From Gallionella sp. (GTDB lineage: Bacteria > Pseudomonadota > Gammaproteobacteria > Burkholderiales > Gallionellaceae), in NCBI GenBank assembly GCA_028714075.1, contig JAQTMZ010000004.1, positions 1-64,000 of the forward strand: 64,000 bases of DNA, written 5' to 3'. Position numbers and translations under genes: made by a program. The notes beneath the pieces were generated by a model that was not told the origin of the DNA, did not search any database, and saw only the letters and a program-made list of their open reading frames with translations. Numbering within the stretch: the first letter of the stretch is position 1; each line of letters starts with the position of its first letter. Positions 1 through 64,000 of the stretch are shown piece by piece.

Positions 1-18
1 GTCCTCTTCCGGGCACCA
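1..18 (+). tRNA. 3' end of a tRNA (identity uncertain), truncated by the window edge
   Basis: The first 18 bases fit the end of a tRNA: five bases that could be the 3' side of a T-stem (3-7), a seven-base acceptor strand tccgggc (8-14), discriminator A (15) and an encoded CCA (16-18). A Rho-independent terminator follows directly. An acceptor ending tccgggc implies a 5' end GCCCGGA, as in some Leu or Phe tRNAs. The anticodon lies outside the window, so the identity cannot be read. Confidence 0.5.
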
Positions 19-30
19 TCCAACAAAACA

Positions 31-72
31 AAAACCGCACTACTGATCAATTTCAGGCTGGTGCGGTTTTTT
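31..72 (+). terminator. Rho-independent terminator after the tRNA
   Basis: Perfect 10-bp arms aaaaccgcac (31-40) and gtgcggtttt (61-70) enclose a 20-nt loop and run into six T residues. It would end the transcript of the partial tRNA on the left edge. Confidence 0.8.
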
Positions 73-182
73 GTTGCCCGTAAAGTTACCCACATATTTT
101 CTTGCTGGCCTGCTTAATCCGAAATCCTGCGGCATTCTACACTATCGCCTCTGCATACCTTGGCTGCTTTTTCCAGGATAAC

Positions 183-1556
183 TCAGTGCTGGGCAAGTAC
201 CTCAAGCATCGCATCGACATCGACAATCTTGTCGCGCGGTGCGCCGCGCCGTTCGCCGCGTGCCACTTCCACATCATCGAGCCGCTTCCAGTCGCTGAAG
301 GAGACGATCTGCACACCGCGCTGGCGCAGCAGGGTGTCGATGGCCTCGCGCTCCGGCAGCTCGCGCGCTTCGAGTCCGGCACCGTCGGCGATCATGTGCT
401 CGACCACATGGGCGGATGCGCCCTTGTGCGAGCCGATGAGCCCCTGCGGCCCGGTGCGCGCCCAGCCGACGACGTATTCGTTGGCGACCACGCGGCGGCT
501 GACGGGATCTACGACGCGCCCGTCTTCGTTGGCGATGATCTTGGCTTTTTCGTCGTACGGAACACCGTCAATCCGCTTGGCGGCAAAGCCGACCGCGGGC
601 AGCACCATCCCGACTTCGAGCACTTCAATTTCGCCGGTGCCGCGTGCGCTGACTGTGCCATCCGGCCGAACTTCGAGGCGGTTTTTTTCGAGTTTAAGAG
701 CGGCCACCTGGCCGTCGGCGTCGGCAATGATCTCGGTCGGCGAGACACGGAAGCGAAAGTGGAGCTTCTTTGTTTTTTCGCCAAGCTGGGTTTTCACGCC
801 GGGCTGCCGCGCGGCGAAGGACTGGAGAATTTTCAGGTTCTTTTCCTGCTGCGTATTGCCCGCAGTTTCCGGAATGACACAACCCGCCAGCTCTTCCGGC
901 GCGACTATCGGGTCGACATCTTCCATCTCGCCGAACTCCTTGAGTTCGGGTGGCGTGAACGAGGCTTGCTCCGGCCCGCGCCGCCCGAGGATATAAACCT
1001 CGCGCACCTTGCTGTGGCGCAGAGCTTCCAGCGCATGCGCGGCGACATCGGTCTTTTCGAGTTCGGCGGGCGTGCGCAACAGCATCCGCGCGGCATCGAT
1101 GGCGACGTTGCCGTTGCCCACCACCGCGACGCGCGACACCGACAGGTCGATCTTGGCATGGCGATAGTCGGGATGCCCGTTGTACCAGCCGATAAACACC
1201 GTCGCCGGTGTGCAGCGCGCTATGCCTTCGCACGGAATGCCGAGACGGCGGTCGGCCTCGTTGCCCACCGCGTAGACGATCTGGTGATAGTGCTGGCGCA
1301 AGTCTTCCACCGTCAGGCCGCTTCCGAGGCACACATTGCCCAGGAACCTGAAGGTGGGGCGCGTGGCGGTTTTTTCATAAACGCGGGTGACCGCCTTGAT
1401 GCTCTGGTGGTCGGGCGCGACGCCTCCGCGCACCAGGCCGAACGGGGTGGGGAGGCGGTCGAACATGTCGACATGGACGACGGTGTCGGTGCGCCTGAGC
1501 AGCGCCTCCGCAGCGTAGAACCCGGCAGGGCCGGAACCGATGATTGCGACGCGCAT
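183..1556 (-). CDS. Ferredoxin/adrenodoxin reductase-type FAD-NADP oxidoreductase
   Basis: A 457-aa flavoprotein of the adrenodoxin reductase / FprA class, expected to move electrons between NADPH and a ferredoxin in the cytoplasm. The N-terminus carries the FAD-binding GSGPAG motif (residues 7-12), followed by the family's FGLVRGGVAPDH block. A second dinucleotide fold, VVGNGNVAIDAAR, binds NADPH near residue 150. The C-terminal GWARTGPQGLIGSHK block is also typical. Length matches the family (about 450-460 aa). The ATG is preceded by AGAGG. It stands alone, between a terminator and the convergent-side qseC gene. No ferredoxin gene is visible beside it, so the redox partner is unknown. Confidence 0.9.
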   Translation of the reverse strand: MRVAIIGSGPAGFYAAEALLRRTDTVVHVDMFDRLPTPFGLVRGGVAPDHQSIKAVTRVYEKTATRPTFRFLGNVCLGSGLTVEDLRQHYHQIVYAVGNEADRRLGIPCEGIARCTPATVFIGWYNGHPDYRHAKIDLSVSRVAVVGNGNVAIDAARMLLRTPAELEKTDVAAHALEALRHSKVREVYILGRRGPEQASFTPPELKEFGEMEDVDPIVAPEELAGCVIPETAGNTQQEKNLKILQSFAARQPGVKTQLGEKTKKLHFRFRVSPTEIIADADGQVAALKLEKNRLEVRPDGTVSARGTGEIEVLEVGMVLPAVGFAAKRIDGVPYDEKAKIIANEDGRVVDPVSRRVVANEYVVGWARTGPQGLIGSHKGASAHVVEHMIADGAGLEARELPEREAIDTLLRQRGVQIVSFSDWKRLDDVEVARGERRGAPRDKIVDVDAMLEVLAQH

Positions 1557-1690
1557 GAAGCACCTCTGTGGTGAGTAAAAATGAATGTTGCAATACTACA
1601 CTCTTGGCGGACGAATGATTGCAATGCACTGAAAGATGGTTGCCGCGACCGACTGGAGGCGGCGCCATACACGGCGTAGTGAATTCCGGA

Positions 1691-3022
1691 TCAGGACTTG
1701 AAGCACACCGTTACCCGCAACCCCTGTCCTTCGCTCACCGGCTGCATCTGCAAGGTCGCGTCATGTACTTCGGCAATCCGTTTGATGATGGATAGCCCGA
1801 GGCCGCTGCCGCTGGCCTGTGTGCCGATTGGGCGATAGAACCGCTCCAGCACTTTGTCCCGCTCCTGTTCCGGAATGCCCGGGCCGTTATCGCCCACCGA
1901 CAGGCAGGCCGCTCCCGGTTCATGGGTGACGCTTACCTGCACCGCTGTTCCGGGCGGGGTATGCCGTATCGAATTGTCGAGCAGGTTGCGCAGCAGTATC
2001 CGCAGCAGTCCCGGATTGCCGCGTACCGTGGCTTCGTCGCCCGCCAGCAATTCGAGTTGCACGCCTTTTTCCAGCGCGGCCGGCGCCAGCGCCGCAATGA
2101 TTTCGGAGGCGATGTCTCTGAGCTGGCACGGCTCCGCCATGGCGCGATCCAGCGTATCGACCCGCGCCAGCGTGAGCAACTGTTCGATCAGGTGGGCGGC
2201 GCGGTCGCAGCCGAGAATCGCGTTGTCGAGCGCATGGATGCGTTCGGTTTCTCCAACTGCGGCGCGCGCCACTTGCGCCTGCGCCTTGATCGCGGCCACC
2301 GGGGTGCGCAATTCATGCGCGGCATCGGCGGTAAAGCGCCGCTCTTTTTGCATGGATGCGTCGATGCGGACGAACAGCCGGTTGAGCCGCTCGATCAGCG
2401 GCACCACTTCGCGCGGCGCGGACGACGCATCCAGCGCGGCGAGGTTGTCCGGCTCGCGCTGCTCCACCTCGCGTGCCAGTTTGTCGAGCGGGCGCAAGCC
2501 GCGCATTATCGCGATCCACAGCAGCAGTGCCAGCAACGGCAGGGAAAACCACAGCGGCCGCAGCAGGTTGCCCGCGATGCCGCGCGCCAGTTTCTCGCGC
2601 ACGTCGGAGCGCTCCGCGACCTGGATCAGGTATTCGCCGGATTCGTCCCAGGTACTGAAGACGCGCCAGCGTTTTCCGTCGACGATGGTGTCGCTGAAGC
2701 CGCGCTCCTTGTTTGCCAGCGGCTGTTGCGGCGCGTTGGCGGAATGCAGGCGCAGTTGCTGCCCTTTCTCCCATACCTGAAACGCGACGCGGCGCGCATA
2801 TTTGTGCAGCAGCGGCGTGTGCTCGGTTTCGAGTTCATCGATCTCATGCGTTGCCTGGACGACCAGCAGCGCAGCGGCCTGCGCCAGATGCGCGTCCAGC
2901 ACCTCATCGAATTCTTCGCGCGCATCGAGGTAAGTGAAGGCGGTTGCGCCGAGCCAGACCAGCGTGATCGCCGTCAATGCCGGGATAAGTAGTCTTCGTT
3001 TGAGCGAGGCGGGTTGCGACAT
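1691..3022 (-). CDS. qseC: QseC-type sensor histidine kinase
   Basis: A 443-aa inner-membrane histidine kinase of the EnvZ/OmpR class. TM1 spans about residues 10-32, a periplasmic sensor about 33-152 and TM2 about 153-173. HAMP and the dimerisation domain follow, with the phosphoacceptor H236 in AAHELRTPVAA. The catalytic domain shows the N-box NLLDNSIRHT, G1 DNGPGIPE and G2 GSGLGLSII. The gene starts 1 nt after the response-regulator stop, so the two are co-translated. It is last in the SHP-DHC-cytochrome b561-qseB-qseC run, which suggests it controls that redox operon rather than a virulence function. The QseC subfamily call rests on general layout; the activating signal cannot be read. 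Confidence 0.85.
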   Translation of the reverse strand: MSQPASLKRRLLIPALTAITLVWLGATAFTYLDAREEFDEVLDAHLAQAAALLVVQATHEIDELETEHTPLLHKYARRVAFQVWEKGQQLRLHSANAPQQPLANKERGFSDTIVDGKRWRVFSTWDESGEYLIQVAERSDVREKLARGIAGNLLRPLWFSLPLLALLLWIAIMRGLRPLDKLAREVEQREPDNLAALDASSAPREVVPLIERLNRLFVRIDASMQKERRFTADAAHELRTPVAAIKAQAQVARAAVGETERIHALDNAILGCDRAAHLIEQLLTLARVDTLDRAMAEPCQLRDIASEIIAALAPAALEKGVQLELLAGDEATVRGNPGLLRILLRNLLDNSIRHTPPGTAVQVSVTHEPGAACLSVGDNGPGIPEQERDKVLERFYRPIGTQASGSGLGLSIIKRIAEVHDATLQMQPVSEGQGLRVTVCFKS

Positions 3023-3023
3023 T

Positions 3024-3707
3024 TTAAATGCCTTTATCGCGCGGCATCAGATAGCCGACGCCGCGTATGGTTTCGATCAGTTCGGGGGAAAGCTTGCGGC
3101 GCAGATGATGGATATGCACTTCCACCGCATTGCTTTCAATCTCATTGCCCCACGCGTAAAGCTGTTCTTCAAGCTTGGTGCGCGACAGCACTTTGCCCGC
3201 ATTGAGCATCAGGGCGTGCAGCAGCGCGAATTCCCTGGCCGAGAGCTCGACCGGCTTGTCGCGGTACAGCACGCGATGGGCGGCAGGGTCGAGCTTGATT
3301 TCGGCAACCTGCAACAACGGCTCGGTCTTCCCGCTGGCGCGGCGGATCAGCGCGCGCAGGCGTGCCGTCAGCTCGCCCATGTCGAACGGCTTGGCCAGAT
3401 AGTCGTCCGCGCCGGCATCCAGCCCCTTGATGCGGTCGTCCACCGTATCCATCGCGGTCAGGATCAGCACTGGCGTCTGTTTATTATTTATTTGGGCATT
3501 GCGGCTGCGCAGGCGGCGCAGCACCTCCAGCCCGGCAAGGCGCGGCAGCCCCAGATCCAGCACTACCGCCGCATAAGGCTCGGCGGCGAGCGCCTGTTCT
3601 GCCGAGATGCCGTCCTTCATCCAGTCCACGGCATAGCCGGACTGTTTCAAGCCAGCCTGAATCGCATCGCCCAGCAGGGCGTCGTCTTCGACCACTAACA
3701 CGCGCAT
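3024..3707 (-). CDS. qseB: QseB-type response regulator (OmpR/PhoB family)
   Basis: A 227-aa two-component regulator. The receiver domain has the acidic pair E7-D8-D9, the phosphoacceptor D51 (VVLDLGLPR) and the conserved K in LAKPFDMGEL. A winged-helix DNA-binding domain follows (about 125-222) with the VEVHIHHLRRKL recognition-helix region and ETIRGVGYLM hairpin. A short polar insert, NNKQTP, sits before the beta-4 strand. It is the cognate partner of the adjacent kinase. QseB/PmrA-type regulators bind tandem TTAAG-like half-sites; a perfect CTTAAG-N5-CTTAAG lies upstream of the SHP gene at 5535-5551, a likely target. Confidence 0.88.
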   Translation of the reverse strand: MRVLVVEDDALLGDAIQAGLKQSGYAVDWMKDGISAEQALAAEPYAAVVLDLGLPRLAGLEVLRRLRSRNAQINNKQTPVLILTAMDTVDDRIKGLDAGADDYLAKPFDMGELTARLRALIRRASGKTEPLLQVAEIKLDPAAHRVLYRDKPVELSAREFALLHALMLNAGKVLSRTKLEEQLYAWGNEIESNAVEVHIHHLRRKLSPELIETIRGVGYLMPRDKGI

Positions 3708-3735
3708 CGTTACACCCGTTTGAAAAAAGCACTAA

Positions 3736-3789
3736 GTCCGCAGATTACACAGATTTACGCAGATTGGTTAATCTGCGTAATCTGCGGAC
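3736..3789. repeat. Dispersed palindromic repeat, ccgcagattacgcagatt family (short copy)
   Basis: Left arm gtccgcagattac and acgcagatt face aatctgcgtaatctgcggac across a 4-nt centre, so the transcript could fold into a long hairpin. The same arms bound two longer elements at 14571-14700 and 31070-31197. This copy lies in the 97-nt gap between the cytochrome b561 gene and qseB, and could separate expression of the redox and regulator halves of the operon. Confidence 0.85.
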
Positions 3790-3804
3790 AAATGCCTTTT
3801 AGGT

Positions 3805-4470
3805 TTAATCGCTATCGTGCTGTCCGGCCTGCGTCGCATCTGCACCCGGCGTTGCCGCGCCGATGGACGGGTAGCCAGCCCAGAATGCCACGACCACAGC
3901 CAGCATTATGACACCCAGCCAGGCATAAGAGCGGCGAATGCCTTGATCCGGTTTGGCGGATTTGAAACCGGTAATCATGGAGCGTACCAGATTCTCGCGG
4001 TGCATCAAGCTGCTCACCACGACACCGGCGATGTGGATCAATACCACGGCCAGCATGCCATTGGATACGAACTCATGCAGTTCCTCCAGCGCATCGCCGC
4101 CGATATCCTGAAACACCATCACGCCGCTCACGCCGGAGGAGATGCCCAGTATTAGCAGCAGCCAGATCGCCACGCTGCCCACCGGGTTGTGCCCGACATA
4201 ATGCGCGGGTTTGCCTTTGGCCAGCGACAACAGGTAAGCGATAATTTCGCCGGGCTTGAACAGGAACGAACGGAACTGCGCATAGCGCGTGCCGAAAAAT
4301 CCCCACAGCAGCCTGAACGCGATCAGGCCCAGCAGGGTGTAGCCGAGCAGCACGTGAATATCGCGGTAACGCTCCGTCTCCGCCGTCAGGAATGCACCGA
4401 CGAAAGACAGCACCAGCAGCCAGTGAAAAACCCGCGTCGGTACATCCCAAACCAGAATACGTTGACTCAT
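3805..4470 (-). CDS. Cytochrome b561-type membrane dihaem protein of the SHP operon
   Basis: A 221-aa inner-membrane cytochrome b related to the b-type subunits of Ni/Fe hydrogenase and to cytochrome b561. About four hydrophobic helices are visible. Histidines suited to ligate two b-haems occur in RVFHWLL (H16), RDIHVLLGY and the HEFVSNGM...LIHIAGV...SLMHRENL segment. In SHP operons of other proteobacteria this subunit is thought to take electrons from quinol and pass them to the dihaem cytochrome c and then SHP. It starts 12 nt after the dihaem cytochrome gene. The C-terminus is an extra helix followed by a short polar tail. Confidence 0.88.
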   Translation of the reverse strand: MSQRILVWDVPTRVFHWLLVLSFVGAFLTAETERYRDIHVLLGYTLLGLIAFRLLWGFFGTRYAQFRSFLFKPGEIIAYLLSLAKGKPAHYVGHNPVGSVAIWLLLILGISSGVSGVMVFQDIGGDALEELHEFVSNGMLAVVLIHIAGVVVSSLMHRENLVRSMITGFKSAKPDQGIRRSYAWLGVIMLAVVVAFWAGYPSIGAATPGADATQAGQHDSD

Positions 4471-4482
4471 GATGGCCTCCTT

Positions 4483-5052
4483 TTACTTGGGTATTCTTAT
4501 GTCGCGCTCATTGAAATTGCCGCGCTCCGCCTGCGGGTGGCACGCCCCACAATTGGCCGGGCTCTTCACCTTCGGGTTCTTCCAGACGGCCGGATCGATT
4601 TCGTGGCCGTCGTGCTTGCGCTTGAACCAGGCTGTTTCGCTGATGCGCAACGGTGATGTCGAGGCGCTCCAGCGGTTGGAAGCATTGCTCACCAGAAATG
4701 CGGTGATTTCCTTGTTGTCCTGGGCATCCAGCGACGCATCCGAGCCGAAGTGCTTATCCAGGCCGTTCATGACCTTGCGCCATGATTCGGCGGGCAACAG
4801 CCCCGGCGCATAAGCGATATGGCAACTGGAACATTCCTGCTGGAACTTGGTGTTGATTTGCGCGGGCTGAACCGGCTTGCCGCGATTTTCGCCGCCGTAT
4901 TTTCCGCTGTGTTTCTCGCCTTTCTCGCCGTACTTTCCGCCGTATCTTTCATCGCGGTCGTCATCATCGGCCTGCGCGGCAGGTATCATTATGCCCATCG
5001 CCAGCAAGGCAACGGCCAGCATCCGGAAGTTTTTTTGGTTATATATCGACAT
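4483..5052 (-). CDS. Dihaem cytochrome c (DHC) of the SHP operon
   Basis: A 189-aa periplasmic c-type cytochrome. A signal peptide ends near residue 28 (AAQA-DDDD). Two haem-binding motifs are present: CSSCH (74-78) and CGACH (168-172). Between the signal and the first haem lies an unusual charged, Gly/Lys/Tyr-rich stretch (about 29-59) with repeated GGKYGEKG-like units. The gene sits between SHP and cytochrome b561 with 11-12 nt gaps, the arrangement known from SHP operons, where DHC is the proposed electron donor to SHP. Position and motif number support this identity; the N-terminal repeat looks like a lineage-specific insertion or flexible tether. Confidence 0.92.
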   Translation of the reverse strand: MSIYNQKNFRMLAVALLAMGIMIPAAQADDDDRDERYGGKYGEKGEKHSGKYGGENRGKPVQPAQINTKFQQECSSCHIAYAPGLLPAESWRKVMNGLDKHFGSDASLDAQDNKEITAFLVSNASNRWSASTSPLRISETAWFKRKHDGHEIDPAVWKNPKVKSPANCGACHPQAERGNFNERDIRIPK

Positions 5053-5063
5053 GGTAGTTCTCC

Positions 5064-5483
5064 TTATTTTTTAACAGTAAACAGATAGGCAAGTGTGTCA
5101 CCCTTTTCCTGCGGTGTGCAAGCGCGGCCAAGCACATCGTTGCAATTGCGCTTGAACCATTTTTCCACCTTTTTCGGGTTGGTGAAGCGCTCCGCATTGG
5201 CAGACGGGGCGATCGGCTCGACGACTTGACCGGTCTTGGCATGCTTGCCCTGTGCTGCGGGATTTTCGGTATGGCAAGAAGAGCAGCTCCATTCATAGCC
5301 GTGCTTCGTCTTGAAAAAACTCTCTCCGCGCGCCGCCGAAAAACCCTGAAAACCCGGTGTGCCAGCCGCTTCCTTGTGGATGGCAGCCAGTATCTCATCG
5401 GGGGTTTCCGCAAAAGCCGGTTGCGCCGCCAATCCGGCAACTGCCACAAGCGCCAAACATGATGTATGGAATATACGAAACAT
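5064..5483 (-). CDS. shp: Sphaeroides haem protein (SHP) homologue, DUF1924 cytochrome c
   Basis: A 139-aa periplasmic monohaem cytochrome c with a signal peptide of about 25 residues (cleavage near AFA-ETP). The haem motif is CSSCH (67-71). Downstream, RFTNPKKVEKWFKRNCND and GRACTPQEKGD match the remembered Rhodobacter sphaeroides SHP pattern. N113 aligns with the Asn that is the replaceable sixth haem ligand there, and C114/C122 align with its disulphide. SHP binds oxygen and nitric oxide and may act as an oxygenase or NO-handling protein. First gene of the operon; an AAGGAG ribosome site precedes the ATG, and a tandem CTTAAG box lies about 50 nt further upstream. Confidence 0.93.
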   Translation of the reverse strand: MFRIFHTSCLALVAVAGLAAQPAFAETPDEILAAIHKEAAGTPGFQGFSAARGESFFKTKHGYEWSCSSCHTENPAAQGKHAKTGQVVEPIAPSANAERFTNPKKVEKWFKRNCNDVLGRACTPQEKGDTLAYLFTVKK

Positions 5484-5534
5484 TTTTGATCTCCTTAAAA
5501 ATGAACTACGAGGCGTGCAGGATAAGAGGCCAAG

Positions 5535-5551
5535 CTTAAGGAATGCTTAAG
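5535..5551 (-). promoter_or_regulatory. CTTAAG-N5-CTTAAG tandem box, probable QseB/PmrA-type operator
   Basis: Two perfect CTTAAG hexamers (5535-5540 and 5546-5551) are separated by five bases, one helical turn centre to centre. This is the layout of the PmrA box, which QseB-family regulators can also recognise. It ends 10 nt before a TATCCT candidate -10 (5519-5524, minus strand) and about 50 nt before the SHP start codon. With qseBC at the end of the same gene run, direct autocontrol of the operon is a reasonable inference. Confidence 0.65.
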
Positions 5552-5600
5552 CGTAGCGGTTTTTATGGAAGGGGTGAAAAAAGACAACGAAGTAATATTG

Positions 5601-5626
5601 TAGGGGCGCGATTCATCGCGCCCCTA
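5601..5626. repeat. taggggcgcga...tcgcgccccta palindrome
   Basis: An 11-bp perfect inverted repeat around a 4-nt centre, in the space between the SHP promoter and the metallopeptidase gene. Its last bases form that gene's TAG stop. Related taggggc half-sites occur at 53207, 55241 and 60606. As RNA it would make a strong hairpin and could act as a terminator-like barrier for the minus-strand gene. Confidence 0.75.
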
Positions 5627-6211
5627 AGCCGCCCCAGCCTCGACAGCCCGCCACAGCGGTTGTCCGGCCGCTTCGAGATAGGTGAGGTAAGCCCGCAGGT
5701 CAAACTCCAGCCGGTGATAATCGGGTTCCATATGCAGGCACAGTTGGTAGAAGGCCTTGTTGTGTTCGCGCTCCTTGATATGCGCCAGTTCGTGAACCAC
5801 GATCATGCGCAAAAATTCCGGCGGCATTTCCTTGAACAGCGCCGCGATGCGGATCTCACACTTGGCCTTGAGTTTGGAACCCTGTACCCGCGAGATGCTG
5901 GTGTGCGTGCCCAGCGCGTGCCGGATGACATGCAGCTTGCCGTCGAACGCCACTTTGCTCAGTTGAGCGGCGTTGCGCAGATACCTGCTTTTGGTTTCCA
6001 GCACATAGTCGTACAGCGCCTTGTCGGTACGCACCGCGTGCGCAAACGGATACTTCTCCAGCAGCATGTTGCCCAGCAGGCCTTGCCCGATCAGCCGCTG
6101 CACTTGCTCTGCCAGCGCTACAGGGTAGCCAGCAAGGTAATTCGGCGGCGGTTTCGGGTGCATGGTGGCAGGCAAGGGCAGGGTGGGGGGCGGGATTTTA
6201 CCGCTTGTCAC
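5624..6211 (-). CDS. YgjP-like (DUF45) zinc metallopeptidase family protein
   Basis: A 195-aa cytosolic protein of the YgjP/WLM-like zincin group. The zinc-site motif HELAH (140-144) is followed by REHNKAFY, whose histidine (H150) is the probable third ligand. The sequence upstream (RVQGSKLKAKCEIRIAALFKEMPPEFLRMIVVHELAH) resembles the family core. Substrates of this family are not well defined. The first 16 residues are Pro-rich and look untypical, so the ATG at residue 17 (MHPKPPPNYLAG) is a credible alternative start. It stands alone, convergent with nothing and divergent from the RMD1-like gene. Confidence 0.8.
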   Translation of the reverse strand: MTSGKIPPPTLPLPATMHPKPPPNYLAGYPVALAEQVQRLIGQGLLGNMLLEKYPFAHAVRTDKALYDYVLETKSRYLRNAAQLSKVAFDGKLHVIRHALGTHTSISRVQGSKLKAKCEIRIAALFKEMPPEFLRMIVVHELAHIKEREHNKAFYQLCLHMEPDYHRLEFDLRAYLTYLEAAGQPLWRAVEAGAA

Positions 6212-6390
6212 CCGTGGCGCCAGTAGTTAGTGCTGAATGCACGGCACTTCTGCGGAAAATAGCGAAAACTGTGAGTAGAATTGGCAATGGCATCTTAGCG
6301 ATATATCGGGGCTGTGCAATATAATGTGCCATCGCGCTCCGAACCAATATCAACCTTGGGAACGAACACTCGCACAACCCCGCTAACGAC

Positions 6391-7194
6391 ATGGAACTGA
6401 AACTAAACAACCGGCAGGACTTGAAGGCGCGCGCATTGCTGCTGGGCGACCGGCTGGACTTGAAATCGTTCAAGATCGCCGATTGTCTGGCTACTACACC
6501 GTTGACGCTGGAGGTGGATAACAATGGCGGCATTGCCGTATTGTTTCGCTACGGCGTAGTAGTGCTGTTCGGTGTGCAGAGTCTGGATGAGGCACGATTC
6601 ATCGACTCTCTCAAATCGTTGCTGACCAACTCCTATCCGTCGCCAGAAATCGAGGAGATGGAAATACATAGCGGCAGAAAAGGTATCGGCGTACAAAGCG
6701 GCGCGGTTTCGCTGGACGACATTTCGCTGGAGAAATTGCAGGTTATTGCAGATGCCTTGAGCAAGAATCTGGTGCTCACGCTATATGAGAAAAAAGTCGC
6801 CAGTGAGTTTGATAAGATCGAACCGTTGGCGCAGGAACTGGCCACGCATGGCAAGGTGAGCGCCGGTTCCAAAAAACTGCTGTCCAAGATCGGTCACATG
6901 CTGCTGATCGAGCACCGCATGGTGGGCCGCGCCGAGATCGGCGACAAGCCGGAAACGCTGTGGGACTTCCCGCACCTCGAAGGGTTGTACGCCAGCATGG
7001 AGGACGAGTTCGAACTGAAGGAGCGGCAATCAGCACTGGATCGCAAACTGGGGCTGATCTCGGATACGGCACAAACACTGGCCGACGTGTGGGATAACAA
7101 GCAGCTGCATAAGCTCGAGTGGTATGTGATCGGGCTGATTCTGTTCGAGATCGTCCTCAGTCTGCATGACCGGATCAGCCAGTTTTTAGGTTAA
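6391..7194 (+). CDS. RMD1/DUF155 family protein
   Basis: A 267-aa protein matching the RMD1/YagE (DUF155) family, known from yeast mitochondria (Rmd1, Rmd8) and many bacteria. The typical layout is visible: an N-terminal domain with GGIAVLFRYGVVVLFG, a helical middle, and the family block ELKERQSALDRKLGLISDTAQTLADVWDN before one C-terminal hydrophobic helix (LEWYVIGLILFEIVLSLHD). It is probably anchored to the membrane by that helix. Function in bacteria is not established. No operon partner is evident. Confidence 0.85.
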   Translation: MELKLNNRQDLKARALLLGDRLDLKSFKIADCLATTPLTLEVDNNGGIAVLFRYGVVVLFGVQSLDEARFIDSLKSLLTNSYPSPEIEEMEIHSGRKGIGVQSGAVSLDDISLEKLQVIADALSKNLVLTLYEKKVASEFDKIEPLAQELATHGKVSAGSKKLLSKIGHMLLIEHRMVGRAEIGDKPETLWDFPHLEGLYASMEDEFELKERQSALDRKLGLISDTAQTLADVWDNKQLHKLEWYVIGLILFEIVLSLHDRISQFLG

Positions 7195-7461
7195 TGTGTA
7201 GTAGTTCAGGCTTGATCTGACACAAACCGTCAGATTGCAGCATCTGACTTTGCTCAATCGCTTTCAGATTATGTGGAATTACGCTGCCTGAAAGCGGTCG
7301 CTCGTGACTATAGGCTCCCGACACGTTGGATGCGGTCAACTCGCTTGCTGCGAGCGTCCGTTCCTCGGCCATAACGGACTGTGGCAGAGAATCAAATTCC
7401 ATCAGCTACGAAAGCCCGCTTCTTTGAACATCGAGCGGCAGTTCCCGACACTTAGCAGCCG

Positions 7462-8151
7462 TTAGTCTAGTAACCCAATTTTGCGGAGTTCGCGAGCACC
7501 CCGATAGAACGAAGATTTAGGCATGCTCTGCATGGCCTTTTCTTGGCCATCTTGTCTGATAGACTTGAGCAGCATAGCCAGATTAAATGCCTTCGTTAAT
7601 CCGTAAGCCTCTCTCAGCCGATCAAGCTCTGGGTATTCATTCCGAAGATTTTGCTGGCGCAATTCGATGTTGGAATTGTTCTGCGCGATTTCCTCTGAAA
7701 CGGTAGCTTCAAAGGCGAAAATATCATCTAGCGATGAAACGGCACAGATGCAATCCTTGCCATTGACGCCTTTTGTTACATACACCAAGGCATAAACCTC
7801 ATTAGGGCGCTTGCGCTTTTGCCGGAGACGGTAGGCATGCGCGACTGCCTCATCAAAATCGTGAAACCGACGCATCGGTTTGATCCCATTCCACTTGCAG
7901 AATCGATCCCGTGGATTATCGCCAACTGCCCACCCATCCTCGTAAAACTCAGAAGTGCCGAAAGGATGTGCCTTTGCTTTCACTAGGCGATCTGGCACAG
8001 AAACCATATCCGTACCATCCGGAAAAACATGAAACGTAGTGCCGCTGACCATCTTGTAGCCACCAACATGTATCAAAAGATAGCCGCGCATCAGCTGGTC
8101 GAAGTTTTTGTGGTAGCTGGTTTGCATAGAGATGGAATAGTTATATCCCAA
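7462..8151 (-). CDS. Uncharacterised protein of the accessory island
   Basis: A 229-aa soluble protein I do not recognise. No signal peptide or membrane segment is visible. The C-terminus (LAMLLKSIRQDGQEKAMQSMPKSSFYRGARELRKIGLLD) looks like a helix-turn-helix, similar in style to phage or plasmid replication and adaptor proteins, but this is only an impression. The longest frame overlaps the upstream gene by 61 nt. The ATG at residue 21 (8089-8091) instead forms a TGATG stop-start overlap with that gene, suggesting translational coupling and a 209-aa product. The two genes are probably one operon. Base composition is lower in GC than the flanking core genes. Confidence 0.7.
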   Translation of the reverse strand: MGYNYSISMQTSYHKNFDQLMRGYLLIHVGGYKMVSGTTFHVFPDGTDMVSVPDRLVKAKAHPFGTSEFYEDGWAVGDNPRDRFCKWNGIKPMRRFHDFDEAVAHAYRLRQKRKRPNEVYALVYVTKGVNGKDCICAVSSLDDIFAFEATVSEEIAQNNSNIELRQQNLRNEYPELDRLREAYGLTKAFNLAMLLKSIRQDGQEKAMQSMPKSSFYRGARELRKIGLLD

Positions 8152-8654
8152 TATTCAAATATATCTAGAGAGTCGTTGTAAGAACCCGTAACTGATATGG
8201 GTTGATCGATGATTGATAATGAAAGCTTACTGATGGACTCTTTATACTGGGGATTGAAGGCTGCATCGGCTTCGTTGTGCAGAAAAAAGTCCCCTTGAAT
8301 CATTCCGCAGTGGTGGCAATGATTCATGTAATAGCAATCCTCTGAGGTTTGACTGTAATCGAGAAAATAGTGTTTGTAATCGGCCAAAGCTTCACAAGTT
8401 TCGTGTATTAGTGTTTCAATATAAAAGAGCATTGCCGTGCGGGTACGCGGTTGCCACATTTCAGGGTGGTCTTGATCTAACCAAGACTGATATTCCTCGT
8501 CATCGGCGAAAGTGCAGTCTTCTTCTCTGTCAGATTCATACGCTTCAAATTCGACAGGTAGAAACAGAGAGATTACAGGCGTGATTTCTTTGCATTTCCA
8601 ACATGAGACGGTGGAAGATGCAATAGCGAATGAGGGGGAGCGGATGTCGGGCAT
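8091..8654 (-). CDS. Uncharacterised zinc-ribbon-like protein
   Basis: A 187-aa acidic protein of unknown role. Two Cys pairs, CWKC near residue 19 and CHHC around residue 114 (NHCHHCGMIQGDFF), could form a zinc-binding treble-clef or ribbon. The middle is rich in acidic and aromatic residues. The last 20 residues (PATTKTSTS end) are low-complexity and lie in the overlap with the next gene. It is first in a two-gene unit. A related family of cysteine-pair proteins of unknown function exists in many proteobacterial accessory regions; I do not assign it further. Confidence 0.65.
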   Translation of the reverse strand: MPDIRSPSFAIASSTVSCWKCKEITPVISLFLPVEFEAYESDREEDCTFADDEEYQSWLDQDHPEMWQPRTRTAMLFYIETLIHETCEALADYKHYFLDYSQTSEDCYYMNHCHHCGMIQGDFFLHNEADAAFNPQYKESISKLSLSIIDQPISVTGSYNDSLDIFEYWDITIPSLCKPATTKTSTS

Positions 8655-8901
8655 TTGGCTCGCACTTTGGTTTATGAATTAGAGTGCATAATACTACTGC
8701 ATGTAATGATTTTAACGCCGTCCTCTGGCACCATAAATGCCGGAAATGAAATGGCTTCTTAACGCCAAAAGCTCACATCAGTTTTTCGGCCTAAGCTGAC
8801 AAATGGTGTCATGCTTCGAAAGGCAGCTATGGCGCATATTTCAAACAATCAGATTGTAAAAAGCCTACTGGCTCTGGGCGATTCAGTGGATATCTTGAAT
8901 G

Positions 8902-10527
8902 TTATAACCTGATGCCTAATGCCCGATAAAACATCGGGTGTATATGTATAGAGGAAGAGGCTCGAATTTGACCGGCGCTAAGTCTGGATAGGGTGTTCTC
9001 ACGAGTCCAACTGACCGGGTCTGTGGGTCCTGTTTTTATGCCTATAAGACCGATAGCGTAAAGCTCCCTTAAAATAAAGTTCCTGACGGAATCGAAATTT
9101 GCATTTTTGGCCTCATACAAACTATAAAGGGACTTTGTAATTGGGTCTGCACTATCACTATTCAGAGAGTAAGCAATTTCCTCAAATCTTTCCCTGAGAA
9201 ATTCTTGTGTGATGGCACTGACATCAAAGTGTTCCTTCAGGCCAAAAAGCAATCGTGATGTATGCATCAGATCTGGGAGAATCGTCTTCCATTCATTGGC
9301 TAGAGATTGTAGCCGCTCAGATGAATAATTTCCTTCGGCCTCTTTTATTATTGCGGCACTTATTTGAGGCCTCCCGGCACACAATTCCAGACATTCATTT
9401 ATAAAAACGATAATATCGCGGGGGCGAAAAAAAGTACGCTCCAACATGTAATCTAAAGTGTTTTTGCCATCAACCTGATGAGGAAATACATCCATAAATA
9501 ATATATCGCCTTTCGTGTAGTGACGCTTAATTAATTTGTTAATCCGGGATTCGACGATACGCTCTAGCTCATCTCTCTCCCACTTTAAATTTAAGTAAAG
9601 TGCCTTGTATTTTTCTTCTTGAAAACCAGCAACCGTCTCCAAATTAAGTACTTTGTATAACAAGTCATTGCGCATTGCCAAAATCACCTTGACGTTGGAT
9701 AAGCGCTTGAACTGGCCAACCACATCAATAAGTGATCGAATTAGCTTAAATTTTATTCGTTCGTCAGCCCAATTTTCATCAAGCATGTCTATCGTTACAT
9801 AGTATGGATTTTTAGTGTCATCAAAAATATTCTCATCTAGTACAGTAAGCATATTTTCAAGCTCACGGATTTGGACTTTCGAAACAGCATCTAGTCCATG
9901 CTCCTTAACTTCTGTTCGTTGCTCAATTGAAAGATTTCTTGCTCCTTCAGCATTAAGTGATATACCCGAAAACTTCCCATTAACTCCCGCAGAAAGGCTA
10001 TTTTCAACTCGGCTCGTTAATTCTTGAATTCGCTCCTCGGTCGTCAGCCAGAATTTATTTCCCCATGCTTCGAAATAATCCCAGGCCAATTCTTTGTTTC
10101 TATCTTTTTTGCGGACAATGTTCGAAATTGAACGCAAAAAATTGTTATATGATGTTAAATCCCTGATTTGATACTTCTCTTTGATGAGCTCCACAACGAG
10201 AAGATGTTTCCATAACAACGTATAGAAAGGCGCCAGATTAACTCCGGCCTCTTCAAAGAATGCAATCACCTTATTGGAGGCTATAAAATTAAGTGACAAG
10301 TTATGCGGTGATAATTGAATCACACGGCTATTAGAGGCTGTCAGGTGGTACAGTAAAGCCGTTTTCCCGGCTCCGGTTCTGCCGACAATAATTCTTTTTG
10401 GATTTTCACGATCCAATAAAAAATTGAGGTCGCCTGTATCTATGAAGCAATCAGCAAGGAATTGAGAATCATGCTCAGCAGCTGCTGATCCTACATTGTC
10501 ATGTTTACGAAAAACAAAATGACTCAT
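8902..10527 (-). CDS. P-loop ATPase of the Sll1717-like family
   Basis: A 541-aa STAND/AAA-like P-loop NTPase. The Walker A motif GRTGAGKT has its lysine at residue 55, and PYYVTIDMLDENW (about 245-257) looks like Walker B. The start FRKHDNVGSAAAEHDSQFLADCFIDTGD resembles proteins named P-loop ATPase, Sll1717 family. Such proteins are frequent in accessory and defence regions but have no settled function. The gene is strikingly AT-rich compared with the core genes around it, a sign of transfer. A GGAGG ribosome site lies 7 nt before the ATG and a TTGACA promoter further up. No membrane segments or C-terminal effector domain were recognised. Confidence 0.8.
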   Translation of the reverse strand: MSHFVFRKHDNVGSAAAEHDSQFLADCFIDTGDLNFLLDRENPKRIIVGRTGAGKTALLYHLTASNSRVIQLSPHNLSLNFIASNKVIAFFEEAGVNLAPFYTLLWKHLLVVELIKEKYQIRDLTSYNNFLRSISNIVRKKDRNKELAWDYFEAWGNKFWLTTEERIQELTSRVENSLSAGVNGKFSGISLNAEGARNLSIEQRTEVKEHGLDAVSKVQIRELENMLTVLDENIFDDTKNPYYVTIDMLDENWADERIKFKLIRSLIDVVGQFKRLSNVKVILAMRNDLLYKVLNLETVAGFQEEKYKALYLNLKWERDELERIVESRINKLIKRHYTKGDILFMDVFPHQVDGKNTLDYMLERTFFRPRDIIVFINECLELCAGRPQISAAIIKEAEGNYSSERLQSLANEWKTILPDLMHTSRLLFGLKEHFDVSAITQEFLRERFEEIAYSLNSDSADPITKSLYSLYEAKNANFDSVRNFILRELYAIGLIGIKTGPTDPVSWTRENTLSRLSAGQIRASSSIHIHPMFYRALGIRL

Positions 10528-10549
10528 AGTGTTCCTCCAAATTGAGCCT

Positions 10550-10578
10550 AATAAAAAAATCTAGCTAAATGCTGTCAA
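10550..10578 (-). promoter_or_regulatory. Promoter of the Sll1717-like ATPase gene
   Basis: On the minus strand a perfect TTGACA (10573-10578) is followed after 17 nt by TTTATT (10550-10555). The start codon and its GGAGG ribosome site lie about 20 nt downstream, giving a short leader. The -10 match is moderate. Confidence 0.5.
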
Positions 10579-10764
10579 AGGAATTTCTGATTAGAGCGTT
10601 CTAACAAAACCATAAGAATGATATGGCAATACGAAGTGCGCGTGTAAATTTTATCTATGCAAATGTGACAAATTCTAGAGATACTCAACAGAGAATTAAT
10701 GGGGTCAAGCTCGCATTTCTTTTGTCACAAGCAGACCGTGACGTGAACGTCAGGAATTAAATAT

Positions 10765-11538
10765 ATGAGCAACCTTAAAAGCGAGTATCTGGTGTTCGTG
10801 GACGAAAGCGGCTCGCACACCATGGGCAACATAGACCCGCAATATCCGCTGTTCGTGCTGGCGTTCTTCATCGTCAAAAAAAGCGACTATGTGGCGCATA
10901 TCACGCCTGCGGTGCAGCACTTCAAGTTCCGGCACTTCGGGCATGATCAGGTAATTTTGCACGAGCGCGACATTCGCAAAGACTGCGGCGATTTTTCTTT
11001 TCTGAAAACACCCGCGTTAAAGACCGCGTTCCTCGACGAGCTCACGGACATTATTGCCGCCGCGCCGTTCAGGTTGATTTGTGTGGTCGTAGATAAAATA
11101 AAACACAAAGCACGCTATACCGCCCCCGCAAACCCTTATCACCTTGGCCTGGAGTTCGGCCTTGAAAGAGTGCGTGGATTTTTGCAGCAGCAGGGAGAAT
11201 GGTCAGCCGCCGTGAATGGCAGCCAGACCCGCATAGACCCGTCGGTGCATGTCATTGTGGAAAAGCGCGGCAAGAATGAAGACGACGAATTGGAGCTTGA
11301 ATTCCGTCGCATCTGCGATGGGGCAAACTACAAAAACGAGAAATTGAATTTTGAAATCGTGTTTGCGGATAAAAAATCAAATTCCGCCGGTTTGCAGTTG
11401 GCCGACTTGGTGGCTCGTCCTATCGGCTTGTCGGTGTTGAGGCCAGAGCAACCCAACCGGGCTTTCGATGCGGTAAAGCCCAAGTTGCTTCTGAAAAATG
11501 GACGGCTAGAGGGATGGGGGCTGAAATGTTTTCCGTGA
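10765..11538 (+). CDS. DUF3800 domain protein
   Basis: A 257-aa protein with the DUF3800 signature: YLVFVDESGSH at the N-terminus (D13, E14) and SAGLQLADLVARPIGL near the C-terminus, with KRGKNEDDELELEF in between. The family has an RNase H-like fold with conserved acidic residues and is common in phage-related and defence regions, but its substrate is unknown. It diverges from the Sll1717-like ATPase gene across a 237-nt spacer, so the two may belong to one island without being one operon. Codon use is closer to the core genes than the ATPase is. Confidence 0.85.
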   Translation: MSNLKSEYLVFVDESGSHTMGNIDPQYPLFVLAFFIVKKSDYVAHITPAVQHFKFRHFGHDQVILHERDIRKDCGDFSFLKTPALKTAFLDELTDIIAAAPFRLICVVVDKIKHKARYTAPANPYHLGLEFGLERVRGFLQQQGEWSAAVNGSQTRIDPSVHVIVEKRGKNEDDELELEFRRICDGANYKNEKLNFEIVFADKKSNSAGLQLADLVARPIGLSVLRPEQPNRAFDAVKPKLLLKNGRLEGWGLKCFP

Positions 11539-11750
11539 GCCAAAAAACAAAAGGCCCCGACATTCGCCGGAGCCAGTTGCCGACCGAGAATCCCCAGTCC
11601 ATGGCGGTTACTTTACCGGATGTGACACCGTAAAGCAACCTGAAATTGCACCAGCGGGGAGTGCTTAATCGTTGAAAGCTGACTTTTCGGTAGGCTAAAC
11701 CGACCGCCTTTTCAGAAAATCGCCACAGTCCGTAATGGCCGAAAACCGGG

Positions 11751-12107
11751 CTATGCGGCAGACAAAAGACTTTCGTATGGAATATGCAGCCCCTCGTGCA
11801 ATCGCTTTACCATTTGTAGGCTGAGCCGACGCTTATGGTTCAATACTTCTGACACACGACCACTTGAGCCAATGTAAGGCTCAAGGTCTTTTTGTGTTAG
11901 TCCTTGTTGCTCCATTCTGAATTTGATCGCCTCAACTGGATCAGCCGCACTTATGGGAAAATGTTTATGCTCATAAGCTTCAATAAGCGTTACGAGTATC
12001 TCCATTTCGTCAGCTACGGCTGTTCCTTCTTGCGCTTGATAAATCTTCTCTAACCGTTTGAAGGCGGCGCGCAAGTCGTCATTATTGCGTATTGGCTTAA
12101 TATTCAT
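11751..12107 (-). CDS. higA: HigA-type antitoxin (XRE helix-turn-helix)
   Basis: A 118-aa antitoxin. The start MNIKPIRNNDDLRAAFKRLE was chosen over an upstream in-frame codon because it begins the conserved region; it overlaps the toxin stop by 11 nt. The N-terminal half contacts the toxin, and the C-terminal half is a Cro/C1-type helix-turn-helix (LTQKDLEPYIGSSGRVSEVLNHKRRLSLQMVKRLH). It follows the toxin gene, the order typical of higBA. It should repress its own promoter through the palindrome at 12414-12428 and neutralise HigB. Confidence 0.9.
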   Translation of the reverse strand: MNIKPIRNNDDLRAAFKRLEKIYQAQEGTAVADEMEILVTLIEAYEHKHFPISAADPVEAIKFRMEQQGLTQKDLEPYIGSSGRVSEVLNHKRRLSLQMVKRLHEGLHIPYESLLSAA

Positions 12108-12405
12108 TGACGTTCTCCACGTTGATTTGGTCATACTGTGCATGAGTACCAACGAATTTCACCCACGCTATCCCTGCTCTATATTGCATTTCCACAACAA
12201 GTCGATATTTGTTGCCGGCGATGTTGAAGACGATGCGGTTGTTCCCGCAAATGCTCGCACTCCTATACTGATCTTTAATATCCTGGGGAGTTTCCCAATT
12301 CGCCTTTACCGCCTCGTCGTGCCAGCTTTGTAAGGCACCTTGTGAATCAGAGTATCCCGGCTGACTCCAAAATCTGACCAACGTACTCTTGGCGATCACC
12401 CGCAT
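12097..12405 (-). CDS. higB: HigB-type mRNA interferase toxin
   Basis: A 102-aa RelE-superfamily toxin of the HigB_toxin type. It begins MRVIAKSTLVRFW and has the family blocks LQSWHDEAVKANWETPQDIK, NRIVFNIAGNKYRLVVEMQY and VKFVGTHAQYDQI; the GTHAQYD motif is typical. It likely cleaves mRNA at the ribosome when free of its antitoxin. The ATG at 12405 is preceded by GGGAGG with 7-nt spacing; five extra codons upstream in frame were not used. Toxin precedes antitoxin with an 11-nt overlap. Confidence 0.92.
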   Translation of the reverse strand: MRVIAKSTLVRFWSQPGYSDSQGALQSWHDEAVKANWETPQDIKDQYRSASICGNNRIVFNIAGNKYRLVVEMQYRAGIAWVKFVGTHAQYDQINVENVNEY

Positions 12406-12413
12406 AGTCACAC

Positions 12414-12457
12414 CTCCCAATATGGGAGATTGTAGTCTGACCTATAAGGCTAGTCAA
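12414..12457 (-). promoter_or_regulatory. higBA promoter with overlapping operator palindrome
   Basis: Minus-strand TTGACT (12452-12457), 17-nt spacer, TACAAT (12429-12434). Directly downstream is the palindrome CTCCCA-ATA-TGGGAG (12414-12428, read on plus), which covers the start of the transcript and the ribosome-binding GGGAGG. A HigA dimer bound here could block both transcription start and, if RNA folds, translation. Confidence 0.75.
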
Positions 12458-12884
12458 TAACCGCCGGGTAATTTAAAAGGGCGATAGTTTATTCAGATTG
12501 CGGCTTAAAGTACCTGTTAGGTGTAGCCAAGAAGCAGACCCTCGCGACCGACTGAGTCAGATAGTCCGTTAGCGTCCATTTAGGCCGAAGAACGGCCACC
12601 CCCATTGGCATCTTTGACCATCTCATCCTGGCACTCAGCCGAACTTCATGCTACCAAATTGCTTGCCGGAAAGCGGAAGCTCTCGACCGTATCCTGACCG
12701 ATTTTGAAAGTTAATTTCGGGCACTGTCTGTCAGATCAAATCACGACTACTACAGTTTTTTAATGCTTGCAGGCTGCTATTCCCCGCCCCAATCGCTATC
12801 GGTCCGCATTGCAAATCTGGAATGCCCGCTTGGCGCACTCCTGCCAGCCGCAATAGCCAGCTACCCCTGCATGAAAAACCAGAT
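12458..12884. other. Intergenic region without recognised gene
   Basis: About 430 nt between the higBA promoter and the VF530 gene. No open frame with coding character, RNA gene or clear terminator was seen. It carries scrap-like sequence in the style of the spacers at 7195-7461 and 11539-11750, which I take as decayed accessory DNA. Confidence 0.5.
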
Positions 12885-13112
12885 TTAACGCGAGGTTTGG
12901 GCTTGTTGCAAATACAATTGCTCCACTTTTTCGCGCGCCCACGGTGTTTTGCGTAAAAATTTCAGGCTGGATTTGATGCTGGGATCGTGGGTAAAGCAGC
13001 GCACCGGCACGGCGGCAGCCATCGCTTCCCAGCCCATGCGCTCGGATAGTTGCGTGACGATGGCTTCAAGGGTAATGCCGTCCAGGCTGGCCGGTTTTTT
13101 AATGGTGTCCAT
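12885..13112 (-). CDS. VF530 / DUF2132 family DNA-binding protein
   Basis: A 75-aa protein of the VF530 family (DUF2132), small alpha-helical proteins with an HTH-like double-stranded DNA-binding fold. The conserved pattern is clear: [23 protein letters not shown], then [30 protein letters not shown]. The start [12 protein letters not shown] gives the usual length; ten in-frame codons before it are not conserved-looking. Function in the cell is not known. It is the last minus-strand gene before the accessory island. Confidence 0.88.
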
Positions 13113-13155
13113 ATTCCTATTCTTCAATGAGGTGAAGTTCAATCAAGCCAAATGC

Positions 13156-13188
13156 AAAAGAGCACCGCGAATCAGGCGGTGCTCTTTT
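13156..13188. terminator. Bidirectional Rho-independent terminator downstream of purA
   Basis: Perfect 13-bp arms, aaaagagcaccgc (13156-13168) and gcggtgctctttt (13176-13188), with a 7-nt loop; A-rich and T-rich flanks allow termination on either strand. It should end the hfq-to-purA side transcript before the VF530 gene. Confidence 0.85.
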
Positions 13189-13206
13189 GCTTTTCCTGCC
13201 GCAGGG

Positions 13207-14700
<1,494 letters not shown>

Positions 14701-14723
14701 GGACTCTGGTTTTAGGATACTTG

Positions 14724-15881
14724 TCAAAGCGCGATAACTTGCCATTTGCCTTCGCGCAATACCAGTTGGCGGTCGCATTGCAATTCTTCGCGCAATGCCG
14801 CATCGCCCAGCAGATCCACCACCACCGATTCTCCCGACGCGCGCAGTTGCGCAATTTTTTCGCGCAGTGCCGAGTCGTCAAGATGCGGCGCGCACACACC
14901 TGGCTTCATGGCCTGCTTCGGCAGCAGGCGATACAGCTGGCGCAAATCCATGCTGAATCCGGTCGCGGCGCGCGCGCGCCCGAAGCTCTTGCCGAGATCG
15001 TCATAACGGCCGCCCAGGGCGATGGCGTCATGGCTGCCCGCATGGTAGGCGGCGAACACCATGCCGCTGTGATAGTGGTAGCCGCGCAGATCGGCGAGGT
15101 CTATGCCCACGCTGGCGACCAGCGGCTGCAATTGCGTTGCGGCGGTTTGCAGGGCATCCAGCGCCGCGCGAATTTCCGCGTAGTCCGGCAACAGGTCGCG
15201 CGCGCGCGCCAACACTCCGGCGCAGTCGCCGTACAACGACGGCAATACCAGCAAGGCGTTGCGCAAGGTTGTATCCAGCGGCTGCGTCAGCGCCTGCAAA
15301 GCCGCGCTGTCCTTGCTTTGCAGCGCGGCAAATAATTCGCTTTCGAGTTCCTTGTCGAGCTTGGCATGATTCACCAGCGCACGAAACACGCCGACATGAC
15401 CGAGGTCGAGGTGCACGCCTCTAATGCCCATCAAACTCAGCGATTGCAACATCAGTTGCTGAATTTCCAGGTCGCTTTCCAGCCCGCGGTGCCCATATAG
15501 TTCGGCGCCGATTTGCAGCAGTTCGCGGGTGCGGGTCAATCCCGCCGGTTGGGTGTGCAGTACGCTGCCGGCATAACACAGGCGTGCCACGCCCTGGCGA
15601 TTGAGCAGGTGCGCGTCGATGCGCGCCACTTGCGGCGTGATGTCGGCGCGCAATGCCAGGGTGCGCCCGCTCAATTGATCCACCAGCTTGAAAGTGCGCA
15701 AATCCATGTCGTGGCTGTCGTCGATCAGCAGCGACTCGGCATATTCCAGCAATGGGGGAGCGACCAATTGGTAGCCGGATTTGCGCAGCAGATCGAGGAA
15801 TTGCGCACGCATTTGCTCGACGCGCCAAGCCTCGTCGGGCAGCATGTCCTGGATGTGTTCGGGGAGTAACCAGTTTGGCAT
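14724..15881 (-). CDS. hisZ: ATP phosphoribosyltransferase regulatory subunit
   Basis: A 385-aa HisRS-like protein without tRNA-charging function. It partners with short-form HisG at the first step of histidine synthesis and carries the allosteric site. The start MPNWLLPEHIQDMLPDEAWRVEQMR and LRADITPQVARIDAH blocks are typical of HisZ, as is the betaproteobacterial hflKC-DUF2065-hisZ-purA order. The class II synthetase motif 2 region is present but the histidine-specific anticodon domain is missing, and the length fits HisZ (about 385). No hisG lies in the window. Confidence 0.94.
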   Translation of the reverse strand: MPNWLLPEHIQDMLPDEAWRVEQMRAQFLDLLRKSGYQLVAPPLLEYAESLLIDDSHDMDLRTFKLVDQLSGRTLALRADITPQVARIDAHLLNRQGVARLCYAGSVLHTQPAGLTRTRELLQIGAELYGHRGLESDLEIQQLMLQSLSLMGIRGVHLDLGHVGVFRALVNHAKLDKELESELFAALQSKDSAALQALTQPLDTTLRNALLVLPSLYGDCAGVLARARDLLPDYAEIRAALDALQTAATQLQPLVASVGIDLADLRGYHYHSGMVFAAYHAGSHDAIALGGRYDDLGKSFGRARAATGFSMDLRQLYRLLPKQAMKPGVCAPHLDDSALREKIAQLRASGESVVVDLLGDAALREELQCDRQLVLREGKWQVIAL

Positions 15882-15891
15882 CAGGGCACCA

Positions 15892-16077
15892 TTATTTGAC
15901 CAAGTACAACAGCAGTAAGCCGGACAGCATCGCGGTGATGCCGATAAAGCGCAATTGCCCGTCAGTCAACAAAACCATTTTGCTAAAGGTTTCGCGCCAC
16001 AATTCGGGAAACAAAAACGGCAGCAAACCTTCAATCACCAGCATCATCGCCAACCCGAGCAGCCAGTAACCCAGCAC
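15892..16077 (-). CDS. DUF2065 small membrane protein (YjeT-like)
   Basis: A 61-aa protein with two hydrophobic helices (about 5-24 and 43-60) around the polar link RETFSKMVLLTDGQLRFIG. It fits the DUF2065/YjeT family, which usually sits beside hflC. Its start overlaps the hflC stop by 1 nt and it lies 10 nt before hisZ, so it is part of the same transcript. Function is unknown; the neighbourhood hints at a link to the HflKC membrane complex. Confidence 0.88.
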   Translation of the reverse strand: MLGYWLLGLAMMLVIEGLLPFLFPELWRETFSKMVLLTDGQLRFIGITAMLSGLLLLYLVK

Positions 16078-16955
16078 TACTTCCCGCCCTTACCGGAGCT
16101 TTTCAAATACTTGAAGAATGCCGAACTCGGATCCAGCACCATCACGTCGTTTTTGTTTTTGAAGCTTTGCTTGTAGGCTTCCAGGCTGCGGTAGAACGAA
16201 TAAAATTCGGCGTTGTGGCCGAATGCGGCAGCGTACAAAGCGGAGGCTTTGGCATCGCCTTCGCCCTTGGTCTTCTGCGCGGTGCGGTAGGCTTCGGCCA
16301 GCGTCACTTCGCGCTGCCTGTCGGCGTCGGCCTTGATCTTCTCGCCTTCAGCCGCGCCGGAAGCGCGCAGTTCATTCGCCACGCGCTTGCGTTCGGCATC
16401 CATGCGGCGATATACCGACTCGCTGATTTCGAGCGGGAAATCGACGCGCTTCAGGCGCACGTCCAGCACCTGCACGCCGATCTTGCGCGCATCGGCATCG
16501 GTTTTTTCGCGCAGCACCGTCATGATTTTTTCGCGTTCGCCGGACACCACTTCATGGATGGTGCGCTTGCCGAATTCCTCGCGCATACTGGAATTCACCG
16601 TCTGCATCAAACGTGTTCTGGCCCGCACTTCATCGCCGCCGACACTGACGTAGTATTGCTTCACGTCAAAGATGCGCCACTTGACGAAAGAATCAACCAT
16701 CACGTTTTTCTTTTCTGCGGTGATGAAACGCTCCGGCTCTCCGGTATCCAGCGTCAGGATGCGCGAATCAAAGTAGCGCACGTTCTGCATCAGCGGAACC
16801 TTGAAATACAGGCCCGGATCGGTTTTTACGCCGACCATTTCGCCCAGCTGGAACACGATGGCAGCCTGGCGTTGATCCACCACGAACATGCTCATGCTCA
16901 ATAGCACCAGTGCGACAACCGCGCCAATCAATATGTTGCTTGCAGTCTTGTTCAT
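16077..16955 (-). CDS. hflC: HflC, SPFH-domain modulator of FtsH protease
   Basis: A 292-aa membrane protein with one N-terminal helix (about 9-27) and a periplasmic SPFH/Band-7 domain followed by a long helical region. With HflK it forms the large cage around FtsH and tunes membrane-protein degradation. Family landmarks: VDQRQAAIVFQLGE, the MREEFGKRTIHEVVSGER segment, and VRLKRVDFPLEISESVYRRMDAERKR before the Ala/Glu-rich helix. It overlaps hflK by 4 nt. Confidence 0.95.
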   Translation of the reverse strand: MNKTASNILIGAVVALVLLSMSMFVVDQRQAAIVFQLGEMVGVKTDPGLYFKVPLMQNVRYFDSRILTLDTGEPERFITAEKKNVMVDSFVKWRIFDVKQYYVSVGGDEVRARTRLMQTVNSSMREEFGKRTIHEVVSGEREKIMTVLREKTDADARKIGVQVLDVRLKRVDFPLEISESVYRRMDAERKRVANELRASGAAEGEKIKADADRQREVTLAEAYRTAQKTKGEGDAKASALYAAAFGHNAEFYSFYRSLEAYKQSFKNKNDVMVLDPSSAFFKYLKSSGKGGK

Positions 16956-18154
16956 GGGCGTGCCTCCCTGTTGCGGCTCAGTAACGAATCTCTTGCACGC
17001 TGTGCCGCAGTGTTATCGCTCGACTGTGAAGTGACCGGGGCGGGAGCTGCGGCAGCAGATGCCTCGGTGGTCGCACCGGTGGCGCGTGCGCTTTCCATCA
17101 GTTTGTCCAGCGGCAAATACAACAAGCTGTTGCCGTTCTTCTGGTCGACCATCACCTTGCTGATATTGCCCATCACCTGCTGCATCATGTCTATGTACAT
17201 GCGTTCGCGCGTGACGCCCGGCGCTTTTTCATACTCCACCAGAATCTGCTTGAAGCGGCTGGCATCGCCTTCGGCATTGGCGATCACGCTTTGTTTGTAG
17301 CCTTCCGACTCCTGTATCAGGCGTGCCGCCGTGCCTTTTGCGCGCGGCACCACGTCATTGGCATAGGCCTGACCTTCGTTCTTTTGCCGCTCGCGATCCT
17401 GTCCGGCTTTTACCGCATCGTCGAAGGCGGCCTGAACTTGTTCGGGCGGCTGCGCGTTCTGCATGGTCAGCTTGCTGATCAGGATGCCCGACTTGTAGCG
17501 ATCCAGGATTTCCTGCATCAGCTTGGTCGCTGCGGCAGCCACTTGTTCGCGCCCCTCATACAGCACATAGTCCATCTTGTTTTTTCCAACCACTTCGCGA
17601 ATGGCGGTTTCCGCCGCCTGGCGCACGTTCTCGTCGGGCATGCGGTTATTGAACAGGTAATCGGCCGGGTCACTCAGGAAGTACTGCACCGCAAACTGGA
17701 TGTCGATGATGTTTTCGTCATCGGTCAGCATCAGCGATTCTTTCAGCATTTTGTTTTTGACGTTGTCGCGATAGCCGACTTCCACGGTTCTGACCTGGCT
17801 CAGGTTGACGATTTCCACGCTTTCAACCGGGAACGGCAAATGCCAGCGCGGGCCGGACTGCGTGACGTCGACCTTCTTGCCGAAGCGCAGCACCACGCCG
17901 CGCTGGCTGGCGTCCACGATGTAAAAGCCGCTGCCCAGCCAGATCAGTGCCGCTATCGCGGCGATCAAACCCAGGCTGCCGCTGAAATTCTGCATCGGTG
18001 AACCGCCGCCGGGCTGCCCCGGGCCACCTTTGCCTGCACCGCCCTTGCCACCCATCAGGGCGGCCACTTTGGCATTCAGCTTGCGCAGCAACTCTTCCAG
18101 GTCGGGCGGGCCACTGTTGCCTTTATTTCCCCATTGCGGGTCGTTCATTCCCAT
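16952..18154 (-). CDS. hflK: HflK, SPFH-domain modulator of FtsH protease
   Basis: A 400-aa partner of HflC. The N-terminus is cytosolic and Gly/Pro-rich (about 8-55), a common HflK feature, then one membrane helix (about 60-80), the SPFH domain (IVDASQRGVVLRFGK onward) and a long helix. The C-terminus is Ala-rich and disordered. The start used begins MGMNDPQWGNKG; the second Met is equally possible. GAGGAT lies upstream. It is co-translated with hflC and lies 64 nt after hflX. Confidence 0.95.
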   Translation of the reverse strand: MGMNDPQWGNKGNSGPPDLEELLRKLNAKVAALMGGKGGAGKGGPGQPGGGSPMQNFSGSLGLIAAIAALIWLGSGFYIVDASQRGVVLRFGKKVDVTQSGPRWHLPFPVESVEIVNLSQVRTVEVGYRDNVKNKMLKESLMLTDDENIIDIQFAVQYFLSDPADYLFNNRMPDENVRQAAETAIREVVGKNKMDYVLYEGREQVAAAATKLMQEILDRYKSGILISKLTMQNAQPPEQVQAAFDDAVKAGQDRERQKNEGQAYANDVVPRAKGTAARLIQESEGYKQSVIANAEGDASRFKQILVEYEKAPGVTRERMYIDMMQQVMGNISKVMVDQKNGNSLLYLPLDKLMESARATGATTEASAAAAPAPVTSQSSDNTAAQRARDSLLSRNREARP

Positions 18155-18218
18155 TAACTTATCCTCATCAAAATTTCATGCCTGCAAGTAACCTGCATTT
18201 GGTTCCAGCCTGTCTGTT

Positions 18219-19337
18219 TCAGGTTTGTTCGATTGCCGCATGTGCCTGGCGCGCAGTTTGGGCTTCGGTCAATGCCAGCTGCAAGCCATCCAGCCCGGCG
18301 CCGCTTTTGGCACTCAGAAAAACGCGGGCGATTCTACCATAGTCGTCGCGCTGCACGCTGGGCGGCACATCCTGCAAGTCAATTTTATTGAATACCAGAA
18401 TCTGCGGAATGTCCGCCGCACCGATCTCCGCCAGCACCTTGTTCACTTCGGCGATCTGGTCGTCGCGGATGGCATTGTTGGCATCCACCACATGCAGCAA
18501 CAGATCGGCCTGTAGCGTTTCTTCCAGCGTGCTGCGAAATGCCGCGATCAGGGAATGCGGCAAATGGCGGATGAAGCCGACGGTATCCGACACCACGATC
18601 TCGCCCTGTCCTTCGGTGAACATGCGGCGCGAGGTGGTATCCAGCGTGGCGAACAACTGGTCGGCCACATAGGCGTCGGCGCGCGTCAGTTTGTTGAACA
18701 GCGTGGACTTGCCGGCATTGGTGTAACCGACGATGGATACCGACAGCACGTCGGCGCGATTGCGCGCGCGGCGCTGTACCACGCGCTGCTTCTTGAGCTT
18801 CTCCAGGCGGTCTTTCAGCAGATGGACACGCTTGTCCAGTTTGCGCCGGTCCAGTTCCAGCTTGGTTTCACCGGGGCCGCGCGCACCGACGGCATGTTTC
18901 TGTTGCCCCATGTCCTGATTCATGCCGACCAGATGTGTGGCGAGATACTTGAGCTGCGCCAGCTCGACCTGGAACTTGCCTTCATGGCTTTGCGCGCGCT
19001 GCGCGAAAATATCCAGGATCAGCATGGTGCGATCGATCACGCGGGTATTCAGCTTGGCGGTGAGGTTGCGCATTTGCGCGGGAGAAAGGTCGTGGTTGAA
19101 AATGACCAGTGGAGCTTCCATCTGCTCCACGATTTCGGCGATCTGCTGAACTTTGCCGCTGCCCGCGAACAATGCCGCATCGGGGCGTTGGCGCTTGGCT
19201 TCGACGACAGCCAGCGTGCGCACCCCAGCCGTCTCGGCCAGTTGGCGCAACTCCTCAAGGCTTTCGCTGTGGTCGCTTGTGCCGAAGTCAATGCTGACCA
19301 GAATTGCGGCCTCGGTTCCGGCGGGTGTTTGCTGCAT
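18219..19337 (-). CDS. hflX: HflX ribosome-associated GTPase
   Basis: A 372-aa Obg-like GTPase that binds the 50S subunit and can rescue or split stalled ribosomes. The N-terminal HflX domain includes the glycine-rich GARGPGETKLELDRRKL linker. The G domain shows G1 GYTNAGKSTL, G3 DTVGFIRHLP and G4 NKIDL. Length is shorter than the E. coli protein because the C-terminal extension is missing, common in betaproteobacteria. Its start overlaps the hfq stop, so the pair is translationally coupled, as in the classical hfq-hflX-hflK-hflC operon. Confidence 0.96.
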   Translation of the reverse strand: MQQTPAGTEAAILVSIDFGTSDHSESLEELRQLAETAGVRTLAVVEAKRQRPDAALFAGSGKVQQIAEIVEQMEAPLVIFNHDLSPAQMRNLTAKLNTRVIDRTMLILDIFAQRAQSHEGKFQVELAQLKYLATHLVGMNQDMGQQKHAVGARGPGETKLELDRRKLDKRVHLLKDRLEKLKKQRVVQRRARNRADVLSVSIVGYTNAGKSTLFNKLTRADAYVADQLFATLDTTSRRMFTEGQGEIVVSDTVGFIRHLPHSLIAAFRSTLEETLQADLLLHVVDANNAIRDDQIAEVNKVLAEIGAADIPQILVFNKIDLQDVPPSVQRDDYGRIARVFLSAKSGAGLDGLQLALTEAQTARQAHAAIEQT

Positions 19338-19576
19338 CAGTCGGCAGGCGCGTCGTCGTAAGGAATGCTTATGGCGCGTGCCGGGACGATAGTGGAAATG
19401 GCGTGTTTATAAACCATCTGCGTGATGGTGTTCTTCAGCAGTACCACGTATTGGTCGAATGATTCGACATGGCCTTGCAGTTTGATGCCGTTCACCAGAT
19501 AAATTGCGACCTGCACATGCTCCTTGCGCAGCGTATTGAGAAACGGATCTTGTAGTTGTTGTCCTTTTGAACTCAT
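19337..19576 (-). CDS. hfq: RNA chaperone Hfq
   Basis: A 79-aa Sm-like RNA chaperone that helps small RNAs pair with mRNAs as a hexamer. The sequence is canonical: [41 protein letters not shown] (Sm1) and the [10 protein letters not shown] Sm2 motif. The C-terminal tail is short, as usual in betaproteobacteria. It is first in the minus-strand operon hfq-hflX-hflK-hflC-DUF2065-hisZ; its promoter should lie in the 19577-19810 divergent spacer. Confidence 0.98.
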
Positions 19577-19822
19577 GTTATTGCTCTTATCGGTTAGGAA
19601 CGGGGTGCCACTTTACTGGATTCCGGCGTGGCTGTGAATACATTTGCGCGGAAGTTTAAAAGTTTTACTACTCAACCGGGGTAGTCTTGTCTTCAGGCAG
19701 CTTTAACCTGCAAAGTGCCGGAAACAACGGCCTGCGCAAAATTCAGGTACAAAAAACAACTGAAATACCGCCCATATGCCGCTATCATTCACATTGCCGT
19801 TAACCATTTCATGGAGAGCACA

Positions 19823-20902
19823 ATGCACACCGACCTGTTTATGCCCTACCAATTAGGCCCGTACAAACTGCAAAACCGTTTCGTGATGGCTCCGATGACC
19901 CGCAACCGTGCGGGGGAGGGCAATGCGCCGCAAACGATGAATGTGACGTATTACCGGCAACGCAGCTCGGCCGGGCTGATCATCACCGAGGGGGCACAGA
20001 TTTCGCCGGGAGCGGTAGGTTATCCGGCAACGCCCGGCATACACAGTGCGGCGCAGATCGCGGGATGGCGGCAGGTCACCGAGGCGGTGCATGAGCGTGG
20101 CGGGCGGATATTCCTGCAACTGTGGCATTGCGGGCGCGTGTCGCATCCGTCGTTGCTGCCCAACGGCGCTTTGCCCATTGCGCCTTCGGCGATTCAGCCG
20201 GAAGGCAATGCGTTTACCTATCAGGGGCCGATGCCCTTCGTCATGCCGCGCGCATTGGAGGCTGCGGAATTGCCGGGGGTCGTCGAGGAATACCGCCAGG
20301 CGGCCAAAAACGCATTGGCGGCCGGCTTCGACGGCGTGGAAATTCATGCCGCCAACGGCTATCTGCTCGACCAGTTCATCCGCGACGGGTCTAACCGGCG
20401 CACCGATCAATACGGCGGCACGGCGGAAAATCGCTGCCGCCTGTTGCTGGAAGTGGCCGGAGCGGTGTCCGGGGTATTCGGCGCCGACAAGGTCGGCGTG
20501 CGCCTCTCGCCGCTCAACCCGTTCAACGACATGCACGACTCCGACCCGCAGCACACCTTCGAAGCGGTGGCGCGCGCATTGAGCCCTTTGAAATTGGCCT
20601 ATTTGCACGTGATGGAAGGAGCCATCGGCTCCGGCAAGCACCCGCAACAGGAGTTTGATTTCAAAAAGCTGCGCGCGGCATTCAGCGGGACATATATCGC
20701 CAACAGCGGATACGACAAGGCACGCGCCAACGCGGTACTGGCGGACGGCCAGGCCGACCTGGTGGCCTTCGGCGTGCCATTCCTGGCCAACCCGGATTTG
20801 CCGGAACGGTTTGCAATAGATGCGCCGCTGAATGCGCCGGATGCGTCCACCTTCTACGGCGGCAATGAAAAGGGCTATACGGATTATCCGTTCATGTCTT
20901 GA
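19823..20902 (+). CDS. Old yellow enzyme family NADH:flavin oxidoreductase (NemA/XenB-like alkene reductase)
   Basis: A 359-aa FMN-dependent TIM-barrel ene-reductase. The N-terminus (LFMPYQLGPYKLQNRFVMAPMTRNRA) and HAANGYLLDQFIRDGSNRRTDQYGG are hallmark blocks; LWHCGRVSHP carries FMN-contacting residues. It probably reduces activated C=C bonds or nitro compounds with NAD(P)H. The start at 19823 was chosen because GGAGAG sits just upstream and the product then begins like its relatives; an in-frame frame extends 36 codons further but has no ribosome site. It is divergent from hfq. Confidence 0.92.
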   Translation: MHTDLFMPYQLGPYKLQNRFVMAPMTRNRAGEGNAPQTMNVTYYRQRSSAGLIITEGAQISPGAVGYPATPGIHSAAQIAGWRQVTEAVHERGGRIFLQLWHCGRVSHPSLLPNGALPIAPSAIQPEGNAFTYQGPMPFVMPRALEAAELPGVVEEYRQAAKNALAAGFDGVEIHAANGYLLDQFIRDGSNRRTDQYGGTAENRCRLLLEVAGAVSGVFGADKVGVRLSPLNPFNDMHDSDPQHTFEAVARALSPLKLAYLHVMEGAIGSGKHPQQEFDFKKLRAAFSGTYIANSGYDKARANAVLADGQADLVAFGVPFLANPDLPERFAIDAPLNAPDASTFYGGNEKGYTDYPFMS

Positions 20903-20931
20903 CGGGCAGGAATGTTTTTGATTTCTATTCC

Positions 20932-20959
20932 TTGACGTACAAGCCCATTTCGCTATAAT
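20932..20959 (+). promoter_or_regulatory. Promoter of the rpsF-rpsR-rplI operon
   Basis: TTGACG (20932-20937), 16-nt spacer, perfect TATAAT (20954-20959), followed by a GC-rich cgcgcccc start region of the kind seen in stringently controlled ribosomal promoters. A leader of about 135 nt precedes rpsF. Confidence 0.85.
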
Positions 20960-20966
20960 GCGCGCC

Positions 20967-21100
20967 CCTGTGAGACCGATGTCCGGTTTTACACACCTTG
21001 CTCCACCGTCTTTCAGTGCCGATTCCGCGTTCCCTTCTGGGGGCAGCGGATGCACCAGAATTAAATTATGGCGGGGGGCTTTTAACCACAAGGAGATTTG
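20967..21100 (+). promoter_or_regulatory. rpsF leader, possible S6:S18 autoregulatory RNA
   Basis: The leader can fold a hairpin from tccgcgttccc to gggggcagcgga (about 21023-21050), with ccg-rich single-stranded parts on both sides. Leaders of rpsF operons in many bacteria bind the S6:S18 complex to repress translation. The position and hairpin fit, but I could not align it to the known motif, so this is tentative. Confidence 0.35.
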
Positions 21101-21493
21101 ATGCGACATTACGAAATCGTGTTTATCGTGCACCCCGACCAGAGCGAGCAAGTGCCCGCGATGATCGAGCGCTACCGCACGCTGGTCACTTCCAAGGGCG
21201 GCCATGTGCACCGTCTGGAAGACTGGGGACGCCGCCAACTGGCTTACCCGATCCAAAAAATTCACAAGGCACATTACGTGCTGATGAATATCGAATGCAA
21301 CCAGGAAACGCTGGATGAGATGGAACATGCGTTCCGCTTCAATGATGCCGTGTTGCGCCATTTGACCGTAAAGACCAAGGTTGCCATCACCGAACCGTCC
21401 GCGATGATGAAGGAAGAAAAATCCCGCTCCGTATCGACTGAGGGTGCCGCTGTTGCGCCGGTTCAGGCCGAAGAAAACGCGGCGGCTGCTTAA
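21101..21493 (+). CDS. rpsF: 30S ribosomal protein S6
   Basis: A 130-aa ribosomal protein that pairs with S18 on the 30S platform. [46 protein letters not shown] and [18 protein letters not shown] are diagnostic. The ATG at 21101 has AGGAG 5 nt upstream; the TTG one codon earlier is not needed. The C-terminal tail (about 105-130, Glu/Ala-rich) is longer than the core fold needs, as in other proteobacteria. Confidence 0.98.
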
Positions 21494-21545
21494 TCATCGG
21501 CAACCGGTTTTGCATATCAACGACATTTTGAAATAAGGAAATATC

Positions 21546-21818
21546 ATGGCTCGTCTGGATAAAAAGAAAGATGACAAGAACAAGCGTTCTTCCCGCAATA
21601 ACCTGTTCAAGCGCCGCAAATTCTGCCGCTTCACAGTCGAGAAGATCGCCGAAGTAGATTACAAGGACGTGAACATCCTCAAGGAATTCATCTCCGAAAA
21701 CGGCAAGCTGATCCCGGCGCGCATTACCGGCACCAGGACGCGCTTCCAGCGTCAATTGAGCACGGCCGTGAAGCGCGCGCGCTTCCTGGCTTTGATGCCT
21801 TACACTGATTTGCATTAA
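21546..21818 (+). CDS. rpsR: 30S ribosomal protein S18
   Basis: A 90-aa S6 partner. [46 protein letters not shown] is the conserved core; the N-terminal 17 residues are Lys-rich and charged. AAGGAA precedes the ATG. Only 52 nt separate it from rpsF, so the priB gene that many betaproteobacteria carry in this gap is absent. Confidence 0.98.
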
Positions 21819-21829
21819 GGAGCTAAATC

Positions 21830-22279
21830 ATGCAAATAATTCTGATGGAAAAAGTGGCCAACGTCGGCCAACTGGGCGACGTGGTCAAGGTTAAAAATGG
21901 CTACGCCCGCAATTTTTTGATCCCGCAAGGCAAAGCCAAACGCGCGACCTCAGCCAACATGGCGGAATTCGAAGTGCGCCGCGTCGAGATCGAAGCCGCC
22001 GACAAAGCCAAGCTGGCCGATGCGCAGGCACGCGGCGAAAAGCTGGCCGGTTTGACGGTACAGATCGTGCAAAAGGCCGGTGTGGACGGCAAGCTGTTCG
22101 GCTCCGTTACCAATGCCGATATCGTGGACGCCTTGAAGGCGCAGGGCTTTGATGTTGAAAAGTCGCAAGTGCGTATGCCGGAAGGCCACCTCAAGCAAAT
22201 CGGCGACCATCACCTCAACATCGCGCTGCATACCGATGTGGTAGTCGATATCACTGTTTCGGTGCTCGGCGAACACTAA
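21830..22279 (+). CDS. rplI: 50S ribosomal protein L9
   Basis: A 149-aa two-domain 50S protein that projects from the ribosome near the L1 stalk. [36 protein letters not shown] is the 23S-binding N domain; a long Ala/Glu-rich connecting helix and the C domain ([34 protein letters not shown]) follow. It lies 11 nt after rpsR with AAGGAG upstream and a terminator behind. Confidence 0.98.
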
Positions 22280-22303
22280 TTCGCTGTTCTATCAATGCAA
22301 TAC

Positions 22304-22330
22304 AAAAAGGGCTGGGAACAGCCCTTTTTT
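22304..22330 (+). terminator. Rho-independent terminator after rplI
   Basis: Perfect 10-bp arms AAAAAGGGCT / AGCCCTTTTT with a 6-nt loop and a T tail. It separates the ribosomal protein operon from dnaB. Confidence 0.88.
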
Positions 22331-22399
22331 GTTTCCATAATTCCCCGCTTGGCGGAGTAAAATACCATCCGCTTAAATGCTCTTGATTGACTTGACCAC

Positions 22400-23782
22400 A
22401 TGCAAAATTTTTCCACCCCGGACGCACAACTCGAACAGATCAAATTGCCCCCCCATTCGGTAGAGGCCGAGCAATCGGTATTGGGCGGTTTGCTGCTGGA
22501 AGCGAGTGCGCTGGACAAGATCGCCGACCTGATCACCGATGACGATTTTTATCGCCACGAGCATCGCCTGATCTACCGCCAGATCGTGCGCCTGAGCGAA
22601 CAGGCCAAGCCGGTGGACGTGATTACCGTCGCCGAGGCGCTGGAGATTGCCGGTGAACTGGACAAGGTGGGCGGCTTGCCTTATCTGGGCAGCCTGGCGC
22701 AAAACGTGCCTTCCGCCGCCAACATCCGCCGCTATGGCGAAATCGTGCGCGAGCGTTCCATCATGCGCAAGCTGGTGGAAGTCGGCACCGATATTGCCAG
22801 CAGCGCCTACAACCCGTCCGGGCGCGACGCCGCAGAATTGCTGGACGAGGCGGAAGGAAAGGTGCTCAAGATCGCCGAGGCGGGCTCGCGCGGCAAGCAG
22901 GGATTCATGACCATGCCGCCGCTGCTGACCCAGGTGGTCGAGCGCATCGAGACGCTGTACGGGCGCGACAACCAGAGCGATGTGACCGGCACCGCCACCG
23001 GCTTCACCGATCTGGACAGCATGACTTCAGGCTTGCAGGCCGGCGAACTGGTCATCGTGGCGGGCCGCCCCAGCATGGGCAAGACCGCGTTCTCCATCAA
23101 CATCGCCGAGAATGTGGCGCTGGACAGCAAGCTGCCGGTGGCGATTTTCAGTATGGAAATGGGCGCCTCTCAACTGGCGATGCGTATGCTCGGCTCGGTG
23201 GGCAAACTCAATCAGCATGACCTGCGCACCGGACGTTTGCAGGATGACGACTGGGGACGGTTGACCCACGCCCTCGGCAAGCTCAATGACGCGCCGATCC
23301 ATATCGACGAAAGCGCAGCCCTTTCAGCGATGGAGGTGCGCGCCCGGTCGCGCCGCCTGCATCGCCAGTATGGCGGGCTGGGGCTGATCGTGGTGGATTA
23401 TTTGCAACTGATGAGTTCCAGCGCCAGCAAGGCCAGCGAGAACCGCGCCACGGAAATTTCGGAGATATCCCGTTCCCTGAAATCGCTCGCAAAGGAGTTG
23501 AAAGTGCCGGTGGTCGCGCTGTCGCAGTTGAACCGCAGCCTCGAGCAACGCCCCAACAAACGCCCGGTGATGTCGGATTTGCGCGAATCCGGGGCGATCG
23601 AACAGGATGCCGACCTGATCCTGTTCATCTATCGCGACGAAGTCTATAACAGCGATTCCCCCGACAAGGGTAAAGCCGAAATCATCATCGGCAAACAGCG
23701 TAACGGCCCGATCGGCAAAGTCGAACTGGCGTTCCGCGGCGAATACACGCGCTTCGACAACCTGGCTTCCAGCGGCTATTGA
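22400..23782 (+). CDS. dnaB: Replicative DNA helicase
   Basis: A 460-aa hexameric 5'-3' replicative helicase. The N-terminal domain starts at LPPHSVEAEQSVLGGLLLE; the RecA-like C domain has Walker A AGRPSMGKTAFS, Walker B LIVVDYLQLM, and the SQLNRSLEQRPNKRPVMSDLRESGAIEQDAD block with the arginine finger region. Length is standard and no intein is present. The rpsF-rpsR-rplI-dnaB order is conserved in proteobacteria. Confidence 0.98.
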   Translation: MQNFSTPDAQLEQIKLPPHSVEAEQSVLGGLLLEASALDKIADLITDDDFYRHEHRLIYRQIVRLSEQAKPVDVITVAEALEIAGELDKVGGLPYLGSLAQNVPSAANIRRYGEIVRERSIMRKLVEVGTDIASSAYNPSGRDAAELLDEAEGKVLKIAEAGSRGKQGFMTMPPLLTQVVERIETLYGRDNQSDVTGTATGFTDLDSMTSGLQAGELVIVAGRPSMGKTAFSINIAENVALDSKLPVAIFSMEMGASQLAMRMLGSVGKLNQHDLRTGRLQDDDWGRLTHALGKLNDAPIHIDESAALSAMEVRARSRRLHRQYGGLGLIVVDYLQLMSSSASKASENRATEISEISRSLKSLAKELKVPVVALSQLNRSLEQRPNKRPVMSDLRESGAIEQDADLILFIYRDEVYNSDSPDKGKAEIIIGKQRNGPIGKVELAFRGEYTRFDNLASSGY

Positions 23783-23832
23783 TCCATTGTCTTTTTACAA
23801 TACACTGACACCTCCCGAAAGAATAACAACCC

Positions 23833-24399
23833 ATGCGCCTTTCCCATAAAAAATACTGCAACCATGAAACGGTTTGCAAACCTGTTGCACGGTTTACGCC
23901 ATACGCCCGTACCTTGCTGCTGCTGTGCGTTTGCGCCGCTCCGGTTGCCGCCGAAGCTGCGCCGCAGCCACCCGCCAAGTGGCAGCTTGTGCCCGCCTCT
24001 TCGGCAAGCGGTGACGCTCTTACTTTATCGCTCAAGGCAGAAAAGGCGGTAGATGGCTGGATGAAGAGCGCCGTCCCCGTTTTGACCATTCAGTGTGAAA
24101 AAGGGAAAGCGTCTCTTTACGTTGAAGCGGGAATGGCGCTGGAGGTTACCGTGGTTGACAAGCAGCTCGTGCGCCTCCAGTTTGACAACGATAAATCCTT
24201 CCCCCAGAGTTGGCGCGAAGTGACCAACTCGACGCTTTCCGCGCGCGATGCAGCCCCGCTGATCCAGCATCTTGCCCGATCCCAGAAGTTTATATTCGAG
24301 TTCATTCCTTTCACCAGCCCATCCGTAAAAGCCGAATTCGACGTTGCCGGTTTATCCGCTTACTCGCCGCAACTCGACAAGGCATGCTGGAAAAAATAA
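23833..24399 (+). CDS. VasI/TagO-like periplasmic protein
   Basis: A 188-aa exported protein with a long n-region and hydrophobic segment (about 26-40, cleavage near AEA-APQ). The mature part resembles VasI/TagO, a small beta-rich family first noted near type VI secretion genes: WQLVPASSASGD, a VPVLTIQCEKGK strand with C88, QKFIFEFIPFTSP, and a C-terminal Cys (C185) suited to form a disulphide with C88. No type VI genes are present here, so a stand-alone periplasmic role is more likely. Family assignment is by pattern only. Confidence 0.6.
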   Translation: MRLSHKKYCNHETVCKPVARFTPYARTLLLLCVCAAPVAAEAAPQPPAKWQLVPASSASGDALTLSLKAEKAVDGWMKSAVPVLTIQCEKGKASLYVEAGMALEVTVVDKQLVRLQFDNDKSFPQSWREVTNSTLSARDAAPLIQHLARSQKFIFEFIPFTSPSVKAEFDVAGLSAYSPQLDKACWKK

Positions 24400-24492
24400 C
24401 CCCGCAACAAAGCCGCTGAGCTTTTTGATATCGCAGGCTACCCCGCATTGAATGCGCGGGTGCCTGCCGAATAAGCGAACCTCCAAAAAATC

Positions 24493-25044
24493 ATGGCAAT
24501 CAAAGCAACCATCTTCAAAGCCAATCTGCAAATCGCGGATATGGAGCGTCACTACTACAAAGACCACGCACTGACACTGGCGCGCCATCCGTCGGAAACG
24601 GACGAGCGCATGATGGTGCGTTTGCTGGCGTTCGCGTTGCACGCCCATGAGTATCTGGAGTTCGGCCAGGGCATGACGAGCGACGACGAGGCGGACTTGT
24701 GGCAGAAGGATCTGACCGGATCAATCGAGCTATGGATCGACGTCGGCATTCCCGATGAGAAACTGATCCGCAAAGCCTGTGGCCGCGCCGACCAGGTGGT
24801 GGTGTATTGCTACGGCGGGCGCGTCGCCGAAATGTGGTTCGCGCAGAACAGCGCGCAGTTCGAGCGGCAGAAGAACCTCACCATCGTCAACCTGCCGGTG
24901 GAAAGCACGCGCGCGCTGGCCAAGCTGGCGCAACGCACGATGAACCTGCAATGCACTATTCAGGATGGGCAGGTGTGGCTGGGCGATGGCGATGCCAGCG
25001 TGCAGGTGGAGCGGGTGGTGTTGAAAGCGGCGGAGAAACAATAG
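24493..25044 (+). CDS. yaeQ: YaeQ family protein
   Basis: A 183-aa protein of the YaeQ family, a PD-(D/E)XK nuclease-like fold of uncertain function. The N-terminus (MAIKATIFKANLQIADMERHYYKDHALTLARHPSETDERMMVRLLAFA) and DLTGSIELWIDVGIPDEKLIRKACGRADQVVVYCYG are conserved landmarks. It is a single gene, convergent with msrA with only 4 nt between the stops. Confidence 0.93.
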   Translation: MAIKATIFKANLQIADMERHYYKDHALTLARHPSETDERMMVRLLAFALHAHEYLEFGQGMTSDDEADLWQKDLTGSIELWIDVGIPDEKLIRKACGRADQVVVYCYGGRVAEMWFAQNSAQFERQKNLTIVNLPVESTRALAKLAQRTMNLQCTIQDGQVWLGDGDASVQVERVVLKAAEKQ

Positions 25045-25048
25045 GGCG

Positions 25049-25639
25049 TTATTCTCCCAGCTTCATCCGCCGTATGTAGTGGCAGGTATAGCCGTGCGGA
25101 TGTTTAACCAGATACTTCTGGTGATATTCCTCGGCGCGGTAAAACTCCCTGAACGGCACGACTTCGGTGACGACCTTGGCTTTCCATTCGCCGGAGGCAT
25201 TCACGGTCTTGATGACTTCTTCGGCGGTGTGCTTCTGCTCATCGCCGACATAAAAAATCGCCGAGCGGTATTGTGTGCCGATGTCGTTGCCCTGCTGATT
25301 GCGCGTGGTCGGGTTGTGCATGCGGAAAAATTCGAACAGCAGGTGGCGGTAGGTCAGCCGTTTCGGGTCGAACACGATCTTCAGCGATTCAGCATGGCCG
25401 GTGCGCCCGGTCTTCACTTGCTCGTAGGTCGCGTCCGGTGTGCCGCCGCCGGTATAGCCGACTTCGGTTGCCAGCACGCCGGGAATTTCCCGCACCAGTT
25501 CTTCCATGCCCCAGAAGCAGCCGCCGGAGAGGTAGGCGGTTTGGTTGGTTTCGGTCGTGGTCATGGCGGCTCCTTTCGGTTGGGCGAGGCTGGCGGTTGA
25601 GAGTAGTGCCAGCAGGAGGAAGAGGGGGAGGCGGGGCAT
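25049..25639 (-). CDS. msrA: Peptide methionine sulfoxide reductase MsrA, probable export form
   Basis: A 196-aa repair enzyme reducing methionine-S-sulfoxide in proteins. The catalytic motif is GGCFWGMEE; GYTGGGTPDATYEQVKTGRTGHAE and FWRMHNPTT-like blocks follow. The long frame starts with a convincing signal peptide (MPRLPLFLLLALLSTASLA), pointing to the periplasm. However, an in-frame ATG at 25564 (MTTTETNQ) has a strong AAGGAG site, while the long start has none visible. Two products, exported and cytosolic, are possible. Confidence 0.92.
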   Translation of the reverse strand: MPRLPLFLLLALLSTASLAQPKGAAMTTTETNQTAYLSGGCFWGMEELVREIPGVLATEVGYTGGGTPDATYEQVKTGRTGHAESLKIVFDPKRLTYRHLLFEFFRMHNPTTRNQQGNDIGTQYRSAIFYVGDEQKHTAEEVIKTVNASGEWKAKVVTEVVPFREFYRAEEYHQKYLVKHPHGYTCHYIRRMKLGE

Positions 25640-25693
25640 TTTGGGTGGGTTGGGGGCTACGCGCTTTTGCGCAGCCCCGCTTTGAGCGTAGAG

Positions 25694-25954
25694 CTATGCA
25701 GCACGCGCAAGTGGAACCTCCCAGCCGGGAAATACGAGTACGGCAGGATGGCACTGGAGGGCACGAGCAAAAACCTTTGCGCGCTCGACACCTAAATTCA
25801 CTCTACCGTTTTCGATAGCTGAAATAGTGGCTTGAGGGATACCCGTAAGCTCGGAAAGCTGGCTTTGGCTCAACTCTTGGAGTTCGCGCAAAATGCGAAC
25901 AGACTCTCCCACCGAGACTTCAACTCGTTTTTTCGCGGGGCGGAACTCTTTCAT
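25694..25954 (-). CDS. XRE-family antitoxin
   Basis: An 86-aa helix-turn-helix antitoxin: VSVGESVRILRELQELSQSQLSELTGIPQATISAIENGRVNLGVERAKVFARAL is a textbook Cro/C1 domain. The start MKEFRPAKKRVE was chosen because AGGAGG lies 7 nt upstream; thirteen earlier codons overlap the toxin end. It follows the toxin gene by 1 nt, giving a higBA-like toxin-first order, and should bind the promoter upstream of the toxin. Confidence 0.88.
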   Translation of the reverse strand: MKEFRPAKKRVEVSVGESVRILRELQELSQSQLSELTGIPQATISAIENGRVNLGVERAKVFARALQCHPAVLVFPGWEVPLARAA

Positions 25955-25955
25955 A

Positions 25956-26240
25956 TCATGGCCTCCTGTAGTCGTGGGCGGTAACTTGAACAACTTGAAT
26001 CAGCAACACATTGGCAACAACCCGGTAAATCACTCGCCACTGGAACCCTAACCGGGAGGAGCGGTGACCTTTCCACTCGCCATACAGAGCTTCATCGTGA
26101 AACCCCTTTATGGCTCGCAATCCAAGTGGCCCCGAGACTCTGGCGATGTCTTTCCATTTCTCGTAGCGCTTCAGAACTTCAATGGGAACGGAGCCAGCAA
26201 GCTGTTTGTCAACGCGACGGTGTTCTTCGATTTCCCACAT
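25956..26240 (-). CDS. RelE/HigB-superfamily toxin
   Basis: A 94-aa toxin. The pattern MWEIEEHRRVDKQLAGSVPIEVLKRYEKWKDI, then LRAIKGFHDEALYGEWKGHRSSRLGFQWRVIYRV and VTAHDYR, fits RelE-like mRNA interferases; the R-x-x-R and terminal HDYR region would hold catalytic residues. It is first of the pair. A TTGACA element lies upstream. Confidence 0.86.
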   Translation of the reverse strand: MWEIEEHRRVDKQLAGSVPIEVLKRYEKWKDIARVSGPLGLRAIKGFHDEALYGEWKGHRSSRLGFQWRVIYRVVANVLLIQVVQVTAHDYRRP

Positions 26241-26247
26241 GTCACAT

Positions 26248-26275
26248 TATGTATATATCAATAATGGTATGTCAA
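26248..26275 (-). promoter_or_regulatory. Promoter of the 26-kb toxin-antitoxin pair
   Basis: Minus-strand TTGACA (26270-26275) and TACATA (26248-26253) at 16-nt spacing, inside an AT-rich segment with alternating TATATA. The start codon is about 8 nt below the -10, so the transcript would be almost leaderless unless another -10 is used. Confidence 0.45.
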
Positions 26276-26366
26276 GAGCACCAGTTTTTGCTCAGGGTCG
26301 GATTGTGCCTATACCACTATAAAACAATAGTGACGCTGACCCCTTTTGCTCGTTCCGACAATCTAT

Positions 26367-27347
26367 TTATTCGGTGATTCTTTTCAATGAAGGATTGATC
26401 TTAATTAACCTGTCGACAATAAGATAATCGTACTGTAGTAGCTGAGAATAGGAATGTCCTTCTTGCCTTAGTTGATCCAATGCTTCATTTAAAGTTGCTT
26501 TGCTAGGTTTTTTTATTTCGTTTACTTCCCTATAATCTATATTATCAAAGTCACCAAGAATGGTTTTGTAAACTTCGTATTCTTTGAGTTTCAGAGGGTC
26601 TTGCGCCTCTAATTGTTCAACATATTTTGTTATGGTTTGTTTTGCTTGTCCTGTTGTTAAACCTCTAGGTATTGGCAAATTAAAAAACTTGAGAAAAGCT
26701 TTTTGTCTTATATCTGCGGGTTTGTTTTTTGAGAACGCATCAAACTGTTTCTTGTTTTCCTTCAAGCCAATAATCTGAAATCGAATATCTACATAGTCTT
26801 CACCGCCGTGATATGTTCTATCTAGCCTTGGTTCGACTTTATTAAGCAAATCTAACTTTACAAGTACCTCCGATATTTCCTTTGGTACGTAACCAATGAA
26901 ATACCTTGAGGTTGGCGTAATGCCTATCACCCTGATTGCATTTTTATCTTTAGGATTATCTGGTTCCCGTTCAAGTTCTAGAGTTTGGCATTTGTCTCTA
27001 ATAAAAAGCGAAGCGTCGTGTTTATAGAACCATATACCCGCCACATTCAACATGCGTTTATATATCTGATATCCTTGAGGGATTGGAGGTAGAAAGTCTG
27101 TTGCCTTGGCTGCCCCCTGTGCTTTATATGTTTTTGTACCTTCTGATACTTTAATAGTAGGCAATTTTTCTGCGCAATATGGGCACGCAGCACTCTTAAA
27201 ATAGTAATGGCATCGTGGACATTCTTTTGTGTTGCCCTGACTTTTTCTTGCGGAGCTAGATTTATTTTTTGGACTTGTCGTATTTGCTTGACCAATAGCC
27301 TTAACTACACCTAGAAACAATTTCATTGCTATTGAGCGCCGTGCCAT
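26367..27347 (-). CDS. Zinc-ribbon plus HIRAN-domain protein
   Basis: A 326-aa protein. A zinc ribbon is made by C43-x2-C46 and C55-x2-C58 (CPRCHYYFKSAACPYC). A HIRAN-like domain spans about 95-205: the block LELEREPDNPKDKNAIRVIG and YFIGYVPKEISEVLVKL are characteristic. HIRAN domains bind damaged DNA or 3' ends, usually fused to SWI2/SNF2 helicases; here none is attached. The C-terminal 110 residues are helical and unassigned. GGGAGAG supports the start. The gene is AT-rich and immediately follows a possible attC remnant, so it may be a third cassette gene. Confidence 0.75.
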   Translation of the reverse strand: MARRSIAMKLFLGVVKAIGQANTTSPKNKSSSARKSQGNTKECPRCHYYFKSAACPYCAEKLPTIKVSEGTKTYKAQGAAKATDFLPPIPQGYQIYKRMLNVAGIWFYKHDASLFIRDKCQTLELEREPDNPKDKNAIRVIGITPTSRYFIGYVPKEISEVLVKLDLLNKVEPRLDRTYHGGEDYVDIRFQIIGLKENKKQFDAFSKNKPADIRQKAFLKFFNLPIPRGLTTGQAKQTITKYVEQLEAQDPLKLKEYEVYKTILGDFDNIDYREVNEIKKPSKATLNEALDQLRQEGHSYSQLLQYDYLIVDRLIKINPSLKRITE

Positions 27348-27365
27348 TATAAATCTCTCCCACTA

Positions 27366-27396
27366 GGCCAACGTACGTTGCAGCTTGGCGTTAACA
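27366..27396 (-). other. Possible truncated attC remnant
   Basis: On the minus strand, TGTTAAC follows the stop of the small membrane protein gene, and 24 nt later GTTGGCC precedes the HIRAN gene by 18 nt. These resemble the RYYYAAC and GTTRRRY core sites of an attC with one mismatch each, but the 31-nt span is too short for the usual hairpin. It may be a deleted attC or a chance match. Confidence 0.3.
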
Positions 27397-27885
27397 CTAC
27401 GGCAACCATGTCCGCAGCACCAACATTGCTGCTGTATAAATGCCGATACATAACGGCAGAATAAACTCAATGACAACCCGCAACCATGCGACAACGGGAG
27501 CCTTTTGCCAATACCAATAAATGGGAGACACCGATTGATGCACCTCATCATCTGCCCGTTGATCTTCCAGAGTACAGTTTGATGCCTCCCGCTCCATAGC
27601 AACTCTATAGTCGTAGTACAGCTTTCTCCACACGAAGAAATCGGCTGTTGCGTAAATGGCAAATGCAAACACCATGTAAGCGACTACGAGAGCGAACAGT
27701 ATGAGAAATGCATTCTGTTCCGGGGTATTGAACTCTAAACCCAGCGCAGAAATACGTGTGGGGACTAAACCAACGTGGCCGATTAACAAGCCAACAGTAC
27801 TCGCAATAAGCAAGTTGCGTCGCTCTAGACGAGATATCTGAGTTAGTGGGTCTCCGAGAAAGGAGCTTGGGTCGGCTTCAGCCAT
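27397..27885 (-). CDS. Small membrane protein in a putative gene cassette
   Basis: A 162-aa integral membrane protein of unknown function with three to four hydrophobic segments (about 25-45, 57-80 and 135-158) and a charged loop at about 85-120 (YYDYRVAMEREASNCTLEDQRADDE). The start codon is 7 nt after the GTTAGGC end of the attC-like site, the normal position in an integron cassette. Similar orphan membrane proteins are common in cassette arrays. No homology-based role can be given. Confidence 0.7.
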   Translation of the reverse strand: MAEADPSSFLGDPLTQISRLERRNLLIASTVGLLIGHVGLVPTRISALGLEFNTPEQNAFLILFALVVAYMVFAFAIYATADFFVWRKLYYDYRVAMEREASNCTLEDQRADDEVHQSVSPIYWYWQKAPVVAWLRVVIEFILPLCIGIYTAAMLVLRTWLP

Positions 27886-27892
27886 GTCTTAG

Positions 27893-27955
27893 GCCTAACG
27901 TGGGATTAACCGGCTCCGCACTTTTGCGGAGTCCGGGTTGAATGTCGGGTTGGGC
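27893..27955 (-). other. attC: Integron attC-like recombination site
   Basis: On the minus strand GCCCAAC (R'', 27955-27949) directly follows the stop of the HEPN-like gene and GTTAGGC (R', 27899-27893) directly precedes the next gene; both match RYYYAAC / GTTRRRY. Between them the strand folds through CCGG-(A)-CTCCGCA / TGCGGAG-CCGG with an extrahelical base and a short loop, plus weaker L-box pairing (TTCAACCCGG / CCGGTTAA). The 63-bp span is within the attC size range. No integrase gene is in the window. Confidence 0.75.
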
Positions 27956-28478
27956 ATCACGACTCCGGGATGTAAGTGAATTCTTTCCATATCTGTCCAT
28001 CATCTCCGGCGACATTCCCGAACTCCAACCAAATCGTAGCAGCAAGATCATCTACTTCGGCCGAGAATTCTCTTAGCTCATCTAGCGTTATCGAATGCTT
28101 CGCTGAGCGAGTCGAGTCAATCCGATACGTTGCAGCTGACTCATGAGTCTCGTGATTCACGTATAGGTTCAGCATTAGGGGGTTGTGAGCTATTAGGTTT
28201 CTAGTCTTAGCAAGTTCCTTAGCGCGTTTGAACCCATCCCGAAGCTTGGATAGCGACGAAGTCAATTCTTTCCGGTTGTTCAGGATTTCGAGAAGGATCT
28301 CAACTCTGCGTGAGAATTCCAGGCCCGACGTGGAAGCAAAAAGCCTCTCGCCCGGTATCACATCCAAGCACCGAACGGATACGTACTCGATGTCTCCGAA
28401 CCTAAGAAGGGCACGCCCAACGAGCGATTCCCATTCAAGATGGCCAGAGGTAGTGGACGGTCGCTTCATGATGCCCAA
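27899..28478 (-). mobile_element. Putative integron gene cassette carrying a HEPN-like gene
   Basis: From the GTTGGGC core at 28479-28473 (minus strand), through one gene starting four bases later, to the attC-like site that abuts its stop codon. This is the exact layout of an integron cassette: core site, short 5' leader, single gene, attC. The upstream partner core site on the left of the array could not be found beyond 28480, so the array edge may have decayed. Confidence 0.55.
27957..28469 (-). CDS. HEPN-like protein, cassette-borne
   Basis: A 170-aa mostly helical protein of unknown function. The segment AKTRNLIAHNPLML contains R90-N91-x3-H95, the R-x4-H signature of HEPN domains, many of which are ribonucleases in toxin or defence systems; RNLIAHNP is the typical form. 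The ATG at 28469 is preferred to the TTG three codons upstream, which lies inside the GTTGGGC core site. Catalytic activity cannot be assumed, since non-catalytic HEPN-like proteins with the same motif exist. Confidence 0.7.
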   Translation of the reverse strand: MKRPSTTSGHLEWESLVGRALLRFGDIEYVSVRCLDVIPGERLFASTSGLEFSRRVEILLEILNNRKELTSSLSKLRDGFKRAKELAKTRNLIAHNPLMLNLYVNHETHESAATYRIDSTRSAKHSITLDELREFSAEVDDLAATIWLEFGNVAGDDGQIWKEFTYIPES

Positions 28479-28692
28479 CGTAATGTAGACACCAAATGTG
28501 TCTGATAATCTGGAGTCAAATGTCGCGTAATCTGGCTATTCATTGGCAACCCTTTGTTATTGATATGGGCGGGGAAAGTCAACGCCCCATCCCTGCCAGA
28601 AAAAACGACATCTACAAAGCGCAAGCTTGAATACTGCGATAAATCTGCCTCAAGAACAATATGCCAAACGGCCTATTCGTGTCTCACCCTGA

Positions 28693-29142
28693 CTAGCGGC
28701 GCTCCTTCTTCATCGCCTGCGCAGCTTCACGTTTGGAATCTTTTTCTTTCTCGGTAGCGCGCTTATCGTGCTGTTTCTTGCCTTTGGCGAGTCCGATTTC
28801 CAGTTTGACGCGCCCACCTTTGTAGTGCATGTCCAGCGGCATCAGCGTGTAACCGGCGCGTTGCACTTTGCCGATGATCTTGTCGATTTCCGACTTGTGC
28901 AGCAGCAGTTTGCGGGTGCGCACCGGGTCGGGGTGGATATGCGTGGAGGCGTTGAGCAGCGGGCTGATGTGCGAGCCGAACAGGTACAGCGCGCCGTCTT
29001 TTACGGTGACATAGGCTTCCTTGAGCTGCGCGCGCCCGGCGCGGATGGCCTTGACTTCCCAGCCTTCCAGCATGATGCCGGCCTCGTATTTATCCTCGAT
29101 AAAATACTCGTGGTAGGCCTTTTTGTTCTGCACAATGCTCAT
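28693..29142 (-). CDS. smpB: SsrA-binding protein SmpB
   Basis: A 149-aa partner of tmRNA in trans-translation, which frees stalled ribosomes. [40 protein letters not shown] and [23 protein letters not shown] are conserved core; the basic C-terminal tail ([30 protein letters not shown]) enters the decoding site. It diverges from ratA, the typical proteobacterial arrangement. No tmRNA gene was seen in the window. Confidence 0.97.
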
Positions 29143-29333
29143 ATTTCCAATCCAATTTCTTCGGTGAAACGGCGTTGATTTCCTCGCTCACTCCTAGTCG
29201 TGCTATTAGCACTGCCTGCCTCGTTCGCTCGTCATCGCCTTGTTTGACCTTCGAAATAGAATTGGAAACAGGTGAGTTTTGCGGTGTGTTCGGCTATTCT
29301 ACCAGCCTTTGGTTTTACGGCTTCAGACGGGCA

Positions 29334-29771
29334 ATGGCATTAGTAGAAAAAACGGTACTGGTTCCGCATAGCGCGGAGCAGATGTTCAACCTGGTGGATC
29401 GCGTGGAAGATTATCCGCAGTTCCTGCCGTGGTGCGGCGGATCGAGCGTTTCCCGGCTGGATGACACGACGCTGCACGCGACGGTGCATATCGATTACCA
29501 TCATATCAAGCAACATTTCACCACCGAAAACACGCGCACGCCGCCGCATCAGATCGACATGACTTTGCAGCACGGGCCGTTCCGGCATCTGGACGGCCAT
29601 TGGCGGTTTATCCCGCTGAGCGATTCGGCCTGTAAAATAGAGTTCCGCCTGCACTATGAATTTTCCAGCAAGCTGCTGGAAAAGCTGGTCGGGCCGGTGT
29701 TTCATTACATCGCCAACAGTTTTGTGGATGCTTTCACCCATCGCGCAGAAAAGGTTTACCCAAAAACATGA
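29334..29771 (+). CDS. ratA: RatA / COQ10-type START-domain protein
   Basis: A 145-aa START/polyketide-cyclase fold protein. In E. coli RatA was described as a toxin blocking 70S formation; the family is also related to ubiquinone-binding COQ10. Conserved: VPHSAEQMFNLVDRVEDYPQFLPWCGGS and the C-terminal LLEKLVGPVFHYIANSFVDAFTHRAE. The start MALVEKTVLV at 29334 is used; the longer frame from 29175 crosses non-coding spacer. It overlaps rnfH by 4 nt. Confidence 0.93.
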   Translation: MALVEKTVLVPHSAEQMFNLVDRVEDYPQFLPWCGGSSVSRLDDTTLHATVHIDYHHIKQHFTTENTRTPPHQIDMTLQHGPFRHLDGHWRFIPLSDSACKIEFRLHYEFSSKLLEKLVGPVFHYIANSFVDAFTHRAEKVYPKT

Positions 29772-30079
29772 ACGGCAAAATCAATATCGAAGTGGTGTAT
29801 GCGCTGCCCGACGAGCAAACGCTGTTCAAGCAGCAATTGCCTGAAGGCGCAACGGTCGCGGAAGCCATCCGGCTTTGCGGCGTACTCGACAAGCACCCCG
29901 AGGTCGAGATATTTGCCAGCAAGCTGGGCATTTTCGGCAAGCTGGTCAAGGCCGATGCCGTGTTGCGCGACAGGGATCGCGTCGAGATTTACCGCCCGCT
30001 GCTCGCCGACCCCAAGGAAGTGCGCCGCAAGCGCGCGGAAGAGGGGAGAGCCATGAAGAAGGGCGGCGGGGATGCATGA
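29768..30079 (+). CDS. rnfH: RnfH family (RatB) ubiquitin-fold protein
   Basis: A 103-aa ThiS/MoaD-like small protein. INIEVVYALPDEQTLFKQQLPEGATVAEAI, FGKLVKADAVLRDRDRVEIYRPLLADPKEVRRKRAEEG is the standard RnfH pattern. It forms the conserved ratA-rnfH pair next to divergent smpB. Despite the name, a role in the Rnf complex is not proven. A palindromic repeat follows it. Confidence 0.93.
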   Translation: MNGKINIEVVYALPDEQTLFKQQLPEGATVAEAIRLCGVLDKHPEVEIFASKLGIFGKLVKADAVLRDRDRVEIYRPLLADPKEVRRKRAEEGRAMKKGGGDA

Positions 30080-30099
30080 TTTCAAAAAGCAAAATCACA

Positions 30100-30179
30100 G
30101 CCACAGAGACCACAGAGCGCACAGAGATGAAGCCAACCTCGTCAGGTTTTTCTCTGTGAACTCTGTGTTCTCGGTGGCA
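30100..30179. repeat. Dispersed palindromic repeat, ccacagagaccacagag family
   Basis: gccacagagaccacagagcgcacagaga on the left faces tctctgtgaactctgtgttctcggtggc on the right with imperfect pairing. A second member lies at 47768-47836. It fills the gap between rnfH and the PHP gene. Confidence 0.8.
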
Positions 30180-30196
30180 AATTGCCGGGAAAGCCA

Positions 30197-31051
30197 ATGC
30201 TAGATTACGACCTGCATTGCCATTCCAGCATTTCCGACGGCACGCTGACCCCGACCGAGCTGGTGCAGCGCGCTGCCGAGCGCGGCGTGAAGGTGCTGGC
30301 GCTGACCGACCACGATGACATGGACGGCTTGGACGAGGCGCGCGCCGCCGCCGTGCAGCATGGCATGACCTTCATCAACGGCGTGGAAATTTCCGTGACA
30401 TGGCGCACGCATACCGTGCATGTTGTCGGTTTGAACATCGACCCGGCATACCCGCCGCTGGCGGAAGGGTTGCGCGGCGTGCGCAGCGGGCGCGGCGCGC
30501 GTGCCGAAAAAATGGCCGAGGCGCTGGCGAAGACCGGCGTCGGCGGGACGCTGCAAGGCGCCTACCATTACGCGGGGAATCCGAACATGATCGGGCGCGC
30601 ACATTTTGCGCGCTATCTGGTCGAGGCCGGGCACTGCAAGGATGTGAAGAGCGTGTTCAACCGTTATCTGGCGAAGGGCAAGACGGGCTATGTGCCGCAC
30701 AAATGGGCGGCTTTGGCCGATACCATCAGCTGGATTCGCGGCAGCGGCGGAGTGGCGGTGCTGGCGCATCCCGGCCGTTATATGGTCGGGCGCAACAGCA
30801 TGGGCAAGAAAACCATGCACGAGTTGCTGGCCGAGTTCGCCGCATGCGGCGGGCAGGCGCTCGAGGTGGTGAGCGGTAGCCACACGCCGGAGCAGTATGC
30901 CGAATTCGCGCGTTATGCCGCAGAATTCAATTTGCTGTGTTCATGCGGTTCGGATTTTCACGGGCCCGGCGAGAGCTACCGCGACATGGGGCGGCTGCCG
31001 GATTTTCCGCTGGGTTGCAAGCCGGTGTGGCAGGCATGGGAGGAGCGTTGA
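30197..31051 (+). CDS. PHP-domain phosphoesterase (YciV/RNase AM-like)
   Basis: A 284-aa metal-dependent phosphoesterase of the PHP family. Motifs: DLHCHSSISDG (H7, H9), LTDHDDMDG, the ALVEAGHCKDVKSVFNRYLAKGKTGYVPH middle, VLAHPGRY and CSCGSDFHGPG. Relatives act as 3',5'-nucleoside bisphosphate phosphatases and 5'-3' exoribonucleases on RNA ends. The ATG at 30197 has GGGAAAG upstream and gives the usual N-terminus; the TTG five codons earlier is not needed. Confidence 0.9.
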   Translation: MLDYDLHCHSSISDGTLTPTELVQRAAERGVKVLALTDHDDMDGLDEARAAAVQHGMTFINGVEISVTWRTHTVHVVGLNIDPAYPPLAEGLRGVRSGRGARAEKMAEALAKTGVGGTLQGAYHYAGNPNMIGRAHFARYLVEAGHCKDVKSVFNRYLAKGKTGYVPHKWAALADTISWIRGSGGVAVLAHPGRYMVGRNSMGKKTMHELLAEFAACGGQALEVVSGSHTPEQYAEFARYAAEFNLLCSCGSDFHGPGESYRDMGRLPDFPLGCKPVWQAWEER

Positions 31052-31069
31052 ACCTGGAAAAAGCAGTTG

Positions 31070-31197
31070 TCCGCAGATTACGCAGATTTCCACCGATTAA
31101 ACAACAGGCAACATTGGGTCGTCGGCTCACCTATTGGGTTGTTGGGCGCACTCCGCAACTGACTGAAAATCTGCGTTAATCTGCGTAATCTGTGGAT
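31070..31197. repeat. Dispersed palindromic repeat, long copy between the PHP gene and yciO
   Basis: Arms gtccgcagattacgcagatt and aatctgcgtaatctgtggat enclose ccgattaaacaacaggcaac and gactgaaaatctgcgtt, almost the same as in the 14571-14700 element. The two 130-nt copies and one 54-nt copy define a repeat family in this genome. Confidence 0.85.
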
Positions 31198-31235
31198 TAA
31201 ACGCTTTTGAAGATTGATATTTTAAGAACACATAA

Positions 31236-31865
31236 ATGTCGCAATTTTTCACGATACATCCGGACAACCCAAACCCGCGCCTGATCCGCCAGGCGGCGGC
31301 GATGCTACGCGATGGCGGCATTGTGGTGTATCCCACCGATTCCTGCTACGCGCTGGGCTGCCATCTGGACGACAAGGATGCTGTCACGCGCATCCGCCAG
31401 ATCCGCCAGCTGGACGAGCAGCATCACCTGACGCTGATGTGCCGCGATCTGTCGGAAATCTCGCGCTACGCGCGCGTGGACAACAGCAAATTCCGCTTGT
31501 TGAAAAGCAATACGCCGGGCAGCTACACTTTCATCCTGGAGGCGACCAAGGAAGTGCCGAAACGCTTGCAGCATCCCAAGCGCAGCACCATCGGTATCCG
31601 CATCCCCGATCATCCGGTAGCATTGGCGCTGCTGGAAGAACTGGGTGAGCCGATGTCCAGCTCCACGCTGATCTTGCCGGACGAGGAATGGCCGCTGAAC
31701 GACGCCGAACGGATCCGCGAATTGCTGGAAAAGAAAGTCGACCTGGTGATCGACGGCGGCGCGGTGGGCTCGGATTTCACCACCGTGATCGACCTGACCG
31801 GCGCTGTGCCGGTATTACTACGCCGTGGCATGGGCGATATCGCGCCGTTTGGAATCGAGGAATAA
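31236..31865 (+). CDS. yciO: YciO/Sua5-family protein (L-threonylcarbamoyladenylate synthase type)
   Basis: A 209-aa member of the Sua5/YrdC/YciO family. MSQFFTIHPDNPNPRLIRQAAAMLRDGGIVVYPTDSCYALGCHL, SNTPGSYTFILEATKEVPKR and TIGIRIPDHPVALALLEELGEPMSSSTL are typical of YciO rather than the shorter YrdC. The family builds or handles threonylcarbamoyl-AMP for tRNA t6A, but YciO's own role is less clear. It lies 10 nt before the M50 protease gene in the order PHP-yciO-M50-trpS-scpA-scpB, common in betaproteobacteria. Confidence 0.92.
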   Translation: MSQFFTIHPDNPNPRLIRQAAAMLRDGGIVVYPTDSCYALGCHLDDKDAVTRIRQIRQLDEQHHLTLMCRDLSEISRYARVDNSKFRLLKSNTPGSYTFILEATKEVPKRLQHPKRSTIGIRIPDHPVALALLEELGEPMSSSTLILPDEEWPLNDAERIRELLEKKVDLVIDGGAVGSDFTTVIDLTGAVPVLLRRGMGDIAPFGIEE

Positions 31866-31875
31866 CAGGAAAATA

Positions 31876-32523
31876 ATGCAAGTCGAACAATTAATTCAAA
31901 CCATAACCCTCGCGGCCATTCCCATCCTGTTTGCGATCACCCTGCATGAGGCGGCGCACGGTTATGTGGCGCGCCATTTCGGCGATATGACTGCCTACCA
32001 GCAGGGGCGCATCAGCCTGAACCCATTGCGCCACATCGATCCGGTCGGCACGGTGCTGTTTCCGCTGCTTACCCTGTGGCTGGGCGGCATCCTGTTCGGC
32101 TGGGCCAAGCCGGTGCCGGTCAACTTCGGCGCGTTGCGCCGCCCCAAGCAGGATATGCTGTGGGTGGCGATTGCCGGGCCGGCCTCGAATTTATTCATGG
32201 CGCTGGGCTGGGCATTTCTCTATAAAATGGCAACGTTGTTTTCGGGTAATTATTTTTCCGAACCGCTGATGGGCATGGCCGAATGGGGGATCAGGATCAA
32301 CGTCGTGCTGATGGTGTTGAACATGCTGCCGCTGCCGCCGCTGGATGGCGGGCGCGTCGCGGTCAGCATGCTGCCGCATCGCCAGGCATACCAGTTGGCG
32401 AAAATTGAGCCGTACGGCATGTTCATCCTGATTTTCCTGGCAATCACGCCGGTGTTAAGCTTGGTACTCTCGCCGCTGGTGAACCTGGCGTTTAAATTGA
32501 TTTCGTTGTTATTTGGGATTTAA
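31876..32523 (+). CDS. Site-2 protease family (M50) membrane metalloprotease
   Basis: A 215-aa membrane protein with four to five helices. The zinc motif HEAAH lies in FAITLHEAAHGYVARHFGD and the second ligand motif NMLPLPPLDGGRV in the later helix, as in small, PDZ-less site-2 proteases. Substrate unknown. Start at 31876 (MQVEQLIQTITL) is preferred; the longer frame overlaps yciO. It is 2 nt upstream of trpS, pointing to one transcript. Confidence 0.9.
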   Translation: MQVEQLIQTITLAAIPILFAITLHEAAHGYVARHFGDMTAYQQGRISLNPLRHIDPVGTVLFPLLTLWLGGILFGWAKPVPVNFGALRRPKQDMLWVAIAGPASNLFMALGWAFLYKMATLFSGNYFSEPLMGMAEWGIRINVVLMVLNMLPLPPLDGGRVAVSMLPHRQAYQLAKIEPYGMFILIFLAITPVLSLVLSPLVNLAFKLISLLFGI

Positions 32524-32525
32524 GA

Positions 32526-33728
32526 ATGTTTGCTGATCGTGTTTTATCGGGAATGCGTCCTACCGGAAGTCTGCATCTGGGGCATTACCACGGGGTGTTG
32601 AAGAACTGGGTGCAGATGCAGCACGAATACGAATGCCTGTTTTTCGTGGCCGACTGGCATGCGCTGACCACGCATTACGACACGCCGCAAATCATCGAAC
32701 AAAGCGTGTGGGATATGGTGGTGGACTGGCTGGCGGCGGGGATCGACCCCGCCAACGCCACGCTGTTCATCCAGTCGCGCGTGCCGGAGCATGCCGAGCT
32801 GCATCTGCTGCTGTCGATGATCACGCCGCTGGGCTGGCTGGAACGCGTGCCGACCTACAAGGACCAGCAGGAAAAACTTTCCGAGAAAGATTTGAGCACT
32901 TACGGTTTTCTCGGCTACCCGTTGCTGCAAAGCGCGGATATCCTGATTTACCGCGCCACCCAGGTGCCGGTAGGCGAGGATCAGGTGCCGCATATCGAAT
33001 TCACCCGCGAGATCGCGCGCCGCTTCAACCACATCTACGGGCGCGAAGCCGGCTTCGAGGAAAAGGCCAAAGCCGCAGTCAAGAAACTCGGCGGAAAAAA
33101 GGCCAAGTTGTATGACGAACTGCGCGTCCGTTTTCAGGAACAGGGCGATAGCGAAGCGCTGGAATCCGCCAAATCCCTGCTGGACGAACAGCAGAGCCTG
33201 AGCTACGGCGACCGCGAACGCCTGTTCGGCTATCTGGAAGGCGGCGGCAAGATGATCCTGTCCGAGCCGCGCGCGATGCTCACCGCAGCCTCGAAAATGC
33301 CCGGTCTGGACGGGCAGAAAATGTCCAAGTCTTACAACAACACCATCACGTTGCGCGAGGACGAGGCCAGTGTGACCAAGAAAATCCGCACCATGCCGAC
33401 CGACCCGGCGCGCATCCGCCGCACCGATGTGGGCAATCCCGACAAATGCCCGGTGTGGCAGTTGCATCTGGTGTATTCCAACGAGCAGACCAAACAATGG
33501 GCCATGCAGGGCTGCAAGAGCGCCGGAATCGGCTGCATCGAATGCAAGCAGCCGGTGATCGACGCGGTGCTGGCAGAGCAACGCCCGATGCGCGAACGCG
33601 CGCAACTGTATCTGGACGACCCGTCACTGGTGCGCAACATCATCGCCGACGGCTGCGAAAAGGCGCGCAAACTCGCCTCGGAGACCATGCGCGATGTGCG
33701 CGAGGCGATGGGGCTGAGCTACGGCTGA
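32526..33728 (+). CDS. trpS: Tryptophan--tRNA ligase (long form)
   Basis: A 400-aa class I synthetase that charges tRNA-Trp. The HIGH-type motif is GSLHLGHYHG and the KMSKS motif is GQKMSKSYNN. Compared with the roughly 335-aa E. coli enzyme there is an extra charged helical insert of about 60 residues (around 180-245, EKAKAAVKKLGGKKAKLYDELRVRFQEQ region) between the two motifs, as in other betaproteobacterial TrpRS. It is followed after 3 nt by scpA. Confidence 0.96.
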   Translation: MFADRVLSGMRPTGSLHLGHYHGVLKNWVQMQHEYECLFFVADWHALTTHYDTPQIIEQSVWDMVVDWLAAGIDPANATLFIQSRVPEHAELHLLLSMITPLGWLERVPTYKDQQEKLSEKDLSTYGFLGYPLLQSADILIYRATQVPVGEDQVPHIEFTREIARRFNHIYGREAGFEEKAKAAVKKLGGKKAKLYDELRVRFQEQGDSEALESAKSLLDEQQSLSYGDRERLFGYLEGGGKMILSEPRAMLTAASKMPGLDGQKMSKSYNNTITLREDEASVTKKIRTMPTDPARIRRTDVGNPDKCPVWQLHLVYSNEQTKQWAMQGCKSAGIGCIECKQPVIDAVLAEQRPMRERAQLYLDDPSLVRNIIADGCEKARKLASETMRDVREAMGLSYG

Positions 33729-33731
33729 CCG

Positions 33732-34541
33732 ATGATGAGCAATCTGCAGCTGCCACTCAATCCGATCGCGCGCATCCACGGCGAACCGCTGCTGGAGCTG
33801 CCGCAGGATTTGTACATTCCGCCGGATGCGCTGGAACTGGTGCTGGAGAATTTTCAGGGGCCGCTGGACTTGTTGCTGTACCTGATCCGCAAGCACAATC
33901 TCGATGTGCTGGACATCCCGATGGCGGAACTGACCCGGCAATACATGACTTACATCGAGATGATGCAGCAGCATCGTCTGGAACTGGCGGCAGAATATTT
34001 GCTGATGGCGGCGGTGCTGATCGAAATCAAATCGCGCATGTTGCTGCCGCGCCCGCCCAAAGTCAGCGAAGAAGGCGGCGAAGACCCGCGCGCCGAGCTG
34101 ATGCGCCGCCTGCTGGAATACGAACAGATGAAACTCGCCGCGCAAAAGCTCAACGAGCTGCCGCAGGCCGGGCGCGATTTCGCGATCGTGCAGGTGCTGA
34201 TCGAGCGCACCGTGCAGGAACGCCTGCCGGAAGTTAGCGTGGAAGATTTGCGCCAGGCGTGGCTGGGGCTGCTGGCGCGCGCCAAACTTCACACTCACCA
34301 CAAGGTGCGCCGCGAACAGTTGTCGGTGCGCGAACAGATGACGCATGTGCTGCGCTGCTTGCAGGGCAGCGAGTATGTCGCGTTCGACAAGCTGTTTGAT
34401 GTGGAAGGCGGCGTGCCGAAACTGGTGGTTACCTTCATCGCCATCCTCGAACTGGCCAAAGAATATCTGGTGGAAATTCAGCAAAGTGAAACATTTGGGA
34501 GCATTTATGTCAGAACAAGCCGAGCCATTACCGCAGAGTGA
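33732..34541 (+). CDS. scpA: Segregation and condensation protein A
   Basis: A 269-aa kleisin that links SMC heads in chromosome condensation. The N-terminal [43 protein letters not shown] is diagnostic, followed by [17 protein letters not shown]. The C-terminal winged helix contains [29 protein letters not shown]. The first 25 residues are an added Pro/Leu-rich leader. Its 3' end overlaps scpB by 35 nt. No smc gene is in the window. Confidence 0.95.
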
Positions 34542-35274
34542 AGCGCCATTGCCCGTGGAGACCGAATCCGGTCCGGATGAGGTTTCGATCCTCACGGATA
34601 TGTTTGGCGGAAAGATGAATACCGAGCAATTCAAACTCGTGCTCGAGGCCGCACTGCTGACCACCACGGAACCTCTGCCGGTGTCGGAGCTGAAGAAGCT
34701 CAGCGATGTATCGCTGGACAATCGCCAGATGGAAACGCTGCTCGAAGAACTCGCGCAGGACTGGCAAGGGCGCGGGGTGGAACTGACCCGCGTGGCCAGC
34801 GGCTGGCGCTTCCGCGCCAAACCGGAAATGCACCAATACCTCGACCGGCTCAACCCGCAGAAGCCGCCGCGCTACTCGCGCGCCGTGCTGGAAACGCTCG
34901 CCATCATCGCCTACCACCAGCCGGTCACCCGCGGCGACATCGAGGAAATACGCGGTGTAGCGGTCTCCTCGCAGGTGTTAAAAACTCTCGAAGCGCGCGG
35001 CTGGGTGGAAGTGGTCGGCACACGCGACACGCCGGGCAAACCGGAATTATTCGCCACCACCAAACATATGCTCGACGACCTTAACCTGCGCGCCTTGCAG
35101 GAGCTGCCGTCGCTGGACGAAATCGGTGCATTGCTGGAGCAGGAAACGGCTGCGGGAGGGTCGCTGCGCATTGCGGTAAAGGGAACTCCCCCGGATGCCG
35201 GTTCTCCGGACGATCCTGCTGCGGGCGGCGTGGCTTCCGTCGGCGCCCCCCTCGCGGGAGCGGAGGCAGAATAA
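34507..35274 (+). CDS. scpB: Segregation and condensation protein B
   Basis: A 255-aa tandem winged-helix partner of ScpA. The core [40 protein letters not shown] and [49 protein letters not shown] is conserved. About 35 residues of acidic N-terminal extension and 35 of Gly/Ala-rich tail flank it. The start [12 protein letters not shown] has GGGAG upstream and lies inside scpA. Confidence 0.94.
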
Positions 35275-35287
35275 AGCCTGCTTTTGC

Positions 35288-36064
35288 ATGAAGCACATCC
35301 AATCGCGCGACAACCCATTCTTCAAGGAACTCGCCAAGCTTGCCGGTTCGGTGCGGCAACGCGGCAAGGCGAAGCAAACCTTGCTGGACGGCGCGCATCT
35401 GCTGGCGGCGTATCTGGATTCCGGAAAACAGCCGCAACATATTCTGCTGAATGCGGCCGCGTTGCACGACGCGGAAATAATGGCGTTGCTCGAACGTGCC
35501 GCCGCTGTGCCGGTAACGCAACTGGATGACAGGCTGTTTGCGGAACTCAGCGAACTGAAAACGCCGAGCGGCATTCTCGCCTTGATCGACCTGCCGCAGC
35601 CGACAGGAACGCTAGCCGCTAGCCGCTTCGCGTTGTTGCTGGAGGATATCCAGGATCCCGGCAATCTCGGCTCGATATTGCGCTCGGCGGCGGCGGCGGG
35701 GTGCGATGCGGTGTTCCTTTCGACGGGCTGCGCCGATGCGTGGTCGCCAAAAGTACTGCGCGCCGCGATGGGCGGACATTTTGCGCTGCATATCCACGAA
35801 CGGCAGGATTTGCCGGGCGTGGCGAAGGTATTCCCCGGCACGCTGCTGGCGGCCAGTTTGCAAGCCACGCATAGCCTTTACGATTGCAACTTGCGCGGCA
35901 AGGTGGCGTTCCTGATCGGCAACGAAGGGGCGGGGTTATCTGCCAACTTGTTGGATCTGGCCACGCATCAAATCACCATTCCGATGCCCGGCAAGGCCGA
36001 GTCGCTGAATGCGGCGGCGGCGACGGCAATCTGTTTGTTTGAAACCGTGCGCCAGCAGTTGTAA
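35288..36064 (+). CDS. TrmH/SpoU-family RNA 2'-O-methyltransferase
   Basis: A 258-aa SPOUT methyltransferase using S-adenosylmethionine to methylate a ribose in rRNA or tRNA. An N-terminal substrate-binding domain (about 1-105) leads into the knotted domain with LLEDIQDPGNLGSILRSAAAAG (motif 1), FLIGNEGAGLS (motif 2) and ITIPMPGKAESLNAAAATAICL (motif 3). The target cannot be fixed; it resembles the RlmB/TsnR group. ATG at 35288 was taken because earlier in-frame sequence overlaps scpB. Confidence 0.9.
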   Translation: MKHIQSRDNPFFKELAKLAGSVRQRGKAKQTLLDGAHLLAAYLDSGKQPQHILLNAAALHDAEIMALLERAAAVPVTQLDDRLFAELSELKTPSGILALIDLPQPTGTLAASRFALLLEDIQDPGNLGSILRSAAAAGCDAVFLSTGCADAWSPKVLRAAMGGHFALHIHERQDLPGVAKVFPGTLLAASLQATHSLYDCNLRGKVAFLIGNEGAGLSANLLDLATHQITIPMPGKAESLNAAAATAICLFETVRQQL

Positions 36065-36080
36065 TTTGTGAGGATTGAGG

Positions 36081-36109
36081 TTGAGCGAAGTGCGGCTTAG
36101 TGCTAGAAT
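36081..36109 (+). promoter_or_regulatory. Promoter of the rpsB-tsf operon
   Basis: TTGAGC (36081-36086), 17-nt spacer, TAGAAT (36104-36109), then GC-rich cgcgccgc at the start site. A leader of about 105 nt precedes rpsB. Confidence 0.8.
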
Positions 36110-36115
36110 GCGCGC

Positions 36116-36220
36116 CGCTTCGGGATAGACCGGAGCAAATTTCCCGCTCGCGCAAGTTGGGGTGCTCATAAGAGTCAGGCTGGCGAGTGGTAGTTTATAA
36201 CCCTTACGATTGGAGTTCTC
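36116..36220 (+). promoter_or_regulatory. rpsB leader, candidate S2-responsive RNA
   Basis: The leader contains a structured part (gctcgcgcaagttggggtgctcataagagtcaggctggcgagtgg) in which ctcgc pairs with gcgag around an internal region. Leaders of rpsB operons in proteobacteria bind S2 for feedback control. Position and stem are compatible, but no alignment to the known motif was made. Confidence 0.4.
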
Positions 36221-36955
36221 ATGGCTGTAACTATGCGTCAAATGCTGGAGGCCGGTGTTCATTTCGGCCATCAAACCCGTTTCTGGAATCCCAAGATGGC
36301 ACCGTTCATCTTCGGTCACCGCAACAAGATTCACATCATTAACCTGGAAAAAACCGTCACGTTGTTTGCCGAAGCGGAAAACTTCGTGCGCAAGCTGTCC
36401 GCCAAAAAAGGCACGATTCTGTTTGTGGCGACCAAGCGTCAGGCGCGCGATATCCTGCAAGAGGAAGCCGTGCGCGCGGGTTCGCCGTTCGTGAACCATC
36501 GCTGGCTGGGCGGTATGCTGACCAACTACAAGACTGTGCAACTATCCATCAAGCGTCTGCGCGAATTGGAGCAGATGACCGCCGATGGCACGAATGAAAA
36601 AGTTTCCAAGAAAGAAGCGTTGATGATGAAGCGCGAATTGGAAAAACTGGATCGCAGCCTGGGCGGCATCAAGGATATGCCGGGTTTGCCGACCGCGCTG
36701 TTCGTGATTGACGTGGGCTACCAGAAGGGTGCCATCGTCGAAGCGCAAAAACTGGGCATTCCGGTGATCGGCATCGTCGACACCAACAATTCCCCGCTCG
36801 GTGTGGACTACATCATTCCGGGCAACGACGACTCCACGCAAGCGATTCGCCTGTATGCACGCGGCATCGCCGATGCGGTACTGGAAGGTCGTGCGCAGGC
36901 CATGAACGAATTGGTCGAGCAAGTGGCAGTAGCAGCAGAAGGACAAGCCGCTTAA
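36221..36955 (+). CDS. rpsB: 30S ribosomal protein S2
   Basis: A 244-aa ribosomal protein of the 30S head/body junction. [56 protein letters not shown] and [20 protein letters not shown] are diagnostic. GGAG lies 7 nt upstream. It opens the long cluster that runs to rnhB. Confidence 0.98.
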
Positions 36956-36972
36956 GTTTCAACAAGGCGCAC

Positions 36973-36997
36973 AAAGGGGCGCGAGCCCCTTTTTTTA
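36973..36997 (+). terminator. Hairpin with T-run between rpsB and tsf
   Basis: AAAGGGGC-GCGA-GCCCCTTT with seven or more T residues: an intrinsic terminator by form. As tsf follows after 23 nt with no evident promoter of its own, partial termination that lowers tsf relative to rpsB is the likely role. Confidence 0.8.
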
Positions 36998-37019
36998 TAA
37001 GTATTTTACGGAGTTTGAG

Positions 37020-37919
37020 ATGGCAGAAATTACTGCAAGCATGGTGAAGGAACTGCGCGAGGCAACCGGCCTCGGCATGATGGAATGCAAAAAAGCGTTG
37101 GTCGAATCCAACGGTGATTTCAAGATGGCCGAAGAGCAAATGCGCATCAAGAGCGGGGCCAAGGCCAGCAAGGCATCTTCCCGCGTAGCCGCCGAAGGTG
37201 TGGTCAGCACATTTATTTCCGTGGACGGCAAGACCGGCGCGGTGGCGGAAGTGAACTGCGAAACCGACTTTGTCGCGAAGAATGATGACTTTGTGGCATT
37301 CGCCAAAAACGTCGCCGAAACCGTGGCGAAAAACAACCCGGCTGACATTGCCGCATTGTCTGATCTGGCGCTTGTCAACGGTTCCGCCAGCGTGGAAGAA
37401 ACCCGCAAGGCGTTGGTGATGAAGCTCGGCGAAAACGTCAGCATCCGCCGTTTCGAGCGTTACGCGACGACTACCGGCAAGCTGTCCAGTTATGTTCACG
37501 GCAGCAAGATCGGTGTGCTGCTGGAGTACGCCGGCGGGGATGAAGCGCTGGGCCGCGACATCGCGATGCACATCGCGGCGAGCAAACCGAAGTCGGTTGA
37601 CGCATCCGGCGTAAATCCGGATGAGATCGCCACCGAACGCCGCATCGCCATCGAGAAGGCGCGCGAAGGCGGCAAGCCGGAAGCGATGCTGGAGAAGATC
37701 GCCGACGGCACGATACAGAAATTCCTCAAGGAGGTGACACTGCTGGGGCAGATATTCGTCAAGGCGGAAGACGGCAAGCAGACTATCGAACAGTTGCTGA
37801 AGAGCAAGGGCGCAGCGGTGACCGCGTTCCAGATGTTCGTGGTGGGCGAGGGTATCGAGAAGAAGGTGGAAGATTACGCGGCGGAAGTGGCCGCAACGAT
37901 AGCCGCGGCGAAGGGCTGA
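37020..37919 (+). CDS. tsf: Elongation factor Ts
   Basis: A 299-aa nucleotide-exchange factor for EF-Tu. The N-terminal [29 protein letters not shown]-like domain and [17 protein letters not shown] are hallmarks; the core and C-terminal coiled-coil parts are complete. It lies 5 nt before pyrH, an order kept widely in proteobacteria. Confidence 0.98.
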
Positions 37920-37924
37920 TCAGC

Positions 37925-38644
<720 letters not shown>

Positions 38645-38658
38645 ATCAGGAGCTGACC

Positions 38659-39216
38659 ATGATTACTGACATCAAAAAAACAACCGAACAAAAAATGCAG
38701 AAGTCGCTGGATGCATTGAAAACCGATCTGGGCAAGGTGCGCACCGGGCGCGCGCACACCGGCCTGCTGGATCATGTGACGGTGGATTACTACGGTAATC
38801 CGACGCTGGTCACCCAGGTCGCCAATGTCACGCTGATCGACGCGCGCACCATCGGCGTGCAGCCTTGGGAAAAGAATATGGTCGGTCCGGTCGAGCGCGC
38901 GATTCGCGATGCAGATTTGGGCCTGAATCCGGCAACCAACGGCGATATGATCCGCGTGCCGATGCCGATGCTGACCGAAGAACGCCGCCGTGACCTGATC
39001 AAGGTGATTAAGACTGAAGGCGAGACCGCCAAGGTGGCGGTGCGCAATATCCGCCGCGATGCCAATCATTCGCTCAAGGAAGCCCTCAAGAATAAAGAGA
39101 TTGCCGAAGATGTGGAGCGGCGTTTACAGGATGAAGTGCAAAAGCTGACCGATCGCTTTGTTGCCGAAATCGACAAGGCATTGGCAGCCAAAGAAGCTGA
39201 CCTGATGGCCGTTTAG
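38659..39216 (+). CDS. frr: Ribosome recycling factor
   Basis: A 185-aa tRNA-shaped factor that splits post-termination ribosomes with [56 protein letters not shown] and [21 protein letters not shown] are canonical. The ATG at 38659 is preceded by AGGAG; the upstream in-frame start overlaps pyrH. Confidence 0.98.
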
Positions 39217-39237
39217 TTCCATCCGAACCTGGAATAA

Positions 39238-40032
39238 ATGGCCTCCGGAATAATGACTCGCCTCCCGCCTAGTTCCACCCGCATCATTCCTGACATCGCC
39301 AGTGTTCCGCGCCATATTGCCGTCATCATGGATGGCAACGGGCGCTGGGCGAAACAGCGTTTCATGCCGCGCGTGGCCGGGCATCAGCGCGGGGTGGAAG
39401 CGTTGCGCGAAGTGGTGGTCGCCTGTCGCGAGCTGGGGGTGGAATACCTGACGGTGTTCGCTTTCAGCAGCGAGAATTGGCGGCGCCCCGCCGACGAAGT
39501 TTCTTTTCTGATGTCGCTGTTTCTGAAGATGCTGGAACGCGAAGTCGCCAAGCTGCACAAGAACAACATTTGTCTGAAGATCATCGGCGACCGCAGCCGT
39601 TTTGATGACAAACTGCGGCAGACCATGCAGGATGCCGAGCAACTCACCGCGAACAACACCGCATTGACGCTGACCATTGCCGCCAATTACGGCGGACGCT
39701 GGGATGTGATGCATGCGGTACAAACCATGCTCACGGAGCACCCGCAGCTCGCGCAAACCTTTACCGAGGCAGACCTGCAGCCATACCTGTCGATGAGCGA
39801 CGCACCCGAGCCGGACTTGTTCATCCGCACCGGTGGCGAGCAGCGCATCAGCAATTTCATGCTGTGGCAACTGGCCTATACCGAATTGTATTTCACCGAT
39901 GTCTTGTGGCCGGCATTTGGCCGCAAGGAGCTGGAGACGGCAATCGCCTCTTACCAAAAGCGCGAGCGGCGCTTCGGCCGTACCAGTGAACAGCTTTTGG
40001 GCAAGCAGCCGCAGGCGAAAACCGATGCTTAA
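39238..40032 (+). CDS. uppS: Undecaprenyl (di-trans,poly-cis) diphosphate synthase
   Basis: A 264-aa cis-prenyltransferase making the C55 lipid carrier for peptidoglycan and [19 protein letters not shown] (catalytic Asp), [35 protein letters not shown] and [30 protein letters not shown] are conserved. The ATG used has a weak ribosome site; MTRLPP five codons later is an alternative. It overlaps cdsA by 8 nt. Confidence 0.96.
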
Positions 40033-40849
40033 ATCGCGGGTGATTACCGCCGTTATTTTGCTGGCATTGCTGTTGGCGGCATTGTTTGCGCTACCCGCTG
40101 CCGTGTGGGCAGTGCTGATTGTCGTGATGGTCATGCAGGGCGCCGTCGAGTGGTCGCGCCTGTCCGGTTTTACCGGCAGAAAGGCGAGCCTTTACTGGGT
40201 GCTTACCCTGCTGCTGATGGCGGGGTTGTTATGGATGGATGCCGGCACAACCGATGCACAACGTGCTTACCTGCATTTGCTGGTTTATTTCGCTTCGGCC
40301 CTGCTGTGGCTGGTCATCGTGCCGCTTTGGCTGATGAGTGGCTGGAAGGTTGAGCGCCCCGTTTTCATGGCGCTGACCGGATGGGCGGTGCTGGTTCCGA
40401 CCGGCTTGGCGATGCTCGATCTGCGCGCTGCCAGCCCGTGGATACTGCTGTTCGTGATGTGTCTGGTGTGGGTCGCGGATATTGCAGCTTATTTTACCGG
40501 GCGCAAATTCGGCAAAAACAAGCTCGCCCCCAGCATCAGTCCGGGCAAGACCTGGGAAGGCGTGGCGGGCGCGCTGCTCGGTGTTTCAATTTATGTGGTT
40601 GTGGTGTGGAGTTTCAACCCCGATTTTGCCTATCGTGAAGTATTGCCGATTTTGCTGCTGGCTGCCTGGTGGTGGGTGGGGCTGGCGGTGATCGGCGATC
40701 TGTTCGAGTCGGCGGTCAAGCGCCAGGCCGGTGTCAAGGACAGCGGTGCATTGCTGCCGGGGCACGGCGGATTGCTGGACCGTATCGACGCCTTGACCTC
40801 GACTCTGCCGCTTGCCGCGCTGGCGCTGTTGCTACAGAAACTTGGCTAA
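40025..40849 (+). CDS. cdsA: Phosphatidate cytidylyltransferase
   Basis: A 274-aa membrane enzyme converting phosphatidic acid and CTP to CDP-diacylglycerol. Seven or eight hydrophobic segments are visible. The family signature is [21 protein letters not shown] with the later [29 protein letters not shown]. The start at 40025 lies inside the uppS end, giving the expected [14 protein letters not shown]-terminus. Confidence 0.95.
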
Positions 40850-40853
40850 CGAC

Positions 40854-42029
40854 ATGCAAAATCTGGTTGTTCTCGGCTCCACCGGCAGCATCGGCACCAG
40901 CACGCTGGATGTGGTGGCGCGCCATTCCGGTAAATTTAATATCGTTGCGCTGACTGCCAACTGCCAGGCCGATTTGTTGTTCCAGCAATGCGTGCAGTTC
41001 AAGCCACGTTATGCGGTCATGCTGGACGAGAATGCCGCCACACAGTTGCGCCAGTGCGTGCGTGAAGCGGGCCTGGCTATCGAGGTATTGAGCGGCGCGG
41101 CGGCGCTGGAGCAGGTCTCCGTTCTGCCGGAAGTCGATACGGTGATGGCCGCCATCGTCGGCGCGGCGGGTCTGCGGCCGACCCTGGCGGCGGCGCGTGC
41201 CGGCAAGAAAATCCTGCTGGCGAACAAGGAGACGCTGGTGATGGCGGGTAACGTGTTCATGGATGCGGTGCGCGCCAGCGGCTCGGCGCTGTTGCCTATC
41301 GACAGCGAGCACAACGCGATTTTCCAGGCGCTGCCGCGCAATTATAACGGCGACCTGGCGGGCAACGGCGTGCGGCGCATCCTGCTTACCGCATCCGGCG
41401 GGCCGTTCCGCAATACGCCGCTCGACGACCTGCAAAACGTCACGCCGGAACAAGCCTGCGCGCATCCCAACTGGGTGATGGGGCGCAAGATTTCGGTGGA
41501 CTCGGCCAGCATGATGAACAAGGGGCTGGAAGTCATCGAGGCGCACTGGCTGTTCAATGCGGGCGCCGACGACATCCAGGTGGTGGTGCACCCGCAGAGC
41601 GTGATTCACTCGCTGGTCGAATATGTGGACGGCTCGGTATTGGCGCAACTCGGCAATCCCGATATGCGCACGCCGATCGCTTACGGCCTGGCCTATCCCG
41701 AGCGCATCGATGCCGGCGTGGCACCGCTGGATCTGTTCAAGGTGGCGAAGATGGATTTTGTTGCGCCCGACCTCGAACGCTTTCCCTGCCTGGCGCTGGC
41801 ATATCGGGCCTTGCGCGCGGCAGGCACGGCTCCGGCAATATTGAATGCGGCGAACGAGGTGGCGGTGGCTGCCTTCCTCGATAAGCGGATTTCTTTCCTG
41901 TCGATACCGCGTGTCATCGAAGCGGTGCTGGATGCGCTGCCGGTAAATGCGGTCGGCAACCTGGACGATGTGCTGGGTGCGGACGGCGAGGCGCGCCGTG
42001 CCGCGCAACAGCAAATCAGGCAATCATGA
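40854..42029 (+). CDS. dxr: 1-deoxy-D-xylulose 5-phosphate reductoisomerase
   Basis: A 391-aa NADPH enzyme of the MEP isoprenoid pathway, making 2-C-methyl-D-erythritol 4-phosphate. [18 protein letters not shown] binds [65 protein letters not shown] give the metal and substrate sites. The ATG at 40854 is 4 nt after the cdsA stop; it overlaps rseP by 4 nt (ATGA). Confidence 0.97.
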
Positions 42030-43381
42030 TTACCTTGTTCGCCTTTATCGGTGCGGTTGCATTATTGGTCGTGTTCCACGAGCTCGGTCACTATTGGATG
42101 GCGCGCAAGTGCGGCGTGAAAGTGCTGTGTTTTTCGATAGGCTTCGGCAAGATAATTTACCGCAAGCGCTTTGTCGGCAACGGCACCGAGTGGGTGATTT
42201 CCGCGATTCCTCTGGGCGGCTACGTCAAGATGCTGGACGAAAACGAAGGCGAAGTCGCGCCGGAAGATTTGGAATGTGCTTTCAACCGCCAACCGGTACT
42301 GAGGCGCATGGCGATCGTGGTGGCAGGGCCGCTGGCAAACTTCCTGCTGGCTATCGTGCTGTACTGGATTTTGTTCATGTACGGCGTGCCGGGGATGAAG
42401 CCGGTTTTGGGCGATGTGCCGCAGGGTTCCCCTGCTGCCATTGCGCAGATGCAGGCAGGCGAAACCATTCTCAGCATCAACGGCGAAACGATCCCGAGTT
42501 GGCAAGAACTGCGCTGGACGTTGCTGGAGTTATCCCTCCGGCAGGGCGAGGTCAAGATCGAAGCACGCAGTGCGCAGGGCGAGCAACTTTTCCATCTGCT
42601 CGACATTCGTGGCCTGGAGGCAAAAGATCTGGATGGCGAGTTCCTCGACAAGCTTGGGCTGCACCCCTATCAACCCATTGTCCTGCCCGTTATCGGCAAA
42701 GTTGCCGAAAGCAGCGTGGCGCAGCGCGCCGGCCTGCAGAAGGGCGATCGTATCCTGCGCGCTAACGGGGTGGAGATACAGCGCTGGAATGAGTTGGTGG
42801 AGATGGTGCGTACGCATCCCGGGCAAGCCGTGCAACTTGATATCCGGCGCGGAGAAAAAAACTTGAGCATAGCGGTAGTGCCGCAGGCCGTCACCGAATC
42901 CGGCAAGGCCGTGGGTAAAATTGGAGCTGCCCCACAAGTGGATAATGCCGCATGGCAAGCGATGTTTGCCGAGGTGAGTTATGGCCCGTTTGAGGCGCTT
43001 ACCCGGTCTTTGCGCAAGACTTGGGAAACCTCCATCATCAGCCTGAAAATGCTGGGCAAGATGGTGATGGGCGAGATTTCGATGAAAAATTTGAGCGGCC
43101 CGCTCACCATCGCCGATTATGCCGGACAGTCCGCCGAAATGGGCGTGGCGGCTTATCTGGGCTTCCTTGCGTTGATCAGTATCAGCCTCGGGGTGTTAAA
43201 TTTATTGCCTATCCCCTTATTGGATGGGGGGCACTTGTTGTATTATGCTGTCGAATTGGCCAAGGGTAGCCCGGTCTCCGAGCAGGCTTGGGAAATCGGC
43301 CAGAAGATTGGCATTGCGCTGCTCGGTACGCTGATGGCCTTCGCTATATATAACGATATTAATCGCCTGATCTCTGGTTAA
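42026..43381 (+). CDS. rseP: Sigma-E pathway site-2 protease RseP
   Basis: A 451-aa inner-membrane zinc protease that cleaves anti-sigma factors and leftover signal peptides. HELGH lies in [20 protein letters not shown]; two PDZ domains occupy about 110-300; [17 protein letters not shown] holds the last metal ligand. Four helices are visible. It is 3 nt upstream of bamA in the conserved dxr-rseP-bamA-skp order. Confidence 0.96.
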
Positions 43382-43384
43382 AAC

Positions 43385-45664
43385 ATGAAACTAAAAAAAC
43401 TGGCGGGACTGATTTCCCTACTCTGTCTGTCTCCCGCTTGGGCAATAGAACCGTTCACCGTCAAGGATATTCGCGTTGAGGGCATTCAGCGTACCGAGGC
43501 CGGGACGGTGTTCAGTTACCTGCCGGTCAAGGTCGGCGACACGATGGGCGACCAACAGGCGGCTGCGGCAATTCGCGCCTTATATGCCACCGGCTTCTTC
43601 AAGGATGTGAGCCTGGAAGTAGAGCAGGGTGTGCTGATTGTGCTGGTGCGCGAGCGCCCTTCGATAGCCAGTATCGAAATGAACGGCATAAAGGATTTTC
43701 CCAAGGATCAGCTCAAGGACAACATGAAATATGCGGGTTTGGCCGAAGCGCGCATATTCGACAAGGGCGCGCTGGACAAGGCTATCCAGGAGTTGAAACG
43801 CCAGTACGTGGCGCGCGGCAAGTATGGTGTGAGCGTAGCGGCCACTGTCACCGAACTGGAACGCAATCGCGTCGGTATCGTGTTCAACGTCGTGGAAGGC
43901 GAAGTCTCCAAAATCAAACAGATCAACCTGGTCGGCAATCAGGCTTACGAGGAAGATGAGTTGCTGGATATGATGAAGCTCAGCACGCCTGACTGGATGA
44001 GCTGGTTCAGCAACAACGACCAATATTCCAAGCAGAAGCTGTCCGCCGACATGGAGACCATGCGTTCTTTCTACATGGACAACGGCTATCTGGAGTTCAA
44101 CATCGATTCCACGCAGGTATCCATCACGCCGGACAAGAAGGATATTTACATCACGATCAATATCACCGAGGGGGCGAAATACACCGTTTCCAAGGTTGGC
44201 GTTGCGGGTAATACCCTGATACCCAGGGGGGAGGTTGAAAAACTTATTCAGATGAAAGCGGGCGACACATTTTCGCGCAAGGCGTTGACCGAGACCAGCA
44301 AGAAAGTCGGCGAGCGTTTGGGTGAGGAAGGTTACGCCTTTGCCAACGTGAATGCGATCCCCGAGATGGATAAGGAAAAACACGAAGTTGCTTTTAATTT
44401 TATGGTTGACCCGGGGCAGCGCGTGTACGTACGTCATATCAATATTGCGGGTAATGACAAAACAAGGGACGAGGTCATTCGCCGTGAATTCCGCCAGGTA
44501 GAAGGCGCCTGGTACGACACGGAAAAAATCAAGAAATCCAAGCAACGCGTGGACAGGCTGGATTTTTTCTCCGAAGTCAATATGGAAACGCCGCAGGTGC
44601 AGGGTACTACGGATCAGATGGACGTGAATTTATCCATAAAAGAAAAATCCACGGGTAGTATCTCGGTGGGTGCGGGCTTTACCAATGGCGGCGAGGGACT
44701 GTCACTAACTGCGGGTGTTACACAAGCCAATCTGTTTGGCAGCGGCAACCATATTTCGACACAAATCAACACCAGCAGGACAAATCAGGTGTACTCGCTA
44801 TCCTACACTAACCCGTATTTCACCGATGACGGCGTGAGCCGCGGGTTCGACGTTTACCAGCGCAACACCAATTCAACCGGCTTGGCGGTGAGCCAATATT
44901 CAACCCACACCATGGGTGGCGGTGTGCGTTTCGGCGTGCCAATAGCTGAGGACGAGTCGATCAGTTACGGTTTGGCGGTTGAAAGAACCCAGATGGGGAC
45001 GTTGCCGGTGAACAGCCCAGTGCAATTGACAAGATATGTCAATACTTTTGGCACCACTACCAATAATTTGTTGGGAACTGTCGGCTGGAACAGGGATAGC
45101 CGGGACAGTGCGATTTATACCACCGAGGGTACGGTGCAACGTGCTTTGGCGGAAGTCGCCTTGCCGGTGCTGGACATGCGCTATTACAAACTGACTTACC
45201 AGCACCAGTTGTATTATCCGGTGGCCAGCGATGTTGTTTTGCTGCTGAATGGCGAAGGCGGTATTGCGGGAGGTTATGGTGGCAAGCCGCTGCCGTTCTT
45301 CAAGAATTTCTATGCCGGCGGCACCGGTTCGGTGCGGGGTTATGACAACAGCTCGCTTGGCCCGCGCGATATCAACAACCTAGCGATTGGTGGTACGCGC
45401 CGCATAGTCGGCGGAGCAGAGTTGTTTGTGCCGGTTCCGGGAATCAAGGAGAAGTCTGTGCGCTTGAGCGGATTTTTTGATGCGGGTGCGGTCTACGGGC
45501 CGGGTGAACTGCCGGGCAGCGCCGGATTGCGCTGTTCTACGGGTGCGGCCATTACCTGGCTTTCTCCGATGGGGCCGATCAAATTCAGTTATGCCGTGCC
45601 ACTCAACAGGCAGCCGGTGGATATATTGCAGAAATTTCAATTTACCCTGGGTTCGATGTTCTGA
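43385..45664 (+). CDS. bamA: Outer-membrane assembly factor BamA
   Basis: A 759-aa Omp85 protein, the core of the beta-barrel assembly machine. The signal peptide ends near residue 20 (SPAWA-IEPF). Five POTRA domains run to about 415 (FTVKDIRVEGIQRTEAGTVFSYLPV begins the first), followed by the 16-strand barrel. The lid-loop motif is VRGYDNSSLGPRD and the C-terminus FQFTLGSMF ends in an aromatic, as needed for self-insertion. Confidence 0.97.
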   Translation: MKLKKLAGLISLLCLSPAWAIEPFTVKDIRVEGIQRTEAGTVFSYLPVKVGDTMGDQQAAAAIRALYATGFFKDVSLEVEQGVLIVLVRERPSIASIEMNGIKDFPKDQLKDNMKYAGLAEARIFDKGALDKAIQELKRQYVARGKYGVSVAATVTELERNRVGIVFNVVEGEVSKIKQINLVGNQAYEEDELLDMMKLSTPDWMSWFSNNDQYSKQKLSADMETMRSFYMDNGYLEFNIDSTQVSITPDKKDIYITINITEGAKYTVSKVGVAGNTLIPRGEVEKLIQMKAGDTFSRKALTETSKKVGERLGEEGYAFANVNAIPEMDKEKHEVAFNFMVDPGQRVYVRHINIAGNDKTRDEVIRREFRQVEGAWYDTEKIKKSKQRVDRLDFFSEVNMETPQVQGTTDQMDVNLSIKEKSTGSISVGAGFTNGGEGLSLTAGVTQANLFGSGNHISTQINTSRTNQVYSLSYTNPYFTDDGVSRGFDVYQRNTNSTGLAVSQYSTHTMGGGVRFGVPIAEDESISYGLAVERTQMGTLPVNSPVQLTRYVNTFGTTTNNLLGTVGWNRDSRDSAIYTTEGTVQRALAEVALPVLDMRYYKLTYQHQLYYPVASDVVLLLNGEGGIAGGYGGKPLPFFKNFYAGGTGSVRGYDNSSLGPRDINNLAIGGTRRIVGGAELFVPVPGIKEKSVRLSGFFDAGAVYGPGELPGSAGLRCSTGAAITWLSPMGPIKFSYAVPLNRQPVDILQKFQFTLGSMF

Positions 45665-45672
45665 TAGACCTT

Positions 45673-45703
45673 CGACCAGGATGATAAAAAAATCATTCTG
45701 GTC
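45673..45703 (+). other. Intercistronic hairpin between bamA and skp
   Basis: CGACCAGGATGA and TCATTCTGGTCG pair with one G-U around an A-rich loop. There is no T tail, so it is more likely an mRNA-stability or processing hairpin than a terminator. Confidence 0.55.
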
Positions 45704-45726
45704 GCTATGATGCAAAGGAGTATCTA

Positions 45727-46251
45727 ATGAAAACGATAATTAAAGCAGGTTTGTTGATTGCGCTACTGGGCGTATGGCCGGCGCTGGCAGGTGATTTCAG
45801 GGTAGGAGTGGTGAATACCGAGCGCGTGTTGCGCGAGTCCGCCCCCGTGGTCAAAGCGGAAAAAAAGATCGAGAAGGAATTTTCCGGGCGCGATCAGGAA
45901 ATCAAGAAACTGATGAAGCAGGCGAAAGAGTTGCAAGCCTTGCTGGAGAAGGATAGCGGTACATTGTCCGATGCCGATCATCGCAACAAGGAACGCGAGT
46001 TGACCGGTATGAACGTCAACTTGCAGCGCCTGCAGCGCGAATATCGTGAGGATTTGAACCTGCGCAAAAATGAAGAGTTGGGCATCGTGCTGGAGCAGGC
46101 CAACAAGGCGATTCAGGCAATTGCCGAAGCGGAGAAATACGACCTGATCCTGCTGGAAGCGGCATATCACAATCCAAAAATAGATATTACCGATAAGGTG
46201 ATCAAGTATCTCGCCAACGACAAACCCGACAGCGGCAAGGACAGTAAATAA
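45727..46251 (+). CDS. skp: Periplasmic chaperone Skp/OmpH
   Basis: A 174-aa periplasmic chaperone for outer-membrane proteins. The signal peptide MKTIIKAGLLIALLGVWPALA is followed by GDFRVGVVNTERVLRESAPVVKAEKKIEKEF and a long coiled-coil region (about 45-125) rich in Lys/Glu, which forms the tentacle arms. ILLEAAYHNPKIDITDKVIKYL closes the body domain. It lies between bamA and lpxD as in other proteobacteria. Confidence 0.95.
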   Translation: MKTIIKAGLLIALLGVWPALAGDFRVGVVNTERVLRESAPVVKAEKKIEKEFSGRDQEIKKLMKQAKELQALLEKDSGTLSDADHRNKERELTGMNVNLQRLQREYREDLNLRKNEELGIVLEQANKAIQAIAEAEKYDLILLEAAYHNPKIDITDKVIKYLANDKPDSGKDSK

Positions 46252-46263
46252 ACGGCACGCGGG

Positions 46264-47304
46264 ATGAATATTTCCTATCGTTTGGCTGATATCGTGTTGC
46301 AGCTTGGTGGGCGCGTATTGGGAAATGCCGATGTATGCATCTCCCAAATCGCCACGCTGGAAAAAGCGCAATCAAGTCACATCAGTTTCCTGACCAACAG
46401 CAAATATCGCGCGCAACTGGCCACTACCCAAGCCGGTGCGGTCATCCTCGGCGAGGCCGATGCGGATGCGACCGATTTGCCGCGCATTATCTCGGGTAAC
46501 CCCTACGCCTATTTCGCCAGAGTTTCGGCCTTGCTCAATCCTTTGCCGGAAGCCAAGCCGGGTGTACACCGCAGCGCGGTTGTCGGCGCGGGCGCCAAGA
46601 TCGATGCGACGGCCAGTATCGCCGCAATGGCAGTGATAGGGGATGGCACAACAATCGGTGCGTTCAGCGTGATCGGTGAGGGCTGCTGCATCGGCGCGAA
46701 CACCGCTATCGGCAGCCATGCCCGGTTGTATCCGCGCGTGGTGATTTACCACGACTGTGTGATAGGCGATAACCTGATTGCACATTCCGGCGCGGTGATC
46801 GGCTCGGATGGTTTCGGCATCGCGATGGATGAAGGGCGCTGGATCAAAATTCCGCAAATCGGCCGTGTGGTGATCGGCAATGATGTAGAAATTGGCGCGA
46901 ACACCACCATTGACCGCGGGGCATTGAACGACACGGTAATCGAGGACGGCGTGAAGCTGGACAACCAGATACAGGTCGCGCATAACGTGCGTATCGGTGC
47001 GCATACCGCCATTGCCGGCTGTGCCGGCATCGCCGGCAGCGCGGTGATCGGCCGCTATTGCCTGATCGGTGGTGGCGCGCGGATACTGGGGCATCTGGAG
47101 CTGGCCGACCACGTCGAAGTTGCCGCACACACGCTGGTTGGCAAATCAATCCGTGAACCCGGTTCTTATGCGGCCATATTCCCATTCAGCAAAACCGGCG
47201 AGTGGCGCAAGAACACCGTGCACTTGCGTCATCTCGATGAGCTGGTAAGGCGCGTCAAGGCATTGGAACAAGAAATCGCATTATTAAAAGGGAAAGATCA
47301 ATGA
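46264..47304 (+). CDS. lpxD: UDP-3-O-(3-hydroxyacyl)glucosamine N-acyltransferase
   Basis: A 346-aa trimeric acyltransferase adding the N-linked acyl chain to the lipid A precursor. The N-terminal uridine-binding domain (about 1-100) is followed by a left-handed beta-helix made of hexapeptide repeats (about 100-310), with the catalytic His in [26 protein letters not shown] region. The C-terminal helix ([24 protein letters not shown]) closes the trimer. It overlaps fabZ by 4 nt. Confidence 0.97.
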
Positions 47305-47750
47305 GCATACAAATGGATATCCACGCAATTCTCGAACATCTGCCGCACCGTTACCCGTTCCTGCTGGTGGATCGCGTGTTGTCGCTAGAGCCGGGCAAGG
47401 ATATCGTCGCGTTGAAGAACGTCACGATCAACGAGCCGTTTTTCCCCGGCCATTACCCGCACCATCCGGTGATGCCCGGTGTGCTGATCATCGAGGCGAT
47501 GGCGCAGGTCGCCGCGCTGCTGTCGTTCAAATCCATGGACAGCAAGCCGGACGACAAGTCGGTGTACTACTTCGCCGGTATCGACGGAGCGCGCTTCAAA
47601 CGCCCGGTTATCCCCGGAGATCAGTTGACCATCAAGGTGGCGCTGACGCGCAGCATGCGCGGCGTGTTCAAGTTCAGCGCCAGAGCCGAGGTAGACGGGC
47701 AACTGGCCGCCGAAGCGGAATTGATGTGCACCGTCAAGTCGGTAGCCTGA
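47301..47750 (+). CDS. fabZ: 3-hydroxyacyl-ACP dehydratase FabZ
   Basis: A 149-aa hotdog-fold dehydratase of fatty-acid elongation. [13 protein letters not shown], the catalytic His in [30 protein letters not shown], and [19 protein letters not shown] are standard. It sits in the lpxD-fabZ-lpxA-lpxB cluster, balancing lipid A and phospholipid synthesis. ATGA overlap with lpxD. Confidence 0.97.
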
Positions 47751-47767
47751 CGATTGGAAAAACAGTT

Positions 47768-47836
47768 AGCCACAGAGCATACAGAGATCACAGAGAGAAG
47801 CGGTCATTCTCTGTGTGCTCTGTGATCTCTGTGGCT
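47768..47836. repeat. Dispersed palindromic repeat inside the lpx operon
   Basis: agccacagagcatacagagatcacagagag pairs with ctctgtgtgctctgtgatctctgtggct to make a long near-perfect hairpin around about 10 nt. It is the same family as 30100-30179. It splits fabZ from lpxA, which are normally adjacent or overlapping. Confidence 0.88.
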
Positions 47837-47852
47837 TGAATTAGGGTTTAAA

Positions 47853-48623
47853 ATGATTCACGAAACAGCCATTGTCCACCCGCATGCGAAGCTTGCCGAC
47901 GACGTCGAGGTGGGCGCGTATTCCATCATCGGCGAGCATGTCGAGATCGGCGCCGGCACGGTGATCGGCCCGCATGTGGTGATCGGCGGGCGCACGCGCA
48001 TCGGGCAGCATAACCGCATTTTCCAGTTCTGTTCGCTGGGCGAAATCCCGCAGGACAAAAAATATGCCAATGAGCCGACGCGCCTGGAGATCGGCGATCA
48101 CAACACCATCCGCGAATTCTGCACTTTCAACCTTGGCACCGCACAGGATGCCGGTGCGACGCGCGTCGGCAACCACAACTGGATCATGGCCTACGTGCAT
48201 CTGGCGCACGACTGCCAAGTCGGCAATCACACCATTTTCGCCAACAACGCGCAACTGGCCGGGCATGTTCATGTCGGCGACTATGCGATCCTCGGCGGCT
48301 TCACCGTGGTGCACCAGTTCGTCAAAATCGGGGCGCATATCATTACCGGCATGGGCACGATTTTGTTGCAGGATCTGCCGCCTTATGTGCTGGCTTCCGG
48401 CAATCCCAGCGCACCGCATGGCATCAATGCCGAAGGACTGAAGCGGCGCGGCTTTTCCAGTGCGGGGATCATGGCGATCAAGCGCGCCTACAAGGCATTG
48501 TACAAGTCCGGCCTGAGCCTGGACGAGGCCAAAGCCGCGATCCAGGTTCAACTGGCGGAGCATGCCGAGTTGCAGATGCTGGTCGATTTTCTTGCGGTGT
48601 CGGATAGGGGCATCATTCGCTGA
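47853..48623 (+). CDS. lpxA: UDP-N-acetylglucosamine acyltransferase
   Basis: A 256-aa trimeric enzyme starting lipid A synthesis. Hexapeptide repeats run from [43 protein letters not shown]; the active-site region [48 protein letters not shown] is conserved. The C-terminal helical domain follows. A repeat separates it from fabZ, and lpxB is 49 nt downstream. Confidence 0.97.
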
Positions 48624-48672
48624 GCAGCTCCTTGCGCTTTATCACGCAAAATGAATCTCTAAAGGTTACCTA

Positions 48673-49824
48673 ATGTCGCAAAAGAAAATTGTAATCGGCA
48701 TCGTTGCGGGCGAAGCATCCGGCGACCTGCTCGGCAGCCACTTGATGGCGGCCTTGAAGGAAGCTCGCCCCGATGTGCAATTCGTTGGCATCGGCGGCCC
48801 CAGGATGCAATCCGCCGGGATGGAGGTATTGTTTCCGATGGAAAAACTGGCGGTGCGCGGCTACGTCGAAGTGTTGCGCCACTATCGCGAGATAGTCGGT
48901 ATTCGCCGCAAACTGAAGAATTATTTTCTGGCCAATCGCCCGGATTTGTTTATCGCAGTAGATGCGCCGGATTTCAATCTCGATCTGGAACTGGCGCTCA
49001 AACAGTGCGGCATTCCCACCATCCATTATGTCAGCCCGTCGATCTGGGCGTGGCGCGGCGAGCGTATCAATAAAATAAAGCGCGCCGTGTCACACATGCT
49101 TGCCGTGTTCCCGCACGAACCGGAGCTGTATCAGCAGGCTGGCATGCCGGTGGACTATGTCGGCCACCCGCTCGCCGATATGTTGCCGGAGTATCCAAAG
49201 CGCGCCGAGATGCGCGAAACGATGCGCATCCCGCTACAGGCGAAGGTGTTCGCCTTCCTGCCGGGCAGCCGCCAGAGCGAAGTCAGACATCTGGCGCGCA
49301 CCTACATAGAGACTGCCAAGCTCGTGCAGCAGCAGTTGCCTGGCGCGCGCTTTCTGGTGCCGCTGGTCAGCCGCGAGACACGCGGCATCTTCGAGCAGGC
49401 GCTGTATGATTGCGCTGCGCAACAACTGCCGATCACGTTGCTGTTCGGCCATGCGCAGGACGCGATGATCGCCGCCGATATCGTGCTGGTCGCATCCGGT
49501 ACGGCGACACTGGAATGCGCCCTGCTCAAACGCCCGATGGTTATCACCTACAAGATGCCGGCATTCTCGTGGTGGATGATCAGGCGCAAACGCTATCAGC
49601 CTTATTTCGGTCTGCCCAATATTTTGTGCGAGCGCTTTGTCGTGCCGGAACTGATACAGGAAGATGCCACGCCGGAGAATCTCACCCAGGCGCTGCTCAA
49701 TCTGGTCAACGATAAGGATGCCGTGGCGCAGCTCGAAGAGACGTTCCTCGAATTGCACCAGACCTTGCGCCAGAATACTGCGCAGAAAGCTGCTGCGGCC
49801 ATTCTTCCCTACTTGCCTGCATGA
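48673..49824 (+). CDS. lpxB: Lipid A disaccharide synthase
   Basis: A 383-aa GT19 glycosyltransferase joining UDP-2,3-diacylglucosamine and lipid X at the membrane. [71 protein letters not shown] and [13 protein letters not shown] are hallmark blocks; [21 protein letters not shown] binds the nucleotide sugar. It overlaps rnhB by 4 nt. Confidence 0.97.
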
Positions 49825-50426
49825 GCGGTGTCATTCTGATCTGCGGCGTGGACGAGGCCGGGCGCGGTCCGCTGGCCGGCCCGGTAAGCGCGGCGGCAGT
49901 GATCCTCGACGCGAATAATCCCATCGCGGGTCTGGCCGACTCCAAAAAACTTTCCGAGCGGCAACGCGACCAACTCGCCCCGATTATTCGCGAGCGCGCG
50001 CTGGCGTGGGCGGTAGCCTATGCCGAAGTCGGCGAGATAGACCGGATTAACATTCTGCAGGCTACCTTGCTGGCGATGCGTCGTGCCGTGCTGGCGTTGA
50101 AGATACAGCCGCATCAGGTGCTGGTGGATGGCCTGTATTGCCCGCAGACCGGCATTCCCAGCCAAGCGATAGTGAAGGGCGACAGCAAGGTTGCGGCGAT
50201 TTCCGCCGCCTCGATTCTGGCAAAGACCGCGCGCGATGCGCTGATGCTGGAATTGCACGAACAATATCCGCACTACGGTTTCGCCGATCACAAAGGCTAT
50301 CCCACCGCTGCCCATCTCGCCGCGTTGCGCGAATATGGCGTGTCTGCCGTGCATCGCAAGAGTTTCAGGCCGGTGCGCGACCTGCTATCCCATCTCACGC
50401 ATACAGTAGAGGCCAAGAGCCGGTAA
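49821..50426 (+). CDS. rnhB: Ribonuclease HII
   Basis: A 201-aa nuclease that cuts RNA in RNA-DNA hybrids and misinserted ribonucleotides. [23 protein letters not shown] holds the first acidic residues (D, E); [21 protein letters not shown] and [32 protein letters not shown] complete the family pattern. It is the last gene of the rpsB-to-rnhB cluster. Confidence 0.97.
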
Positions 50427-50433
50427 CGGAATC

Positions 50434-50462
50434 TTGCCAGTATCCATCGCAGCATTCATAAT
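50434..50462 (+). promoter_or_regulatory. Promoter of the kinase gene
   Basis: TTGCCA (50434-50439), 17-nt spacer, CATAAT (50457-50462), each one base from consensus, about 50 nt before the start codon and after the rnhB stop. It suggests the signalling gene is independent of the lpx cluster. Confidence 0.6.
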
Positions 50463-50513
50463 GAAAACATGATACTGCTATAAAACTGGGGACTCCCAAT
50501 ACAGGGTTTACGC

Positions 50514-51803
50514 ATGAAGCGCATTGGCAAATATGAAATTGTCAGAAAGTTGGGGAGCGGTGCAACCAGCACGGTTTACCTCGCGCTGGATCAGTTCAAC
50601 AACCAGCAGGTTGCGCTCAAGGTATTCAATTCTGTCGCCATGCACAATGCGGCTAATGTCAACGCATACCGCAAACTGTTGCTTACCGAGGCTTCGCTGG
50701 CAGGAAAATTGTCGCACCCGCATATCGTGAAAATAATCGATGCGGTGCTGGATGGCGAGCTGAATTACATGGTAATGGAATACGTTGAAGGCGAGACCCT
50801 TGAAAAATACACCAAAGTGGATCGGCTGTTGCCATTCAGCACGGTTGCTGAAGTTATTTACAAATGCGGCAACGCATTGGAATACGCGCAGCGGCAGGGG
50901 GTGATCCACCGCGACATCAAACCGGCAAATATTCTGATGCAAAAAGAAGGCGACATCAAGATCGCGGATTTTGGCTCGGCACTGATCGAAAACCCGCATG
51001 TGTCCCAGCAGATGACCCAGGTGGCGGGTGTCGGTTCCCCCGCTTATATGTCGCCGGAGCAAATTCAGGACCAGCCGTTGAGCCACCAGACAGACATCTA
51101 TTCGCTGGGTGTTACGTTGTACACATTGCTGACCGGACGGATGCCATTCTCTGCGGATAACAGTTACAGCCTGCTCTACCAGATCATGCACAGCGACCCG
51201 CCCCTGCCCAAAGCCTTCCGCCCGGACATCCCGGAAGAACTGGATGCCATCGTGCGGCGCGCGATGCAGAAGGATTTGTCACAACGTTACCAGACCTGGG
51301 GCGAGTTTACGCGCGCCCTGGTGCACTTCTTCAACAGCAACGCGGAAGTGCAGACGAGTATTTCCGATACGGAAAAATTTGACACTATGCGTTCGCTGCA
51401 TTTTTTCAAAAATATCGGGGACATCGAATTATGGGAGGTGTTGCGCATCAGCGATTGGCGCGAGGTGCGCAAGGGCGATTGCATCCTGCGTGAAAACGAC
51501 CAGTGCCGCGCGTTTTTCATTCTGGCTAGCGGAGAGTTGACGGTGACGAGAGCGGGAAGCGAATTGGACAGGCTGCACGAGGGAGACTGTTTTGGCGAAA
51601 TGAAACGTTTTCCGGACAGCAATTTTTTGCGCACCACCGCAGTATCGGCGGAAACCGATGCCACCCTGATCGAGATCAATCTGGATGTGCTGGCCAAGGC
51701 GTCGGTGGAGTGCCGTTTCCAGTTTGATGATGCGTTCCTGTATATTTTGCTGAAGCGCCTGGATGTGGCAAATATACGCATTTCAAGCCTGTTGGGTAAA
51801 TGA
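50514..51803 (+). CDS. Ser/Thr protein kinase with C-terminal cyclic-nucleotide-binding-type domain
   Basis: A 429-aa cytosolic kinase. The Hanks-type domain (about 5-265) has the Gly loop KLGSGATS, K36 (VALKVF), HRD at 132-134 (HRDIKPANIL), DFG at 152-154 and GSPAYMSPEQ in the activation region, so it should be active. The second half (about 300-415) resembles a cNMP-binding/CRP-type sensor: LRISDWREVRKGDCILREND, FFILASGELTVTRAG, LHEGDCFGEMKRF. No membrane helix is present. The phosphate-binding Arg of true cAMP sites is not obvious, so the ligand is uncertain. A related sensor-GGDEF gene follows. Confidence 0.9.
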   Translation: MKRIGKYEIVRKLGSGATSTVYLALDQFNNQQVALKVFNSVAMHNAANVNAYRKLLLTEASLAGKLSHPHIVKIIDAVLDGELNYMVMEYVEGETLEKYTKVDRLLPFSTVAEVIYKCGNALEYAQRQGVIHRDIKPANILMQKEGDIKIADFGSALIENPHVSQQMTQVAGVGSPAYMSPEQIQDQPLSHQTDIYSLGVTLYTLLTGRMPFSADNSYSLLYQIMHSDPPLPKAFRPDIPEELDAIVRRAMQKDLSQRYQTWGEFTRALVHFFNSNAEVQTSISDTEKFDTMRSLHFFKNIGDIELWEVLRISDWREVRKGDCILRENDQCRAFFILASGELTVTRAGSELDRLHEGDCFGEMKRFPDSNFLRTTAVSAETDATLIEINLDVLAKASVECRFQFDDAFLYILLKRLDVANIRISSLLGK

Positions 51804-51851
51804 TGCGCCGAACCGGATGCTCCTTGCGCACGCCATACCACAGCTTCAAGT

Positions 51852-51857
51852 TATAAT
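51852..51857 (+). promoter_or_regulatory. Candidate -10 element before the GGDEF-like gene
   Basis: A perfect TATAAT in the 141-nt gap between kinase and GGDEF-like gene; no convincing -35 at the right distance, so an activator-dependent or weak promoter is possible. Confidence 0.35.
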
Positions 51858-51944
51858 GGCTGCCTGATAAATTGTCCCGCACCCGCAGCGTACCGGAAAC
51901 TTGTTGCGCGTACCAAGTTGGATTAACTGTAAGGAGGCAATGAC

Positions 51945-53063
51945 GTGAATCTGTCCCCCGAAACTCTGGAAACACTGGAAACAGCCCCATTATTCCATGG
52001 TGTGCCCAGCAAATTATTTGCCCATAATATAGGCGAGTCCAATTTGCGCACCCTGAAATCAGGCGAAATACTGCTGTCTCCCGGCCAAGCTAACCATGCG
52101 ATTTACCTCATTCTTTCCGGCCGCCTGAATATTCAGCTGACCAGCTCGGATGCCGAGCCTGTTGCGATGCTTGGCAAAGGGGAGTGCGCGGGGGAAATGT
52201 CCGTTCTGGGCGATGCCCATGATTCGACATATGTCGTTGCCGCGACAGACTGCGAGCTACTGGCCATTGAACACGATGTTTTATGGGAATTGATCGATGT
52301 CTCGCACCAGGCCGCGCATAACATGCTGAATGTGTTGAGCGCACGCATTCGCCCTGTCAACCAGCCCATCGCGGAAAACTTCGAACAGCATCACGGGTTT
52401 TCAGGCGTTGCCGTTGTCGATGAGCTGACAGGACTTTATAACCGCCAATGGATGGAAGAAAAATTCGACCGCCACTTGCATCGCGGCTTTGTAACAAATA
52501 AGCCAAGCTGCATTATGGTGTTGGAAATAGACCAATTCAAGGAATTCGGCGACAAGTACGGGCAACTTGGCAGCGAACAAGCGCTGCGCGATACCGCGCG
52601 TATCATGCTGTCCTGTTTGCGCCCGGACGACCAGGCGGGGCGCTTCATCGGCGAGCAATTTGCTGCTTTCATGCCTAACACATCTCTGGCTGATGGCTGT
52701 ATAGCGGCAGAAAGACTGAGGGAAGCCGTCAGCGGATCCATGATTGTGCTGCCCAGTGGCGATGCGTTACCTCCTGTCAGCATATCTTTGGGCGTGAGCG
52801 TGGCAAAGCCGAGCGATACGTTAGCCAGCCTGTTCGCCCGCGCCGAGGAGGCATTGCGAGAGGCCGTAAAAAGTGGTGGCAATTGCGTAAAGTGGTATGA
52901 GGAAGGTGCAACCCAGCCATCAGCCAGTACGGGCACCCCGGCAGGCGCGCCAGCCAATGCAGATACACCGGCAAGTGCCAGGGCCGCATTGCCGGCCAAG
53001 CCTTTTATGTCTCTCTGGCCCGATGCGCGCACTAATAAAAACGAGAGCAAAAATCAGACATAA
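51945..53063 (+). CDS. Cyclic-nucleotide-binding-type domain fused to a degenerate GGDEF domain
   Basis: A 372-aa protein. Residues about 15-135 form a CRP-like sensor (LKSGEILLSPGQANHAIYLILSGRLNIQL, LGKGECAGEMSVLGDAHDSTYVVAATDCELLAI). Residues about 155-322 form a GGDEF fold, starting VVDELTGLYNRQWMEEKF, but the signature is IGEQF (235-239) instead of GG(D/E)EF, so diguanylate cyclase activity is unlikely; it may bind GTP or c-di-GMP or act as a scaffold. The tail (325-372) is Pro/Ala-rich. GTG start with AAGGAGG 7 nt upstream. It likely works with the preceding kinase. Confidence 0.88.
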   Translation: MNLSPETLETLETAPLFHGVPSKLFAHNIGESNLRTLKSGEILLSPGQANHAIYLILSGRLNIQLTSSDAEPVAMLGKGECAGEMSVLGDAHDSTYVVAATDCELLAIEHDVLWELIDVSHQAAHNMLNVLSARIRPVNQPIAENFEQHHGFSGVAVVDELTGLYNRQWMEEKFDRHLHRGFVTNKPSCIMVLEIDQFKEFGDKYGQLGSEQALRDTARIMLSCLRPDDQAGRFIGEQFAAFMPNTSLADGCIAAERLREAVSGSMIVLPSGDALPPVSISLGVSVAKPSDTLASLFARAEEALREAVKSGGNCVKWYEEGATQPSASTGTPAGAPANADTPASARAALPAKPFMSLWPDARTNKNESKNQT

Positions 53064-53206
53064 TTTACCAGGGGTTGTTATTGTTCTAGCGCCGAATTTG
53101 CATATCAAATCTTTCCTGCTTATCCAGAAACGCGTCCCGTGAATTTATCGCGGCGCACTTTAATTGTGTATCGTCATTCCATCTTTCCATCAATAGTGCA
53201 GCATCG

Positions 53207-53220
53207 TAGGGGCGCGATGA
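53207..53220. repeat. taggggcgcgatga half-repeat
   Basis: Matches the left arm of the 5601-5626 palindrome; the right arm is missing or degraded (gcccttgccggggc follows). Lies in the spacer before rep. Confidence 0.45.
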
Positions 53221-53257
53221 ATCTTGCCCTTGCCGGGGCAGTTCCAAGTTCAAGTAA

Positions 53258-55243
53258 ATGTTGAACACGCTCAATGCGGCACAGCGCGAAGCGGTGACCT
53301 GCCTCGACGGCCCTTTGCTGGTGCTGGCCGGGGCGGGCAGCGGCAAGACGCGCGTGATTACCCAAAAGATTGCCTATCTGGTGGAGCAGTGCGGCTATGC
53401 GCCGCGCAATATCGCCGCGATCACCTTTACCAACAAGGCGGCCAACGAGATGCGCGAACGCGTCGGCACCCTGTTGCAGGGCAAAAATGCCAAGGGTCTG
53501 ATGGTGAGCACCTTTCACTCGCTGGGCATGAACATCTTGCGCGCCGAAGCAAAACTGCTGGGTTACAAGCCGCAGTTCTCGATTTTCGATAGCGGCGATA
53601 GCTGGAAAATCCTCAGCGAACTGACCAATTCCGGCGACAAGCAGGAAATCCGCGACATCCAGACGCAAATCTCGAACTGGAAATCTGCCTTTGTTTCGCC
53701 CGAACAGGCGATGCAGCTTGCCGAAAATGAGGAAATGAAAGTCCATGCACGTATCTATGCCCGCTATCAGGAAACATTACGCGCCTATCAGGCGGTGGAT
53801 TTCGACGATCTGATCCATCTGCCGGTGGTGTTGTTCAAGGAGCATCCCGAAGCTTTATTTCGCTGGCAAAACCGGCTGCACTATCTGCTGATCGACGAAT
53901 ACCAGGACACCAACGATTGCCAGTACCAGCTGACCAAACTGCTGGCGGGCCACCGTGCCGCATTCACCGCAGTGGGCGATGACGATCAGGCAATCTACGC
54001 GTGGCGCGGCGCGAGCATCGAAAACCTGCACAACCTGCGCAATGATTACCCCAACCTGCGCGTCATCAAGCTGGAGCAGAATTACCGTTCCTCGCAGCGC
54101 ATTCTCAAGGTGGCGAATCACCTGATCAACCACAACACCAAGGTGTTCGAGAAGAATCTGTGGAGCGACCACGGTATCGGCGACCCGGTGCGCATCTATG
54201 CGGCGCGCGACGATGAGTACGAGGCCGAAAGCGTGGTGATGAAGCTGATGGCGCACAAGTTCGAGCACCGCACCAAATATTCGGATTACGCGATCCTGTA
54301 TCGCAGCAATCACTTGTCGCGCACCTTTGAAGAGCAACTGCGCACCCAGCGCGTGCCTTATACCGTCAGCGGCGGCACATCGTTTTTCGAGCGTGCCGAG
54401 ATCAAGGACATCACTTCATATCTGCGCCTGATCGCCAATCCGGACGACGATCCGGCCTTCATCCGCGCCATCACCACGCCGAAGCGCGGCATCGGCAATA
54501 CCACGCTGGAGAAACTCGGCAACCATGCCGGAGCGCGTCACATCAGCCTGTTCGAGGCGGCCTTTGAAGCGGAAATGGAGCAGCAATTACCCCCGCGCCA
54601 GCATGAAGATCTGGTGACTTTCTGCAACTTCATCAACCGCATCCAGGAGCGCGCCGACAAAGACCCGTGCGGAGAATTGCTCGACGAATTGCTGCGCGCG
54701 ATCAACTACGAGACCTGGCTATACGATTCGCACGAGCCGCATCAGGCGCAAGGCAAATGGGAAAACGTGCAGGGATTTATTGCGTGGCTCAAGCGCAAGG
54801 CCGAATCCGATGAGAAATCGCTGATCGCGATGGTGCAGACCATCGCGCTGATCAACATGCTGGAAGGCAAAGATCAGGAGCCGGATGCCGTCTCTTTGTC
54901 CACGCTGCATGCCGCCAAGGGATTGGAATTTCCGCATGTGTTCATCGTCGGCGCGGAGGAAGAAATCCTGCCGTTCCGCGACAGCGATGAAAAGCAGATC
55001 GAGGAAGAACGCCGCCTGATGTATGTCGGCATCACGCGCGCCGAACGCAGCCTGCAAATCAGCTACTGCAACCGGCGCAAGCGCGGCAAGGACTGGCTGG
55101 CCTGCGAGCCGAGCCGCTTTCTGGAAGAAATGCCGGAAGGCGAGCTGGTGTATGCGGGCGGACACAAGGAAGCTGTATCCACCGTGACCAAGGATGAGGG
55201 CATGGACAAGCTGGCGCGGCTGAAGGCGATGCTGAACAAGTAG
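53258..55243 (+). CDS. rep: ATP-dependent DNA helicase Rep
   Basis: A 661-aa UvrD/Rep superfamily 1 helicase that helps forks pass bound proteins. LNAAQREAVTCLDGPLLVLAGAGSGKTRVI (Walker A K30), ITFTNKAANEMRERVG, LLIDEYQDTNDCQY (Walker B), VGDDDQAIYAWRGAS, LEQNYRSS, VSLSTLHAAKGLEF and EERRLMYVGITRAE are motifs Ia-VI. No ribosome site is obvious before the ATG. The stop overlaps a taggggcacg repeat. Confidence 0.95.
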   Translation: MLNTLNAAQREAVTCLDGPLLVLAGAGSGKTRVITQKIAYLVEQCGYAPRNIAAITFTNKAANEMRERVGTLLQGKNAKGLMVSTFHSLGMNILRAEAKLLGYKPQFSIFDSGDSWKILSELTNSGDKQEIRDIQTQISNWKSAFVSPEQAMQLAENEEMKVHARIYARYQETLRAYQAVDFDDLIHLPVVLFKEHPEALFRWQNRLHYLLIDEYQDTNDCQYQLTKLLAGHRAAFTAVGDDDQAIYAWRGASIENLHNLRNDYPNLRVIKLEQNYRSSQRILKVANHLINHNTKVFEKNLWSDHGIGDPVRIYAARDDEYEAESVVMKLMAHKFEHRTKYSDYAILYRSNHLSRTFEEQLRTQRVPYTVSGGTSFFERAEIKDITSYLRLIANPDDDPAFIRAITTPKRGIGNTTLEKLGNHAGARHISLFEAAFEAEMEQQLPPRQHEDLVTFCNFINRIQERADKDPCGELLDELLRAINYETWLYDSHEPHQAQGKWENVQGFIAWLKRKAESDEKSLIAMVQTIALINMLEGKDQEPDAVSLSTLHAAKGLEFPHVFIVGAEEEILPFRDSDEKQIEEERRLMYVGITRAERSLQISYCNRRKRGKDWLACEPSRFLEEMPEGELVYAGGHKEAVSTVTKDEGMDKLARLKAMLNK

Positions 55244-55265
55244 GGGCACGACGTGCCGTATCCCT
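55241..55265. repeat. taggggcacgacgtgccgtatcccta palindrome
   Basis: ggcacg and cgtgcc pair across one base, flanked by tagg / ccta ends. Same tagg...ccta frame as the 5601 element with a different centre. It includes the rep stop codon. Confidence 0.55.
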
Positions 55266-55507
55266 ATTTATTACAAGCTGAAAACCTCGTTAACGCGGCC
55301 TGTTTTACTCGTATCTTCCACACAGTATTTCTCTGATTCTGGAAAAATTCGGCCTGACCTGCGCATGCATAATATTTATGAATTAAGGCATATAATTCGC
55401 ACGCATGGCAATATTTTATGATGGCAAAGGCGCGACTTTGCGTGCGGCGCGAATCGATCGTGTAACCCAATTGTTTTTTGGCTAATTGTTTTCTCAGGGA
55501 GAATGTT

Positions 55508-56419
<912 letters not shown>

Positions 56420-56434
56420 CAGGGTGTCCCGAAC

Positions 56435-57940
56435 ATGAAAACCATGGAACCCTGTACGCTGGTGATCTTCGGTGCAGCCGGCAACCTGAGCCGGCTCAAA
56501 CTGATTCCGTCGCTGTTTCGCCTCGAGCTGGCCAAGCGGCTGCCGGAGCATGTGGTCATACTCGGTTGCAGCATCGAGCTGCGCCAGCGCGAGGAATGGA
56601 TCGCCGAGGTCGTCAAGATGCTGGAGCCGATCTATAAAGCGGGGATAGACAAAGCGGCGCTGGAACGCTTCTGCGCGCGCATGCACTACCATGCCATTCC
56701 GCCCGGCGATGATGCGGCCTATCAGCGTCTGAAGCAGACGCTGGAAGAGAACAAGAATTTCCCTCCCAACATGGTGTTCTACATGTCGGTCAGCCCGGCC
56801 GCATTCCCGGAGATCGTCGATAAACTGGGCAACGTGAATTTACTCAAGGAAGAGCACGGCTGGCGCCGTGTGGTGATCGAGAAACCGTTTGGCTACGACT
56901 TGTTGAGCGCGCAGACCCTGCAAGGCAGCCTGTACAAACACCTGAACGAACCGCAGATCTACCGCATCGACCATTACCTCGGCAAGGGCACGGTGCAGAA
57001 CGTGATGGTGTTCCGCTTCGCCAACCTGTTGCTGGAGCCGCTGTGGAACCACCACTACATCGACCATGTGCAGATCACCCAATCCGAGACGCTGGGGGTC
57101 GGGGGACGCGCCGGTTATTACGAAGGGGCCGGTGCGCTGCGCGACATGATCCAGAGCCATTTGTTGCAATTGCTGGCGCTGGTGGCGATGGAGCCGCCGC
57201 TGACCATATCTGCTGAGCACTTGCGCGACGAGAAAGTGAAAGTGCTGAAGGCGATACGGCCGATCACGCAGAACTCGGTGCATGCCCACGCATTCCGCGC
57301 ACAATATACCAGCGGCACCATCGATGGACAGACAGTTCCCGGCTATCTGGAAGAGCCCGGTGTAGCCGCAGACAGCACCACGGAAACTTACGCGGCAATC
57401 AAATTATTCATCGACAACTGGCGCTGGGCGGGCGTGCCGTTTTACTTACGCACCGGCAAGCGCATGGCGGAAGGCAGCTCGGCCATCTGCATCCGCTTCA
57501 AGAGTCCGCCGCAGGATTTGCTGCGCAAAACGCGCCAGGGGCCGCCGCAGCCGAACTGGATCATGCTGGGTATCCAGCCCGATGATTGCATGAAAATCGA
57601 GATGCAGGTCAAGGTGCCGGGGCTGGATCTGCATACCCGTTCCATCAGCCTGGACGCCACTTATCGCAAGGACAGCGATGAGGATTTCGATGCTTACGCC
57701 GGCCTGTTGCTGGACGTGATGCAGGGCGATCCTTCGCTGTTCCTGCGCATCGACGAAGTGGAAGCGGCGTGGCGCGTGGTAGACCCGATCCTCAAGGTAT
57801 GGGCGATGGAGCGCGACTTCATCAACACTTATCAGGCGGGCAGCTGGGGGCCGCGCGGCACTTACCGGCTGTTCGACCGCGACGACCAGTTCTGGCGCCA
57901 TTCGCTGAATCTGGATGGTGCCAACATCGAGGCATACTGA
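56435..57940 (+). CDS. zwf: Glucose-6-phosphate 1-dehydrogenase
   Basis: A 501-aa enzyme making 6-phosphogluconolactone and NADPH. IFGAAGNLSRLKLIPSLFRL binds the cofactor; VVIEKPFGYDL and RIDHYLGKGTVQN surround the active site. In most relatives the latter reads GKE; here the Glu is Gly, while the catalytic His region is intact. Length is normal. It is 15 nt after gnd and overlaps glk when the ATG start of glk is used. Confidence 0.96.
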   Translation: MKTMEPCTLVIFGAAGNLSRLKLIPSLFRLELAKRLPEHVVILGCSIELRQREEWIAEVVKMLEPIYKAGIDKAALERFCARMHYHAIPPGDDAAYQRLKQTLEENKNFPPNMVFYMSVSPAAFPEIVDKLGNVNLLKEEHGWRRVVIEKPFGYDLLSAQTLQGSLYKHLNEPQIYRIDHYLGKGTVQNVMVFRFANLLLEPLWNHHYIDHVQITQSETLGVGGRAGYYEGAGALRDMIQSHLLQLLALVAMEPPLTISAEHLRDEKVKVLKAIRPITQNSVHAHAFRAQYTSGTIDGQTVPGYLEEPGVAADSTTETYAAIKLFIDNWRWAGVPFYLRTGKRMAEGSSAICIRFKSPPQDLLRKTRQGPPQPNWIMLGIQPDDCMKIEMQVKVPGLDLHTRSISLDATYRKDSDEDFDAYAGLLLDVMQGDPSLFLRIDEVEAAWRVVDPILKVWAMERDFINTYQAGSWGPRGTYRLFDRDDQFWRHSLNLDGANIEAY

Positions 57941-58937
57941 TACCTTGAAACAATTTCTTGCAGGCGACATCGGCGGAACCAAGACGCGACTTGCGGTCGT
58001 TGAGGTCAGCGGTACGCGAGTCCGGGTGGCGCATGAAGCCGCTTATCCGAGCCGCGACTACGCCGCGTTTGAAACATTGCTCGGCGATTTTCTTTCCGGC
58101 AGCGAAACTCCCGCTCTTGCAGCCTTCGGCATCGCCGGGCCGGTGCAGGGCAGGGTAGTGCAGACCACCAATCTGCCTTGGCGCATCGATGCCGATGCAT
58201 TGCAGCGCCAGTTCGGTTTTGCGCGCTGCACGTTGCTCAACGATCTGGAAGCGACCGCCTACGGCCTGCCCGCGTTGGGTGCGGAAGACCTGCTCACCCT
58301 GCAAGCCGGTGCGCCGGGCGCCAGCGGCAACGCTGCCGTGATCGCCGCCGGCACGGGTCTCGGCGAAGCCGGTTTGTTCTGGGATGGGCAACATCACCAG
58401 CCGTTCGCTACCGAAGGCGGGCATGCCAGCTTCAGCCCCAGCGATGAAATTGAGATCGCCTTCCTGCGTCATTTGCAGCAACAACATCGGCATGTCAGTT
58501 GGGAGCGCGTCGTGTCAGGCATGGGGCTGGTGAGCCTGCACGAGTTCCTGTGCCTGCATCACGCTGTTGCAGCGCCGCAATGGCTGAGAGAAGAAATGCA
58601 CAGCGGCGATGCGGCGGCAGCCATCTCCGCCGCCGCCTTGTCCGGCCGCGATGAAATCTGTGTCGAAACGCTGGCGCGGTTCGTGCGACTATACGGCGCG
58701 GAAGCGGGCAACCTCGCGCTCAAGGTGATGAGCCGCGGCGGGCTGTATCTGGGCGGCGGCATCGCGCCGAAGATATTGCCGCTGTTGCAGATCGGGGCGT
58801 TTCTTGACGCGTTCCTGAACAAGGGACGGATGCGCCCGCTGCTCGAAGCCATGCCGGTCAGGGTGATCTTGAACGACCGCGCCGCACTGTTCGGCCCGGC
58901 GCTGCGCGCCGCGCAACTCGCCGACGAGGTAGCATGA
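57915..58937 (+). CDS. glk: Glucokinase
   Basis: A 340-aa ROK-unrelated bacterial glucokinase (Glk type). FLAGDIGGTKTRLAVVE is the phosphate-1 motif; FGIAGPVQGRVVQTTNLPWRID, LLNDLEATAYGLPAL, AAGTGLGEAGLFW, and EGGHASFSP are conserved. The ATG lies in the zwf end; the TTG at 57945 (LKQFLAGD) gives a product of more usual length and may be the true start. It overlaps pgl by 4 nt. Confidence 0.93.
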   Translation: MVPTSRHTDTLKQFLAGDIGGTKTRLAVVEVSGTRVRVAHEAAYPSRDYAAFETLLGDFLSGSETPALAAFGIAGPVQGRVVQTTNLPWRIDADALQRQFGFARCTLLNDLEATAYGLPALGAEDLLTLQAGAPGASGNAAVIAAGTGLGEAGLFWDGQHHQPFATEGGHASFSPSDEIEIAFLRHLQQQHRHVSWERVVSGMGLVSLHEFLCLHHAVAAPQWLREEMHSGDAAAAISAAALSGRDEICVETLARFVRLYGAEAGNLALKVMSRGGLYLGGGIAPKILPLLQIGAFLDAFLNKGRMRPLLEAMPVRVILNDRAALFGPALRAAQLADEVA

Positions 58938-59632
58938 GCGGTTATAACTTGCCGAACGCGCAGGCCATTTTCATCCACGACAATCTCGATGACCTGAGCC
59001 TCGCAGTCGCGCAGCGCATCGCGGCAGAGGCAGCGCAGGCGATCGCCGCGCGCGGCGTGTTTAATCTGGTGCTGGCCGGCGGCGAAACGCCGCGCCGCTG
59101 CTACGAAAAGCTGCGCGGCCTCGCCATCGATTGGGCGCATGTCCAGCTCTATATCGGCGATGAACGTTGCCTGCCCAAGGGCGATGCCCAGCGCAACGAC
59201 ACGATGATCCGCGCGACCCTGCTGGAGCATATTGCCATCCCGCCGGACAACATCCATTTCATCCCGTCCGAACTGGGCGCCCAAGCCGCTGCCGCCGCCT
59301 ATACGGCCATGCTGGAAAAAATTGCCGCATTGGATATGGTGCTGCTGGGCATGGGCGAAGACGGACATACCGCCAGCCTGTTTCCCGGTAATACAGCCAC
59401 CGAAAGCGCGGCGCTGGCCGTGCCGGTATTCAACTCGCCCAAGCTGCCGCCGGAGCGGGTTTCGCTCGGCATGGATACGTTGAGTAGCGCGCGGCAGAAA
59501 CTATTTCTGGTGGCGGGTGCGGGCAAGCGCAACGCGCTGGAACAGATGTCGCACGGCGTATTGTTGCCCGCAGCACGCGTGAAGAATGCCGAGTGGCATA
59601 TCGATCACGCGGCATTGCCGGAAATTATCTGA
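58934..59632 (+). CDS. pgl: 6-phosphogluconolactonase
   Basis: A 232-aa DevB/SOL-type lactonase hydrolysing 6-phosphogluconolactone, between Zwf and Gnd. GVFNLVLAGGETPRRCYEKLR, VQLYIGDERCLPKGDAQRNDTM and MVLLGMGEDGHTASLFPG are diagnostic. ATGA overlap with glk. The operon therefore holds every step from glucose to ribulose 5-phosphate. Confidence 0.96.
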   Translation: MSGYNLPNAQAIFIHDNLDDLSLAVAQRIAAEAAQAIAARGVFNLVLAGGETPRRCYEKLRGLAIDWAHVQLYIGDERCLPKGDAQRNDTMIRATLLEHIAIPPDNIHFIPSELGAQAAAAAYTAMLEKIAALDMVLLGMGEDGHTASLFPGNTATESAALAVPVFNSPKLPPERVSLGMDTLSSARQKLFLVAGAGKRNALEQMSHGVLLPAARVKNAEWHIDHAALPEII

Positions 59633-59650
59633 AGCGTGGCATTGGAATAG

Positions 59651-59676
59651 CCCCTCTCCCGCAGGCGGGAGAGGGG
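59651..59676. terminator. cccctctcccgc/gcgggagagggg hairpin downstream of pgl
   Basis: A 12-bp perfect inverted repeat with a 2-nt centre, too tight for a loop without opening one or two pairs. No T tail follows. A sister repeat, cccttctcccgc/gcgggagaaggg, lies at 59725-59750. They likely form stable 3' hairpins for the pgl mRNA. Confidence 0.5.
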
Positions 59677-59724
59677 CGTTGAACATGAGCCACTCTTGTA
59701 TAATTCACACACCCTCATCCCCAG

Positions 59725-59750
59725 CCCTTCTCCCGCTTGCGGGAGAAGGG
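59725..59750. repeat. cccttctcccgc/gcgggagaaggg inverted repeat
   Basis: Second member of the ctctcccgc hairpin pair in the pgl-fabG gap, preceded by catccccagc, a composition typical of dispersed repeats of this kind in proteobacteria. Confidence 0.6.
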
Positions 59751-59791
59751 AGCTACACCTAATTTGATTACATTTGCACAAGGAGCAACAC

Positions 59792-60535
59792 ATGACATTA
59801 CTGGGACAAATCGCACTGGTGACCGGCGCCAGCCGCGGCATCGGCCAGGCCATCGCTTTGGAACTCGGCAAACAGGGCGCAACGGTGATCGGCACCGCCA
59901 CCAGCGACAACGGTGCGCAGGCGATCAGCGCGTATCTCGACGCGGCGGAGATCAAGGGTGCGGGCATGGTGCTGAACGTCAACGATGCGGCGCAAACCGA
60001 ACATATGCTCGGCGAGCTGCGCAAACAATTCGGCGAAGTCTCGATCCTGGTGAACAACGCCGGCATCACCAAGGACAACCTGCTGGCGCGCATGACCGAC
60101 GAGGAATGGGACGAAGTGCTGGCGACCAACCTCAAATCGGTGTTCCGCCTTTCCCGCGCCGTGCTGCGCGCGATGATGAAGGCCAGAGGCGGGCGCATCA
60201 TCAGCATCGGGTCGGTGGTCGGCAGCATGGGCAACCCCGGCCAAGCCAACTACGCCGCCTCCAAGGCAGGCATGATCGGCTTCACCAAGTCGCTGGCGCA
60301 GGAGATCGGCAGCCGCAACATCACCGTGAACTGCATCGCCCCCGGCTTCATCGACACCGACATGACCCAGGGCCTGGGCGAAGAACAGCGCGCCAAACTG
60401 ATTGAACATGTGCCGCTGAAACGCCTCGGCCAGCCCGCCGATGTTGCCGCCGCCGTGGCCTTCCTTGCCGGGCCGGGGGCAACTTACATCACCGGCGTCA
60501 CGCTGCATGTGAATGGCGGGATGTATATGGAGTAG
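59792..60535 (+). CDS. fabG: 3-oxoacyl-ACP reductase FabG-type
   Basis: A 247-aa short-chain dehydrogenase reducing 3-oxoacyl-ACP in fatty-acid elongation. LVTGASRGIGQAIALELGKQGA (cofactor), NNAGITKDNLLARMTDEEWDEVLATNLKSVF, catalytic Ser-Tyr-Lys in SIGSVVGSMGNPGQANYAASKAGMIGFTK, and IAPGFIDTDMT are canonical FabG. AAGGAG precedes the ATG. It is away from an acp/fabD/fabF cluster, so it could be a second copy; that cannot be judged here. Confidence 0.92.
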   Translation: MTLLGQIALVTGASRGIGQAIALELGKQGATVIGTATSDNGAQAISAYLDAAEIKGAGMVLNVNDAAQTEHMLGELRKQFGEVSILVNNAGITKDNLLARMTDEEWDEVLATNLKSVFRLSRAVLRAMMKARGGRIISIGSVVGSMGNPGQANYAASKAGMIGFTKSLAQEIGSRNITVNCIAPGFIDTDMTQGLGEEQRAKLIEHVPLKRLGQPADVAAAVAFLAGPGATYITGVTLHVNGGMYME

Positions 60536-60605
60536 GGTGGTGGCTGTTGCTTGGGTGTGAACGTAATTTAAAGCTTACCCATTTTATGCAGAAGTTGTTT
60601 ATGTG

Positions 60606-60628
60606 TAGGGGCAGGTCTCAGACCTGCA
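60606..60628. repeat. gcaggtct/agacctgc palindrome
   Basis: gcaggtct-c-agacctgc is perfect, preceded by taggg. Another member of the taggggc-type repeats. Confidence 0.6.
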
Positions 60629-60958
60629 CTTGATCATTCAAAAACCAAGTCAACACCGCCGGAAGCCGCGCGTAGGTTGGGTGGAGCGCAGCGATACCCA
60701 ACAATAAAACAACATCAACTTCGCCGGGGGTAGCCCGGCAGCTAGTCACTTTCTTTTGCTTCGCCAAAAAGAAAGTAACCCAAGAAAAGGCGACCCCGGT
60801 TTGCCGCCCCCTACGGGGGTTCCCTCGCTCAGACGCAAACGAGCGGGGCTGCGGAACTCGCGCTGCGCGCTCAGACAGTCCTCGCCTAAACCTCCGCTCG
60901 CTTGCGCCTGATCGAGGCGGCGCTCAGGGGATGAAAATCAAAACCCAAAAGCAATAAG

Positions 60959-60984
60959 GCATGGTGAGCTGCGCTCACCATGCC
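60959..60984. terminator. aggcatggtgagc/gctcaccatgcct hairpin
   Basis: Thirteen-base arms with a tgc centre (aggcatggtgagc tgc gctcaccatgcctt), near the end of the minus-strand HEPN-like gene. It may close that transcript, though a T tail is weak. Confidence 0.5.
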
Positions 60985-61019
60985 TTGAAATCAAAGGCGA
61001 TACTGATACTTTCAATTAT

Positions 61020-61769
61020 TCAATATTTTTCAAAATTGGCTGCAGCATAGCCATCTTTCCATTCACACTTCGAACAAAGATCGGCATCTTCGTATCCAAC
61101 GACAGAATATAAGTAGTGTGCTTTGCATTTGACACATTGAAGAACATTTTCTCGGTGACCACATAACAGACACATCTCAGACTCTAGGTCAAAAGTGTCG
61201 TTGTGACACATTGGGCAGTCCACTGTTGGGATGCCTGAATCAAACAAGGTTTCTAAAATATGTGAACGCTGGGCTTCATAAAATTCAGCGTATTCATTTA
61301 GCTTTGCCCATTCTGGGTCATTAAGGCGCCTATCTGCCCAATCAAGGCCTAGTTCATCACAAGAAAATCGGAAGATGAAAACCAGCACATTGCCTATAAC
61401 GACCCTGGCTTCATCTTCGCTGATTTCAAATTCGTAATGTTCAATCTCGTTCCGTTTTTCGCGAATCGTCTTTAATGCACTCTGATCTGACCCTTTGAAC
61501 TCGACCCCACCAATTTTTTGCAGTCTGCGTAACGCATTTGCAGCACTAACAGTAAAAGCAGTGGTAGATGGATATTTATCGATATCGGATAGGACAAAAG
61601 CAGGATGTATTTTTCTCAAGCGCTCTTTGAATAAAAGCTCTGCTGTATGCGATAAATCAATAATGACGCGCTTAAAATTGCCTGCATTCGCACGTTTATC
61701 AAGAGTCAAATGGCCAATAGCGTGCTCGAGGCTATCAAGTGCATTTTCGATGAGATTGAATTTGTGCAT
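61020..61769 (-). CDS. HEPN-like protein with C-terminal zinc ribbons
   Basis: A 249-aa protein of unknown function. The N-terminal half is helical and contains R106-N107-x3-H111 (IREKRNEIEHYEFEI), an R-x4-H HEPN signature. The C-terminal 70 residues carry four Cys pairs at 185/188, 200/203, 212/215 and 232/235, enough for two zinc sites. HEPN-zinc ribbon combinations may bind or cut RNA. The gene has lower GC than its neighbours. It stands alone between repeat regions, so transfer is possible. Confidence 0.72.
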   Translation of the reverse strand: MHKFNLIENALDSLEHAIGHLTLDKRANAGNFKRVIIDLSHTAELLFKERLRKIHPAFVLSDIDKYPSTTAFTVSAANALRRLQKIGGVEFKGSDQSALKTIREKRNEIEHYEFEISEDEARVVIGNVLVFIFRFSCDELGLDWADRRLNDPEWAKLNEYAEFYEAQRSHILETLFDSGIPTVDCPMCHNDTFDLESEMCLLCGHRENVLQCVKCKAHYLYSVVGYEDADLCSKCEWKDGYAAANFEKY

Positions 61770-61795
61770 ATGGTTCCACTTAACTAAGTATCAGC

Positions 61796-61836
61796 CCGGC
61801 AGGGCGGATGAGCCGAAGGCATTACGCTTTTCCGCC

Positions 61837-61847
<11 letters not shown>
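61796..61847. repeat. Dispersed repeat cagggcggatgagccgaaggc...ccgccctaca
   Basis: An imperfect palindrome of the tagggcggat/atccgcccta type, widely dispersed in proteobacteria, placed between the HEPN-like gene and the ABC-F gene and reaching into the stop end of the latter. Confidence 0.6.
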
Positions 61848-63690
<1,843 letters not shown>

Positions 63691-63730
63691 GGCGCAATGA
63701 TAACAGGGAGCTTATAAAGATTCAGATTTC

Positions 63731-63863
63731 GTCGTTCCGGCGCAGGCCGGAATCCAGTTTGTCATATAGCTCCGCGTAGCGGACAAAGCCGTATTTTGGT
63801 GTTGTTCTCACTTCGTGAGGGATTTGATAATTGTCTGGGTTCCGGCCTGCGCCGGAATGACGG
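63731..63863. repeat. Pair of ttccggcgcaggccggaa repeats in inverted orientation
   Basis: gtcgttccggcgcaggccggaatccag (63731-63757) and its near reverse complement ctgggttccggcctgcgccggaatgacgg (63834-63863) bracket about 76 nt. Each is itself palindromic at its core. This is a common dispersed repeat type; the paired arrangement could form a large cruciform or RNA hairpin. Confidence 0.75.
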
Positions 63864-63912
63864 TTGCTGCGACAATTTGACATGAACTCTCCTGCCGCCG
63901 GATAATCTGCCC

Positions 63913-64000
63913 ATGAACTCTCTGCACCCCATCCATCACGCACCAGCCCGTCATGTACAGGTTCGCTTGGTCGCGCGCCTGCGCGCGGTGTGGCATTTCG
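63913..64000 (+). CDS. Possible start of a plus-strand gene running off the window
   Basis: An ATG at 63913 opens a frame without stop to the edge (MNSLHPIHHAPARHVQVRLVARLRAVWHF). The Arg/Leu-rich end resembles the N-terminal helix of some acyltransferases, but with only 29 residues no family can be set and no ribosome site is evident. Confidence 0.3.
   Translation, partial: MNSLHPIHHAPARHVQVRLVARLRAVWHF

Follow-up and report, generated by a model that had tools for sequence, protein, structure and literature searches.

What does a sphaeroides haem protein (SHP) do for a relative of the iron bacteria, and what switches its genes on? According to PMC2909971, no other haem protein of the c type is known to bind O2. 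Both questions are raised by a five-gene locus in the window, the whole stretch of 64,000 nucleotides analysed here, with which contig 4 of a 2.83-Mb genome begins. We consider it probable (about 0.7) that the locus is a self-regulated SHP operon, in which a quinol-fed SHP chain would be governed by its own QseB-like regulator acting at a predicted box.

Gene layout and host

The nearest named relatives of the shp product are found in Gallionella and 'Candidatus Ferrigenium' (at most 82-84% identity over the full protein length), and the host is close to these two genera. The full SHP unit is thus carried by a non-phototrophic betaproteobacterium, as the preliminary description had it. The features of the locus are as follows.

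5535-5551, minus strand: predicted PmrA/QseB-type box CTTAAG-CATTC-CTTAAG, a direct repeat in which each half-site is itself palindromic
5519-5524, minus strand: -10-like TATCCT, following the box after 10 nt
5064-5483, minus strand: shp, 139 aa, DUF1924 (Pfam, 6.7e-40), with CSSCH at 67-71, W109, N113, C114 and C122
4483-5052, minus strand: DHC, a soluble-type dihaem cytochrome c (Pfam DHC, 7.5e-38), with CSSCH at 74-78 and CGACH at 168-172
3805-4470, minus strand: cytB, a cytochrome b561-type membrane cytochrome (PF01292, 9.6e-28), presumed quinol oxidant
3739-3786, no strand: inverted repeat belonging to a REP-like element that occurs genome-wide, forming a long hairpin between cytB and qseB
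3024-3707, minus strand: OmpR-family response regulator, nearest to QseB and PmrA by profile and sequence comparison
1691-3022, minus strand: sensor histidine kinase, nearest to QseC, with a 2CSK_N periplasmic domain, HisKA and HATPase_c

The DHC and cytochrome b genes are adjacent to shp, the arrangement by which an SHP electron-transfer operon is recognized, and the complete operon with its own two-component system that had been described is indeed there, all five genes lying on the minus strand in the expected order; the sensor gene (1691-3022) falls outside the range 3024-5483 of the preliminary description. The order shp-DHC-cytB-qseB-qseC is repeated in Gallionella, Ferrigenium, Nitrotoga and Sideroxydans-type records and further out, and since it recurs in many Gallionellaceae records the arrangement is not due to chance. 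No other constant neighbours were found among the compared loci, ruvB-tol-pal-que genes being present upstream in only 9 of 37 QseBC-linked loci. A downstream FNR-like gene (183-1556) was ruled out as an operon member, the window's copy being the only one among the 115 loci searched. The box ahead of the first gene is indirect support for linkage of the operon genes; the strong REP-like hairpin between cytB and qseB may perhaps loosen their coupling in this genome.

DUF1924 is present in 33 of the 61 relatives and, across the class, in 43 of 274 sampled genomes (42 of them above the cut-off). The genome under study holds three copies. The other two, on contigs 9 and 10, hardly differ from one another, branch apart in the tree and lack both QseBC and the box; one is followed by a DHC doubled within a single reading frame (four CXXCH) and then by cytB, and the second by a single DHC.

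The haem protein and its proposed electron chain

DUF1924 is the sole Pfam match of the shp product (135.8 bits against a cut-off of 22.5), and CSSCH (residues 67-71) is its single CXXCH motif. Two solved relatives were found. Cytochrome c'' (1e8e) gives the better score (E 9.4e-24) and places N113 on a His, residue 95, while R. sphaeroides SHP (1dw0, E 1.8e-20) places it on residue 88. In the ungapped C-terminal part of the latter alignment, W109, N113, C114 and C122 fall on Trp84, Asn88, Cys89 and Cys97, and it is Asn88, the C89-C97 disulphide and Trp84 that are named in the account of the R. sphaeroides protein (PMC2909971). The features first listed for this gene, namely CSSCH, N113 at the place of the Asn ligand and the C114/C122 pair, are therefore confirmed in the sequence and in its alignment to 1dw0. 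Neither Met nor His, set beforehand as the residues that would speak against the assignment, occupies the sixth-ligand place, where sequence alignment to the structures puts Asn; the only Met is the initiator, so that the mature protein has none, and the His sixth ligand that marks the cytochrome c'' subgroup is replaced by Asn. The same residue is the rule among 98 distinct SHP sequences (Asn in 92, His in 4, unreadable in 2). Judged by its sequence, this protein is a genuine SHP, with Asn113 as putative sixth haem ligand and C114-C122 as a putative disulphide, by correspondence with the R. sphaeroides pair.

The product of the DHC gene matches DHC proteins of solved structure, with E values from 7e-27 to 7e-24 (best 2fw5, E 7.2e-27). 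From these families it may be proposed that electrons pass from quinol to the membrane cytochrome b561, on to the periplasmic dihaem cytochrome c and finally to SHP, whose reduction would release Asn113 from the haem and let O2 or NO bind. For R. sphaeroides SHP, binding of O2, NO and amines has been reported, together with a claim of NO dioxygenase activity (PMC2909971), and a paper on that activity is listed in the references of PMC3820574. The most likely chemistry would be NO dioxygenation, by which NO is removed, or the removal of some other small reactive ligand, and NO removal would be a sensible use of the protein in Fe(II)- and nitrite-oxidising hosts.

It might be argued instead that the SHP chain serves extracellular electron transfer, be it with Fe(II) or otherwise, and no ligand chemistry at all. 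The A. vinosum DUF1924 gene Alvin_0022 is reported to rise by log2 7.1 on pyrite, together with dihaem cytochrome and b561 genes (PMC11267869), which fits such a role, but the sensor of the A. vinosum cluster is of a different class, SK1 (PMC2909971). Similarly, one genome (G036) has an ordinary Cytochrom_C protein in the place of SHP, in the order box, Cytochrom_C gene, DHC, qseB, qseC, and no SHP there. Against this stands the occurrence of the same operon in Nitrotoga, whose members are nitrite oxidisers, as well as the conservation of an open haem site with its Asn and Trp, for which plain electron transfer has no need. On balance we regard a purely electron-transferring SHP as unlikely, and ligand chemistry at the SHP haem as the preferred reading.

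A PmrA-type box and its association with QseBC

The predicted binding site upstream of shp lies 51 nt ahead of the start codon on the minus strand, at promoter distance, with TATCCT 10 nt further down. It has no mismatch to the PmrA consensus (C/T)TTAA(G/T)-N5-(C/T)TTAA(G/T) (PMC10729948), and CTTAAG half-sites have been verified for PmrA (PMC3973317). TATCCT does not appear in the list of the sigma-70 scan because a -35 consensus is lacking; in many relatives that have the box, similar hexamers occur at roughly this distance from it. The strict form of the box is found once in the 64-kb window at up to one mismatch, against 0.03 expected, and the palindromic CTTAAG-N5-CTTAAG occurs a single time in the whole genome. 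Across the genome, the looser PmrA consensus shows no enrichment (6 strand-hits at five places, where the reversed control gives 8), and at the four further genome sites no evident same-strand gene start, as defined by mechanical ORFs, follows at the distance seen for shp. In two relatives (G012, G033) the box precedes a gene for a small secreted protein; this protein was discarded as a regulon member, having no match in the genome under study and occurring in only 3 of 61 genomes.

How closely the box follows QseBC was examined in 98 distinct SHP genes, obtained from 117 hits by merging those with identical C-terminal 100 residues. Forty-four were filed as QseBC-linked, 43 of them with upstream DNA in range, by a QseB limit of 300 bits that was chosen after the scores had been seen. 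At up to one mismatch, the box precedes 35 of these 43 genes (24 exactly) and none of the 32 without QseBC, a difference with a Fisher p of 5e-14 that does not take relatedness into account; the chance per locus in shuffled upstream DNA is 0.8%. It is also lacking in the three shp genes with another regulator downstream (0/3), and is present in 4 of 18 on contigs too short to classify. The eight box-less genes among the 43 include G046 (L035) and L114, and L111 was probably filed wrongly as QseBC-linked, because its regulator scores 301 bits against 299 for its sisters on the unlinked side and its sensor only 272. Conversely, L009 (G033) was filed as unresolved, although its contig carries a 2CSK_N match downstream. 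Two lower-scoring SHP clusters with a linked regulator, L205 (G161) and L209 (G264 C43), show no box at the operon start.

The QseBC-linked genes fall mostly into one clade of the tree, and those without QseBC and without the box form several branches within a large 60-row clade, L057 and L085 clustering with box-bearing rows at starred forks. Given the scattered branches and the unresolved backbone of the tree, the joint losses (or, alternatively, gains elsewhere) may be put at three to five and no more finely than that.

The box is not tied to one gene order. Class-level searches yielded six further SHP operons with QseBC, five of which have it, at up to one mismatch, 45-55 nt ahead of the first gene, be it shp (G134, G120) or cytB (G232, G264, G135); the sixth (G273) has none, and G134 is a weak case because eight other one-mismatch boxes are listed in the same 6.5 kb. 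Where qseB diverges from cytB-shp-DHC (G030), the box lies between qseB and cytB. A box is also found upstream of qseB of E. coli K-12 (1 mismatch) and, in perfect form, at E. coli pmrR, and is lacking in the cpx/fieF stretch of E. coli. These arrangements, with that of G036, indicate that the box belongs to the regulator family and has been put ahead of the leading cytochrome gene, whichever that is.

From the foregoing, the regulator would bind just upstream of the first gene and over the -35 region, the place of an activator; once the periplasmic sensor is stimulated, it would turn on the cytochromes as well as its own genes, thereby amplifying itself. It is also conceivable that the two-component system is a passenger, the box serving an autoregulated QseBC pair with read-through and SHP being a housekeeping protein under another regulator. 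Such a view is encouraged by QseBC pairs without SHP that carry the box upstream of qseB (G095, G043), by the commonness of SHP operons with neither QseBC nor box (32 of 98) and by the REP-like hairpin between cytB and qseB here. It seems improbable to us, for in linked operons the box stands before shp or cytB, two to three genes upstream of qseB and not directly before it, and the SHP tree has several separate branches from which box and QseBC are jointly missing. It counts against control of the operon by QseBC through the box that the published E. coli QseB consensus, G(C/T)(G/A)ACAAT(A/T)A-N4-TT (PMC10729948), is unlike the box, while the DNA-binding part of the regulator is nearer to E. 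coli QseB (50% identity) than to PmrA/BasR (37%). So do the linked genes that lack the box (eight of the 43, and G273), the missing genome-wide enrichment and the weight of one clade among the linked genes.

Sensor and signal

Overall identity of the regulator is 48% with E. coli QseB and 45% with BasR (PmrA). The protein reaches 243.5 bits with the NCBIfam QseB model (NF007663, equivalog cut-off 345) and 242.4 bits with that of PmrA (NF007928, cut-off 330), and the sensor 300 bits with that of QseC (NF007664, cut-off 475). Of the earlier label, QseB/QseC-type regulators, what stands is that a two-component pair is present whose nearest relatives are QseB and QseC; with scores below the equivalog cut-offs, the names apply loosely.

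The periplasmic domain of the sensor contains conserved acidic and His residues. Histidines 45, 68, 73 and 93 are found in 7%, 0%, 0% and 0%, respectively, of 44 mixed comparators, mostly other 2CSK_N kinases, but a metal-site signature exclusive to SHP-linked sensors was dropped, since part of it is shared by 25 closer unlinked relatives of QseC (H73 in 17, H93 in 11, H45 in 1 and H68 in 2). Four SHP-linked sensors of other genera lack H45 in two cases, H68 in three and H93 in two. We therefore claim no metal site, as closer comparators share part of the conserved residues, and keep the histidines only as a lineage-specific lead. Arg 142 is constant in 36 aligned SHP-linked sensors and is presumably the counterpart of R150 of NTHi QseC, whose response to Fe2+ is reportedly abolished when Y149G and R150T are combined (PMC12737762).

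As to the stimulus, nothing in the data supports the catecholamine-like signals suggested at the outset. In the fuller form of that idea, the sensor would answer quorum or catecholamine-like signals, as reported for E. coli QseC, and SHP would destroy or modify an amine signal, a role raised as a possibility by Meyer et al. 2010 (PMC2909971). QseC is the nearest curated name of the sensor and SHP does bind organic amines (PMC2909971), but the sensor scores far under the QseC cut-off, the Gallionellaceae hosts are free-living, and NTHi qseBC is reported to be induced by FeCl2 and not by epinephrine (PMC12737762); we hold an amine signal to be very unlikely. Our leading guess is that Fe(II), another divalent metal or a redox consequence is a likelier signal than catecholamines, on the strength of three indirect hints: first, the NTHi report (from a review in which ZnCl2 is a weaker inducer of qseBC than FeCl2, PMC12737762); second, the strong rise of A. 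vinosum Alvin_0020-0026 on pyrite together with the FieF gene Alvin_0019 (PMC11267869); and third, FieF-like neighbours, which were seen at 5 of 115 loci, four of these being distinct and none QseBC-linked. A tentative extension, which we think doubtful as a whole, would make SHP in Gallionellaceae and some other beta- and gammaproteobacteria the output of a dedicated, self-amplifying Fe(II)- or metal-responsive switch of a QseC-family sensor and a QseB-like regulator, with one PmrA-type box per genome ahead of the cytochrome operon, and SHP would act as a periplasmic guard against NO or O2 products generated by the reaction of Fe(II) with nitrite or oxygen. The conserved box before QseBC-linked SHP operons offers a handle on the inducing signal, which in turn would point to the function of SHP, and the several lineages that keep SHP while lacking box and sensor together offer natural contrasts.

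Comparison with known systems

An SHP unit with a QseC-type sensor is no novelty: this kind of operon was published in 2010, when Meyer et al. described 12 examples of SHP operons with QseC-homologous sensors (SK2), having the same cytochromes, the same sensor and regulator class and the Asn ligand with its Cys pair (PMC2909971). The available portions of that paper mention neither Gallionella nor QseB and describe no regulator box; the word promoter occurs twice, in one case for a divergent promoter (PMC2909971). No report of the box was found in the literature on SHP, DUF1924 or Gallionella with these genes, in a search whose coverage left most subscription journals outside. The box and its tie to QseBC are a new and testable addition to the published operon kind.

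The R. sphaeroides SHP operon (1dw0) resembles the present one in the places of Asn88, Cys89-Cys97 and Trp84 and in the DHC partner, but is described as lacking regulator genes and as having cytB fused to a membrane DHC (PMC2909971), whereas here cytB is separate and a two-component system is added. Cytochrome c'' of Methylophilus methylotrophus (1e8e), the best-scoring solved relative, differs in its sixth ligand, which is His there and Asn here. To our knowledge, Haemophilus influenzae has no SHP. Its QseBC/FirRS system has a QseC-family sensor in common with this locus, and a response to ferrous iron has been reported there (PMC12737762). The box shares with verified enteric PmrA boxes the CTTAAG half-sites set five bases apart (PMC3973317; PMC10729948); unlike in the enteric PmrA/QseB cases, the target here is a cytochrome operon, and the regulator is slightly more QseB-like than PmrA-like. 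Set beside these systems, the SHP operon is genuine and ordinary in kind, belongs to a relative of the iron bacteria and carries a new regulatory element.

A predicted REP-like hairpin inside the operon

Within the minus-strand SHP operon, the gap of 96 nt that separates the cytochrome b561 gene (cytB) from the qseB-like gene harbors a repeat:

3739-3786, REP-like element forming an inverted repeat in the cytB-qseB gap

A hairpin of -47.4 kcal/mol is predicted for this gap. The 17-base core of the repeat is found in 24 exact copies in the window's genome, and in 57 if at most one mismatch is allowed, while the reversed control of the core yielded no match in the same genome. In the window's strain, the hairpin could break the coupling between the cytochrome genes and qseBC.

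The dihaem cytochrome c and the flanking genes

In the dihaem cytochrome c (DHC; 4483-5052), a charged stretch with Gly/Lys/Tyr repeats spans residues about 29-59, after the signal peptide and before the first haem motif. One gene is noted on each side of the operon:

183-1556, flavoprotein resembling NADP reductases of the ferredoxin/adrenodoxin type, downstream of qseC
6391-7194, plus strand, DUF155 protein (RMND1/Sif2-Sif3 family), upstream of the operon

Conservation of the flavoprotein gene alongside the SHP operon was not found among the loci compared.

Box-bearing loci in relatives

The PmrA/QseB-type box (CTTAAG-N5-CTTAAG) also precedes other genes in related genomes:

L154 (G036), 2501-5971, operon in the order box, ordinary cytochrome c, DHC, qseB, qseC
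L153, 4021-4400, and L157, 3828-4208 (G012 and G033), 104-aa secreted protein behind the box

SHP is absent from the G036 operon. The secreted protein, which has no Pfam match, has homologues in 3 of 61 genomes and none in the window's genome. In G022 (L155, about 3953-4392), a perfect box is followed by an SHP-like match with one in-frame TAG.

Other SHP loci

Two additional SHP genes, near-identical to one another, are present in the window's genome (first line below); at two further loci, exporter genes adjoin related SHP copies (second line):

L004 and L005, contigs 9 and 10, SHP genes
L096, 7913-8875, and L098, 7376-8827, FieF-like metal exporter genes

One of the two SHP genes is followed by a DHC doubled inside one frame, and the other is preceded by an FGE-sulfatase-like gene. 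The SHP copies of L096 and L098 are kin of these two genes, and the FieF-like genes lie immediately 5' of those copies.

Of the 30 SHP loci without adjoining QseBC, 12 encode a membrane protein some 200-250 aa long (example locus: L053, 10624-11820), for which all Pfam families scored below cut-off, as against none of the 37 linked ones; in L050, L053 and L058, it sits between cytB and a second DHC.
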